Assembly (NCBI RefSeq): GCF_028066395.1
Contig: NZ_JALCBM010000013.1
Span: 1-48,713, forward strand
DNA: 48,713 nucleotides
Reading direction: 5' to 3'
From: Ruegeria sp.
GTDB lineage: Bacteria > Pseudomonadota > Alphaproteobacteria > Rhodobacterales > Rhodobacteraceae
The notes under the pieces were generated by a model that saw nothing but the letters and a program-made list of their open reading frames with translations, did no database searches and was not told the origin of the DNA. Shown here in pieces: positions 1 through 48,713 of the stretch (positions are counted from its first letter, which is position 1; each line of letters opens with the position of its first letter). A program made the translations under genes and the position numbers.

Positions 1-2
1 AC

Positions 3-836
3 TATGCGCTGATTTTCGGCAATTGGGGCGCACCCGAACTGGGTGTGACCGGTGCCGCGATTGCCTCTGTCGTCACCCAGCTTGTGTCGCTGGTGGCGGT
101 GGTGATTTACGCCGTGCGGGCAGAACCCGAACACAGGCTGTTCCAGCGCTTCTGGCGCCCGGATTGGGAGATGCTTTTGCGCGTCCTGCGTCTGGGCGTG
201 CCGATCGGGCTGACCACCTTGGCCGAGGTCACCTTGTTTGCCGCGTCGACCGTCTTGATGGGTTGGCTGGGACAGGTGCCGCTGGCGGCCCACGGGATTG
301 CCATGAACCTGACGTCAGCAACATTCATGGTACATATCGGTCTGTCCAATGTGGCGACGATCCGGGCAGGCAATGCGTTGGGCCGGAGGGATCGGGCGCA
401 TCTTGAAAAAGGGGCGATTGCGGTGACGGTGATGTCTTTGGTGACATCGGTGCTGACCATCATCCTGTTCCTGACCTGCGCCGAGCCGCTGATTTCCCTG
501 TTCATGGAGCCCGACGACCCGCAGCGCGGGCAGATTCTGGCGATTGGCACGGGTCTGCTGGCCGTGGCGGCGCTGTTCCAACTGGTCGATGGCGCTCAGG
601 TCATCGCGCTGGGGCTGTTGCGCGGGTTGCAGGACGCAAAGGTTCCGATGATGATCGCCGCGCTCAGCTATTGGGTTGTTGGCGTGCCGGCCTCGTATTT
701 CTTCGGTTTTGTACAGGGGATGGAGGGGATTGGCGTCTGGCTGGGTCTGGTGCTGGGTCTGGCCTGTGCCGGGGTTCTGCTGTTGGCGCGGTTCTGGCTG
801 CGGTCAGTGCGCAAAGTCGGGGTTCCGGCAGAGTAA
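3..836 (+). CDS. MATE family efflux transporter (5' truncated by window edge)
   Basis: Reading frame is open from base 3 and runs through the 45..836 ORF; multi-TM protein with MATE-like segments (RLGVPIGLTTLAEVTLFAASTVLMGWLG, GLLRGLQDAKVPMMIAALSYWVVGVPASYFFGF). Confidence 0.9.
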   Translation, partial: YALIFGNWGAPELGVTGAAIASVVTQLVSLVAVVIYAVRAEPEHRLFQRFWRPDWEMLLRVLRLGVPIGLTTLAEVTLFAASTVLMGWLGQVPLAAHGIAMNLTSATFMVHIGLSNVATIRAGNALGRRDRAHLEKGAIAVTVMSLVTSVLTIILFLTCAEPLISLFMEPDDPQRGQILAIGTGLLAVAALFQLVDGAQVIALGLLRGLQDAKVPMMIAALSYWVVGVPASYFFGFVQGMEGIGVWLGLVLGLACAGVLLLARFWLRSVRKVGVPAE

Positions 837-840
837 ACGC

Positions 841-1242
841 CTAGTTTTTGCTCAGCCGATCCGCCTTTTTGCGCACCAGGACCGAGCGCAGATCGTGCAT
901 CGCCATCAACAGCCGGTCGGTTACATCGTCCAGCTGTGCGTCACTGGCCTTGGACTGCGCCCATTGCGTGGTCAGGTTCAGATGATCCACCGCGCGGTGG
1001 ATATCGTCGATATCCCGTTGCGCCAGCAGCGCCTGCCGTGCCTCCATCCAGCGCTGGATTTCGGCCGTGTCACCATCGGACAGCGCGCGCTGCCCCTGCG
1101 GTTTGACCTCGCCATTGCGGATGTTGATGACGGCGATCTGTTCCATCTCGATGCGCTGGTGGCGGTTTTCCGTGTCGATCCTGAACACAACAGCCCCGTT
1201 CTCGCGTATACGAAAATAGTATTCGGGCAGGGCTGTGGTCAT
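841..1242 (-). CDS. Hypothetical protein, 133 aa (MTTALPEYYFRIRENGAVVFRIDTENRHQRIEMEQIAVINIRNGEVKPQG...)
   Basis: ORF trimmed to the ATG at 1242, just upstream of the aminotransferase stop region. Confidence 0.75.
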   Translation of the reverse strand: MTTALPEYYFRIRENGAVVFRIDTENRHQRIEMEQIAVINIRNGEVKPQGQRALSDGDTAEIQRWMEARQALLAQRDIDDIHRAVDHLNLTTQWAQSKASDAQLDDVTDRLLMAMHDLRSVLVRKKADRLSKN

Positions 1243-1256
1243 GGTGTCCTCCGGGT

Positions 1257-2940
<1,684 letters not shown>

Positions 2941-2944
<4 letters not shown>

Positions 2945-3198
2945 CCGAACCGCGCGAAGTGCGGATCAGGCGTATGAAGATGCGGTCGATGCGGCGCGGG
3001 ATCAAGGAAATGGACCTGATCCTGTCGTCCTATGCGGATCGCAATCTCGATCGTATGGAACCGGTCGAGTTGGATACCTATGACGCGTTGCTGCATGAAA
3101 ACGATCAGGACCTGTATCAATGGGTCACCGGTCAGGTGCCCGCGCCTGATCCGTTTGCGGCGTTGATCGCGGATATCGCGCAAACCTTTCAAAAATAG
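2941..3198 (+). CDS. sdhE: Succinate dehydrogenase assembly factor 2 (SdhE/DUF339) family protein
   Basis: RRMKMRSMRRGIKEMDLILSSYAD...YDALLHENDQDLYQWVTGQ; overlaps the upstream stop by 4 nt. Confidence 0.88.
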
Positions 3199-3276
3199 CT
3201 TAAAATCCGGCTTAACCGATTTTTCGGGATTTCGCGTCATCGTGCCCAGAACGACGCGAGTGAATCGGAGGATCGT

Positions 3277-3774
3277 ATGAGTATGGAAATGCAGGCCTCC
3301 GCCCAGGGGACCAAGGGGTTCATGTCCAGCTATCTTGAGGCGCTGGCGCTGGTCGAGCGTCTGCACCGGCTGCTGCTGGATGTCATCAAGGACGAATTTG
3401 AACGGGTCGGCGTGCTGGAGATCAACGCCGTTCAGGCGCTGCTGCTGTTCAATATCGGCGATCACGAAGTGACAGCGGGTGAGTTGAAAAGCCGTGGCTA
3501 CTATCAGGGCAGCAATGTCAGTTACAACCTCAAGAAACTGGTTGAGATGGGCTATATGCACCATCAGAGGTGTGAGATCGACCGCCGCTCAGTCCGGGTT
3601 CGGTTGACGCCGCGCGGGCGCGAGATACGGGATATCGTCTCGGACCTGTTCGCCCGCCATGCCGAGGGGTTGCAGGGCCGGGGCGTGCTGGGTCTGGACG
3701 GGATCGAGGATATCACCGGATCATTGCGCCGGGTGGAACGGTATTGGACCGATCAGATCCGATATATCTACTGA
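3277..3774 (+). CDS. MarR-type winged-helix transcriptional regulator, LdtR-like
   Basis: INAVQALLLFNIGDHEVTAGELKSRGYYQGSNVSYNLKKLVEMGYMHHQRCEIDRRSVRVRLTPRG; wHTH architecture resembling alphaproteobacterial LdtR. Confidence 0.8.
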   Translation: MSMEMQASAQGTKGFMSSYLEALALVERLHRLLLDVIKDEFERVGVLEINAVQALLLFNIGDHEVTAGELKSRGYYQGSNVSYNLKKLVEMGYMHHQRCEIDRRSVRVRLTPRGREIRDIVSDLFARHAEGLQGRGVLGLDGIEDITGSLRRVERYWTDQIRYIY

Positions 3775-3777
3775 TTT

Positions 3778-4497
3778 TCACCGCGTTTGCGGGGACAGTT
3801 CGGACAGGATCAACCCCTCCAGTTCCTTGATCAGCTTGCGGGTCATGGCGTCCTCATAGGCATCAAACCCCAGCGCGACTTCGACAAAGGCGCCGGGGCC
3901 CCGGATGACCCAGGCGTTGTAATAGGCGGACAGCTCTCCGATCTGAACTTGGCGTTCATCGTCTGCCGAAGGGTCGTCGGCACCGATCACCAGCCCGTTG
4001 ATGGTGATGCCCGAACGGATGAGGTCGTGTTTGACGTCGCGCGGGTGTGGGCCCAGATTGTGCTTGCCATCACCGGACAGGTCCAGCGTGCGCTTCCAGC
4101 ATTCGGGTTGACGGGCCAGCAGGTCTGCGCCGAACCGCATGGCCGAACCGACCGCAGTGCCTTGTGGGGCGGGTGACCGGTTCACCGCGCTCAATCGCTG
4201 CGCAATCCCTTGCAGGTCAGCTGCCGAGAGGATTTCGATCCAATCCAGAAGCAGGCGCTGATGGTCGGTTTCACTCCATTCATAGACCGCAAGACGGATC
4301 GGGGCGTCCGGGTTCGACAGGATCAGTTGCTGCACGGTGGGGCGCAAGAGCGCACGCGCCAGCCCATCCAGTTGCAGCCGGTATTCGCGATGATCGACCG
4401 AGCCGGACACATCCAGCCCCAGCGCAAGTGCCTGCCGACAATTCGCCCCGACCGGGCTGGCCAACAGCGCAAACAGCAGGCCCAGCAGGCGAATCAT
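3778..4497 (-). CDS. DUF1194 domain-containing (VWA-like) secreted protein, copy A
   Basis: Signal peptide plus CRQALALGLDVSGSVDHREYRLQLDGLARALL, RTLDLSGDGKHNLG, TINGLVIGADD. Confidence 0.87.
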   Translation of the reverse strand: MIRLLGLLFALLASPVGANCRQALALGLDVSGSVDHREYRLQLDGLARALLRPTVQQLILSNPDAPIRLAVYEWSETDHQRLLLDWIEILSAADLQGIAQRLSAVNRSPAPQGTAVGSAMRFGADLLARQPECWKRTLDLSGDGKHNLGPHPRDVKHDLIRSGITINGLVIGADDPSADDERQVQIGELSAYYNAWVIRGPGAFVEVALGFDAYEDAMTRKLIKELEGLILSELSPQTR

Positions 4498-5198
4498 TCC
4501 GAGGTTCCCGGCGCGGCGGTGCTCAGTTCCACCCCTTTCAACTCGCGTTCCAGTTTGCGGCGCATGGCGCGTTCGAAATCTTCGAATCCTTGCGCGATTT
4601 CCAGAAACGCGCCGGGGCCGTGCAGGACGTTGTTTTCGAAGAAGGGGATCAGGAACAGCTCTCCTTCGAAATCGGCGGCGTTGATGACCAGCCCGTTGAC
4701 CACCGTGTTTTCAAAGGGAAAATGCTTGTAGGCTAAATCCGGGCCATAGCCGTCATTGTTTGTCCCATCCCCCGACAGATCGATGGTCTGAAACAGGCAG
4801 CGCGGGGCCTGCTGCATCAACGAGGCACCAAATGCCAGCGCATGACCCATGGCCGTTGCTGACCCGCTGTCGGACCGGATGGATTGCTGAACGGTGGTGG
4901 CCGCCAGCAACAGGTCGGCCTCGGTCTCGATCATCGTCCAGTCCAGGATGAGGTGCTGCGCGGTCCGGCCGCTCCATTCATATACAGCCAGGGCAACAGG
5001 CAGCGGAGAGGAAAAGAACGCCTCCTGAACCTCGGGCGCGATCAGGGCCGCGGCCAGCCCCTGCCGCTGCAGGATGTCCTCTGCCTCATCGACCGACACC
5101 GAAATATCCAGCGCCAGAGCCAGCGCCAGACGGCACTGCTCGGCTGCGGCGGGGCCGGCCAGAACGGCCAGCCCCAAGGCAAGGGCCCGGCAGATCAC
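4494..5198 (-). CDS. DUF1194 domain-containing (VWA-like) secreted protein, copy B
   Basis: CRLALALALDISVSVDEAEDILQRQGLAAALI...QTIDLSGDGTNNDGYGPD...VVNGLVINAADFEG; paralog of the adjacent gene. Confidence 0.87.
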   Translation of the reverse strand: MICRALALGLAVLAGPAAAEQCRLALALALDISVSVDEAEDILQRQGLAAALIAPEVQEAFFSSPLPVALAVYEWSGRTAQHLILDWTMIETEADLLLAATTVQQSIRSDSGSATAMGHALAFGASLMQQAPRCLFQTIDLSGDGTNNDGYGPDLAYKHFPFENTVVNGLVINAADFEGELFLIPFFENNVLHGPGAFLEIAQGFEDFERAMRRKLERELKGVELSTAAPGTSE

Positions 5199-5623
5199 CA
5201 GTGCCCAGTGCTTTCCATGCTGGCCCAGGGTTCGGCCGGTTCCAGCGCCTGACCGTTCTGCAACAGCTCGACCGAGATATTGTCGGGTGAGCGCACAAAG
5301 GCCATGCGCCCGTCGCGCGGCGGGCGGTTGATCACCACGCCATTGTCCTGAAGGTGCTGACAGACCTCGTAAATATTGTCGACGCCATACGCGAGATGCC
5401 CGAAATGGCGGCTGTCATCAGGCAGCCCGTTATCGCCATCCCAGTTATAGGTCAGCTCGATCGGTGCGTCCTCTTGTCCCGGAGGGGCCAGGAAAATCAG
5501 CGTGAACCGGGCGGATTCATTCTCGTACCGGCGGGTTTCCTTCAGGCCCAGAAGTTCATAGAACGCCATGGATTTCTCCAGATCCTTCACGCGGACCATG
5601 GTGTGAAGATATGTCAGCGCCAT
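5195..5623 (-). CDS. gloA: Lactoylglutathione lyase / VOC family (glyoxalase I)
   Basis: [49 protein letters not shown]...[17 protein letters not shown]. Confidence 0.88.
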
Positions 5624-5800
5624 CGCGGCTTCCCCTGCATTGGTTGTGATGGTCTGCAGATTAGCGCGCCGGTTCCCCAAGTCGAGGGGCCACAGGGACA
5701 CAATTCCGGATTCGCGCCAAAAGCCGCACATGTGGCGGTTCCGGTGTCGCCGTCCCCGATATATAGTGGGACGCGACTCAGTGCAGGAAAGGATCATTTC

Positions 5801-6712
5801 ATGCCGCTATCCGCCGACCAACTGGCCGAGATCGACGCGCAACGTGCCCAGTCTCACCCGACCCGCCGCGTTGTTGCCGAAGGTATGGAAGATCATCTGT
5901 ACACCGCGCATCAGGTGCTGGATCACGGCTTTGTCCGGGTGATCGACTATATGGGCGACGATGCCGCGATCTGTCAGGCGGCGCGGGTGTCCTATGGCAA
6001 GGGCACCAAATCGGTGCAGAATGACGAGGGCCTGATCCGTTATCTGATGCGCCACTGGCATTCCACCCCGTTCGAGATGTGCGAGATCAAGCTGCATGTC
6101 AAACTGCCGGTCTTTGTGGCCCGCCAGTGGATTCGCCACCGGACCGCGAATGTGAACGAATACTCGGCCCGCTATTCGATTCTGGACCGCGAATTCTACA
6201 TCCCCGCGCCAGAACATGTGGCCGCCCAGTCCGAGATCAACAATCAGGGCCGAGGCGACGCGCTGCAGGGGGAAGAGGCCGCGCGCGTGCTGGAGATCCT
6301 CAAGGCCGACAGCGCCCGGTGCTATGACAATTACGAGGCGATGATTGGTCAGGACGGCCAGCAGGGTTTGGCGCGTGAACTGGCGCGGATGAACCTGCCC
6401 GCCAATATCTACACGCAATGGTATTGGAAGGTGGACCTGCACAACCTGTTCCACTTCCTGCGTCTGCGCGCCGATCCGCATGCGCAATACGAAATCCGCG
6501 TCTACGCCGAAACCATGTGCAAGATCGTGGCCGACTGGGTGCCCTTCGCCTATCGCGCGTTCGAAGATTACCGTCTGGGTGCGGTGAACCTGTCGGCGCA
6601 GATGGTGACCTGCTTGCGCCGGATGCTGGCGGGCGAGGCGGTGACGCAGGAAAACTCGGGCTTGACCGCGCGCGAATGGCGCGAATTTCAGGATGTGATC
6701 AAGGACGGATGA
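5801..6712 (+). CDS. thyX: FAD-dependent thymidylate synthase ThyX
   Basis: ThyX motif [15 protein letters not shown] in [17 protein letters not shown]...; start at 5801. Confidence 0.95.
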
Positions 6713-6798
6713 GTGTCCAACAGAAGATACACCCGGCGCCAGCGAGCCTCGCGCCGAAACAGGCCCTGCGTTCAGGAAAACCCTGACGGGGGTAAAGC

Positions 6799-6827
6799 GG
6801 TCAACGGCCGATAATTGGCCGTTAACC
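6799..6827. terminator. Probable bidirectional stem-loop between convergent thyX and cspA
   Basis: GGTcAACGGCC-GATAATT-GGCCGTTaACC (10 paired positions, one mismatch) in the convergent intergenic gap. Confidence 0.5.
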
Positions 6828-6862
6828 TTCTTGGACTTGTCCCACCTTTGGCGAGATCAGTT

Positions 6863-7069
6863 TTACAATGGCTTCAAATCAGCTGCCATTTGGCGACCGT
6901 CACGCCCGTCCTGCAGCTCGTACGAGACTTTCTGATTATCAGCGAGCCCGGTCAGACCGGATCGTTCCACGGCTGAGATATGAACAAACACGTCCTTGCC
7001 GCCTTCGTCGGGTGCGATAAACCCATAGCCTTTGGTTGTATTAAACCATTTCACGGTGCCGGTTGGCAT
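6863..7069 (-). CDS. Cold shock protein CspA family
   Basis: MPTGTVKWFNTTKGYGFIAPDEGGKDVFVHISAVERSGL. Confidence 0.96.
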   Translation of the reverse strand: MPTGTVKWFNTTKGYGFIAPDEGGKDVFVHISAVERSGLTGLADNQKVSYELQDGRDGRQMAADLKPL

Positions 7070-7285
7070 TTCCCGTGTCTCCTTCCTACTTACACGTCAT
7101 CCCCCGAAATTGCCGGGGACAGTGGCTGGCGCAACCGCAACGCATCACTGTTCGCCCAAACGAGACGGCCCGAATTGCGTGTTTCGCCTTTTTCAACATT
7201 GCACGGTGAAGTAAAAAATCAAGAATAACCGGGGTAAGCTTTTCAATTTGCCCGATATTACATCAGACACAGGATCAGCCCGACC

Positions 7286-7603
7286 ATGCGCCTTTTTGGT
7301 TTGAAAAACTGCGACACCTGCCGCAAGGCATTGAAATCCCTTCCAAATGCCGAACTGGTTGATGTTCGCGCCCAAGGTGTGCCCGGCCCGTTGATGTCGG
7401 CGGCGTATGAGAAATTCGGCAAAGCCTTGCTCAATACCCGCTCCACAACTTGGCGTGAACTGGACGAAAATCAGCGCACGCGCCCCGCGCTAGAGCTGTT
7501 GGCGGACCATCCGACCCTGATGAAACGCCCGCTGATCGAAGATGACGGCACCCTGTTTCTGGGCTGGACCGAGGAAACCCGTCAGGGTCTTGGTGTCGCC
7601 TGA
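7286..7603 (+). CDS. ArsC/Spx family protein (arsenate reductase-like)
   Basis: MRLFGLKNCDTCRKALKSL...LADHPTLMKRPLIEDDGTLFLGWTEE. Confidence 0.85.
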   Translation: MRLFGLKNCDTCRKALKSLPNAELVDVRAQGVPGPLMSAAYEKFGKALLNTRSTTWRELDENQRTRPALELLADHPTLMKRPLIEDDGTLFLGWTEETRQGLGVA

Positions 7604-7644
7604 GCCAGCACATATGTGACATCTGCAACTGCGGAGACGAATGA

Positions 7645-8013
7645 ATGCGAAACGCTGCAATGATATTGGGCGTCATCGCCGGGATGATCGGCATGATGGT
7701 CGGTTTTGTCGGCTATGGCTTTGTGGAACTGATCGACCAGTTTGGCGAAATCGACGGGATTGCCGAACAGGTGGACAACCCGGAACTGGTGCAGTCGGCC
7801 TCGATCCTGGCGCCGTTGCTGGCGATTGCCGGTGGCGCGATGGCCCATGCGCGGGCTTTGATCGGGGGCATCATGCTGCTGCTGTCAGCGGCGGGGATGT
7901 ATTTCGCCTTTGGCTTTGGCGTCTTCACCATGTTCCCGATTGCTTTTGCCGGGGTGGCGGGGGTCCTTGGGCTGGCCGCGGGAAAACCGGACGAGCCCAA
8001 GGCGCATTTCTAA
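7645..8013 (+). CDS. Hypothetical membrane protein
   Basis: 122-aa hydrophobic ORF (MRNAAMILGVIAGMIGMMVGFVGYGFVELIDQFGEI...). Confidence 0.7.
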   Translation: MRNAAMILGVIAGMIGMMVGFVGYGFVELIDQFGEIDGIAEQVDNPELVQSASILAPLLAIAGGAMAHARALIGGIMLLLSAAGMYFAFGFGVFTMFPIAFAGVAGVLGLAAGKPDEPKAHF

Positions 8014-8044
8014 AGCGCTTTGCCTGTAACGGCGCTGGATCAAG

Positions 8045-8563
8045 TTACTTAAGGCGCAGCAACCGGTCGAGCGAGAGCGGGCCCGCGCCGTTGATCACCA
8101 TCACCAGAAACAGGAAGGTCCACATCACGCGCTGGTCCATCAGGGATGGGGCGGCGTCAAACAGGCTGCCCAGTTTCACCCCATGACCGGCGACGTCAAC
8201 CAGTGTTTGAACCCAGACAAAGCCGATCATGGCGACAGCGGCCAACCGGGTCAGCAAGCCGACCAGCAGCAGGGCGGGCAGTACAAACTCGGCTACGGTG
8301 CCAAAGAAGATGACGATGCGCTGGAAAAAGGTCATCTGGGTGACGTCCCACAGCACGGCCTCGGCGGCTTTGGGGAAGATCTGGCCGAATGCCCCGCTTG
8401 AGGGTGAGAAGATCGATCCGTCGATCTTCAGCATGGCCGAGTTCCAGTAGTAGACCAGCAGGACAGCGATAAAGACCAAGCGGGCCAATGTGGGCGTCAA
8501 CCAGCCCGAGGCGTGATCCACCTTTTCCATGGAAGCGTTGTAAGTTGAGATCAGGGCAGTCAT
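8045..8563 (-). CDS. DoxX family membrane protein of a bufferin-like operon
   Basis: Four-TM-like DoxX profile (TLARLVFIAVLLVYYWNSAMLKIDG...VLPALLLVGLLTRLAAVAMIGFVWVQTLVDVAGHG); 4-nt overlap with the DUF2063 gene. Confidence 0.82.
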   Translation of the reverse strand: MTALISTYNASMEKVDHASGWLTPTLARLVFIAVLLVYYWNSAMLKIDGSIFSPSSGAFGQIFPKAAEAVLWDVTQMTFFQRIVIFFGTVAEFVLPALLLVGLLTRLAAVAMIGFVWVQTLVDVAGHGVKLGSLFDAAPSLMDQRVMWTFLFLVMVINGAGPLSLDRLLRLK

Positions 8564-9321
8564 GTGTCCAGCCTTTCGATAGTCACGGAAGTAATCGCAC
8601 CGCCCTGTAACAGCAGTGCGAGGGTGGTTCCCAGGTCAAATTCGGGGGTCTCGGCGGCGGTCGCCTCGAATGCTGCGCCAATGGTTTGCCCGTCCTGAAT
8701 CCGGGCGATCCAGTCGGCACCGCCTGCGGGCAGCAGATGCGGGGCGGGGTCGTATTCCGGGCGGGTGATCAGGACATCCTGCGCACCTGCCTGCGGTTTG
8801 GGCGCATCGGCTTGCGAATTGTACTGCCAGATCGCAAAGATCGGCCAGTCGGACCGCAGCACCTGCACCGCCGGGGCCAGGGTCAGTTTCGCGGCCATCA
8901 GATCTTCGGGCGCAATGGCCAGCGCGTCGGGTTCGATTGGGTGGCCATCGGCGGCGTGATAGGCGCGGCGCAGCGCCAGTTCCAGCCGGGCGATATCTGC
9001 CAGATAGCCCAGATGCGAAAGCTGCTCCATCCCGGCCAGAAAACCGGGGAAGTCTTCGCCGTAGAACATCATCAACGGGGACGAGGGCGGGTGCTGGCGC
9101 AGGAAGATGCCCGCCAGACCGTCCATATTCTGTGGCCCCAGCAGTTTGGTGATCACCGGGAAGGCCTGATGCATCGCCTCGGTCAACGAGACGGCCACGT
9201 TGTTGCGGTAAACGCTGAACCGACGCCCGGCGGGGGCGGCATTGGCATCCTGCAAACCGTCTGGCACAGGGCGGCTGGCATCCAGCAGGGCCGAGTGGAA
9301 ACTGGTTTGCGACACGCTCAT
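8560..9321 (-). CDS. bufC: DUF2063 (HvfC/BufC N-terminal domain) putative RiPP recognition/partner protein
   Basis: [55 protein letters not shown]; adjacent to and overlapping the DUF692 gene. Confidence 0.85.
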
Positions 9322-10175
9322 GCGGGGACCCGGTCCAATGCGGTCTGCGCCCGTTCAGCCTCGGCCCGTAGCACCGGCCAGTCGGGCACATCGGTGTCCC
9401 ATTCGACCAGCAGCGGTTTGGGGCCGGACTGTTCCAGAACGTAGTCCAGCAGGGCCCAGACCGGATCGACCACCTCGCGCCCATGGCTGTCGATCAGCAG
9501 GGGGCGGCCGTGGTCGTCTTCGTCTTCGTCATGGCCGCCGAGGTGAATCTCACCCACCTGTTCCAGCGGATAGGCGTCGATATAACCTTGCGGCGAGAAA
9601 TCCAGATTGGTGGCCGAGACAAAGACGTTGTTCACATCCAGCAGCAGCCCGCAGCCGGTGCGCCGGGCAATCTCGCTCAGGAAATCGGGCTCGGACCAGG
9701 TGCTTTCCTCAAAGGCCAGATAGCTGGAGGGGTTTTCCAGCAGCATTTGGCGCCCGACCACCTCTTGCACCTGATCGATATGATCGCAGACGCGGGTCAG
9801 CGTGGCGTCGGTATAGGGCAGGGGCAGCAGGTCGTTCAGGAAATGGCTGTCATGGGTCGACCAGGCCAGATGTTCGGAAAAACTGGCCGGGTTCAGCCAG
9901 CCGACCAGATGTTTCAGTCGGGCCAGATGATCGGTATCCAGCGGGGTTTCGCCGCCGATGGACAGGCCAACGCCGTGGACCGAGATGGGAAACTGTTCGG
10001 ACAAATGGCGCAGCTGCGCCAGCGGGCGACCACCGTCGCCCATGTAATTCTCGGCGTGAATTTCCAGCCACGCCACCGGTTTTGCGTGTTCGAGAATCTG
10101 TGAAAAATGCTGCGGTTTATATCCGACACCCGGCGCGGCGGGCAGGCGGTTTGACCTTAATGCATCATCCAACAT
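9318..10175 (-). CDS. bufB: DUF692 family multinuclear non-heme iron oxidative enzyme (MNIO), BufB-like
   Basis: [39 protein letters not shown]...[12 protein letters not shown]...SEHLAWS...[14 protein letters not shown]...[12 protein letters not shown], conserved DUF692 His/Asp/Glu metal-ligand segments. Confidence 0.93.
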
Positions 10176-10202
10176 CAGCGCGTTCCCTGATCACGATGAA
10201 AA

Positions 10203-10224
10203 GGGCGGGCGATAGTGCCCGCCC
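10203..10224 (-). terminator. Stem-loop between precursor gene and DUF692 gene (putative attenuator/partial terminator)
   Basis: GGGCGGGC-N6-GCCCGCCC perfect 8-bp stem, followed on the minus strand by TTTTC. Confidence 0.6.
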
Positions 10225-10248
10225 CCAAACGTCTTCGGTTATGTGGCC

Positions 10249-10551
10249 TTATGCCGGCAGGTCGCGGTCTTGCTCTTCCAGCGAGCCCTGGCGCGGTGTG
10301 CCATCTGCCTGTGCCGGCAGTTCGATATCGGCGCAGGTGCCGGCATCGACCAGCGTCCATGCGTTGCCCTGATAATCGACGGTCGAGGTGCCCGCGCAGG
10401 TGGTGCCGGGGCCTGCGGCGCAGTCATTCTGACCGGCCAGCGAAACGCCGTAGCACTTTTCTTTGGCTTGGGCCGACGCGGTGGTGGCTGCGCCCGATAC
10501 GGCGGCGGCAACTGCGGTTGCGATGACCAGTGATTTTGCGGTGTTCGACAT
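10249..10551 (-). CDS. bufA: DUF2282 family bufferin-like RiPP precursor (BufA1-like) with signal peptide and four Cys
   Basis: [27 protein letters not shown] | [50 protein letters not shown]...; Cys pattern C-x10-C-x7-C-x20-C. Confidence 0.88.
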
Positions 10552-10629
10552 CTCGGTAATCCTCTTGATGACTGGGTATGTCTGCTTGTGACAATGACAA
10601 AGGTAGTGGCTTCGGGGCCAGAGTTGAAT

Positions 10630-10652
10630 TCACGAGCCCGTGTCTCACGAGC
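10630..10652. promoter_or_regulatory. Direct repeat TCACGAGC (two copies, 15-bp period) upstream of the bufA-like gene
   Basis: TCACGAGC at 10630-10637 and 10645-10652, about 80-100 nt upstream of the start codon at 10551. Confidence 0.35.
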
Positions 10653-10722
10653 GCGTCAGGGGTAGTCATGCCATCTTGCGCATTAACAAACTGTTTTTGA
10701 AGCGGAAAATTGGAAATGTTTC

Positions 10723-10750
10723 AATCCGGCCCCGCATTTGGGGCCGGATT
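10723..10750 (-). terminator. Stem-loop downstream of thrS
   Basis: AATCCGGCCCC-GCATTT-GGGGCCGGATT, perfect 11-bp stem about 23 nt past the thrS stop; no strong U-tract. Confidence 0.6.
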
Positions 10751-10772
10751 CGAGGCGAATTGACGCCGATTG

Positions 10773-12764
10773 TTACAGCAGGTCCGGCGGGGTCGCGGCC
10801 TTGGACAGCTCATTTGTTACAGCCTCAAGCGATTGAACCTGCGTCTGTTTTTCGCCAAGGCGGCGAACGCTGACGGTCCGCTCTTCCACTTCGCGGTGAC
10901 CGACGGCCAAAATGACCGGCACTTTGCCCAGCGAATGTTCGCGGACCTTGTAGTTGATTTTCTCGTTGCGGATATCCGCCTCGGCCCGAACACCTGCGGC
11001 TTTGAGGGTTTCAACCACTTCCATCACGTAGTCATCTGCCTCCGAGGTGATCGAGGCGACAACGACCTGACGCGGGGCCAGCCAGAAGGGCAGCTTGCCT
11101 TCCCAGTTTTCGATCAGAATACCGATGAAACGCTCGAACGAGCCCAGGCAGGCCCGGTGCAGCATATAAGGGCGATGTTTGTCGCCATCGGCCGCAACAT
11201 AGCTGGCGCCCAACCGTTCCGGCAGGTTGGGGTCGACCTGGAAGGTACCGCATTGCCAGACCCGCCCAATCGCGTCGGTCAGGTAGAAATCCAGTTTGGG
11301 GCCGTAAAACGCACCGTCGCCCGGCTCTAACGTATAGTCGCGCCCAACGGCCTTGATTGCGTTTTCCAGCGCGCCTTCGACGTAATCCCAGCTTTCGTCC
11401 GTGCCCACGCGTTTTTCCGGGCGTGTGGCAAAGCGGATTTCGAAATCTTCAAAGCCCAGTTCGCGATAGACATCGGCGAGAAAGTCGATGAAACGCGCGC
11501 ATTCTTCCTGAATCTGATCTTCGGTACAGAAGATATGGGCGTCGTCTTGGGTGAACCCGCGCACACGCATGATGCCATGCAACGCGCCCGAAGGTTCGAA
11601 GCGTGAGCACGACCCAAACTCGGCCAGCCGCAGCGGCAGATCACGATAGCTCTTGAGCCCTTGATTGAAGACCTGCACATGGCAGGGGCAATTCATTGGC
11701 TTGAGGGCGTTGATCCGTGTCTGGTCCCTGTTTTTCGAGCTCGCGTCGTCGTTTTCACCATCGCGGCTTTCGTCGACCTCGACCAGGAACATGTGGTGCT
11801 GGTACTTCTCCCAATGTCCCGAGGCCTCCCAGAGCTTACGGTCAACGACCTGAGGGGTGTTGATCTCGCGGTAACCGCCCACGCGCTGTTTGCGGCGCAT
11901 GTAATCCTGCAGCGTGGTGTACACGGTCCAGCCGTTCGGATGCCAGAAAACCTGCCCCGGGGCCTCTTCCTGCATGTGGAACAGGTCCATTTCGCGGCCC
12001 AGCTTGCGGTGGTCGCGTTTGGCGGCCTCTTCCAGCATATGCAGGTGGGCTTTCAGCTTTTCCTTGCCGGTGAAGGCCACGCCATAGATGCGTTGCAGCA
12101 TCTGGCGGGAACTGTCGCCGCGCCAATAGGCACCGGCGATGGACATCAGTTTGAACGCATCGCCCGGAACCTGACCGGTATGCTGCAGATGGGGTCCTCG
12201 GCACAGGTCCTGCCAGTCGCCATGCCAATACATGCGCAGGGACTCATCCCCGGGGATGGCGTCGATCAGTTCGACCTTATAGGGCTCGTTATTTTCGGTG
12301 TAGAAATCGATCGCGCGCTGGCGGTCCCAGACCTCGGTGGTGACCGCATCGCGTTTATTGATGATTTCCTTCATCTTTTTCTCGATCTGGCCGAGGTCTT
12401 CGGGCGTGAACGGTTCAGCCCGGTCAAAGTCGTAATACCAGCCGTTTTCGATGACGGGGCCGATGGTGACCTTGGTGTCGGGCCAGATTTCCTGCACCGC
12501 GCGCGCCATGATATGCGCCAGATCGTGGCGGATCAGTTCGTTGGCCTGAACCTCGTCCTTCATCGTATGGATGGCGATTTGTGCGTCGGATTCGATGGGC
12601 CATTGCAGGTCCCAATGCTGGCCGTTCACCGTGGCCGAGATGGCCTTTTTCGCCAGCGAGGTTGAGATGTCGGCAGCGACCTGCGCGGGCGTGACGCCTG
12701 CGTCATAGGATCGTGCATTGCCATCGGGGAAGGTAAGAGAGACGGATTGAGAATCCAGGGCCAT
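10773..12764 (-). CDS. thrS: Threonine--tRNA ligase
   Basis: TGS domain start, [56 protein letters not shown]; start trimmed to [15 protein letters not shown]. Confidence 0.97.
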
Positions 12765-12865
12765 ATCGGCTCTCCTCGTCGGTTTGGCGCCCACTGAACG
12801 CCCGGTTGCGGGTTATATGTGTTCGGCTCATGTGGCAGGCGTGCGCGCGTGTGTCAAGGGGCGGA

Positions 12866-12915
12866 GCGAGGGGCCAGCCCCTCGCGCTCCCCGGGATATT
12901 TTTGGCCAGATGAAG
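12866..12915. repeat. Partial copy of the purA-flanking repeat family (GC hairpin plus CTCCCCGGGATATTTTTGGCCAGATGAA)
   Basis: GCGAGGGG-CCAG-CCCCTCGC hairpin followed by CCCCGGGATATTTTTGGCCAGATGAAG, shared with the 39350 and 41200 elements. Confidence 0.75.
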
Positions 12916-12980
12916 GGGGAATCCGGGAATTGCACTTGGGGGCGGGGCGTGCATGATGCTGAAAAAGAAGTGAGGATTTT

Positions 12981-13730
12981 ATGGCAGCAACGGATTTTTT
13001 GGAGACGGCGCAGAGGCGGCGGTTGGCATATCACAAAAGCGACGGTGCGGGACCGACGATTGTGTTTCTGGGCGGGCTCAAGTCGGATATGGAGGGCACC
13101 AAGGCGGTGCATCTGGAAGCCTGGGCGCAGGCGCGCAGGCAGGGGTTTTTGCGGTTCGACTACTCGGGCCATGGTGAGAGTTCAGGGGCCTTTACCGATG
13201 GCTGCATCGGGGATTGGCACGAGGATACTTTGGCAGCTGTGTCCGCGTTGACCGAGGGGCCGTTGATCGTTGTGGGCTCGTCCATGGGTGGATGGCAGTC
13301 GCTGTTACTGGCGCGGGAGATGCCGGGGCGGATTGCCGGTATGGTCACGATTGCCGCGGCCCCGGATTTTACCGAGGACGGGTATTGGGCCTCATTCAGT
13401 GAGGAACAGAAGGCTGCGTTGGAGGGCGTGGGGCATGTGGAGCTGCCTTCGGATTACATGGAGCCTTATGTCATCACCAAGCGGATGATCGAAGATGGGC
13501 GACAGCGTCTGGTGCTGCGTGTGCCGTTGGATTTGCCTTTTCCGGTGCGGTTCCTGCAGGGCACGGCAGATACGGCGGTGAGCGTTGAGACCGCGGTGCG
13601 GTTGCTGGAACATGCCTCGGGCCCCGATATGCGTCTGTTGCTGGTCAAGGATGCCGATCATCGTTTCTCGGACGGGCCGTGTCTGGGGATGATTGAACAG
13701 GCGGTTCTGGACGTTATGGGACAGGGCTGA
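12981..13730 (+). CDS. Alpha/beta hydrolase
   Basis: TIVFLGGLKSDMEGTKA...RFDYSGHGESSG...LIVVGSSMGGWQSLLLAREMP (nucleophile elbow GSSMGG), DADHRFSD. Confidence 0.88.
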   Translation: MAATDFLETAQRRRLAYHKSDGAGPTIVFLGGLKSDMEGTKAVHLEAWAQARRQGFLRFDYSGHGESSGAFTDGCIGDWHEDTLAAVSALTEGPLIVVGSSMGGWQSLLLAREMPGRIAGMVTIAAAPDFTEDGYWASFSEEQKAALEGVGHVELPSDYMEPYVITKRMIEDGRQRLVLRVPLDLPFPVRFLQGTADTAVSVETAVRLLEHASGPDMRLLLVKDADHRFSDGPCLGMIEQAVLDVMGQG

Positions 13731-14722
13731 TGCGGCGTTTCGGATGGGTTTTGGGCCGGGTTCTGCTGGGTCTCGTCGCGATTGGGGCGCTGGTTTACTG
13801 GTTCGGGCCGCGCGAGCAGGTGGATCTGAACCCGCGTTTCGATCCGCGCAAGTTTGGCGAAGGGGTGCAGGTTTATTTTGAAAGCACTGAAGCTGCTTTT
13901 GACGACATTGTGCCCGGCGTTGAAAAGCGGGTGGTCTGGCGGGATGGGTTCGAGGAACAGCGTACGCCTTATTCGGTGCTGTACGTCCACGGGTTCTCTG
14001 CCTCTTCCGAGGAAATTCGCCCGGTGCCCGATCTGATCGCCGAGGCGTTGGGGGCAAATCTGGTCTATACCCGCCTGCAGGGGCACGGGCGCGATGGCGC
14101 GGCCATGGGGCAGGCGACCGCGACCGGTTGGATGCAGGATATGGCCGAAGGCCTGGCCGCCGCGCGTGCTGTCGGGGATCGGGTGATCGTGATATCGACC
14201 TCGACCGGCGGAACCTTGTCTGCGGCGGCGGCGCTGGACCTGGACCTGAGTGCGGATGTGGCCGCGATGATCTTTGTGTCGCCAAATTTCGGGGTCAACA
14301 CAGCGGCGGCGTGGGTGCCGTCTCTGCCCTGGGCACGGGACTGGTTGCCGCTGGTGATGGGGGCCGAGCGTGATGTGTCCAGCCCCGATCCCGAGAAGAA
14401 CACATATTGGACGACGGTGTATCCGTGGGAGGCCGTAGTGCCGATGTCGGTGTTGGTTGACACGGTCTATGCGCTTGATTTTTCAGGCGCGCGTGTACCG
14501 GCGCTGTTCTGGTTCTCGGACGACGATCAGGTGGTGCGTCCGGATCGGACCCATATTGTGGCCGCAGATTGGGGCGGGCCTGCCACGGTCAATCTGGTGA
14601 CCATGGGGCCGGGGGACGATCCCTCATCGCATGTTGTTGCGGGGCGGTTGATGTCGCCGGGACAGACCGATGCGACCGTGGCCGGGGTTCTGGCGTGGCT
14701 GAAAGAGCAGGGGATTGAGTGA
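13730..14722 (+). CDS. Alpha/beta hydrolase with N-terminal membrane anchor
   Basis: VLYVHGFSASSEEIRPVPDLIAEALGANLVYTRLQGHG...VIVISTSTGGTLSAAAAL; start overlaps previous stop. Confidence 0.83.
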   Translation: MRRFGWVLGRVLLGLVAIGALVYWFGPREQVDLNPRFDPRKFGEGVQVYFESTEAAFDDIVPGVEKRVVWRDGFEEQRTPYSVLYVHGFSASSEEIRPVPDLIAEALGANLVYTRLQGHGRDGAAMGQATATGWMQDMAEGLAAARAVGDRVIVISTSTGGTLSAAAALDLDLSADVAAMIFVSPNFGVNTAAAWVPSLPWARDWLPLVMGAERDVSSPDPEKNTYWTTVYPWEAVVPMSVLVDTVYALDFSGARVPALFWFSDDDQVVRPDRTHIVAADWGGPATVNLVTMGPGDDPSSHVVAGRLMSPGQTDATVAGVLAWLKEQGIE

Positions 14723-15147
14723 TGGAACAACGTGCCAGCCTGATCACTGTTGGTGTGGACGATCCCGAGGCAGCGGCAAGTTTCTATGAAGCGCTGGGCT
14801 GGCGACGTGCTGACAGCCCGGACGGGGTCATTGCCTTTGATCTGATCGGTCAGACGCTGGGCCTTTATCCTCTTGCCGCGCTGGCTGATGAGATCGGCGT
14901 TGATGTCAGCACGTTGGGCCGCGGTGCAATGACACTCAGCCACAATTGCCGCACCAAGGAAGAGGTGGCGGACGTTTTGAACAAGGCTCGTGATGCGGGG
15001 GCGGAGGTGTTGAAGCCGGCCTCGGACGTGTTTTGGGGCGGGCATCACGGCTATTTCCGCGCGCCCGACGGCACGATCTGGGAGGTGGCGTTCAATCCGT
15101 TCTCGAATCTCCGCGAAGATGGGGCGTTCCGCTGGAACGGGTATTGA
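14719..15147 (+). CDS. VOC family protein
   Basis: ASLITVGVDDPEAAASFYEALGWRRADSPDGVIAFDLIGQTLGLYPL...GYFRAPDGTIWEVAFNP. Confidence 0.87.
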   Translation: MMEQRASLITVGVDDPEAAASFYEALGWRRADSPDGVIAFDLIGQTLGLYPLAALADEIGVDVSTLGRGAMTLSHNCRTKEEVADVLNKARDAGAEVLKPASDVFWGGHHGYFRAPDGTIWEVAFNPFSNLREDGAFRWNGY

Positions 15148-15150
15148 GGG

Positions 15151-15783
15151 ATGCGCAAACCAGGCAGTATGTGGAGCCTTGAGACGTTGGGCCGGGTGCG
15201 CCTGTCGCGGCATTTCTACATGCGTGATTTTCTCTATTCCGAGATCGGCAATTTCCACGCGCGTCAGAATATCCCGGACAATCCCGATCTGGCGATCGAG
15301 ACAGGGCGGGCGTTTTGTGAAACCCTGCTGGACCCGTTGGAGGAGACCTTTGGACGGGTGGCAGTGCGGTCGGGCTATCGCTCGCCTTCGTTGAACCGGT
15401 TCGGGAATGAGAACAAGCTGAACTGTGCCCGCAATGATCATCCGCTGGAGTGCCATATCTGGGATCGCGGAATCGGGGACGAACGGATTGCCGGGGCCTC
15501 GGTCGTGATCCCTTGGTTTGCGGATCGGTACGCCGAGGGGCGTGATTGGCGCGATCTGGCGTGGTGGATGCATGATCATCTGGACTATTCCGAGATCTGG
15601 TTTTTCCCCAAGCTCTGCGCCTTCAATCTGGTCTGGCGGCCCAAACCGCTGCGGCGGATCGACAGCTATATCGCGCCGCGTGGCTGCCTACTACGCCCCG
15701 GGGCCGAGCCCGAAGAAAACCTGTCCGAACGGCAGGCGAGATATGCGGATTTTCCGGGTTTTCGCGCGATCAGATATCCGTGA
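15151..15783 (+). CDS. Conserved hypothetical protein, possibly a divergent M15-type (D-Ala-D-Ala carboxypeptidase-like) fold
   Basis: VRSGYRSPSLNRFGNENKLNCARNDHPLECHIWDR...DHLDYSEIWFFPK; SGYRSP..N resembles M15A proteins but the metal-site spacing is not canonical. Confidence 0.6.
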   Translation: MRKPGSMWSLETLGRVRLSRHFYMRDFLYSEIGNFHARQNIPDNPDLAIETGRAFCETLLDPLEETFGRVAVRSGYRSPSLNRFGNENKLNCARNDHPLECHIWDRGIGDERIAGASVVIPWFADRYAEGRDWRDLAWWMHDHLDYSEIWFFPKLCAFNLVWRPKPLRRIDSYIAPRGCLLRPGAEPEENLSERQARYADFPGFRAIRYP

Positions 15784-15855
15784 GGGATTGGCGGCTGGCA
15801 TTCCGCCGCGCCCGGTTTTCGACTAACCGGCCATTTTGATGGAAGGAGTTGCCAG

Positions 15856-16245
15856 ATGAAACGACGTTCAGTTCTGGCCGGGGTGTGCGCAGTGATGATC
15901 CCGCACAGCGTTTTGGCGGCGACTGCGCCTGCCGGGCTACGGCGCGCGCAGGGGCAGTTCACGACGGGCAGCACCTCGGGCGGGGTGGCGCTCTATCAGG
16001 ATGGGGAGCGTTGGGCGGTCTTTCTGGAGGATGACTTCGCGCATGAAGGCTCGCCCGATCCGTGGGTGGCCTTTGGGCAGGATGGGTTTCGGCGCGACGG
16101 GATCATTGGCGAACTAGCCGCGTTTGAAGGTCCGCAGGTCTATCCGGTTGGGCCCAAACTGAACGTGACCGAGTTCAACGAGGTCTATATCTGGTGTGTC
16201 GAACACAACACCTCGCTGGGCCGTGCCCGGCTGAGTTGGCTTTAG
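15856..16245 (+). CDS. DM13 domain-containing secreted protein
   Basis: Signal-like N-terminus; GVALYQDGERWAVFLEDDFAHEGSPDPWVAFGQ...GIIGELAAFEGPQVYPVGP...EFNEVYIWCVEHNTSLGRARL, DM13 pattern ending in IWC. Confidence 0.75.
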   Translation: MKRRSVLAGVCAVMIPHSVLAATAPAGLRRAQGQFTTGSTSGGVALYQDGERWAVFLEDDFAHEGSPDPWVAFGQDGFRRDGIIGELAAFEGPQVYPVGPKLNVTEFNEVYIWCVEHNTSLGRARLSWL

Positions 16246-16826
16246 GGATACAGCGCGGCGCGTTCGGACTTGCTGAGGACCGTGGGTGTTACGGTCGGTT
16301 GGCCGGTTTCAGCGTCAAAGAATATGGATGTTTTCCAGCGGCCTGACAGGCGTGAAGCCACGATGCGTTTCAGCAGGCCGATCACCGCATATCGCAGTTT
16401 CTGATGCTTTTGCTTGCCTCCGGGCGTGGGCACAAAGCCGCGGGTGGTGACCGGGCCCAGAGGGGCAGGGTCCGCCAGCCGTTTGACGATGAAGCCGCCA
16501 AACGGCAGCTTGGGCGAGGCCGGGGTTGTCACCAATGGCGCATTGCAGCAATCGGCATACCAGCGCAGCATGCCGCGCGGGCTGAGGCGCATGGCGGCCA
16601 GATGCTCGGCGCCTTGATCGATGACGATATCCTCGGGCGTCATATGCAGAATTTCGACCGGGCCGGGGGCGGGGTCGGGTTGACCGAAATACAGCTGCGC
16701 GGCGCGGCAATCACGGCAGAAACACACGACATGCGTGCCCGAGGACATCCCGCGCTTGGTGATGTGGCCTTGCAGGCTGCCGCAGGTGCAGGAAAAGGGG
16801 ATCTCCTGTGCCCGCTTCCTGCTCAT
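16242..16826 (-). CDS. DUF6151-like / GFA-like zinc-ribbon protein
   Basis: PFSCTCGSLQGHI...VVCFCRDCRAAQLYFG...RWYADCCNAPLVTTP, paired Cys motifs. Confidence 0.7.
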   Translation of the reverse strand: MSRKRAQEIPFSCTCGSLQGHITKRGMSSGTHVVCFCRDCRAAQLYFGQPDPAPGPVEILHMTPEDIVIDQGAEHLAAMRLSPRGMLRWYADCCNAPLVTTPASPKLPFGGFIVKRLADPAPLGPVTTRGFVPTPGGKQKHQKLRYAVIGLLKRIVASRLSGRWKTSIFFDAETGQPTVTPTVLSKSERAALYP

Positions 16827-16831
16827 GCCGG

Positions 16832-18103
16832 TCAGGCCACTTTGTTCTTGTTGGCCGCCTTGCGTTGGGGTTTGCGGCTGTTTTCATTCATGAAATCAAT
16901 GACAAGCGGGCGGATGTTGTCGCGCCAGCTGCGCCCGGCAAAGATGCCGTAATGGCCCGCGCCGGGTTCCACATGGCTGGCCTTCTTGCTGTCGGGCAGG
17001 CCGGTGCACAGATCCAGCGCCGCGATGCACTGACCGGGGGCCGAGATGTCGTCATTCGCGCCTTCGACCGATTTCACCGCCACATTGGTGATCTTGCCGA
17101 TATCCACCTTATGCCCGGCCACGACAAATTCGTTGCGCGCAATCTCGCGGTTTTTGAACACGCGTTCGACAGTGGACAGATAGAACTCGGCCGTCATGTC
17201 CATCACGGCGAGGTATTCGTCGTAGAACCGGTTATGGGCGTCGTGGTCCGAGGCCTCATCCCGCATCACCCGGTGAATCTGATCCGTAAACGCCTTGCTG
17301 TGGCGTTCTGCGTTCATCGACATGAACGAGGCCAGTTGCAGCAGGCCAGGATAGACCATGCGGCCGACGCCCTTGTATTTGAAGCCGACGCGCTGGATCA
17401 TCGTCTCTTCCAACTGGCCCATGGTGACGCGGCGGCCGAAATCGGTGACCTCGGTCGGGGTGGCGTCGGGGTCGACGGGGCCGCCGATCAGGGTCAGGGT
17501 GCTGGGCTGCGCCTTGGGCTCGACCTCGGCCAGATAGGCGGTGGCGGCCAGCGTCAGCGGTGCGGGCTGACAAATGGCGATCACATGGGTGTCGGGGCCA
17601 AGTTCTTTCATGAAATCGACAAGATAGAGTGTATAATCCTCGACATCGAACTTGCCTTCGGACACGGGGATATCGCGCGCATTATGCCAATCGGTGACGT
17701 AAACTTCGCAATTGACCAGCAGGCTTTTGACGGTCGAACGCAGCAGGGTCGCGTAATGGCCCGACATCGGCGCTACCAGCAGCACCTTGCGCGGCTGTTC
17801 TTCGCGCCCGTTGACGCGGAAATGGATCAGGTCGCCGAAGGGGTGTTCCAGAACGGTGGTGATGTCGACCAGATGATCCTTGCCGTCTTCGCAGGTAAAG
17901 GTGCGGATGCCCCAATCGGGCTTGACGATCATGCGCTGAAACGTGCGCTCGGTCACTTCGCCCCACGCCGCCATCCAGTTGAAGGCGGGGTTGGGCATCA
18001 TCGAAAACTGCGGGTAAGAGGCCATCGCGCTGGCCGTCGCACCAAGCCATTGGTTGGTGTTGCGCATGGTTTCCATAAGGTCGTAGGTCATCATGTAGCG
18101 CAT
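16832..18103 (-). CDS. phaZ: Polyhydroxyalkanoate depolymerase (intracellular, PhaZ type)
   Basis: MRYMMTYDLMETMRNTNQWLGATASAMASYPQFS...VLLVAPMSGHYATLLRSTVKSLL...VTDWHNARDIP...VEPGAGHYGIFAGRSWRDNIRPLV. Confidence 0.93.
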   Translation of the reverse strand: MRYMMTYDLMETMRNTNQWLGATASAMASYPQFSMMPNPAFNWMAAWGEVTERTFQRMIVKPDWGIRTFTCEDGKDHLVDITTVLEHPFGDLIHFRVNGREEQPRKVLLVAPMSGHYATLLRSTVKSLLVNCEVYVTDWHNARDIPVSEGKFDVEDYTLYLVDFMKELGPDTHVIAICQPAPLTLAATAYLAEVEPKAQPSTLTLIGGPVDPDATPTEVTDFGRRVTMGQLEETMIQRVGFKYKGVGRMVYPGLLQLASFMSMNAERHSKAFTDQIHRVMRDEASDHDAHNRFYDEYLAVMDMTAEFYLSTVERVFKNREIARNEFVVAGHKVDIGKITNVAVKSVEGANDDISAPGQCIAALDLCTGLPDSKKASHVEPGAGHYGIFAGRSWRDNIRPLVIDFMNENSRKPQRKAANKNKVA

Positions 18104-18180
18104 GAAATGGGGCCTCCCGCGTGTCAGCCTGAAAGTTCGGACCATTCGTCGCTTTGCCCCCCAGCACCCACGACGTTATT

Positions 18181-18191
18181 CTGCATAGCAG
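18181..18191. promoter_or_regulatory. Putative PhaR operator CTGCATAGCAG between phaZ and phaC
   Basis: Exact CTGC-N3-GCAG match in the divergent phaZ/phaC intergenic region. Confidence 0.7.
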
Positions 18192-18215
18192 CGAGGTTAG
18201 GGGGGAATTGTTAAA

Positions 18216-20018
18216 ATGACAACTAGCGACGGTCAGACGCCGGAAGTGACCGAAGAACATATTGAACGCCTTAAAGAAAATATGGAAAAGGTCGAAGAAC
18301 TGTCCAAGCGTCTGGTCGAGGTGATGGCCGGAAAAACGCCACACACCCCCGCGTTGGACGGTCCGAATCAAGAGCTTTATGCAAGAGCAGCAACGGCCTA
18401 TTGGGCCGAGGCATGGCAGAATCCCGCCAAGCTGATGGAACAGCAGGTGGAATACTGGAGCAAATCGGTCCTCAACTTTGCCGAGGCGCAGCGCGCCATG
18501 ACCTCGGGGCAGGTTGAGGAGACGGATGGCGCCAAACCCGACCGGCGGTTTTCCAACCCGATGTGGGAGACGAACCCCTATTTCCGCTTTGTCCGCCAGC
18601 AATATCAGACCAACGCGCAGGCGATCCGGCAGGCCGTCGCCTCGGTCGAGGATCTGGAGGCGAAGGACAAACAGCGCCTGACCTATTTCTCGCAACAGAT
18701 CATCGACATGATGGCGCCCACCAACTTTCTGGCCACCAACCCCGACGCGCTGGAAAAGGCGGTCGAGACGGAAGGGCAGTCGCTGATCAAGGGGTTGGAG
18801 AACCTGGTCTCGGATCTGGAAGCCAATGATGGCGAACTGGTGGTGAAACTGGCCGACGAAAGCGCGTTCGAGGTCGGCGGCAATATCGCCACGACCCCGG
18901 GCGATGTTGTCTATCGCAACCGGATGATGGAGCTGATCCAGTACAAGCCCGCGACCGAGACGGTGCATGAAACACCGATCGTGCTGTTCCCGCCCTGGAT
19001 CAACAAGTTCTACATCCTCGATCTGAAAGCCCAGAACAGCCTGATCAAATGGGTGACCGAGCAGGGCTATACCCTGTTTGTCGTCAGTTGGATCAATGCC
19101 GACAGCTCTCATGCCGATATCGGGATGGAGGATTACATTCAGGACGGGTTCCTGACCGCCATCGAAGAGGTCAAGAGCATCTGCAAGGTCAAGCAGGTCA
19201 ACGCGGTGGGGTATTGCATCGCGGGCACGACGCTGAGCCTGACCCTGTCGCTGCTGAAACAGCGCGGCGACAAGTCGGTCAAATCGGCCACCTTCTTCAC
19301 CACGCTTACGGATTTCGGTGAACAAGGAGAGTTCACGCCCTTCCTGCAGAACGATTTCGTCGACGGGATCGAGGAACAGGTCAACCGCGATGGTATCCTC
19401 AAGGCGTGGATCATCGGGCGCACCATGTCGTTTCTGCGCTCAAAGGACCTGATCTACACCCCCGCGATCAAAAGCTACATGATGGGTGAGACGCCGCCTG
19501 CCTTCGATCTGCTGTATTGGAACGGCGACGGGGCCAACCTGCCGGGCCGTATGGCGATGCAATATCTGCGCGGGCTGTGCCAAAGCAACGATTTCGTCAA
19601 GGACGGGTTCGACCTGATGGGCCACAAGCTGCACATCAAGGATGTGGATGTGCCCCTGATGGCGATCACCTGCGAAACCGACCATATCGCCGCGTGGAAA
19701 TATTGCTATCACGGGGTGCAGCAGATGGGGTCGCGGTCCAAGAGTTTTGTAGTCTCGGAATCCGGTCATATCGCGGGCATCGTCAATCCGCCCAGCAAGA
19801 AGAAATACGGTCATTACACCAATCCCGATCTGAAGGCTGATGCCGATACCTGGCTGAAGCAGGCCGATTTCCACGAAGGGTCCTGGTGGCCGATGTGGGA
19901 GGCGTGGCTGAAGAAACGCTCCGGCAAGCAAGTGCCTGCGCGCGACACCGGTGATTCGGATCATCCGCGCCTGTGTCCGGCCCCGGGGACCTATGTTCAG
20001 GTCAAGGCAAACCGCTGA
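18216..20018 (+). CDS. phaC: Class I poly(3-hydroxyalkanoate) polymerase PhaC
   Basis: WETNPYFRFVRQQY; INKFYILDL; lipase-like box AVGYCIAGTTLSLTL; SESGHIAGIVNPP. Confidence 0.96.
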   Translation: MTTSDGQTPEVTEEHIERLKENMEKVEELSKRLVEVMAGKTPHTPALDGPNQELYARAATAYWAEAWQNPAKLMEQQVEYWSKSVLNFAEAQRAMTSGQVEETDGAKPDRRFSNPMWETNPYFRFVRQQYQTNAQAIRQAVASVEDLEAKDKQRLTYFSQQIIDMMAPTNFLATNPDALEKAVETEGQSLIKGLENLVSDLEANDGELVVKLADESAFEVGGNIATTPGDVVYRNRMMELIQYKPATETVHETPIVLFPPWINKFYILDLKAQNSLIKWVTEQGYTLFVVSWINADSSHADIGMEDYIQDGFLTAIEEVKSICKVKQVNAVGYCIAGTTLSLTLSLLKQRGDKSVKSATFFTTLTDFGEQGEFTPFLQNDFVDGIEEQVNRDGILKAWIIGRTMSFLRSKDLIYTPAIKSYMMGETPPAFDLLYWNGDGANLPGRMAMQYLRGLCQSNDFVKDGFDLMGHKLHIKDVDVPLMAITCETDHIAAWKYCYHGVQQMGSRSKSFVVSESGHIAGIVNPPSKKKYGHYTNPDLKADADTWLKQADFHEGSWWPMWEAWLKKRSGKQVPARDTGDSDHPRLCPAPGTYVQVKANR

Positions 20019-20040
20019 TTTCATTTTGAAACCAGATTTT

Positions 20041-20085
20041 TTCTGCATTGCAGCAAGAAAAAACTTGAAATGCTGCAATGCAGAA
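20041..20085. promoter_or_regulatory. Putative PhaR operator pair upstream of phasin: 15-bp perfect inverted repeat, each arm carrying CTGC-N3-GCAG
   Basis: TTCTGCATTGCAGCA (20041-20055) and TGCTGCAATGCAGAA (20071-20085), exact reverse complements with a 15-nt spacer. Confidence 0.8.
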
Positions 20086-20149
20086 ATCATATTGCCCTCA
20101 AGCTGATGAAACCCGGGGTGGGCCCGGACAGGCTAAAAGGATTAGGACA

Positions 20150-20596
20150 ATGGCAAAGACCCAAGACTTTACCGCGACCCTGAAGGACATGATGGGCGCA
20201 TTCCCGGTTGACACAAGCGCCCTGGAAGACGCATTCAAATCGACCGCTTCGCTGAACGAAAAGCTGTCGGGCGTTGCGCTGGACGCGGCTGAGAAATCGG
20301 CTGAAATCTCGAACAAATGGACCAAGGAAACCCTGGCCAAGCTGACCGAGATGTCGAAAGCCAAGGCAGAGCCTGCCGATTACGCCAAAGCCGCAACCGA
20401 TTTCGCAAGCGCGTCGGCCGAAGTTGCTGCAGAAAACATGGCTGCTTTCGCTGAGATCGCCAAAAAAGTTCAGACCGAAACCGTCGAACTGCTGATGGCT
20501 GCCGGCAAGGACGTTGCAGAAGACGCAACCGCCGCTGTCAAAAAAGCCACCAACGAGGTGACCGCTGCTGCCAAGAAAGCATCGGCTGCCAAGTAA
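20150..20596 (+). CDS. phaP: Phasin (PHA granule-associated protein)
   Basis: MAKTQDFTATLKDMMGAFPVDTSALEDAFKSTASLNEKLSGVALDAAEKSAEISNKWTKETLAKL..., Ala/Lys-rich helical phasin, between phaC and phaR. Confidence 0.92.
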   Translation: MAKTQDFTATLKDMMGAFPVDTSALEDAFKSTASLNEKLSGVALDAAEKSAEISNKWTKETLAKLTEMSKAKAEPADYAKAATDFASASAEVAAENMAAFAEIAKKVQTETVELLMAAGKDVAEDATAAVKKATNEVTAAAKKASAAK

Positions 20597-20644
20597 GCCA
20601 AGACCGCGAGACGTACCCAACCCTCCCATTTGGTGCACTCGCTG

Positions 20645-20666
20645 TGGGCAGGTCCTGTGACCTGCC
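20645..20666 (+). terminator. Rho-independent terminator downstream of phaP
   Basis: GGGCAGGTC-CTGT-GACCTGCCC then TTTCTTTTTGTTCT. Confidence 0.88.
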
Positions 20667-20731
20667 CTTTCTTTTTGTTCTGCGCTCGCATAATCTGCGC
20701 TGCAACGCATCATCCTTGGGGAGGGCAACAG

Positions 20732-21286
20732 GTGTCTGAACAAGAAAAACCGCTGCTGATCAAGCGCTATGCCAGCCGTCGGCTGTATAACACCGAGACC
20801 AGCGATTACGTGACGCTCGAAGATATAGCGGGGTTCATCCGTGACGGGCGAGAGGTTCAGATCATCGACCTGAAGACCGGCGACGACCTGACCCGCCAAT
20901 ATCTGCTGCAAATCATTGCCGAACATGAAAGCCGTGGCGAAAACGTGCTGCCGGTCAATGTGCTGAACGATCTGGTGCGCAGCTATATGGTGCCGGGCGG
21001 GGGCATGATGCCGCAATTCCTGCAAAGCTCGTTCGAGATGCTGCGGGAAAACCAGACCAAGATGATGGAAAACATGAACGCGATGAACCCGATGTCGCAG
21101 ATGCCGGGATTCGATGCGTTGCAGGCGCAGCAACAGGCGTTCCTGAAGGCGATGACTGGCGGTCTGTCCGGCAACTGGTCGGCCCCGGAGGCCGAGGGCG
21201 AGGAAACCGAGAAGCCCAAGGAAGATCTGGCCGATATCAAGAAACAGTTGGCGGATTTGCAGCAGAAACTGTCCAAGCTCAGCTAA
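20732..21286 (+). CDS. phaR: PHA synthesis repressor PhaR (GTG start)
   Basis: EKPLLIKRYASRRLYNTETSDYVTLEDIAGFIRDGREVQIIDLKTGDDLTRQYLLQII, canonical PhaR DNA-binding domain. Confidence 0.95.
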   Translation: MSEQEKPLLIKRYASRRLYNTETSDYVTLEDIAGFIRDGREVQIIDLKTGDDLTRQYLLQIIAEHESRGENVLPVNVLNDLVRSYMVPGGGMMPQFLQSSFEMLRENQTKMMENMNAMNPMSQMPGFDALQAQQQAFLKAMTGGLSGNWSAPEAEGEETEKPKEDLADIKKQLADLQQKLSKLS

Positions 21287-21291
21287 GCCTC

Positions 21292-22047
21292 ATGCGTGTT
21301 CTGGCCCTGCTGGCCGCGCTGCTTTGGTCCGGCATGGCCCACGCACAAGGGCAGTTTTCCGACGTGTGGGAGCCGGTCTGCACCCTGGGCCAGGACGCTG
21401 GTGCAGGCTGCGACGATATCCGCGCGCGCGACATTCTGGACGCAACGCAAGCGCCATGGCGCGCCATTGGACGGGTCAACTTTGCCAGCATCCGCCAGCG
21501 ATCTCATTGTACCGGCGTGCTGATCTCGGACCGGCATGTCCTGACCGCCGCGCATTGTCTTTACAACGCCTCTCGCAAACGCTGGATTCCCGCCGCCAGC
21601 ATTCGGTTCGCCGCCGGATATCAGCGCGGTGAGGCGGTCGCTGTTGCCGTGGCAAAAGACTACGCGCTGGCGCCGGAGCAGGGGCTGGATGGCGCGTTCG
21701 ACAATCGCGCGGCGTTGGATTGGGCGGTGCTGGAACTGTCAGAGCCACTGGGCGATGCATTGGGGTATCTGCCCCTTGCGCCAAGCCAGCGCGCAGGGTT
21801 TGTCGCCGGATACCCCGGTTTGCGCCCTCATGTCCTCAGCCGAACGGGCAGTTGCGACCCGCGCCCTCTGGGGCCGTCGCTGATGCAGGCGATCTGTCCG
21901 GTGATGATGGGGGATTCAGGCGCGCCGCTGCTGGTTGAAACCGAAACAGGTCTGGCTGTCGCCGCTATCCTGTCGCGTATCGCGCCGACCCCGCAGGGGA
22001 TCGACGCGCTGTTTCTGTCTGTCGATCTGCTGGATCAGGTGCCGTAA
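21292..22047 (+). CDS. Trypsin-like serine protease, S1 family, secreted
   Basis: Signal peptide; catalytic regions LTAAHCLY, ALDWAVLEL, MMGDSGAPLLVE. Confidence 0.9.
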   Translation: MRVLALLAALLWSGMAHAQGQFSDVWEPVCTLGQDAGAGCDDIRARDILDATQAPWRAIGRVNFASIRQRSHCTGVLISDRHVLTAAHCLYNASRKRWIPAASIRFAAGYQRGEAVAVAVAKDYALAPEQGLDGAFDNRAALDWAVLELSEPLGDALGYLPLAPSQRAGFVAGYPGLRPHVLSRTGSCDPRPLGPSLMQAICPVMMGDSGAPLLVETETGLAVAAILSRIAPTPQGIDALFLSVDLLDQVP

Positions 22048-23249
22048 ACCGGCATCGGCCCGGTCACATCCCCGACCGAGGCCAGCAGGATATCGGCGAT
22101 CACGTCCAACTCGGCCCGGGTCAGGCGCACAGGCAGGCGGACATCGCAGGCCTTCATCAGCATCGCGCGGGTCTGGGGCAGTTCGACCTGTTCCGGCAGG
22201 AATTGCCAGTTCCAATAGGCACGCGCGTTGTCGGCGCTCAGCCCGAAGACCTGAACTTTCACGCCGCGTTCCTCGGCGGCGGCGACAAAGGCGCGGGTTT
22301 CCACCTCATCCATGCCGACCAGATTGAACTGGATCGAATCCGGGGCGCGGCGCTCTGGCATCAGCGGTGCAGGCACATCAAAACAGGGAGAGCTGTTCAG
22401 GCGCCCCGCGACGTAGTCGTGATTGTCCAGCCCGTCACGCACCCGGCGCGCCAGTTCGGGCAGTTGCGGGCGGATCACGGCGGCGCTGAGGTTGCTCATG
22501 CGCAGATTGTAGAGCGGCAGCCTGTTCTGCCAGAGTTCAAAGGCGGCCTCCAGCTCAGGCTCTGGTGCGCCGTTCGGGCCTTTGTGCTTCTTCCAGTTAT
22601 GTTCATAGGCACCGGACATGATGGCGGCGCGGGCGACCAGATCGGCGTCATCGGTGATCAGAATGCCGCCTTCGCCCGCATTGATCATCTTGTAGGATTG
22701 GAACGAGAAACAGCCCACCTTGCCGATGGTGCCGATATTGCGCCCATGCCAGGTGGTGCCCAGCGAATGGGCGGCATCCTCGATCACCGGGATATTGCGC
22801 GCCTCGCACAGGGCCATGATCGCATCCATGTCCGAGGTATGGCCGCGCATATGGCTGATGATCACCGCTTGCACATCGTCCAGCCGGGCGGTGAAATCGG
22901 CGATATCAATGCGGTAATTGTCACCGACCTCGCACAGGACCGGCACGCAATCCGCATGCACGACCGAGGATGGCACGGCGGCAAAGGTAAAGCCCGGGAT
23001 CAGCACCCGCGCATCGCGCGGCAGCCCCAACGCTTTGAGCGACAGGAACAGCGCGGCTGAGCATGATGACACCGCCAGCGCGTATTTCGCGCCCAGCAGT
23101 TCGGCAAATTCCGCCTCAAGCAGCGCCACCGGCGCGTCCTGCGGCGCGGTATAGCGGAACAGGTCGCCTGATTGCATCAGGGCCTCGATAGCATCTTTTG
23201 CGGCTGTGGGGATGGGTTCGGCGGCATGAACGTTAGGTGGCAGAGTCAT
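22035..23249 (-). CDS. DegT/DnrJ/EryC1/StrS family aminotransferase
   Basis: PGFTFAAVPSSVVHADCVPVLCEVGDNYRID; VIEDAAHSLGTTWHGRNIGTIGKVGCFSFQSYKMINAGEGGILITDD (PLP lysine). Confidence 0.92.
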   Translation of the reverse strand: MTLPPNVHAAEPIPTAAKDAIEALMQSGDLFRYTAPQDAPVALLEAEFAELLGAKYALAVSSCSAALFLSLKALGLPRDARVLIPGFTFAAVPSSVVHADCVPVLCEVGDNYRIDIADFTARLDDVQAVIISHMRGHTSDMDAIMALCEARNIPVIEDAAHSLGTTWHGRNIGTIGKVGCFSFQSYKMINAGEGGILITDDADLVARAAIMSGAYEHNWKKHKGPNGAPEPELEAAFELWQNRLPLYNLRMSNLSAAVIRPQLPELARRVRDGLDNHDYVAGRLNSSPCFDVPAPLMPERRAPDSIQFNLVGMDEVETRAFVAAAEERGVKVQVFGLSADNARAYWNWQFLPEQVELPQTRAMLMKACDVRLPVRLTRAELDVIADILLASVGDVTGPMPVYGT

Positions 23250-23260
23250 ATTTGGTTTTC

Positions 23261-23278
23261 CCGAATTCCAGTATTCGG
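23261..23278. promoter_or_regulatory. Dyad CCGAAT-TCCAGT-ATTCGG just upstream of the DegT-family gene
   Basis: 6-bp inverted repeat with 6-nt spacer, 12 nt upstream of the ATG at 23249. Confidence 0.35.
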
Positions 23279-23359
23279 AAACATAAAGTAAGGATTTTGG
23301 CGTGCAAGACCCTAATCCGCCCTTCGGCGGAATTTCACCAAAGTGATACAATTGCAGGG

Positions 23360-24670
23360 TTAGACGCCCAGCCGGTCCCGCAGCGCGTACCAGGTCATCG
23401 CCAGCGCCAGCAACGGGCTGCGCAGGGCGGGGCCGCCGGGGAAGGGCAGGGCGGGCACGCGTGAGAGGGTGTCGAACCCTTCGGCCTGTCCCTGCAGAGC
23501 CAGCGCCATCAATTGACCCGCATGAGTGGCGGTGCCGACACCGTGGCCGGAATAGCCCGAGGCGGACAGGATATTGGGCGCAATCCGTGCCAGATAAGGC
23601 ATGCGCCGCATGGTGATGGCCAGCGTACCGCCCCAGGCATAATCGATGCGGATATCGCGCAGATGCGGGAAGATCTCGGTCATTGGCTTGCGCACTGTGG
23701 CTGCAATGTCTGACGGGAAGCGATAGCCATAGCTTTCGCCGCCGCCAAATAGCAGCCGGTTATCGGCGCTGAGGCGGAAGTAATTCACCACAAATTTCGT
23801 ATCCGCCACCGCCACGTCGCGGGTCAGAACCTGCCGGGCATCTTCGCCCAGCGGTTCGGTTGCGGCGATGAAATTGTTGATCGGCATCACCCGCGCGGCC
23901 ACCTGACGGTTCAGCGCACCCAGATAGCCGTTGCAGGCAAGAATGACATGACCGGCAGAGACCTGACCCTTGGCCGTTCGCACGGTCACGCGAGGGCCTT
24001 CCTCGATCCCCAGAACCTCGGTACCTTCATGCACCCGTACTCCGGCCTTGATCGCAGCGCGGGCCAGACCCAGCGCGTAGTTCAACGGATGCAGATGCGC
24101 AGCGCCCATATCCAGATAACCGCCCTGATAGGCGGGTGAGGGGCAGAGGGCGCGCCCGGCGTCGGCGTCCAGCAAGTCCATCTGGTCATAGCCATAGCGA
24201 TCCGACAGATGCGCGGCGTGTTCATGTAGCTCGCGACGTTCCGAGGCGCTGAACCCCAATCCGGCAATGCCCGGTTTCAGGTCGCAATCAATCTGATGTT
24301 TCGCGATCAGCGATTTGACCAGATCCTTCGCATCCTGGGCCAGATGCCACAGCTTGGCGGCATCGTCCTCGCCCACCAGCCGCTCCAGATCCTCTTGATC
24401 CATGCGCTGGGCGCTGCCCAATTGGCCACCATTGCGGCCCGAGGCGCCAAAGCCCACGCGATGCGCCTCAAGCAGCACCACATCGAACCCGGCCTCAGCC
24501 AGATGCAGCGCGGCGGACAGACCGGTGTAACCGCCGCCGACGATGCAGACGTCAGCGCGCGCATCGCCGTCCAGCGCCGGTTGCCGGTCGAGCCCCTGCG
24601 CCGTGGCCGCATACCAACTGGGCGGGTATTCGGCCTTGCGGTCGTTGGAATAGAGCAGGTTCAGGCCCAT
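23360..24670 (-). CDS. puuB: FAD-dependent oxidoreductase, gamma-glutamylputrescine oxidase-like
   Basis: MGLNLLYSNDRKAEYPPSWYAATAQ...ADVCIVGGGYTGLSAALHLAEAGFDVVLLEAHRVGFGASGRNGGQLG; clusters with glutamine synthetase-like genes. Confidence 0.85.
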   Translation of the reverse strand: MGLNLLYSNDRKAEYPPSWYAATAQGLDRQPALDGDARADVCIVGGGYTGLSAALHLAEAGFDVVLLEAHRVGFGASGRNGGQLGSAQRMDQEDLERLVGEDDAAKLWHLAQDAKDLVKSLIAKHQIDCDLKPGIAGLGFSASERRELHEHAAHLSDRYGYDQMDLLDADAGRALCPSPAYQGGYLDMGAAHLHPLNYALGLARAAIKAGVRVHEGTEVLGIEEGPRVTVRTAKGQVSAGHVILACNGYLGALNRQVAARVMPINNFIAATEPLGEDARQVLTRDVAVADTKFVVNYFRLSADNRLLFGGGESYGYRFPSDIAATVRKPMTEIFPHLRDIRIDYAWGGTLAITMRRMPYLARIAPNILSASGYSGHGVGTATHAGQLMALALQGQAEGFDTLSRVPALPFPGGPALRSPLLALAMTWYALRDRLGV

Positions 24671-24672
24671 GG

Positions 24673-26031
24673 TCAGACGTTCAGCAGTAGATGCTCCCGC
24701 TCCCACGGAGAGATCACTTGCAGGAACTCCTCATATTCGGCCCGTTTGACGATGCTGTAGACGCGGGCGAAATCGGGGCCCAGAACCTCGTGCAGGGCTT
24801 CGGCCTGGTCGAACAGGTCCAGCGCCTCGCCCATGACCTGCGGGATATCGCCGTCGCCATCATAGGCATCGCCATAGAACTGGCGGCGGGGGCGTTCCTG
24901 ATTGATCAGGCCCAGATAACCGCAGGCCAGCGAGACCGCGATGCCCAAGTAAGGGTTGCAATCCATCCCGGCGATGCGGTTTTCCACCCGGCGGCTGTCG
25001 GGGCCGGACAGGGGCACGCGGATGCCGGTGGTACGGTTGTCGCGCGCCCATTCCAGATTGATCGGAGCGGCGTGATCTTTGACATAGCGCCGGTAGGAAT
25101 TCACATAAGGCGCCATCACCGCCAGACCGGCGGGCAAGTGGTTCTGCAACCCGGCGATGAAGTTGTAGAACGCGTCCGTCTCACCCCCTTGCGGGCCGGA
25201 AAAGATGTTCTGACCGGTTTCAAGGTCGGTGATCGAGTGATGGATATGCATGGCCGAGCCCGGCTCATCCGCGATCGGTTTCGCCATGAAGGTGGCAAAG
25301 CAGTTGTGGCGCAGGGCGGCCTCGCGGATCAGGCGCTTGAAGTAGAACACTTCGTCCGCCAGCTTCACCGGGTTGCCGTGACGCAGGTTGATTTCCAGCT
25401 GACCGGCGCCGCCTTCCTGAGTGATGCCGTCGATCTCGAACCCCTGATGTTCGGCGAAATCATAGATGTCGTCGATCACCGGGCCGAATTCGTCTACCGC
25501 CGTCATCGAATAGGCCTGCCGCGCCGCCGCCGGACGGCCCGAGCGGCCCATCATCGGCTTGATCCCCTGCGCCGGGTCCACGTTTGGGGCGACCAGAAAG
25601 AACTCCATCTCAGGCGCAACGACCGGCTTCCAGCCTTTGTCGTGATAGAGCTGCACCACCCGTTTCAGCACATTGCGCGGGCTGAACGGGATCGGGTTGT
25701 CGTCACGGTCATAGGCATCATGGATCACCTGCAACGTCCAGTCGCCAGTCCAGGGCGCGGCCGAGGCGGTCGAGAAATCGGGTTTCAGGATCATGTCCTT
25801 TTCGATGAACCCGTCATCGCCTGCGGCCTCGCCCCAGTCACCGGTGATGGTCTGGTAAAAGATGCTGTCAGGCAGATGAAAATAGGATTGCCGCGCGAAT
25901 TTCGAGGCCGGAACGGCCTTGCCACGCGCAATGCCGGGCAGGTCAGAGATGATGCATTCGACCTCATCCAGGCGCTGCCCTTCGATATAGCTGTTTGCCG
26001 CTTGCGGCAGGTTGTCTTTCCAATCGGCCAT
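24673..26031 (-). CDS. puuA: Glutamine synthetase family protein (gamma-glutamylputrescine synthetase-like)
   Basis: VAPEMEFFLV, GAGQLEINLRHGNPVKLADEVFYFKRLIREAALRHNCFATFMAKPIADEPGSAMHIHHS, RVENRIAGMDCNPYLGIAVSLACG. Confidence 0.9.
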   Translation of the reverse strand: MADWKDNLPQAANSYIEGQRLDEVECIISDLPGIARGKAVPASKFARQSYFHLPDSIFYQTITGDWGEAAGDDGFIEKDMILKPDFSTASAAPWTGDWTLQVIHDAYDRDDNPIPFSPRNVLKRVVQLYHDKGWKPVVAPEMEFFLVAPNVDPAQGIKPMMGRSGRPAAARQAYSMTAVDEFGPVIDDIYDFAEHQGFEIDGITQEGGAGQLEINLRHGNPVKLADEVFYFKRLIREAALRHNCFATFMAKPIADEPGSAMHIHHSITDLETGQNIFSGPQGGETDAFYNFIAGLQNHLPAGLAVMAPYVNSYRRYVKDHAAPINLEWARDNRTTGIRVPLSGPDSRRVENRIAGMDCNPYLGIAVSLACGYLGLINQERPRRQFYGDAYDGDGDIPQVMGEALDLFDQAEALHEVLGPDFARVYSIVKRAEYEEFLQVISPWEREHLLLNV

Positions 26032-26711
26032 CAGGCCCTCGCTTTCTTCAGGAACGCGGCCATGTGGCGCGCGATGGCGGGGCTGTCATCCCGCGTGTTG
26101 CTGCGGCGCAGGGCGTCTTGCAGCAGATCGTCCGGCACCACGCCCTTGCCGCGTGTGTGGATCAGGCCGGTGATGAAATCATCGCCATATTCCGGGTGCG
26201 CCTGCACGGTCCAGATCGTGTCACCATAGGCGACCATGGCGTTTTCGCAAAAATCGTTGCGGCCCAGAACGCGTGCACCTTCGGGCAGGCGGGTGACCTG
26301 ATCCTGATGCCAGGCGTTCAGCGTGACCGTGTCACCGTCAAGGTCGTAATCGGTACGGCCAACCGCCCAGCCGCCGGTGAATTTTTCGACCGTGCCGCCC
26401 AGAGCCTGCGCGATGATCTGATGGCCGAAACACACGCCAATCAGCGGCGCGCCCTTGTCGCGGATGGCGCGGATCAGATCCTCAAGCGGGGGAATCCACG
26501 CGTGATCCTCATACGCGCCGTGGCGTGATCCGGTGATGATCCAGCCATCGGCCTGATCCGCGTCCGCAGGGAACTGGTTGTCGACAACGGCAAAGGTTTC
26601 ATAGTCAAAACCGTTTCCGTCCAGAAGCGCGCGGAACATGACGTCATATTCATCGAACTCGCCCTTCAGCGCGTCCGGGGGATGGCCGGTCACAAGGATA
26701 CCGATTTTCAT
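26031..26711 (-). CDS. Type 1 glutamine amidotransferase (GMP synthase-like class I GATase)
   Basis: ADGWIITGSRHGAYEDHAWIPPLEDLIRAIRDKGAPLIGVCFGHQIIAQALGG; catalytic Cys in GVCFGHQ. Confidence 0.9.
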   Translation of the reverse strand: MKIGILVTGHPPDALKGEFDEYDVMFRALLDGNGFDYETFAVVDNQFPADADQADGWIITGSRHGAYEDHAWIPPLEDLIRAIRDKGAPLIGVCFGHQIIAQALGGTVEKFTGGWAVGRTDYDLDGDTVTLNAWHQDQVTRLPEGARVLGRNDFCENAMVAYGDTIWTVQAHPEYGDDFITGLIHTRGKGVVPDDLLQDALRRSNTRDDSPAIARHMAAFLKKARA

Positions 26712-26720
26712 AGGTCACCA

Positions 26721-26736
26721 TAATTTGATCAAATTA
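26721..26736. promoter_or_regulatory. Palindromic operator TAATTTGATCAAATTA upstream of the GATase-puuA-puuB gene group
   Basis: 16-bp perfect palindrome 10 nt upstream of the start at 26711; its 14-bp core recurs at 28149-28162. Confidence 0.75.
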
Positions 26737-26771
26737 ATCTGTAGCGCCGCAAAACACTCCCGGCAAGGGGG

Positions 26772-28091
26772 TCAAACGGTGTCGAGGTAACTCAGCCAGT
26801 GTTCCTCGGGCGGCAGGTCGGCGAAACGCGTGATTTCCTGCCGCTTGGTCATGGCCAGATTGCGGATCAGATCAGGCGCAAAGATGCGGGCGATCAGCGG
26901 GTCGGAGTCCCATGCGGCGATGGCTTTGGGCAGGTCGGGGGCAAGCTGCGGAACGCCTTCGATCTCATAGGCGTTGCCGGTAATCGGTGCGGGTGGCTGC
27001 ATCCCGTCCTCAATCCCGATCATGGCAGCGCCCAGCACGGCAGCCAGCATCAGATAGGGGTTGATGTCCCCTCCGGCCACCCGATGTTCGATCCGCCGCG
27101 CAACGGGCGCGCCGCCGGGAATACGGATCGCCGCCGTGCGATTCTCATAGGCCCAGCTGGCCCCGGTGGGCGCATGCGCGCCGGGGATCAGACGGTCATA
27201 CGAATTGCCATGCGGCGCAAAGATGACCGAGCTGGCGGGCATCGCGGCCAGACACCCCGCCACGGCAGAGCGCAGCGTATCCGTACCCTCGGGCCCGCCA
27301 TCGTCAAAGACATTGCGCCCCTCGGCATCCAGAACCGAGAAATGCACATGCATGCCGTTGCCCGCATCCTGCGCATAAGGTTTCGCCATGAAGGTGGCGG
27401 TAAAGCCGTGTTTGCGGGCCAGCCCCCGAGTCAGCGCCTTGAAAAGCCATGTATCATCGGCACAGCGCAGGGCGTTCTGGTGGTTCAGGTTGATCTCGAA
27501 CTGGCCGATCCCGGCCTCGGAAATGGCGGTCTGGGCGGGGATGCCCATTGCCGCGCAGCCGTCATAGAGATCGGTGAAGAAGGCATCGAACGCATCCATC
27601 TCGGCCACTGACAGGACCGCCTCGCCATGCAGGCGACGCCCGGTGGCGGGGTGCAGCGGCGGCTGAGGTTGCGGGCCCGAGGCGTCCAGCAGCGTGAACT
27701 CCAGCTCGGTTGCGGCGATCACCTGCCAGCCGCGTTGCGCATAACGGTCCAGCACTGCCGACAACGCATGGCGGGGGTCGCCTGAGAAGGGCGTTCCAGT
27801 GTCGTCATAAAGGCTCATCGGAACCAGTGCGGTGGTGGTCTCCAGCCAGGGCATCGGCACTGGTCCGCGATCTGTGGGGCGCAGGACCCCGTCGGCATCG
27901 CCGCTTTCAAAGACCAGCGGGCTGCCATCGATATCGGCCCCCCACAGATCGACATTCAGCGCCGAGAACGGCAGGCGCACCGCGCCTTTGTCCAGCTTGC
28001 TGGCATAATCTGGCGGCACGCGCTTGCCGCGCATCTGGCCGTTCAGATCACAGGCGGCGACGCGAAAGGTGTGCAGGGCGCTCAGGTCCAT
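26772..28091 (-). CDS. Glutamine synthetase family protein (second puuA-like paralog)
   Basis: VAACDLNGQMRGKRVPPDYASKL, ATELEFTLLD, QFEINLNHQNALRCADD, TFMAKPYAQDAGNGMHVHFS, RRIEHRVAGGDINPYLMLAAVLG. Confidence 0.88.
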   Translation of the reverse strand: MDLSALHTFRVAACDLNGQMRGKRVPPDYASKLDKGAVRLPFSALNVDLWGADIDGSPLVFESGDADGVLRPTDRGPVPMPWLETTTALVPMSLYDDTGTPFSGDPRHALSAVLDRYAQRGWQVIAATELEFTLLDASGPQPQPPLHPATGRRLHGEAVLSVAEMDAFDAFFTDLYDGCAAMGIPAQTAISEAGIGQFEINLNHQNALRCADDTWLFKALTRGLARKHGFTATFMAKPYAQDAGNGMHVHFSVLDAEGRNVFDDGGPEGTDTLRSAVAGCLAAMPASSVIFAPHGNSYDRLIPGAHAPTGASWAYENRTAAIRIPGGAPVARRIEHRVAGGDINPYLMLAAVLGAAMIGIEDGMQPPAPITGNAYEIEGVPQLAPDLPKAIAAWDSDPLIARIFAPDLIRNLAMTKRQEITRFADLPPEEHWLSYLDTV

Positions 28092-28148
28092 GGGGGCTCC
28101 GTCGGTTTTGATGCCAAGATGTAAAGAAGGTTCGACAGCTTGTCACCA

Positions 28149-28162
28149 AATTTGATCAAATT
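28149..28162. promoter_or_regulatory. Palindromic operator AATTTGATCAAATT upstream of the second puuA-like gene (divergent from mtfA-like gene)
   Basis: 14-bp perfect palindrome preceded by GTCACCA, as at the 26721 site. Confidence 0.75.
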
Positions 28163-28252
28163 GTGTGATCCTATGCGAAACAGCGGGCCGCAGGGCGGTA
28201 TATGCCTGACGGGTGATTGTCCGTCCCGGCGCGATCCGTATAGTCTGATCCG

Positions 28253-29062
28253 ATGGTACCATTTCTTGCCTTTGTTCTGCTGGTCGCAGGTTTTTTCGCC
28301 TTTCGCTATTGGTCGAGACGGCGGGCGCGGGCGGCGTTGCTGTCCACCCCTCTGACCGCGCATCAGCGCGATATCATCGACCGGCAGGTTCCCATCATCC
28401 GGCGCCTGCCCGCCGCGCTGCGTGGCAAGCTGGATGGCAAGGTGAACCTGTTCCTCAATCAGGTCAGCTTTTACGGATGCGACGGGCTTGAGGTCACCGA
28501 AGAGATGGAGCTGTCGATTGCCGCGCAAGCCTGTCTGCTGATCCTCAACAGCGACCTTTGGTATGACACCCTGACGACCGTTCTGATCTATCCCAATGCG
28601 TTCAAGTCCAAACAGCAGCGCCATTCCGGTTTCGTGGTGACCGAAAAAGAGATCGTGCGCACCGGTGAAAGCTGGGATCGCGGGCCGGTCATCCTGTCCT
28701 GGGCCCACAGTCAGCAGGGCGCGCTGGATGACCGGGACGGGCAGAATGTGGTGATCCATGAATTCGCCCATCAGATCGACGATTTGTCCGGCGGCACCAA
28801 TGGCGTTCCGATCCTGAGCGAAGGCCAAAGCTTTGCCGAATGGGAGCGCACCTTTCTGACCGCCTATGAGGCCCATGTCCGCGCCGTCGAACACGGGCAA
28901 CCCACGGTCATCGACCCCTATGGCGCAACCGGGCATGAGGAGTTCTTTGCGGTCTCGGTCGAGGTCTTTTTCGAAAGACCCCGGGCCCTGAAACACGAGG
29001 TGCCCGAGGTTTATGCGCAGTTAAGCAAGCTGTTCCATCTGGACCCGGTCAGCTGGACCTGA
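28253..29062 (+). CDS. mtfA: MtfA-type zinc-dependent peptidase (M90 family)
   Basis: NVVIHEFAHQIDDLSG (HExxH), EEFFAVSVEVFFERP. Confidence 0.92.
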   Translation: MVPFLAFVLLVAGFFAFRYWSRRRARAALLSTPLTAHQRDIIDRQVPIIRRLPAALRGKLDGKVNLFLNQVSFYGCDGLEVTEEMELSIAAQACLLILNSDLWYDTLTTVLIYPNAFKSKQQRHSGFVVTEKEIVRTGESWDRGPVILSWAHSQQGALDDRDGQNVVIHEFAHQIDDLSGGTNGVPILSEGQSFAEWERTFLTAYEAHVRAVEHGQPTVIDPYGATGHEEFFAVSVEVFFERPRALKHEVPEVYAQLSKLFHLDPVSWT

Positions 29063-29066
29063 AGCG

Positions 29067-29873
29067 TTAGCGCGCCAGATTGACCCGGAACCGCATTTTC
29101 GCTTTCCGTTCTGCTGGCAAATGCCGGTTCAGGCGCTTGTTCACCAGCCCGAAGCCCCCGACGACGACAAGTGTCAGCAGGATGAAATAGAAGGCCAGAA
29201 TCGGGTAGGGGATGAACGGGTTGAACGTCTTGTCGGCGAAATAGCTGGCGTAATACAGCGCATCGCCCCGTTGCTGCCACGCGGGGAAGGCCGAAAAGAA
29301 GACCAGCGTGGTGGCGTGGAACAGAAAAATCGCCTCATTCGTGTAGGCGGGCCAGGCCAGCCGCAGCATTGTCGGCCAGACGATCCGCCGGAACCGGGCC
29401 CAGCCGGACAGGCCATAGGCATCCGCCGCCTCGATATCGCCTTTGGGGATAGACCGCAGCGCGCCATAGAAGATCTCACCGGAATAGGCGGCCGTGTTCA
29501 GGAACAGCACGATCAGCGCCCCCAACCAGGCCGAGGTGAAGGCGTCGAACATCGGGTATGATTTCTTCAGCGACAGGAAGAGGAAATAGGCAAAGAAGAA
29601 CTGGATGAACAGCGGCGAGCCCCGGAACAGAAAGATGAACCATTCCGCCGGTTTGCGCAGCCATTTGTTGGGGGATGCCTTGCCCACCGCCAGCGCCGTG
29701 GCCAGCAGGAACCCGGTCGCCAGCGCCAGAACGCCGAAATAGACGTTCCAGATCATGCCCGAGCCGATCAGGGTGAATTGCTCGCATAAGGTAAAGTCGC
29801 TGCGGGGCAGCAGGCGTTCGCCGAAGCCCAGGGAACGCAGGGCGTAATCCTGAATGGTCTGCAGGCAGCTCAT
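29067..29873 (-). CDS. Amino acid ABC transporter permease (HisM-type)
   Basis: LFRGSPLFIQFFFAYFLFLSL; NTAAYSGEIFYGALRSIPKGDIEAADAYGLSGWARFRRIVWPTMLRLAWPAYTNEAIFLFHATTL. Confidence 0.92.
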   Translation of the reverse strand: MSCLQTIQDYALRSLGFGERLLPRSDFTLCEQFTLIGSGMIWNVYFGVLALATGFLLATALAVGKASPNKWLRKPAEWFIFLFRGSPLFIQFFFAYFLFLSLKKSYPMFDAFTSAWLGALIVLFLNTAAYSGEIFYGALRSIPKGDIEAADAYGLSGWARFRRIVWPTMLRLAWPAYTNEAIFLFHATTLVFFSAFPAWQQRGDALYYASYFADKTFNPFIPYPILAFYFILLTLVVVGGFGLVNKRLNRHLPAERKAKMRFRVNLAR

Positions 29874-30757
29874 GCGGTGGTCTCCTTGCGCAGCAACTCT
29901 CCGCCGGATGTGGCCTGCCCGTGGGACAGGCGGCGCATCAGCTTCTCAAGCCCGATCTCGGACATGCGGGTCATGCCCAGATAGAAGATCAGCAGGAACA
30001 GGAAATACCACATGCGCCAGTCGCCATGCGGGTATTGCGTGAATTTCGAGGTCTTGGTGCCGCCCAGTTCGCGCGCCCAGTAGACGATATCCTCGACCCC
30101 CAGCAGAAACAGCAGCGGTGTGGCCTTGATCAGGATCATCCACAGGTTCGACAGGCCGGGCAGGGCATAGACCCACATTTGCGGCACAAGGATGCGCCAG
30201 AAGGTCTGGCGACGGCTCATCCCATAGGCCGCGGCCGTTTCCAGCTGCGCATGCGGCACGGCGCGCATGCCGCCGAACAAGACATTGGCGGCAAAGGCGC
30301 CGAAAACGATGGAAAAGGTGATGATCGCCAAGGCAAAGCCATAGGTTTCATGCACCCATTCGGGCGATGTGCTCAAAGGCAGTTTGGCGGCCTGACAGAC
30401 GATGAAATCATTGCCCTGTCGGATCGGTTGGTCCCAATCCGTGCACAGAACCTTGTGACGTATCCATTCGAACCCCTGATCCAGCGCGATGACGAAGAAC
30501 ATGAAAAACGCAATGTCCGGGACGCCACGCACGATGGCGATATAGCCCTTGCCCAGCCAACTGAGCGGCGGGATATGCGACCGTGCGGCCATGGCACCGG
30601 CAAATCCAAAGCCCAGCGCAACCGGGGCGGTCACCGCCAGGATAAACAGCACCTTCAGGAACGAGGCATAAAACAGCCAATGCACGCCGTTGGTCAGGTA
30701 ACACGCAAACCAGCGGATCGTACCCAGCGTATCGGGGTCAGAGCAGAACGAGAAAAT
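29870..30757 (-). CDS. Amino acid ABC transporter permease (HisQ-type); probable ATT start at 30757 (the ORF track starts at the GTG at 30685)
   Basis: IVRGVPDIAFFMFFV; AANVLFGGMRAVPHAQLETAAAYGMSRRQTFWRILVPQMWVYALPGLSNLWMILIKATPLLFLLG; frame extends upstream as (I/M)FSFCSDPDTLGTIRWFACYLTNGVHWLFYASF. Confidence 0.85.
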   Translation of the reverse strand: MFSFCSDPDTLGTIRWFACYLTNGVHWLFYASFLKVLFILAVTAPVALGFGFAGAMAARSHIPPLSWLGKGYIAIVRGVPDIAFFMFFVIALDQGFEWIRHKVLCTDWDQPIRQGNDFIVCQAAKLPLSTSPEWVHETYGFALAIITFSIVFGAFAANVLFGGMRAVPHAQLETAAAYGMSRRQTFWRILVPQMWVYALPGLSNLWMILIKATPLLFLLGVEDIVYWARELGGTKTSKFTQYPHGDWRMWYFLFLLIFYLGMTRMSEIGLEKLMRRLSHGQATSGGELLRKETTA

Positions 30758-30790
30758 GGCGGGCCTCTTCGGATGGCAAAGGCGCGGTGG

Positions 30791-30815
30791 AGACGCGCCC
30801 GGATCTCAGGCGCGT
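30791..30815 (-). terminator. Stem-loop between solute-binding protein and permease genes
   Basis: GACGCGCC-N9-GGCGCGTC, 8-bp stem, 14 nt past the SBP stop; no U-tract. Confidence 0.5.
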
Positions 30816-30828
30816 CCCCCTTGATGGA

Positions 30829-31542
30829 TCAGAAGGTCGAGGACACTTCCCACTTGGTGATCAGCGCGTTCAGGCTGCCGTCATCCTTCATCGACTGAAT
30901 GGCGGTGTTGAACTTTTCTTTCAGCTCACCGTCGGATTCACGGACGCCGATGCCAACGCCACCGCCCAGCGGTACGTTGGGGCCGATAAAGCGCAGGTCG
31001 CCATCTTCTTCCAGGATCGGAGCCAGGAAGGATTTGTCGGCCAGAACCGCGTCAGCTTCGCCATTGCGAACGGCGGCGATGGTTTCTTCCGAACTGGCGA
31101 ACTCGACCAGAGTTGCGCCCGATTCGGCAATATAGGCGGCCTGAATGGTGCCGGTCTGGGCAACGATCACACCGCCTTCGAGGTCGACATCATCCGACAG
31201 CGCGGCATAGGCCGACGGGTCCGGCGGCGTGTAGTTCTGGGTAAAGTCGATAACCTCGTCGCGCTCGTCGGTGATCGACATGCCCGCCATGATGACGTCA
31301 TAGTTGCCCGAGACCAGGTTCGGGATGATCGAATCCCAGTCATTCTTGACCCATTCACAGGTCAGGTTGGCGCGTTTGCACAGCTCATCGCCCAGTTCAC
31401 GCTCGAACCCATCAATCTCGCCCGCGTCATTGACGAAGTTCCACGGCGCATAGGCGCCTTCGGTTCCCAGACGCACGGTGTCGGCCATTGCCATACCCGC
31501 GCTCAGCGCCAGTGCCGCTGTGGTCAGAATCAGGTTTTTCAT
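30829..31542 (-). CDS. Amino acid ABC transporter substrate-binding protein (HisJ-type)
   Basis: MKNLILTTAALALSAGMAMADTVRLGTEGAYAPWNFVNDAGEIDGFERELGDELCKRANLTCEWVKNDWDSIIPNLVSGNYDVIMAGMSIT. Confidence 0.95.
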   Translation of the reverse strand: MKNLILTTAALALSAGMAMADTVRLGTEGAYAPWNFVNDAGEIDGFERELGDELCKRANLTCEWVKNDWDSIIPNLVSGNYDVIMAGMSITDERDEVIDFTQNYTPPDPSAYAALSDDVDLEGGVIVAQTGTIQAAYIAESGATLVEFASSEETIAAVRNGEADAVLADKSFLAPILEEDGDLRFIGPNVPLGGGVGIGVRESDGELKEKFNTAIQSMKDDGSLNALITKWEVSSTF

Positions 31543-31573
31543 TGTTGCTCCCCTTGTTTGTTCTGTCCGTTGG

Positions 31574-32350
31574 TTATGCCGCCTGAGTGGCGGAAAGAAA
31601 CCCCTGAAGCCGTGTGGATTCAGGGGCGGTGAAAATATCTTCGGGTGTGCCTTCTTCCTCGATCAGGCCCTGATGCAGGAACACCACGTGGCTTGAGATA
31701 TCGGCGGCCATTTTCATGTCATGGGTCACGATGATCATGGTGCGGCCTTCGGCGGCCAGATCTTTGATCACCTTAATCACCTCTTGTTCCAGTTCGGGGT
31801 CCAGCGCCGAGGTCGGCTCGTCAAACAGCAACGCTTCGGGCTCCATGCACAGGCCGCGCGCGATGGCGGCGCGCTGTTGCTGGCCGCCTGACAACTGCGC
31901 CGGGTAGACATCGCATTTGTCGCCGATGCCGACCTTTTCCAGATATTTGCGGGCGCTTGCCTCGACCTCGGCCTTGTCGCGGCCCAGAACGGTCACAGGG
32001 GCCTCCATCACGTTTTGCAGGATGGTCAGATGGGCCCAAAGGTTGAACTGCTGGAACACCATCGACAGGTTGGTGCGGATGCGTAGCACCTGCTTGGGGT
32101 CGGCGGGGCGGCGGGCATCATGGTTGCCACTCCAGCGCACCGGTTCGCCCTTGAACAGGATCTCGCCCTGCTGGCTGTCTTCCAGCAAGTTGCAGCAGCG
32201 CAGCAAGGTGGATTTGCCCGACCCGGAGGACCCGATCAGCGACACCACGTCACCGCGATGGGCGGTGATGTCGACCCCTTTCAGCACCTCAAGATGGCCG
32301 AAGCTTTTGTGCAGGTTCTTGATCTCGATAACAGGTGCGGTGTTTGTCAC
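31574..32350 (-). CDS. Amino acid ABC transporter ATP-binding protein (HisP-type), probable GTG start at 32350
   Basis: Walker A GSSGSGKSTLL; LSGGQQQRAAIARGLCMEPEALLFDEPTSALDPE. Confidence 0.95.
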   Translation of the reverse strand: MTNTAPVIEIKNLHKSFGHLEVLKGVDITAHRGDVVSLIGSSGSGKSTLLRCCNLLEDSQQGEILFKGEPVRWSGNHDARRPADPKQVLRIRTNLSMVFQQFNLWAHLTILQNVMEAPVTVLGRDKAEVEASARKYLEKVGIGDKCDVYPAQLSGGQQQRAAIARGLCMEPEALLFDEPTSALDPELEQEVIKVIKDLAAEGRTMIIVTHDMKMAADISSHVVFLHQGLIEEEGTPEDIFTAPESTRLQGFLSATQAA

Positions 32351-32432
32351 GGGTATTCCAGGTGTTCTTGCAGAGTATTGTTGGTCCGGTAATAGGGCTG
32401 AAAAAACCGGCCAATGCAATGCGCAAATGACA

Positions 32433-32449
32433 GTTTCCCTATGGGAAAC
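32433..32449. promoter_or_regulatory. Palindrome GTTTCCC-TAT-GGGAAAC upstream of hisP-type gene
   Basis: Perfect 7-bp arms with 3-nt spacer, about 85 nt upstream of the start at 32350. Confidence 0.5.
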
Positions 32450-32482
32450 GTTCGAAATGATCAGATGTATTGGCCAAAACGA

Positions 32483-33235
32483 TCAGGAAATATGCAGGGT
32501 GGCCTCGGGCGGAGGTGGCGTGGGAACGGCCATATATTGCGCCTGTGGGATGTCGATCAGCCCCCGCAGATGCAGGGCGGCGCGGTCGGCCGGGTTCAGC
32601 TCGTCAATCGCGGCACGCACGGCGCGGGCGATGGCTTGTGCGTCCTGCCCCATGGCGGTGATGTAAGGCAGCGTCGGGGTCGGGGTGGTGGTCGCAACGC
32701 TGCGCAGAGGCTCGCCCAGATCGGTATGGGTTTGCAGCAATTCCCATGTCAGCGCATCCAGAGCGGCGAAATCCGCGCGCGCATCGGCAACAGCCTGTGC
32801 CGACAGCGCGTGCCCACCAGTGGCCCGCAGCGCCTTTGGCATCCGGTCCAGCGCGTCAAGATGCACAATGGGTGCGGCCCAACCGGATTGCGACAGCGCC
32901 TCATTATAGGCAAATATGCCCTGCGCCAGTTGATCCAGATCGCGCGGGTCGTCTCGCCGCGCCACAAAGACCGAGCAATAGTGCCCCGCAGGACATCCCG
33001 GCAGGCCGTAATCGGGGGTTCCGACCAGTTGCACCTTGCCATGCAGGCGGGTGCGATAGGGCATGCCGCAGGTCTGGGCAAAGATCAGCGCGGGGTCCTG
33101 CCAGATGTCCCAGAAATCCCCGTCGCGGGTCAGTTGCGCGGGGCCATATCCCAGATGTTTGCGAATCAGCGACCAGAAGGCGTCATTGGCGGCGTGCAGG
33201 GCGGGCATGTCATACATGCCCAGCATTGCAGTCAC
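32483..33235 (-). CDS. PhnD/SsuA/transferrin-like solute-binding fold protein without recognisable signal peptide
   Basis: DIWQDPALIFAQTCGMPYRTRLHGKVQLVGTPDYGLPGCPAGHYCSVFVARRDD...IFAYNEALSQSGWAA. Confidence 0.75.
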   Translation of the reverse strand: MTAMLGMYDMPALHAANDAFWSLIRKHLGYGPAQLTRDGDFWDIWQDPALIFAQTCGMPYRTRLHGKVQLVGTPDYGLPGCPAGHYCSVFVARRDDPRDLDQLAQGIFAYNEALSQSGWAAPIVHLDALDRMPKALRATGGHALSAQAVADARADFAALDALTWELLQTHTDLGEPLRSVATTTPTPTLPYITAMGQDAQAIARAVRAAIDELNPADRAALHLRGLIDIPQAQYMAVPTPPPPEATLHIS

Positions 33236-33675
33236 GATTTGGCAGCCTTTTGCCGTGCCAAGGCCGAATCCACATCGCTGACACCCAACAGGCTGACGAC
33301 AAGGCGCAGCAGCGAATCCTCTTCACCACTGCGTTGCCCATCGGCCAGCGCCACGGACCACATCGCCTGCACCACCGCCAGACGGTCGTCATAGGCGACG
33401 GCCTCTTTGATGGCGCGGGTAAAGCGGACGGTGTCGGGGGCTTCGGCCTCCAGATCCTCGGCGCGGGCGCGCAGGGCGGCGGCCTCAAACGGTGACAGGC
33501 CATAGCGTTCGGCCGAGACGCGGTCGATCCGGGCCATCTCGGTGTCGGCATAATCGTTGTCGGATCGCGCGATTCGCACCAGCAGGGCGGTCAGGGCCAG
33601 GCGGGCGTCATCTTCGACAAGCGGGTCGGGCTGCGGCTGGGTCAGCCGGGACAGGAAATCCTTGAACATGGGCAA
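33232..33675 (-). CDS. TerB family tellurite resistance-like protein, copy A
   Basis: ARLALTALLVRIARSDNDYADTEMARIDRVSAERYGLSPFEAAALRARAEDLEAEA...VVQAMWSVALADGQRSGEEDSLLRLVVSLLGV. Confidence 0.85.
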   Translation of the reverse strand: MPMFKDFLSRLTQPQPDPLVEDDARLALTALLVRIARSDNDYADTEMARIDRVSAERYGLSPFEAAALRARAEDLEAEAPDTVRFTRAIKEAVAYDDRLAVVQAMWSVALADGQRSGEEDSLLRLVVSLLGVSDVDSALARQKAAKS

Positions 33676-33689
33676 GATATAGACGCTGC

Positions 33690-34139
33690 CTAGCTGGCTT
33701 CCAAGCGGCTTTGCACCCGTTCGCGCGCCGCCTGACTGTCATTATAGCTGAGCCCCATAGCTGCGCGAGCTTCTTCCACGATCTTGATCTCACCCTCATC
33801 GGATACGCCATCGGCCAGAACCACCTCCCACAGGGCGTCTAGCGCGGCCAGCCGTTCCTGCAGGTCGGTGGTCTCGCGGATCAGCTTGCCGAACGTGTCG
33901 GTTTCGGGGGCTGCGGCATGCAGCTTCTCACAGGTCGCGCGGACCTTGGCGGCCTCGATCGCGTTGTGCTGATAAAGCCGCGCCAGGATGCGGTCGATCA
34001 GGCTGATCTCTTCCAGCTTGTAGTCCCGATCCGCCTGCGCCACGCGCACCATCAATGCCCCCAAGGCCAGTTCGGCATCAGGATCGGGCAAGGCAGTGTG
34101 CTGAGGCGGACGAAGCGCCTGAAAAAACTTCTTTAACAT
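33690..34139 (-). CDS. TerB family tellurite resistance-like protein, copy B
   Basis: AELALGALMVRVAQADRDYKLEEISLIDRILARLYQHNAIEAAKVRATCEKLHAAAPETDTF...ALDALWEVVLADGVSDEGEIKIVEEARAAMGL. Confidence 0.85.
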   Translation of the reverse strand: MLKKFFQALRPPQHTALPDPDAELALGALMVRVAQADRDYKLEEISLIDRILARLYQHNAIEAAKVRATCEKLHAAAPETDTFGKLIRETTDLQERLAALDALWEVVLADGVSDEGEIKIVEEARAAMGLSYNDSQAARERVQSRLEAS

Positions 34140-34181
34140 GAGGTCAGATTATTCCGTATTTTGCGGGCCGCCAAGCGGGGA

Positions 34182-34475
34182 CTACCCGTCATAGCCCTGA
34201 ATAATCACTAAATCCCCGGTTGAAACCGGATCGCGCACCGCTTTGGCCTGTTGATAGCCTTCGCTTTCATAACAGGCCAACGCTTGTTCATAGCTTGGAA
34301 ACTCGATCACCACGGTGCGGGCGCGGGCCTGACCTTCGACGGTGGTCCGGTCACCGCCGCGCACCAGAAACCGGGCGCCATATTCGGCGAACGGAGCGGC
34401 ATTGGCGGCGATGTAGTTCTTGTATGTCTCGATGTCGTCCACATCGACATGGGCTACCCAATATCCTTTGGCCAC
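34182..34475 (-). CDS. DUF1330 domain-containing protein
   Basis: MAKGYWVAHVDVDDIETYKNYIAANAAPFAEYGARFLVRGGDRTTVEGQARARTVVIEFPSYEQALACYESEGYQ. Confidence 0.9.
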   Translation of the reverse strand: MAKGYWVAHVDVDDIETYKNYIAANAAPFAEYGARFLVRGGDRTTVEGQARARTVVIEFPSYEQALACYESEGYQQAKAVRDPVSTGDLVIIQGYDG

Positions 34476-34535
34476 GGGGTCCTCCTCCTGCGGTTTATCG
34501 GCAGAGTGCGGAGGAACCCGCGAAATTGCAATCCC

Positions 34536-35306
34536 CTAAGCCTGCAATGCCTTGCTTGCATTGTCCTGCAGCCAGGCCAACATCTGTTTATAGGGTACCG
34601 GGCCATAGCTGATGCGCGCCACGCCGAGCTTCGCCAGTGTTGGCGTATCCGGCGTGCCGGGCAGGGCGATGATGTTGACCGGCAGATCGGTGGCCTCACA
34701 CAGGCGGGCGATCAGGGCTTCGTCTTTCAGACCGGGGGCAAAGAACCCGCTGGCGCCTGCCTCTTCATAGGCTTTGGCGCGGGCGATGGCGTCGTCCAGC
34801 ATCGCATCGTTGTGGGTGTCCGGCGCGGCCTTCAGGAAGATATCGGTGCGTGCGTTGATGAAGGCGTTGATCCCTGCCGCGTCACTGCCTTCGCGTACCG
34901 CCGCGACGCGGGCGGCCTGCGTTTCTGTGTCGTAAAGCTCTTTGGTTCCAACGATCTGGTCTTCGAAGTTGAAACCGATCACGCCGGTATCCAGCGCGCG
35001 CTGGACGTTGGCGGCGATGCCTGCGACATCCTCGGCATAGGCACCCTCAAGGTCCAGGCTGACCGGCAGATCGACCGCCGCGACGATGCGGCGGGCATTG
35101 TCCAGCGCCATCTCGAAGGGGATGTTCTGCCCGTCGCCAAACCCCTGCGCCATCGCGACCGGAGCACTACCAGTGGCAATCGCCTTGGCCCCAGCATCGC
35201 GCACGGCGGCAGCGCTGCCTGCATCCCAGATATTGTACAGGATGACCGGGTCACCCTTCTTGTGCAGGGCGGTAAATGTTTCCGCGTGGGTGTTCTGATC
35301 AGTCAT
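34536..35306 (-). CDS. Isocitrate lyase/PEP mutase family protein
   Basis: LYNIWDAGSAAAVRDAGAKAIATGSAPVAMAQGFGDGQNIPFEMALDNARRIVAAVDLPVSLDLEGAY...GFNFEDQIVG. Confidence 0.88.
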   Translation of the reverse strand: MTDQNTHAETFTALHKKGDPVILYNIWDAGSAAAVRDAGAKAIATGSAPVAMAQGFGDGQNIPFEMALDNARRIVAAVDLPVSLDLEGAYAEDVAGIAANVQRALDTGVIGFNFEDQIVGTKELYDTETQAARVAAVREGSDAAGINAFINARTDIFLKAAPDTHNDAMLDDAIARAKAYEEAGASGFFAPGLKDEALIARLCEATDLPVNIIALPGTPDTPTLAKLGVARISYGPVPYKQMLAWLQDNASKALQA

Positions 35307-35409
35307 GGCCGGTCTCCTGTCGGTGTGTTGCCGACAGTTAAACCTGCTTCCGGGCGTTTCGAACAGAAAAATACGAAACGCCCCTCAAATTGAGGTGAAT
35401 TACAGCGAT

Positions 35410-37053
<1,644 letters not shown>

Positions 37054-37212
37054 GTTGTTCGGCTGCCCCCGTGAGACGTCAAAATCAGCTGCCCGGCGGT
37101 TCGAAAAAACCGCTGCATCACGGGACTTCACATATAAAGGATTCGCGCCCATAGCGCAAGAGAACCGCAAGATGCTGTTGCAGTTCTCTTCTGTCTTTCT
37201 AGGTTTAGTGGA

Positions 37213-37578
37213 TCAGTCGGCCTGCGGGATCAACGGTGCGTTGTCACCCTGTGTGGGCGGCAAAAGGTCATCCGCTGATGGCAGCGCTGGTGTGCTGCTG
37301 TCGGTCGAGGCCGGGGCCGGAACGCCCAGACGGTCGATCACCGAGCTGCCCGAGGATTTCTGCGCCGCCAGAATGGTCAGCGTGATCGAGGTGACGATGA
37401 AACACGCGGCCAGAATCCACGTGACCTTGCCCAGCGCGGTTGCTGCTGCGCGGCCGGTCATGGCGCCACCGCCGCCACCACCCATACCCAGGCCACCGCC
37501 TTCGGACCGCTGCATCAGAACAACGGCAATCAGGCCCAGAGCCAAAAGAAGGTGGATGATGAGAACGACGTTTTCCAT
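37213..37578 (-). CDS. secG: Preprotein translocase subunit SecG
   Basis: [60 protein letters not shown]. Confidence 0.93.
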
Positions 37579-37729
37579 GGTGTTCCTGTACGGCGTGGCG
37601 TGTATCGCGAGGTACTTATGCAAGTTTGCCATCGGGGGCAAGGGAGGAGTTGGTATCAACACCTGTGATGTGCCTCATCACGGCAAAGGGACTGGACAGG
37701 TGGGCGGATGGTGGCGCAGGCTGCGGGCC

Positions 37730-38344
37730 ATGCCACATGACGATCACGACCACCCGCACGCCCTGTTGCCGCCTGAACCCGCGCTGCGCGTCAAAGCGCT
37801 TGAGACGATTCTGACCCGCAAGGGGCTGATCGACCCGGCGGCGCTGGATGAGATCATCGACACCTATCAAAACAGGATCGGCCCCCAGAACGGCGCGCGC
37901 GTTGTTGCCAAGGCCTGGTCCGATCCGGGCTTCAAGGCGGCACTGATGAAGAACGCCACGCCGGTTGTCGCTGACCTTGGGTATTATGGCCGACAGGGCG
38001 AGCATATGGTCGTCGTCGAAAACACGCCCGAGCAGCACAATATGGTCGTCTGCACCTTGTGCAGTTGCTACCCGTGGCCTTTGCTGGGCATTCCACCCGG
38101 CTGGTACAAATCCGACGCCTACCGCGCCCGCGCCGTGCGCGAGCCGCGCAAGGTGCTGGCCGAATTCGGCGTGACCCTGCCGCAGGAAACCTCGGTCCGG
38201 GTCTGGGATTCGACGGCTGAAATCCGCTATCTCGTGCTGCCCATGCGTCCGGAAGGAACGGAAGGGCTGGGCGAGGAGGAACTGGCCGCGCTGGTGACCC
38301 GCGACAGCATGATCGGCACCGGCCTGCCCAAGGTGCCCGCATGA
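37730..38344 (+). CDS. nthA: Nitrile hydratase subunit alpha, cobalt-type metal motif
   Basis: Metal claw [46 protein letters not shown]. Confidence 0.93.
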
Positions 38345-39018
38345 CCCGCGTACATGACATGGGCGGGCGCTTCGGTGACGGCGCGATCAACCCCGAATCC
38401 GAGGATGATCCGATCTTTGCCGAGGACTGGCACGCAAGGGCACTGGCGGTCACTCTGGCTTCGGGGTTTCTGGGGCAATGGAACATCGACGTGTCCCGCC
38501 ACGCGCGCGAGCGCTTGTCGCCCAAGGATTACGCACGGTTTTCCTACTATGAGAAATGGCTGGCCGGGCTGGCTGATCTGCTGGTCGAAAACGGCGTGCT
38601 GACGCTGGATGACTTGCGTGGCGCGGGGAATGATGCGGATCACCCTCTGGCTGCGCACGCATTGAAAGCCAACAATGTCGCGGCGGCCCTGTCCAAAGGC
38701 GGCCCTGCCGACCGGCCTTCGAATGTCGCGATAAAATTCGAAATAGGGCAACCGGTCCGAACCGCGCGCCCTGCGGCCAACCGATTGGCGGATGGCGGCC
38801 ACACCCGGCTACCGATCTATGCCGCCGGGGCCAAAGGCCGCATCGTCCTGATCCACGGCACCCACGTCTTGCCGGATTCGAACGCGCATGGTCTGGGCGA
38901 GGCGCCCGAGCCCCTGTACGCAGTGGCTTTCCCAGCCTCTGAACTCTGGGCCGACCCCGAACATCCGGACGATGAGGTCGTACTGGATCTCTGGCAATCC
39001 TATCTGGAACCGGCATGA
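38341..39018 (+). CDS. nthB: Nitrile hydratase subunit beta
   Basis: [39 protein letters not shown]...[19 protein letters not shown]...[26 protein letters not shown]. Confidence 0.92.
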
Positions 39019-39350
39019 GCGACTGCGCCCCACATTCCGCGCCCGAGCCGGTCTTTGCCGAACCCTGGCACGCGCAGGTCTTTGCAGTTACCGTTGCGTT
39101 GAACGAAGCTGGCCGCTTCGATTGGCCTGACTGGGCCACGCGGTTTTCCGACACCCTGAAACGCCATGGCCTGAACCGCGATCTGGATGGCGGCGATGAC
39201 TATTTTCACGCCTGGTTGGAGACGCTGGAGGCACTTCTGGCGGAACAGGGCACGGCCCTGCCGGATGACGTGCAGTCCCTGCATCAGGCTTGGGAGGACG
39301 CCTATCTAACGACACCCCATGGTCAACCGGTGCAATTGGCGCACGGGTAA
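39015..39350 (+). CDS. Nitrile hydratase accessory (activator-like) protein
   Basis: EPVFAEPWHAQVFAVTVALNEAGRFDWPDWATRFSDTLKRH...DDYFHAWLETLEALLAEQ; overlaps nthB stop. Confidence 0.87.
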   Translation: MSDCAPHSAPEPVFAEPWHAQVFAVTVALNEAGRFDWPDWATRFSDTLKRHGLNRDLDGGDDYFHAWLETLEALLAEQGTALPDDVQSLHQAWEDAYLTTPHGQPVQLAHG

Positions 39351-39477
39351 GGGGGCTCTGCCCCCGCCGCCCGTTCCGGGCGACTCCCCCGGGATATTTT
39401 GAGCCAGATGAACAGGGGATCCGAGCTTCATCTGGCCAAAAATATCCCCGCCGGAGGCATCGCGCGGCACGCGCGAT
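39350..39477. repeat. Left arm of a perfect 128-bp inverted repeat flanking purA-DUF2842; internally palindromic
   Basis: Base-by-base comparison: exact reverse complement of 41200-41327. Confidence 0.97.
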
Positions 39478-39565
39478 CCAGACTGCGGCGAAATACCGGT
39501 TTCCCTGTCCCGCAGGCCCCGCTATATGAGCCGGGTTTGAATACTCAGCGCAAAAAGGACCGGAT

Positions 39566-40861
39566 ATGGCCAACGTTGTAGTTGTCGGCGCCCAGTGGGG
39601 TGACGAAGGAAAAGGCAAGATCGTCGACTGGCTCAGCGAGCGGGCGGATGTGATTGCACGTTTTCAAGGCGGGCACAACGCCGGTCATACGCTAGTCATC
39701 GATGGCGAGGTCTATAAACTACATGCGCTGCCGTCGGGCGTGGTGCGGGGCGGCAAGCTGAGTGTCATCGGCAATGGCGTTGTTCTGGACCCCTGGCATC
39801 TGATCAAAGAGATCGCGACGATTCGCGCGCAAGGTGTTGAAATATCACCCGAAACACTGATGATTGCCGAAAACACACCGCTGATACTGCCCATTCATGG
39901 AGAGCTGGACCGCGCGCGTGAAGAGGTCGCCAGCAAGGGCACTAAGATCGGAACCACGGGCCGGGGTATCGGTCCTGCCTATGAGGATAAGGTCGGGCGC
40001 CGCTCGGTCCGCGTGGCCGATCTGGCGGATGAAGCCACGCTGGAGGCGCGGGTTGATCGTGCGTTGCAGCACCATGATCCTCTGCGCAAAGGTCTTGGCA
40101 TAGAACCGGTTGACCGTGACGCGCTGATTGCGCAACTGAAAGAGATCGCGGCGGAGATTCTGCCCTTTGCCGCGCCAGTCTGGAAAGTGCTGAATGAAAA
40201 GCGCAAAGCTGGAAAACGTATCCTGTTCGAGGGTGCGCAGGGCGCGCTGCTGGATATCGACTTTGGGACTTATCCCTTTGTGACCTCGTCCAACGTGATT
40301 GCAGGGCAGGCCGCGACCGGTGTTGGCATCGGGCCGGGCTCGATCGATTTTGTTCTGGGTATCGTCAAAGCCTATACCACCCGCGTTGGTGAGGGCCCGT
40401 TCCCGACCGAGTTGGAGGATGCGGATGGCCAGCGCCTTGGTGAACGCGGGCATGAATTCGGCACCACAACCGGACGCAAACGCCGCTGCGGTTGGTTCGA
40501 CGCCTGTCTGGTGCGCCAGACATGTGCCACCAGTGGCGTCAATGGTATCTCTCTGACCAAACTGGATGTGTTGGACGGGTTTGAGACGCTGAAAATCTGT
40601 GTCGGCTATGATCTGGACGGCGCGCGTCTGGATTATCTGCCAACAGCCGCCGATCAGCAGGCCCGTTGCACTCCGATTTACGAAGAAATGCCGGGTTGGA
40701 GCGAATCCACCGAAGGCGCCCGCAGCTGGGCCGACTTGCCTGCCAATGCCATCAAATATGTGCGTCGGGTCGAGGAACTGATCGAATGTCCGGTGGCGCT
40801 GCTGTCCACCAGCCCGGAGCGGGAAGACACCATTCTGGTGACCGACCCGTTTGCCGACTGA
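39566..40861 (+). CDS. purA: Adenylosuccinate synthase
   Basis: [58 protein letters not shown]. Confidence 0.98.
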
Positions 40862-41097
40862 TGGCAGATCAGAACAAACCTGGCCTCAGCTACAAGGAGC
40901 GGCGGCGCTGGTCCCTGGTGCTGCTTCTGATCGGGCTGCCCGTGTACATTGTTGCTGTCGTGACCGTGTTGAACTGGCTGGATCGTCCCCCGATCTGGCT
41001 GGAACTTCTGGTCTATGTGGGTTTGGGCATCCTCTGGGCACTGCCGTTCAAATTCGTTTTTCGTGGTGTCGGCAAAGAGGACCCGGATCAATCTTAA
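40861..41097 (+). CDS. DUF2842 domain-containing small membrane protein
   Basis: [79 protein letters not shown] overlaps purA stop. Confidence 0.87.
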   Translation: MADQNKPGLSYKERRRWSLVLLLIGLPVYIVAVVTVLNWLDRPPIWLELLVYVGLGILWALPFKFVFRGVGKEDPDQS

Positions 41098-41199
41098 CCT
41101 CTGGCTCAGAGGCGAACATGATTTAAACTACCGGGGGAATGTCGCCCGTCGAAACCTAGGTGGGTCAGGCACAAAAAATCGAAATTCAGCCCAAACTGA

Positions 41200-41327
41200 A
41201 TCGCGCGTGCCGCGCGATGCCTCCGGCGGGGATATTTTTGGCCAGATGAAGCTCGGATCCCCTGTTCATCTGGCTCAAAATATCCCGGGGGAGTCGCCCG
41301 GAACGGGCGGCGGGGGCAGAGCCCCCT
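41200..41327. repeat. Right arm of the perfect 128-bp inverted repeat flanking purA-DUF2842
   Basis: Exact reverse complement of 39350-39477. Confidence 0.97.
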
Positions 41328-41454
41328 GCAACCGCGAGGTAAGCGATTGGATTGGCGTTTGCATTGAAAGCCTCCAAGCTACGTCGCCGTGTTTGATTGG
41401 AGTTGTGTTGCTTCAACAGATTGCTGTCCATCTTCGCGATTGATCCACAAAATA

Positions 41455-41477
41455 GAGCCCGGAAAATGTCCGGGCTC
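41455..41477 (-). terminator. Rho-independent-type terminator for the acidic protein gene
   Basis: GAGCCCGGA-N5-TCCGGGCTC, followed on the minus strand by TATTTTGT. Confidence 0.75.
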
Positions 41478-41500
41478 GTGGAGAGGTCATGCCTAAGGTG

Positions 41501-43174
41501 TCAGCCCGCTGCGCGCTTGTCGTCGGGGCGAAAGCCGATTTGGGTTGAGGCGATGAAACGACCGCCACCAGCCTTTTCGATCTTGCCGTCACGCAGCAAC
41601 TGACCGAAGGAGCGCAGGCTTTCTTCGCGGTTGAACTCATCCTGTTTCAGGGAGCGCACCTTGTTCATCAACTGCGGGCGCGAGAATTGTTCCTGGCCTT
41701 CGATGAAGGACAGGTAGGAGGCTGCGGCCTCCAGCAGGTCAGACAGCGATTGCGCGCCCTGTTCCTGCGCAAAGTTGGCAAAGCCGCTTTCCTCTGGAGC
41801 AGTGTCCTGATCGGACTGGATGCGGCGGGGTGTGACTGGGCCGGTTTCCGTCTCGTCGGTGTCGATGCGTTGTTCGGCCACCAGTTTCAGCGGGGCTGCC
41901 GTGTCGGCGCGGGGGCGCATCGAGGTGACGTTGACCTCGGGTCGGCGGGGGCTGACGACCGAGGCCAGATCGCCGCGATATTCGGCATCCTCTGCAGGGC
42001 CATCCGCATGGGCTGCCTTTTCCGCCTCGGCGGCGGCCACGGCGGTGCGCAGATGCGAATAGGTTTCGCGCTGATCGCTGGCCTCGGGGTCGTCCATATG
42101 GGCGTCAGCCTCGTCCATCAGGCGCGAGACGTCCTGATCCAGATCACTATCGTCCGGCTCTGCACTTTCCGTGCGGCTGGTCAGTTCAGCCTCGACCAGA
42201 GAGATTTCTTCCAGAAGATCGGCCTCGTCCTCGGCGCTCAGCACGTTTTGCGCGGGCTCTTCGAAAGGCGTTTCAGTCGGAGCCTCATCGTCTTCGTCGA
42301 GAAGGTTCAGAATGTCATCAACATCGGACCCGACCTCTTCCTCGTCGGTGAACAGAACATCGTCCGAGGTGATCTCGGGCTGATCGTCCTGCGACTCTTC
42401 CGGTGCGATCGCGTGATCCCCGGTCAGGGCCAGGATTTCGTCCAGCGTATCGGCGTCCTGTTCAAAGGCGGACTCGATGGTCACCGCATCCTCGTCCAGT
42501 TCGACCGGTTCGATATGGGCAGGCTCGGCCTCGATCTCGGGCTCAAAGGCGGTGACCTCTTCGTGGACCGCTTCCGGTTCGGGGGCTTCGGCCTGAGGGG
42601 GGGCAACCGGCTCGGCCTGCGGTTCTTCCTCGCTCAGGTCTTCGGGGCTTAGCGCACCGGCGGCGAAGGCGGCTGAGATGGCGTCAACCGGGGCTTTGGC
42701 CGGTTCGATGTAACCGGTATCCACATCCTCGCCATATTGGGTGCCGCTTTCGTTGGAATGGGACACGACGGCGCGGATGCGTTGCAGCTTGGCCGCGATA
42801 CTGTCGGCAGCGCCTTCCGGGGCCGGGGTCTGAACCGGCGCGGGTTGTGCTGCGGGGGCAGGGGGCGGTGTTTGTACGGGGGCGCTGGCCACAGGGGCTG
42901 CGGCGACCGAAGGTGCGTCATCCGTGGCGCGCAGCAGCAGGCCGCTGTCGCTCTGGCTGGCTTCGACCTTGCGTGCGATATCGCGCTGGGCGATGCGGGT
43001 CAGCATTTCAGCATCCGGCTGCGGCGGTTCAGAGCCGAAATACCGATCATCTGCCGCCAGATCACGGAAATATTCGGCAATGGCTTTCATCGTTTCGAAT
43101 GAATCGTCAAAGCCTTCCAAAGTGCAGGAAAAGGTCCCGTAGGAAACGGTCAATACCTTGTTGTTCTGTACCAT
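41501..43174 (-). CDS. Hypothetical protein with conserved-looking N- and C-terminal domains and a long acidic low-complexity linker
   Basis: MVQNNKVLTVSYGTFSCTLEGFDDSFETMKAIAEYFRDLAADDRYFG ... D/E-rich linker ... FSRPQLMNKVRSLKQDEFNREESLRSFGQLLRDGKIEKAGGGRFIAS. Confidence 0.85.
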   Translation of the reverse strand: MVQNNKVLTVSYGTFSCTLEGFDDSFETMKAIAEYFRDLAADDRYFGSEPPQPDAEMLTRIAQRDIARKVEASQSDSGLLLRATDDAPSVAAAPVASAPVQTPPPAPAAQPAPVQTPAPEGAADSIAAKLQRIRAVVSHSNESGTQYGEDVDTGYIEPAKAPVDAISAAFAAGALSPEDLSEEEPQAEPVAPPQAEAPEPEAVHEEVTAFEPEIEAEPAHIEPVELDEDAVTIESAFEQDADTLDEILALTGDHAIAPEESQDDQPEITSDDVLFTDEEEVGSDVDDILNLLDEDDEAPTETPFEEPAQNVLSAEDEADLLEEISLVEAELTSRTESAEPDDSDLDQDVSRLMDEADAHMDDPEASDQRETYSHLRTAVAAAEAEKAAHADGPAEDAEYRGDLASVVSPRRPEVNVTSMRPRADTAAPLKLVAEQRIDTDETETGPVTPRRIQSDQDTAPEESGFANFAQEQGAQSLSDLLEAAASYLSFIEGQEQFSRPQLMNKVRSLKQDEFNREESLRSFGQLLRDGKIEKAGGGRFIASTQIGFRPDDKRAAG

Positions 43175-43306
43175 CAGACGCACGTCCTTTACAAACTACC
43201 AGGCCGAAAACCGAACTTGTCACTCGGCATCGACTCGCAACTGTGTCCATGAGTCTATCATTTTGTGGTCTCAATATGTCCAAAACCGGGAAAAATGGTC
43301 AATCTT

Positions 43307-44002
43307 ATGAAAAAAGGGCCGATTGTAGAGGCTGAGGAGCCAATCGCGCTGTTTGGCGGTGGTTATATCGGGGATGAGGACACGAATCTGGTGCTGCGCC
43401 GTGTGAATCGCGTTGTGGCCGCGGATGGCGGTGCGGCGGCGCTGATCGATTCGGGGCATATGCCCGAGGCGGTGATCGGCGATTTCGACTCGCTTGCACC
43501 GGGATATCGCGCGCGCATTCCGGCTGAACGGTTGTTTCCGGTTCGCGAACAGGACAGTACCGATTTCGACAAGGCCCTGCGCCATATCGCGGCGCCGCTG
43601 GTCATCGGGGTCGGGTTTCTGGGGGCGCGGCTGGATCATCAACTGGCGGTGCTCAACGCCTTGGTCCGTTTGCAGGATCGGCCCTGCGTGCTGCTGGGCG
43701 CGCATGAGGTGATCTTTCACGCCCCGCCGCAGATCGCCTTTTCGGTCGAGGCGGGACAGACCGTGTCATTGTTTCCGCTCAGCCCCGTGACCGGGCGCAG
43801 CAAGGGCCTGGAATGGCCCATCGACGGGTTGGAACTGGCCCCGGACGGGCGGGTCGGGACATCGAACCGTGCGGTGTCAGAGGTTGAATTGCAGGTGGAT
43901 GGGCCGGGTCTGCTGGTCATGGCCCCGCGCGCAGCACTTGATCCGGTCATACGGGCGTTTCTGTCGGGCCGGACCGGGCGTTGGCCCGCTCGTGCAGAAT
44001 GA
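43307..44002 (+). CDS. Thiamine diphosphokinase (start 43307 or upstream at 43265)
   Basis: RVVAADGGAAALIDSGHMPEAVIGDFDSLAP...QDSTDFDKALRHI...GFLGARLDHQLAVLNAL. Confidence 0.88.
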   Translation: MKKGPIVEAEEPIALFGGGYIGDEDTNLVLRRVNRVVAADGGAAALIDSGHMPEAVIGDFDSLAPGYRARIPAERLFPVREQDSTDFDKALRHIAAPLVIGVGFLGARLDHQLAVLNALVRLQDRPCVLLGAHEVIFHAPPQIAFSVEAGQTVSLFPLSPVTGRSKGLEWPIDGLELAPDGRVGTSNRAVSEVELQVDGPGLLVMAPRAALDPVIRAFLSGRTGRWPARAE

Positions 44003-44861
44003 CATAGAGACCGGCGGCCATGGTGATGACGATCCCCAGCGCGGCAATGCCATTGGGCAGATCGCGGAAGATCAGCCAGCCGATCAGCGTGGCCACGGGG
44101 ATTTCCAGATATTGCATCGGTGCCAGCGTGGCCGAGGGCGCATAGCGCAGCGACCAGGTCATCAGCAGATGCGCCACGGTGCCCAGAATGCCGATGCCCA
44201 GCAGCAGCCACAGACCCTCTGCCGGAGGAATAACAAGCGCCAGTTCCGTAACCCCGGTCTGTGATCCAAAGATCAGCAGGGGCAGCAAAAACGCGGTTGC
44301 CATCACGCCAGAGACGGCTTGCAGACCAACCGGGTCGGTTTCCTTGGCAATCTGGCGGGTGACCAGCATGAACAGGGCAAAGACCACGGCCACGATCAGG
44401 GGCAGCAGGGCGGGCAGGCCGACCTGTGCAAAGCTGGGCTGGATCACCAGCAGCGTTCCGGTGAAGCCCACGATGCAGGCGATCACGCGACGCGGGCCGA
44501 CCTGTTCACCCAGCACGTATTTGCCCAGCAGCAGCATGATGAAGGGCATCACGAAGGCAATCGCCACCGCATCGGCCAACGGCAGGTATTGCAGCGCGCT
44601 GAACATCGCGGTGATGCCGACGATATGCAGCCCCGTGCGCGCCACGGTCAGTCGCAGCACGCGCCCCTGCATCCGCCAGGCGCGGCCGGTCAGGGCAATC
44701 AGCGGGATCAGGATGACGCTCTGCACCGCGAATCGGACTGTTACCAGAACGCCCAGCGGCAGGGTCTCACCCAGCAGTTTTGCCATCGCATCGCCCAGCG
44801 GGGCGAGGATGCAAAAGCCAAGCATCAGAAGGATGCCAAGAACGGGTCGGTCCTGTGTCAT
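43947..44861 (-). CDS. DMT/EamA family transporter
   Basis: ILLMLGFCILAPLGDAMAKLLGETLPLGVLVTVRFAVQS...ALQYLPLADAVAIAFVMPFIMLLLGKYVLGEQVGPRRVIACIVGFTGTLLVIQP. Confidence 0.92.
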   Translation of the reverse strand: MTQDRPVLGILLMLGFCILAPLGDAMAKLLGETLPLGVLVTVRFAVQSVILIPLIALTGRAWRMQGRVLRLTVARTGLHIVGITAMFSALQYLPLADAVAIAFVMPFIMLLLGKYVLGEQVGPRRVIACIVGFTGTLLVIQPSFAQVGLPALLPLIVAVVFALFMLVTRQIAKETDPVGLQAVSGVMATAFLLPLLIFGSQTGVTELALVIPPAEGLWLLLGIGILGTVAHLLMTWSLRYAPSATLAPMQYLEIPVATLIGWLIFRDLPNGIAALGIVITMAAGLYVILHERANARSGPTETPV

Positions 44862-44909
44862 GCGCGCGACGCTAGACTGTTGTGGCAGCGGTGGAAAGGG
44901 ACCGTCCGG

Positions 44910-45326
44910 TCAGGCGTCGGGCAAAGGTTGGTACTTTGTATAATCCGGCCCGATGCAGCAGGGCAGGCCATCGTCCAGTTTCAGCCAGCTCAGCTTTTCC
45001 TCATATGCCACATGCAATGTGGGCTGCAACGCCTCGGGGTCCTCCAGCGCGGCCACATACAGGTGCATCACATCCGACATCGCGGTCGAGCGGAAGGACA
45101 TCGGCGTGCCGCAGGTGGGGCAGAAACTGCGCTCGACCCCGGGGGAGGAGTTGAATATGCGCGGCTCGTCCCCCGTCCAGCGCCATTTCCCGTCGCGTAT
45201 GCCGAAATAGGCCACCATCGGGGCGGAACATTGCCGTCGGCAACTTTCGCAATGGCAGGTGACGCAGGACAGGACCGGGGGATCGACCTCGAACCCGACC
45301 GCACCGCAGAAACAACGACCTTTCAT
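44910..45326 (-). CDS. GFA (glutathione-dependent formaldehyde-activating-like) family protein
   Basis: MKGRCFCGAVGFEVDPPVLSCVTCHCESCRRQCSAPMVAYFG...RSFCPTCGTPMSFRS. Confidence 0.92.
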   Translation of the reverse strand: MKGRCFCGAVGFEVDPPVLSCVTCHCESCRRQCSAPMVAYFGIRDGKWRWTGDEPRIFNSSPGVERSFCPTCGTPMSFRSTAMSDVMHLYVAALEDPEALQPTLHVAYEEKLSWLKLDDGLPCCIGPDYTKYQPLPDA

Positions 45327-45357
45327 CCGCCACCTTCCTTTCTGTCGCCCGCCGGGG

Positions 45358-46731
45358 TCAGCAGTTGGGCACGTTTACCGCCAATCCGCCCAGCGAGGTT
45401 TCCTTGTATTTCTCGTGCATATCATGCCCGGTCTGGCGCATGGTTTCGATCACCGCATCCAGCGGCACGAAATGCTGCCCGTCGCCGCGCAAGGCCAGCG
45501 AGGCCGCCGAGACCGCCTTGATCGCGCCCAGCCCGTTGCGTTCGATGCAGGGCACCTGCACCAGCCCGGCTACCGGGTCGCAGGTCATGCCCAGATGGTG
45601 TTCCAGCGCAATCTCCGCTGCGTTTTCCACCTGTTCCGGCGTGCCGCCCATCACCGCGCAAAGGCCCGCTGCGGCCATGGCCGCCGCACTGCCGACCTCG
45701 GCCTGACAGCCCGCCTCGGCGCCCGAGATCGAGGCGTTGAACTTGACCAGCCCGCCGATGGCGGCGGCGGTCAGCAGGAAATCCTCGACATGGCTCTCAG
45801 ACGCGCCGGGCACGTGGTCGAGGTAATAGCGCAGCACTGCAGGCAGCACGCCTGCCGCGCCGTTGGTGGGGGCGGTGACAACCTGCCCTCCGGCGGCGTT
45901 TTCTTCGTTTACCGCCATGGCATAGACGCTCATCCAGTCGTTGATCGTATGCGGCGCGTTCAGGTTCATGCCGCGCTCGGCGATCAGCGCATCATGGATG
46001 CCCTTGGCGCGGCGGCGCACGCTCAGGCCGCCGGGCAGGATGCCGTCAGTGGACAGGCCGCGTTCGATACAGTCGTTCATCACCTGCCACAGCCGGGCCG
46101 AGCCCTTGGCGAAACTGTCGGCACAACCGCGCGAGATTTCATTGTCGCGCTTCATGGCGGCGATGGATTTGCCGCTGGCTTTGGCCATCTCCAGCATCTC
46201 GGCGGCGGATTTGAAGGGGAAGGGCACCGGCGCGCCTTCGTCCGTGGCTTTGCCCTCGGCCAGTTCCTCTTCGGTCAGGACGAAGCCGCCGCCGATCGAG
46301 TAATAGACCTGTCGCAGGATCACATCGCCCTGCGCGTCGGTGGCCATCAGGATCATCCCGTTGGCATGGCCGGGCAGGTTGTTGTCAAAGTCAAAGATCA
46401 GGTCGGCCTTGGGGTCGAATTGCAACGTGGGCAGACCCTCGGGCGTGACGGTATGGGTCTCGGCAATCGCGGCCAGCGCGGCCTCGGCCTTTTCATTGTC
46501 ATAGGTGTCGGGCACGAATCCGGCCAGCCCCAGGATGGTGGCCCGGTCGGTGGCGTGGCCGACGCCGGTGAAGGCCAGCGAGCCATGCAGCGACCCGCGC
46601 AACCCCGCGAATTCGAAGGGCGAGGCGCGCATCAGGTCCAGAAACCGTGCGGCGGCGACCATCGGCCCCATGGTATGTGACGAGGACGGGCCGATGCCCA
46701 CTTTGAACATATCGAAGACAGAGAGGAACAT
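45358..46731 (-). CDS. sdaA: L-serine ammonia-lyase
   Basis: [79 protein letters not shown]. Confidence 0.97.
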
Positions 46732-46732
46732 G

Positions 46733-47434
46733 TCAGATAGCTGAGCCTTCTGGAGGGTTGGCGGGAGAAGGGGATGTGAACGGCGTGGCCCCCAGACCTT
46801 CGGCGAGGGCGGCGGCGCGTGTGGCCGAGCGGGATTCCAGCCGCATCAGGATGTCTTGCAGATGGGGCGTGTCAGCCAGTTGGAACCAACTGCGATCGGA
46901 TTGCTGTGGATAGACCGCCATCCAGCGCATCATGCAGGCCAGATACCAGGTCAGGACCGAGGGCTGATCGGGCGACAGCCATTCAGGTGCATTCTTCGCC
47001 TCCGTCTCCAGCAATTGCAGATGGTGGCGCAGCCGGGGTCGGATACCGGCCCGCAAGGTCTCGGCCTGCGCGGCGTCGATGTATTTCTCGGGGTAGAACA
47101 GCAGCCGCAGATCGGCGTGCAACGTGTTCGAGGCAAAGAACAGCCATTTCAGGAACGCCGCCCGCTCGGGGCTGTCGGCAGCGGGCGCCAGTTGCCCATG
47201 CCGATCGGCCAGCCATAGCAGGATGGCGGCGGTCTCGAATATCGGGCCCTGTGGCGTTTCCAGCACCGGGATCAGCCCGTTCGGGTTCAGCGTCCGATAG
47301 GCCACACCACTTTGTTCGTTCCGGCGGCGGTCCACCAGAACGGTTTCAAAAGGCAAGCCCATCTCTTCCAGCGCCAGCCGGATCACCAGCGAGGCGTTGT
47401 CGGGGGCGTAATGCAGGCGGTACGGCGAATCCAT
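46733..47434 (-). CDS. Glutathione S-transferase family protein
   Basis: MDSPYRLHYAPDNASLVIRLALEEMGLPFETVLVDRRRNEQSGVAYRTLNPNGLIPVLETPQGPIFETAAILLWLADRHG. Confidence 0.9.
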   Translation of the reverse strand: MDSPYRLHYAPDNASLVIRLALEEMGLPFETVLVDRRRNEQSGVAYRTLNPNGLIPVLETPQGPIFETAAILLWLADRHGQLAPAADSPERAAFLKWLFFASNTLHADLRLLFYPEKYIDAAQAETLRAGIRPRLRHHLQLLETEAKNAPEWLSPDQPSVLTWYLACMMRWMAVYPQQSDRSWFQLADTPHLQDILMRLESRSATRAAALAEGLGATPFTSPSPANPPEGSAI

Positions 47435-47481
47435 GGCCTCTATGTAAGGGGCCAAGGGGGTGAACGAAGCCTTGATTGCGA

Positions 47482-47499
47482 CGTTTCCAATCGGAAACG
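47482..47499. promoter_or_regulatory. Palindrome CGTTTCC-AATC-GGAAACG upstream of the GST gene
   Basis: Perfect 7-bp arms with 4-nt spacer, 48 nt upstream of the start at 47434. Confidence 0.5.
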
Positions 47500-47583
47500 C
47501 GCATTTCAGCGACATGTTTTCAGCGCTTTAACCAAGAGACGGGGCGATTTGCCCCTCGCAGTTCATCGGGGCATTCCGTATAA

Positions 47584-47605
47584 CCCCCTCAAGAATTTGA
47601 GGGGG
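47584..47605 (+). promoter_or_regulatory. Leader hairpin overlapping the Shine-Dalgarno sequence of rpiA
   Basis: CCCCCTCAA-GAAT-TTGAGGGGG; the 3' arm runs into GGGGGAGG (47601-47608), immediately before the GTG at 47614. Confidence 0.65.
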
Positions 47606-47613
47606 AGGCCGCC

Positions 47614-48399
47614 GTGACCGAAGAAATGTCACCCATCGAAACCGCCAAATACGTTGCCGCCCGTCGCGCGGCTGAATTTGTGCAGGACGGGATGCGTGTT
47701 GGGTTGGGCACCGGCTCGACCGCCGCATGGATGGTGCGCCGTCTGGGGGAACGGGTCCGCGATGACGGGTTGCGGATCAAAGGTGTTCCAACCTCGACCG
47801 CGACGGCGCAGCTGGCGCGTGAGGTGGGGATTGAGGTCGTCTCGCTGGATCAGGCGGGCTGGCTGGACCTGACCATTGACGGTGCGGATGAGTTTGATGG
47901 TGAATTCAACCTGATCAAGGGTGGCGGCGCGGCCCTGTTGCAGGAAAAGATCGTGGCGACGGCCAGCGACCAGATGATCGTGATCGCCGATGCTGGCAAA
48001 GAGGTCGAAACCCTGGGTGCCTTCCCGCTGCCGGTCGAGGTGATCCCGTTTGGCTGGCAAACCACCCGCACCCTGATCGAAGAGGCGCTGGATACGCTGG
48101 ACGTGCTGGGCACCTCGGTCACCTTGCGGATGAACGGCGAAGTGCCGCGTGTCACCGATGAAAGCAATCATATCCTTGATCTGCACCTGAAACGCATCGG
48201 CAACGCCCGGCAACTGGCGCTGGTTCTCAATCAGATTCCCGGCGTGGTCGAGAACGGTTTGTTCATCGACATCTGCGACAAGGTCGTCATCGGCCATGGC
48301 GACGGGCGGGTGGAACTGCGCGACCTGAACGATGGCACGGTGGAAACTGACCAACCGGGTGAAAATGGTGAGAACCTGTTTTCGGACCTGACGGACTAA
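47614..48399 (+). CDS. rpiA: Ribose-5-phosphate isomerase A (GTG start)
   Basis: VGLGTGSTAAWMVRRLGERV...GWLDLTIDGADEFDGEFNLIKGGGAALLQEKIVA. Confidence 0.97.
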   Translation: MTEEMSPIETAKYVAARRAAEFVQDGMRVGLGTGSTAAWMVRRLGERVRDDGLRIKGVPTSTATAQLAREVGIEVVSLDQAGWLDLTIDGADEFDGEFNLIKGGGAALLQEKIVATASDQMIVIADAGKEVETLGAFPLPVEVIPFGWQTTRTLIEEALDTLDVLGTSVTLRMNGEVPRVTDESNHILDLHLKRIGNARQLALVLNQIPGVVENGLFIDICDKVVIGHGDGRVELRDLNDGTVETDQPGENGENLFSDLTD

Positions 48400-48405
48400 G
48401 GACAA

Positions 48406-48425
48406 TGCCGGTGCAAGCATCGGCA
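48406..48425 (+). terminator. Possible terminator downstream of rpiA
   Basis: TGCCGGTG-CAAG-CATCGGCA (one G-T wobble) then AAACCCGGTTTTTT. Confidence 0.45.
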
Positions 48426-48502
48426 AAACCCGGTTTTTTGGTCCAAAGGGGTTGGCAAGCGGCGTATTGCGCCCAGATACCCATAAAATTTCGATACGCT
48501 GA

Positions 48503-48713
<211 letters not shown>

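Follow-up and report, generated by a model that had tools for sequence, protein, structure and literature searches.

A near-invariant hairpin between the precursor and maturase genes of a bufferin operon in Rhodobacteraceae: a probable leaky terminator and 3'-end protector

How is the amount of a bufferin precursor balanced against that of the maturase encoded in the same operon? Bufferins, which are copper-binding modified peptides, form a large class that was described recently, and no account of the balance between precursor and maturase was found in the bufferin literature cited here. The window, a stretch of 48,713 nt from Ruegeria sp. that was analysed as a whole, carries a four-gene bufferin-1 operon on its minus strand:

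10249 to 10551, minus strand: bufA, the bufferin-1 precursor gene (DUF2282, PF10048; Pfam E = 7.7e-25), 100 aa
9318 to 10175, minus strand: bufB, the MNIO (DUF692) bufferin maturase gene (NF050167 MNIO_BufB, 378.6 bits against a cut-off of 310; PF05114)
8560 to 9321, minus strand: bufC-like gene for a DUF2063 MNIO partner (PF09836, E = 3.3e-23), adjoining bufB
8045 to 8563, minus strand: gene for a DoxX-like membrane protein, assigned by a weak NF050144 match below cut-off, its position and the published bufferin operon gene order

The translated bufA product contains four Cys and, judged by eye, its N-terminus resembles a signal peptide. The preliminary description held that the downstream genes overlap with no gap, and indeed bufB (10175-9318), the DUF2063 gene (9321-8560) and the DoxX-like gene (8563-8045) share 4 nt at each junction. 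Its 73-nt gap from the precursor stop to the DUF692 start is equally real; running from 10248 to 10176, between the bufA stop codon (10251-10249) and bufB, it is the sole gap of the operon. In all 192 sequences compared, which comprise the window and 191 loci of the family (certain genomes being sampled more than once), a DUF2282 gene lies upstream of bufB. Synonymous divergence in bufA (0.22-0.48) is below that in bufB (about 0.5), a pattern that fits stronger selection on codons in the precursor gene. DUF2282-DUF692 pairs are also found on E. coli and Klebsiella plasmids (e.g. NZ_CP070118.1 and NZ_CP050381.1), where one match touches both annotated genes and therefore no long gap is present.

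The bufA-bufB gap contains the element that bears on the question:

10203 to 10224, minus strand: hairpin with an 8-bp GC stem and a 6-nt loop, a perfect inverted repeat whose position is conserved in the family
10199 to 10202, minus strand: TTTT run directly 3' of the stem, followed by C, as read from the sequence

On the minus strand the region reads GGGCGGGC-ACTATC-GCCCGCCC-TTTTC, exactly the hairpin and T-run that had been described. Its arms lie at 10224-10217 (GGGCGGGC) and 10210-10203 (GCCCGCCC), on either side of the loop at 10216-10211 (ACTATC), and the stem can be extended by two G-U pairs (10225 with 10202 and 10226 with 10201). The 73-nt gap folds at -29.1 kcal/mol versus a shuffled mean of -21.8 (z -2.48; 4/200 shuffles are equally stable). 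The window hairpin is not listed by a simple consensus terminator scan, which needs at least 5 T in 8 and a loop of at most 8, and an Rfam scan of the window returned no family. The pattern GGGCGGGC-N3..8-GCCCGCCC has 4 sites in the 4.33-Mb genome, compared with 1 for the reversed control pattern; one copy, in L309, sits just 3' of an ORF with TTTT behind it. Another palindrome of the window, AATCCGGCCCC-AAATGC-GGGGCCGGATT after thrS (10723-10750, minus strand), has no T-run behind it; thus poor U-tracts are possible at gene-end hairpins of this genome.

The preliminary description named a lack of hairpin conservation in close relatives as one refutation of its proposal, and the comparison with relatives does not refute it. 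With a core hairpin defined as one of -12 kcal/mol or better, and distinct gaps of at least 45 nt considered, the hairpin is kept in 154/156 Rhodobacteraceae precursor-maturase gaps, versus 33% of shuffles of those gaps, and in 59/60 genus-level representatives (one locus per genus for most). In the same genomes, 72/220 other co-directional gaps have a core hairpin (Fisher 1.7e-22 vs 59/60), and in the same regions so do 197/304 convergent gene ends and 14% of divergent gaps, with control gene borders taken from a simple, purpose-written coding-score gene caller. In one of the two negative-scoring gaps, that of L059, a long-looped stem of 10 bp can be seen by eye. The gap in L169 (G152) is the sole one of normal length in the family that lacks an evident hairpin, one clear loss. 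Beyond the family, conservation is patchy: a core hairpin is present in 28/50 other alphaproteobacterial gaps of at least 45 nt (shuffles 38%) and in 10/19 gaps from the rest of the phylum (shuffles 11%), and none or nearly none of the shorter gaps outside the family has one.

What is kept is the pairing rather than the letters, since the stem sequences differ between genera while the location is constant. There are 49 distinct 5' stem arms among the 59, and hairpin identity between genera (0.70) is close to that of shuffled pairs (0.68). When 21 Ruegeria-like gaps are aligned, 98.3% of stem cells pair. Covariation is modest, because 6 of the 11 stem pairs never vary and changes on both sides occur at two pairs. 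The last two loop letters, TC (window 10211-10212), are invariant in all 21 of these gaps, and the rest of the loop is variable. The gaps of L041, L054, L055 and L081 carry palindromes resembling dispersed repeats, of the GCCGGGC or GTAGGTCGGGC kind; in some genera it looks as if a repeat-type palindrome has replaced the original gap hairpin.

The terminator character of the element was assessed through its U-run, taken as at least 3 T within 10 nt of the stem. Such a run lies behind 49% of the family hairpins versus 9% expected from shuffled downstream letters, an enrichment of about 5-fold. The frequency is 68% in the closest relatives and 42% in the most distant, and the run is kept in most Ruegeria-like loci. 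At the genus level, 25/59 hairpins have a U-run, more than the hairpins of other co-directional gaps (15/72, p=0.013) and no different from those at convergent ends (69/197, p=0.36). Thus, the element resembles the ordinary gene-end hairpins of the family but occurs with greater regularity. Upstream of the stem, A-runs are no prominent feature (15%). Since half of the family hairpins have no U-run of at least 3, intrinsic termination is not the whole story everywhere.

For a promoter dedicated to the three downstream genes (bufBCD), space behind the stem is tight. The distance from the stem to the aligned BufB start has a median of 32 nt (5th-95th percentile 19-89) and is 27 nt in the window; a spacing of about 27 to 32 nt offers enough space for a ribosome site, but generally too little for a promoter. 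A possible control site of the operon lies elsewhere:

10628 to 10649, minus strand: upstream element CGTGAGACACGGGCTCGTGAAT, candidate operon control site, lying 77-98 nt ahead of the start of the precursor gene

The pattern CGTGNNNCACGNNNNCGTGANT occurs upstream of bufA in 53/60 genus representatives at up to 3 mismatches (shuffles 1%), and, with no more than 1 mismatch allowed, matches the entire 4.33-Mb genome at a single place. The element is a candidate for a dedicated, single-target promoter or operator of the bufferin operon. In addition, the homologous operon of Caulobacter is a single transcription unit (PMC3511200) whose precursor and maturase genes are similarly induced by copper (PMC8224329), and that of Legionella is one unit by RT-PCR (PMC5413113). 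Given the lack of promoter room and the single units of homologous operons, bufBCD mRNA most likely arises through read-through.

Together, these observations favor, with a probability of about 0.68, a hairpin that acts both as a leaky internal terminator and as a 3'-end protector within one transcription unit that spans bufA and bufBCD. Transcription would begin upstream of the precursor gene, and a large share of transcripts would end at the hairpin, with its strong stem and weak U-tract, while the remainder would read through into bufB, the DUF2063 gene and the DoxX-like gene. Exonucleases that work in the 3'-to-5' direction would also be held off by the stem, which would protect the 3' end of the short bufA mRNA. 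The outcome would be precursor mRNA above enzyme mRNA, an excess that would be useful if one enzyme molecule processes many precursors. What we observe is the structure, its conservation, the U-run enrichment and the lack of promoter room; how efficiently transcripts terminate, how stable the mRNA is and in what ratio precursor and enzyme are made are what we infer. The earlier proposal of partial termination or 3'-end stabilisation is therefore upheld in part, on the side of anatomy: a stem everywhere, the enriched U-run, usually no room for a bufB promoter, and one transcript in homologous operons (PMC3511200, PMC5413113).

A locus with tandem bufferin precursor genes (L107, G205; oriented 832-1498) has a strong hairpin and TTTT 3' of the first copy; the second copy lacks a hairpin and is separated from bufB by 23 nt. 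At this one locus the hairpin appears to have stayed with the precursor gene nearer the promoter, which would be expected of an element that determines how much of that precursor is made.

The main rival is stabilisation alone, because half of the genera have no U-run. Read-through would then be full, RNase E or another endonuclease would cut bufBCD, and exonucleases would halt at the stem to leave a stable bufA mRNA. A stem that is near-universal, yet lacks its U-run in half of the genera, speaks for this reading, and the puf operon of Rhodobacter supplies a precedent from the same family (Klug et al. 1987, as cited in PMC6238624 and PMC11354728). However, pure stabilisation has no need of the U-run, neither of its roughly 5-fold enrichment nor of its retention in most Ruegeria-like loci, and we consider this explanation possible but unlikely.

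Quite improbable, to our mind, is a regulated switch, in which read-through into the maturase genes would vary with copper or the state of the precursor, or the bufA 3' end would yield a small RNA with its own targets. We give only slight credence to a full terminator of a monocistronic bufA, with bufBCD expressed from a separate promoter. Anatomically the element does match the other gene-end hairpins of these genomes, and stand-alone precursor genes exist (PMC12452194), but only about 27-32 nt separate stem and bufB, and the homologous operons are co-transcribed (PMC3511200, PMC5413113). Moreover, the upstream pattern CGTGNNNCACGNNNNCGTGANT is absent from the bufA-bufB gap (0/60 genus representatives) and nearly so from bufA. 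A promoter inside bufA was considered and rejected; there is neither a clear fall in synonymous change at the 3' end of bufA nor a motif of the upstream type.

Very doubtful is control of bufB translation by a hairpin that hides the ribosome-binding site: the hairpin does sit in the bufB leader, but the stem ends 27 nt ahead of the start codon, and the accessibility predicted for the ribosome site differs greatly from one relative to another (0.23-0.71; window 0.44), so that sequestration is unsupported. An origin by chance, through GC-richness or from a dispersed repeat landing in the gap can be dismissed, for although shuffling still leaves a core hairpin of -12 in a third of the gaps and the L041, L054, L055 and L081 gaps carry repeat-like palindromes, comparison with other gaps and with shuffles (99% family-wide vs 33%) refutes chance, and the window palindrome has only 4 copies in the genome.

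A near-invariant hairpin in one bacterial family is a concrete, easily deleted element for testing the precursor:maturase balance. It also suggests that enzyme supply may become limiting when bufferin operons are expressed heterologously with their native gap.

A leaky terminator or protector is a known kind of device; for bufferins, no report of one was found in the literature cited here. A literature search for hairpins after RiPP or lasso-peptide precursor genes found nothing direct, and a word search of a 2025 survey of MNIO clusters (PMC12452194) gave no mention of a terminator or hairpin. One of the closest known systems is the Rhodobacter puf operon, in which an intercistronic hairpin and segmental mRNA stability set stoichiometry (Klug et al. 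1987, as cited in PMC6238624 and PMC11354728). In both cases, within the same bacterial family, a hairpin parts genes needed in excess from the rest of the operon. The window hairpin likewise lies between cistrons, whose co-transcription is deduced from homologous operons (PMC3511200, PMC5413113), but the puf hairpin is described as protecting against decay, whereas the one in the window also has a terminator-like U-run. In Ruminiclostridium, internal intrinsic terminators lie after the substrate-binding-protein genes of ABC importer operons, and compared with canonical terminators these are poorer in U and have longer GC-rich stems (PMC9045158). The likeness extends to a stem-loop after a gene needed in excess, a strong GC stem, a poor U-tract and, as proposed for the window, read-through downstream; the differences are that those are ABC importers of Clostridia, studied by Northern blot and qRT-PCR, and that the case described here is a RiPP operon analysed at the sequence level. 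Lantibiotic structural genes, too, have read-through terminators behind them. There, as proposed for the bufferin operon, a leaky terminator-like hairpin splits the precursor gene from the modification genes, although the lantibiotic systems are Gram-positive.
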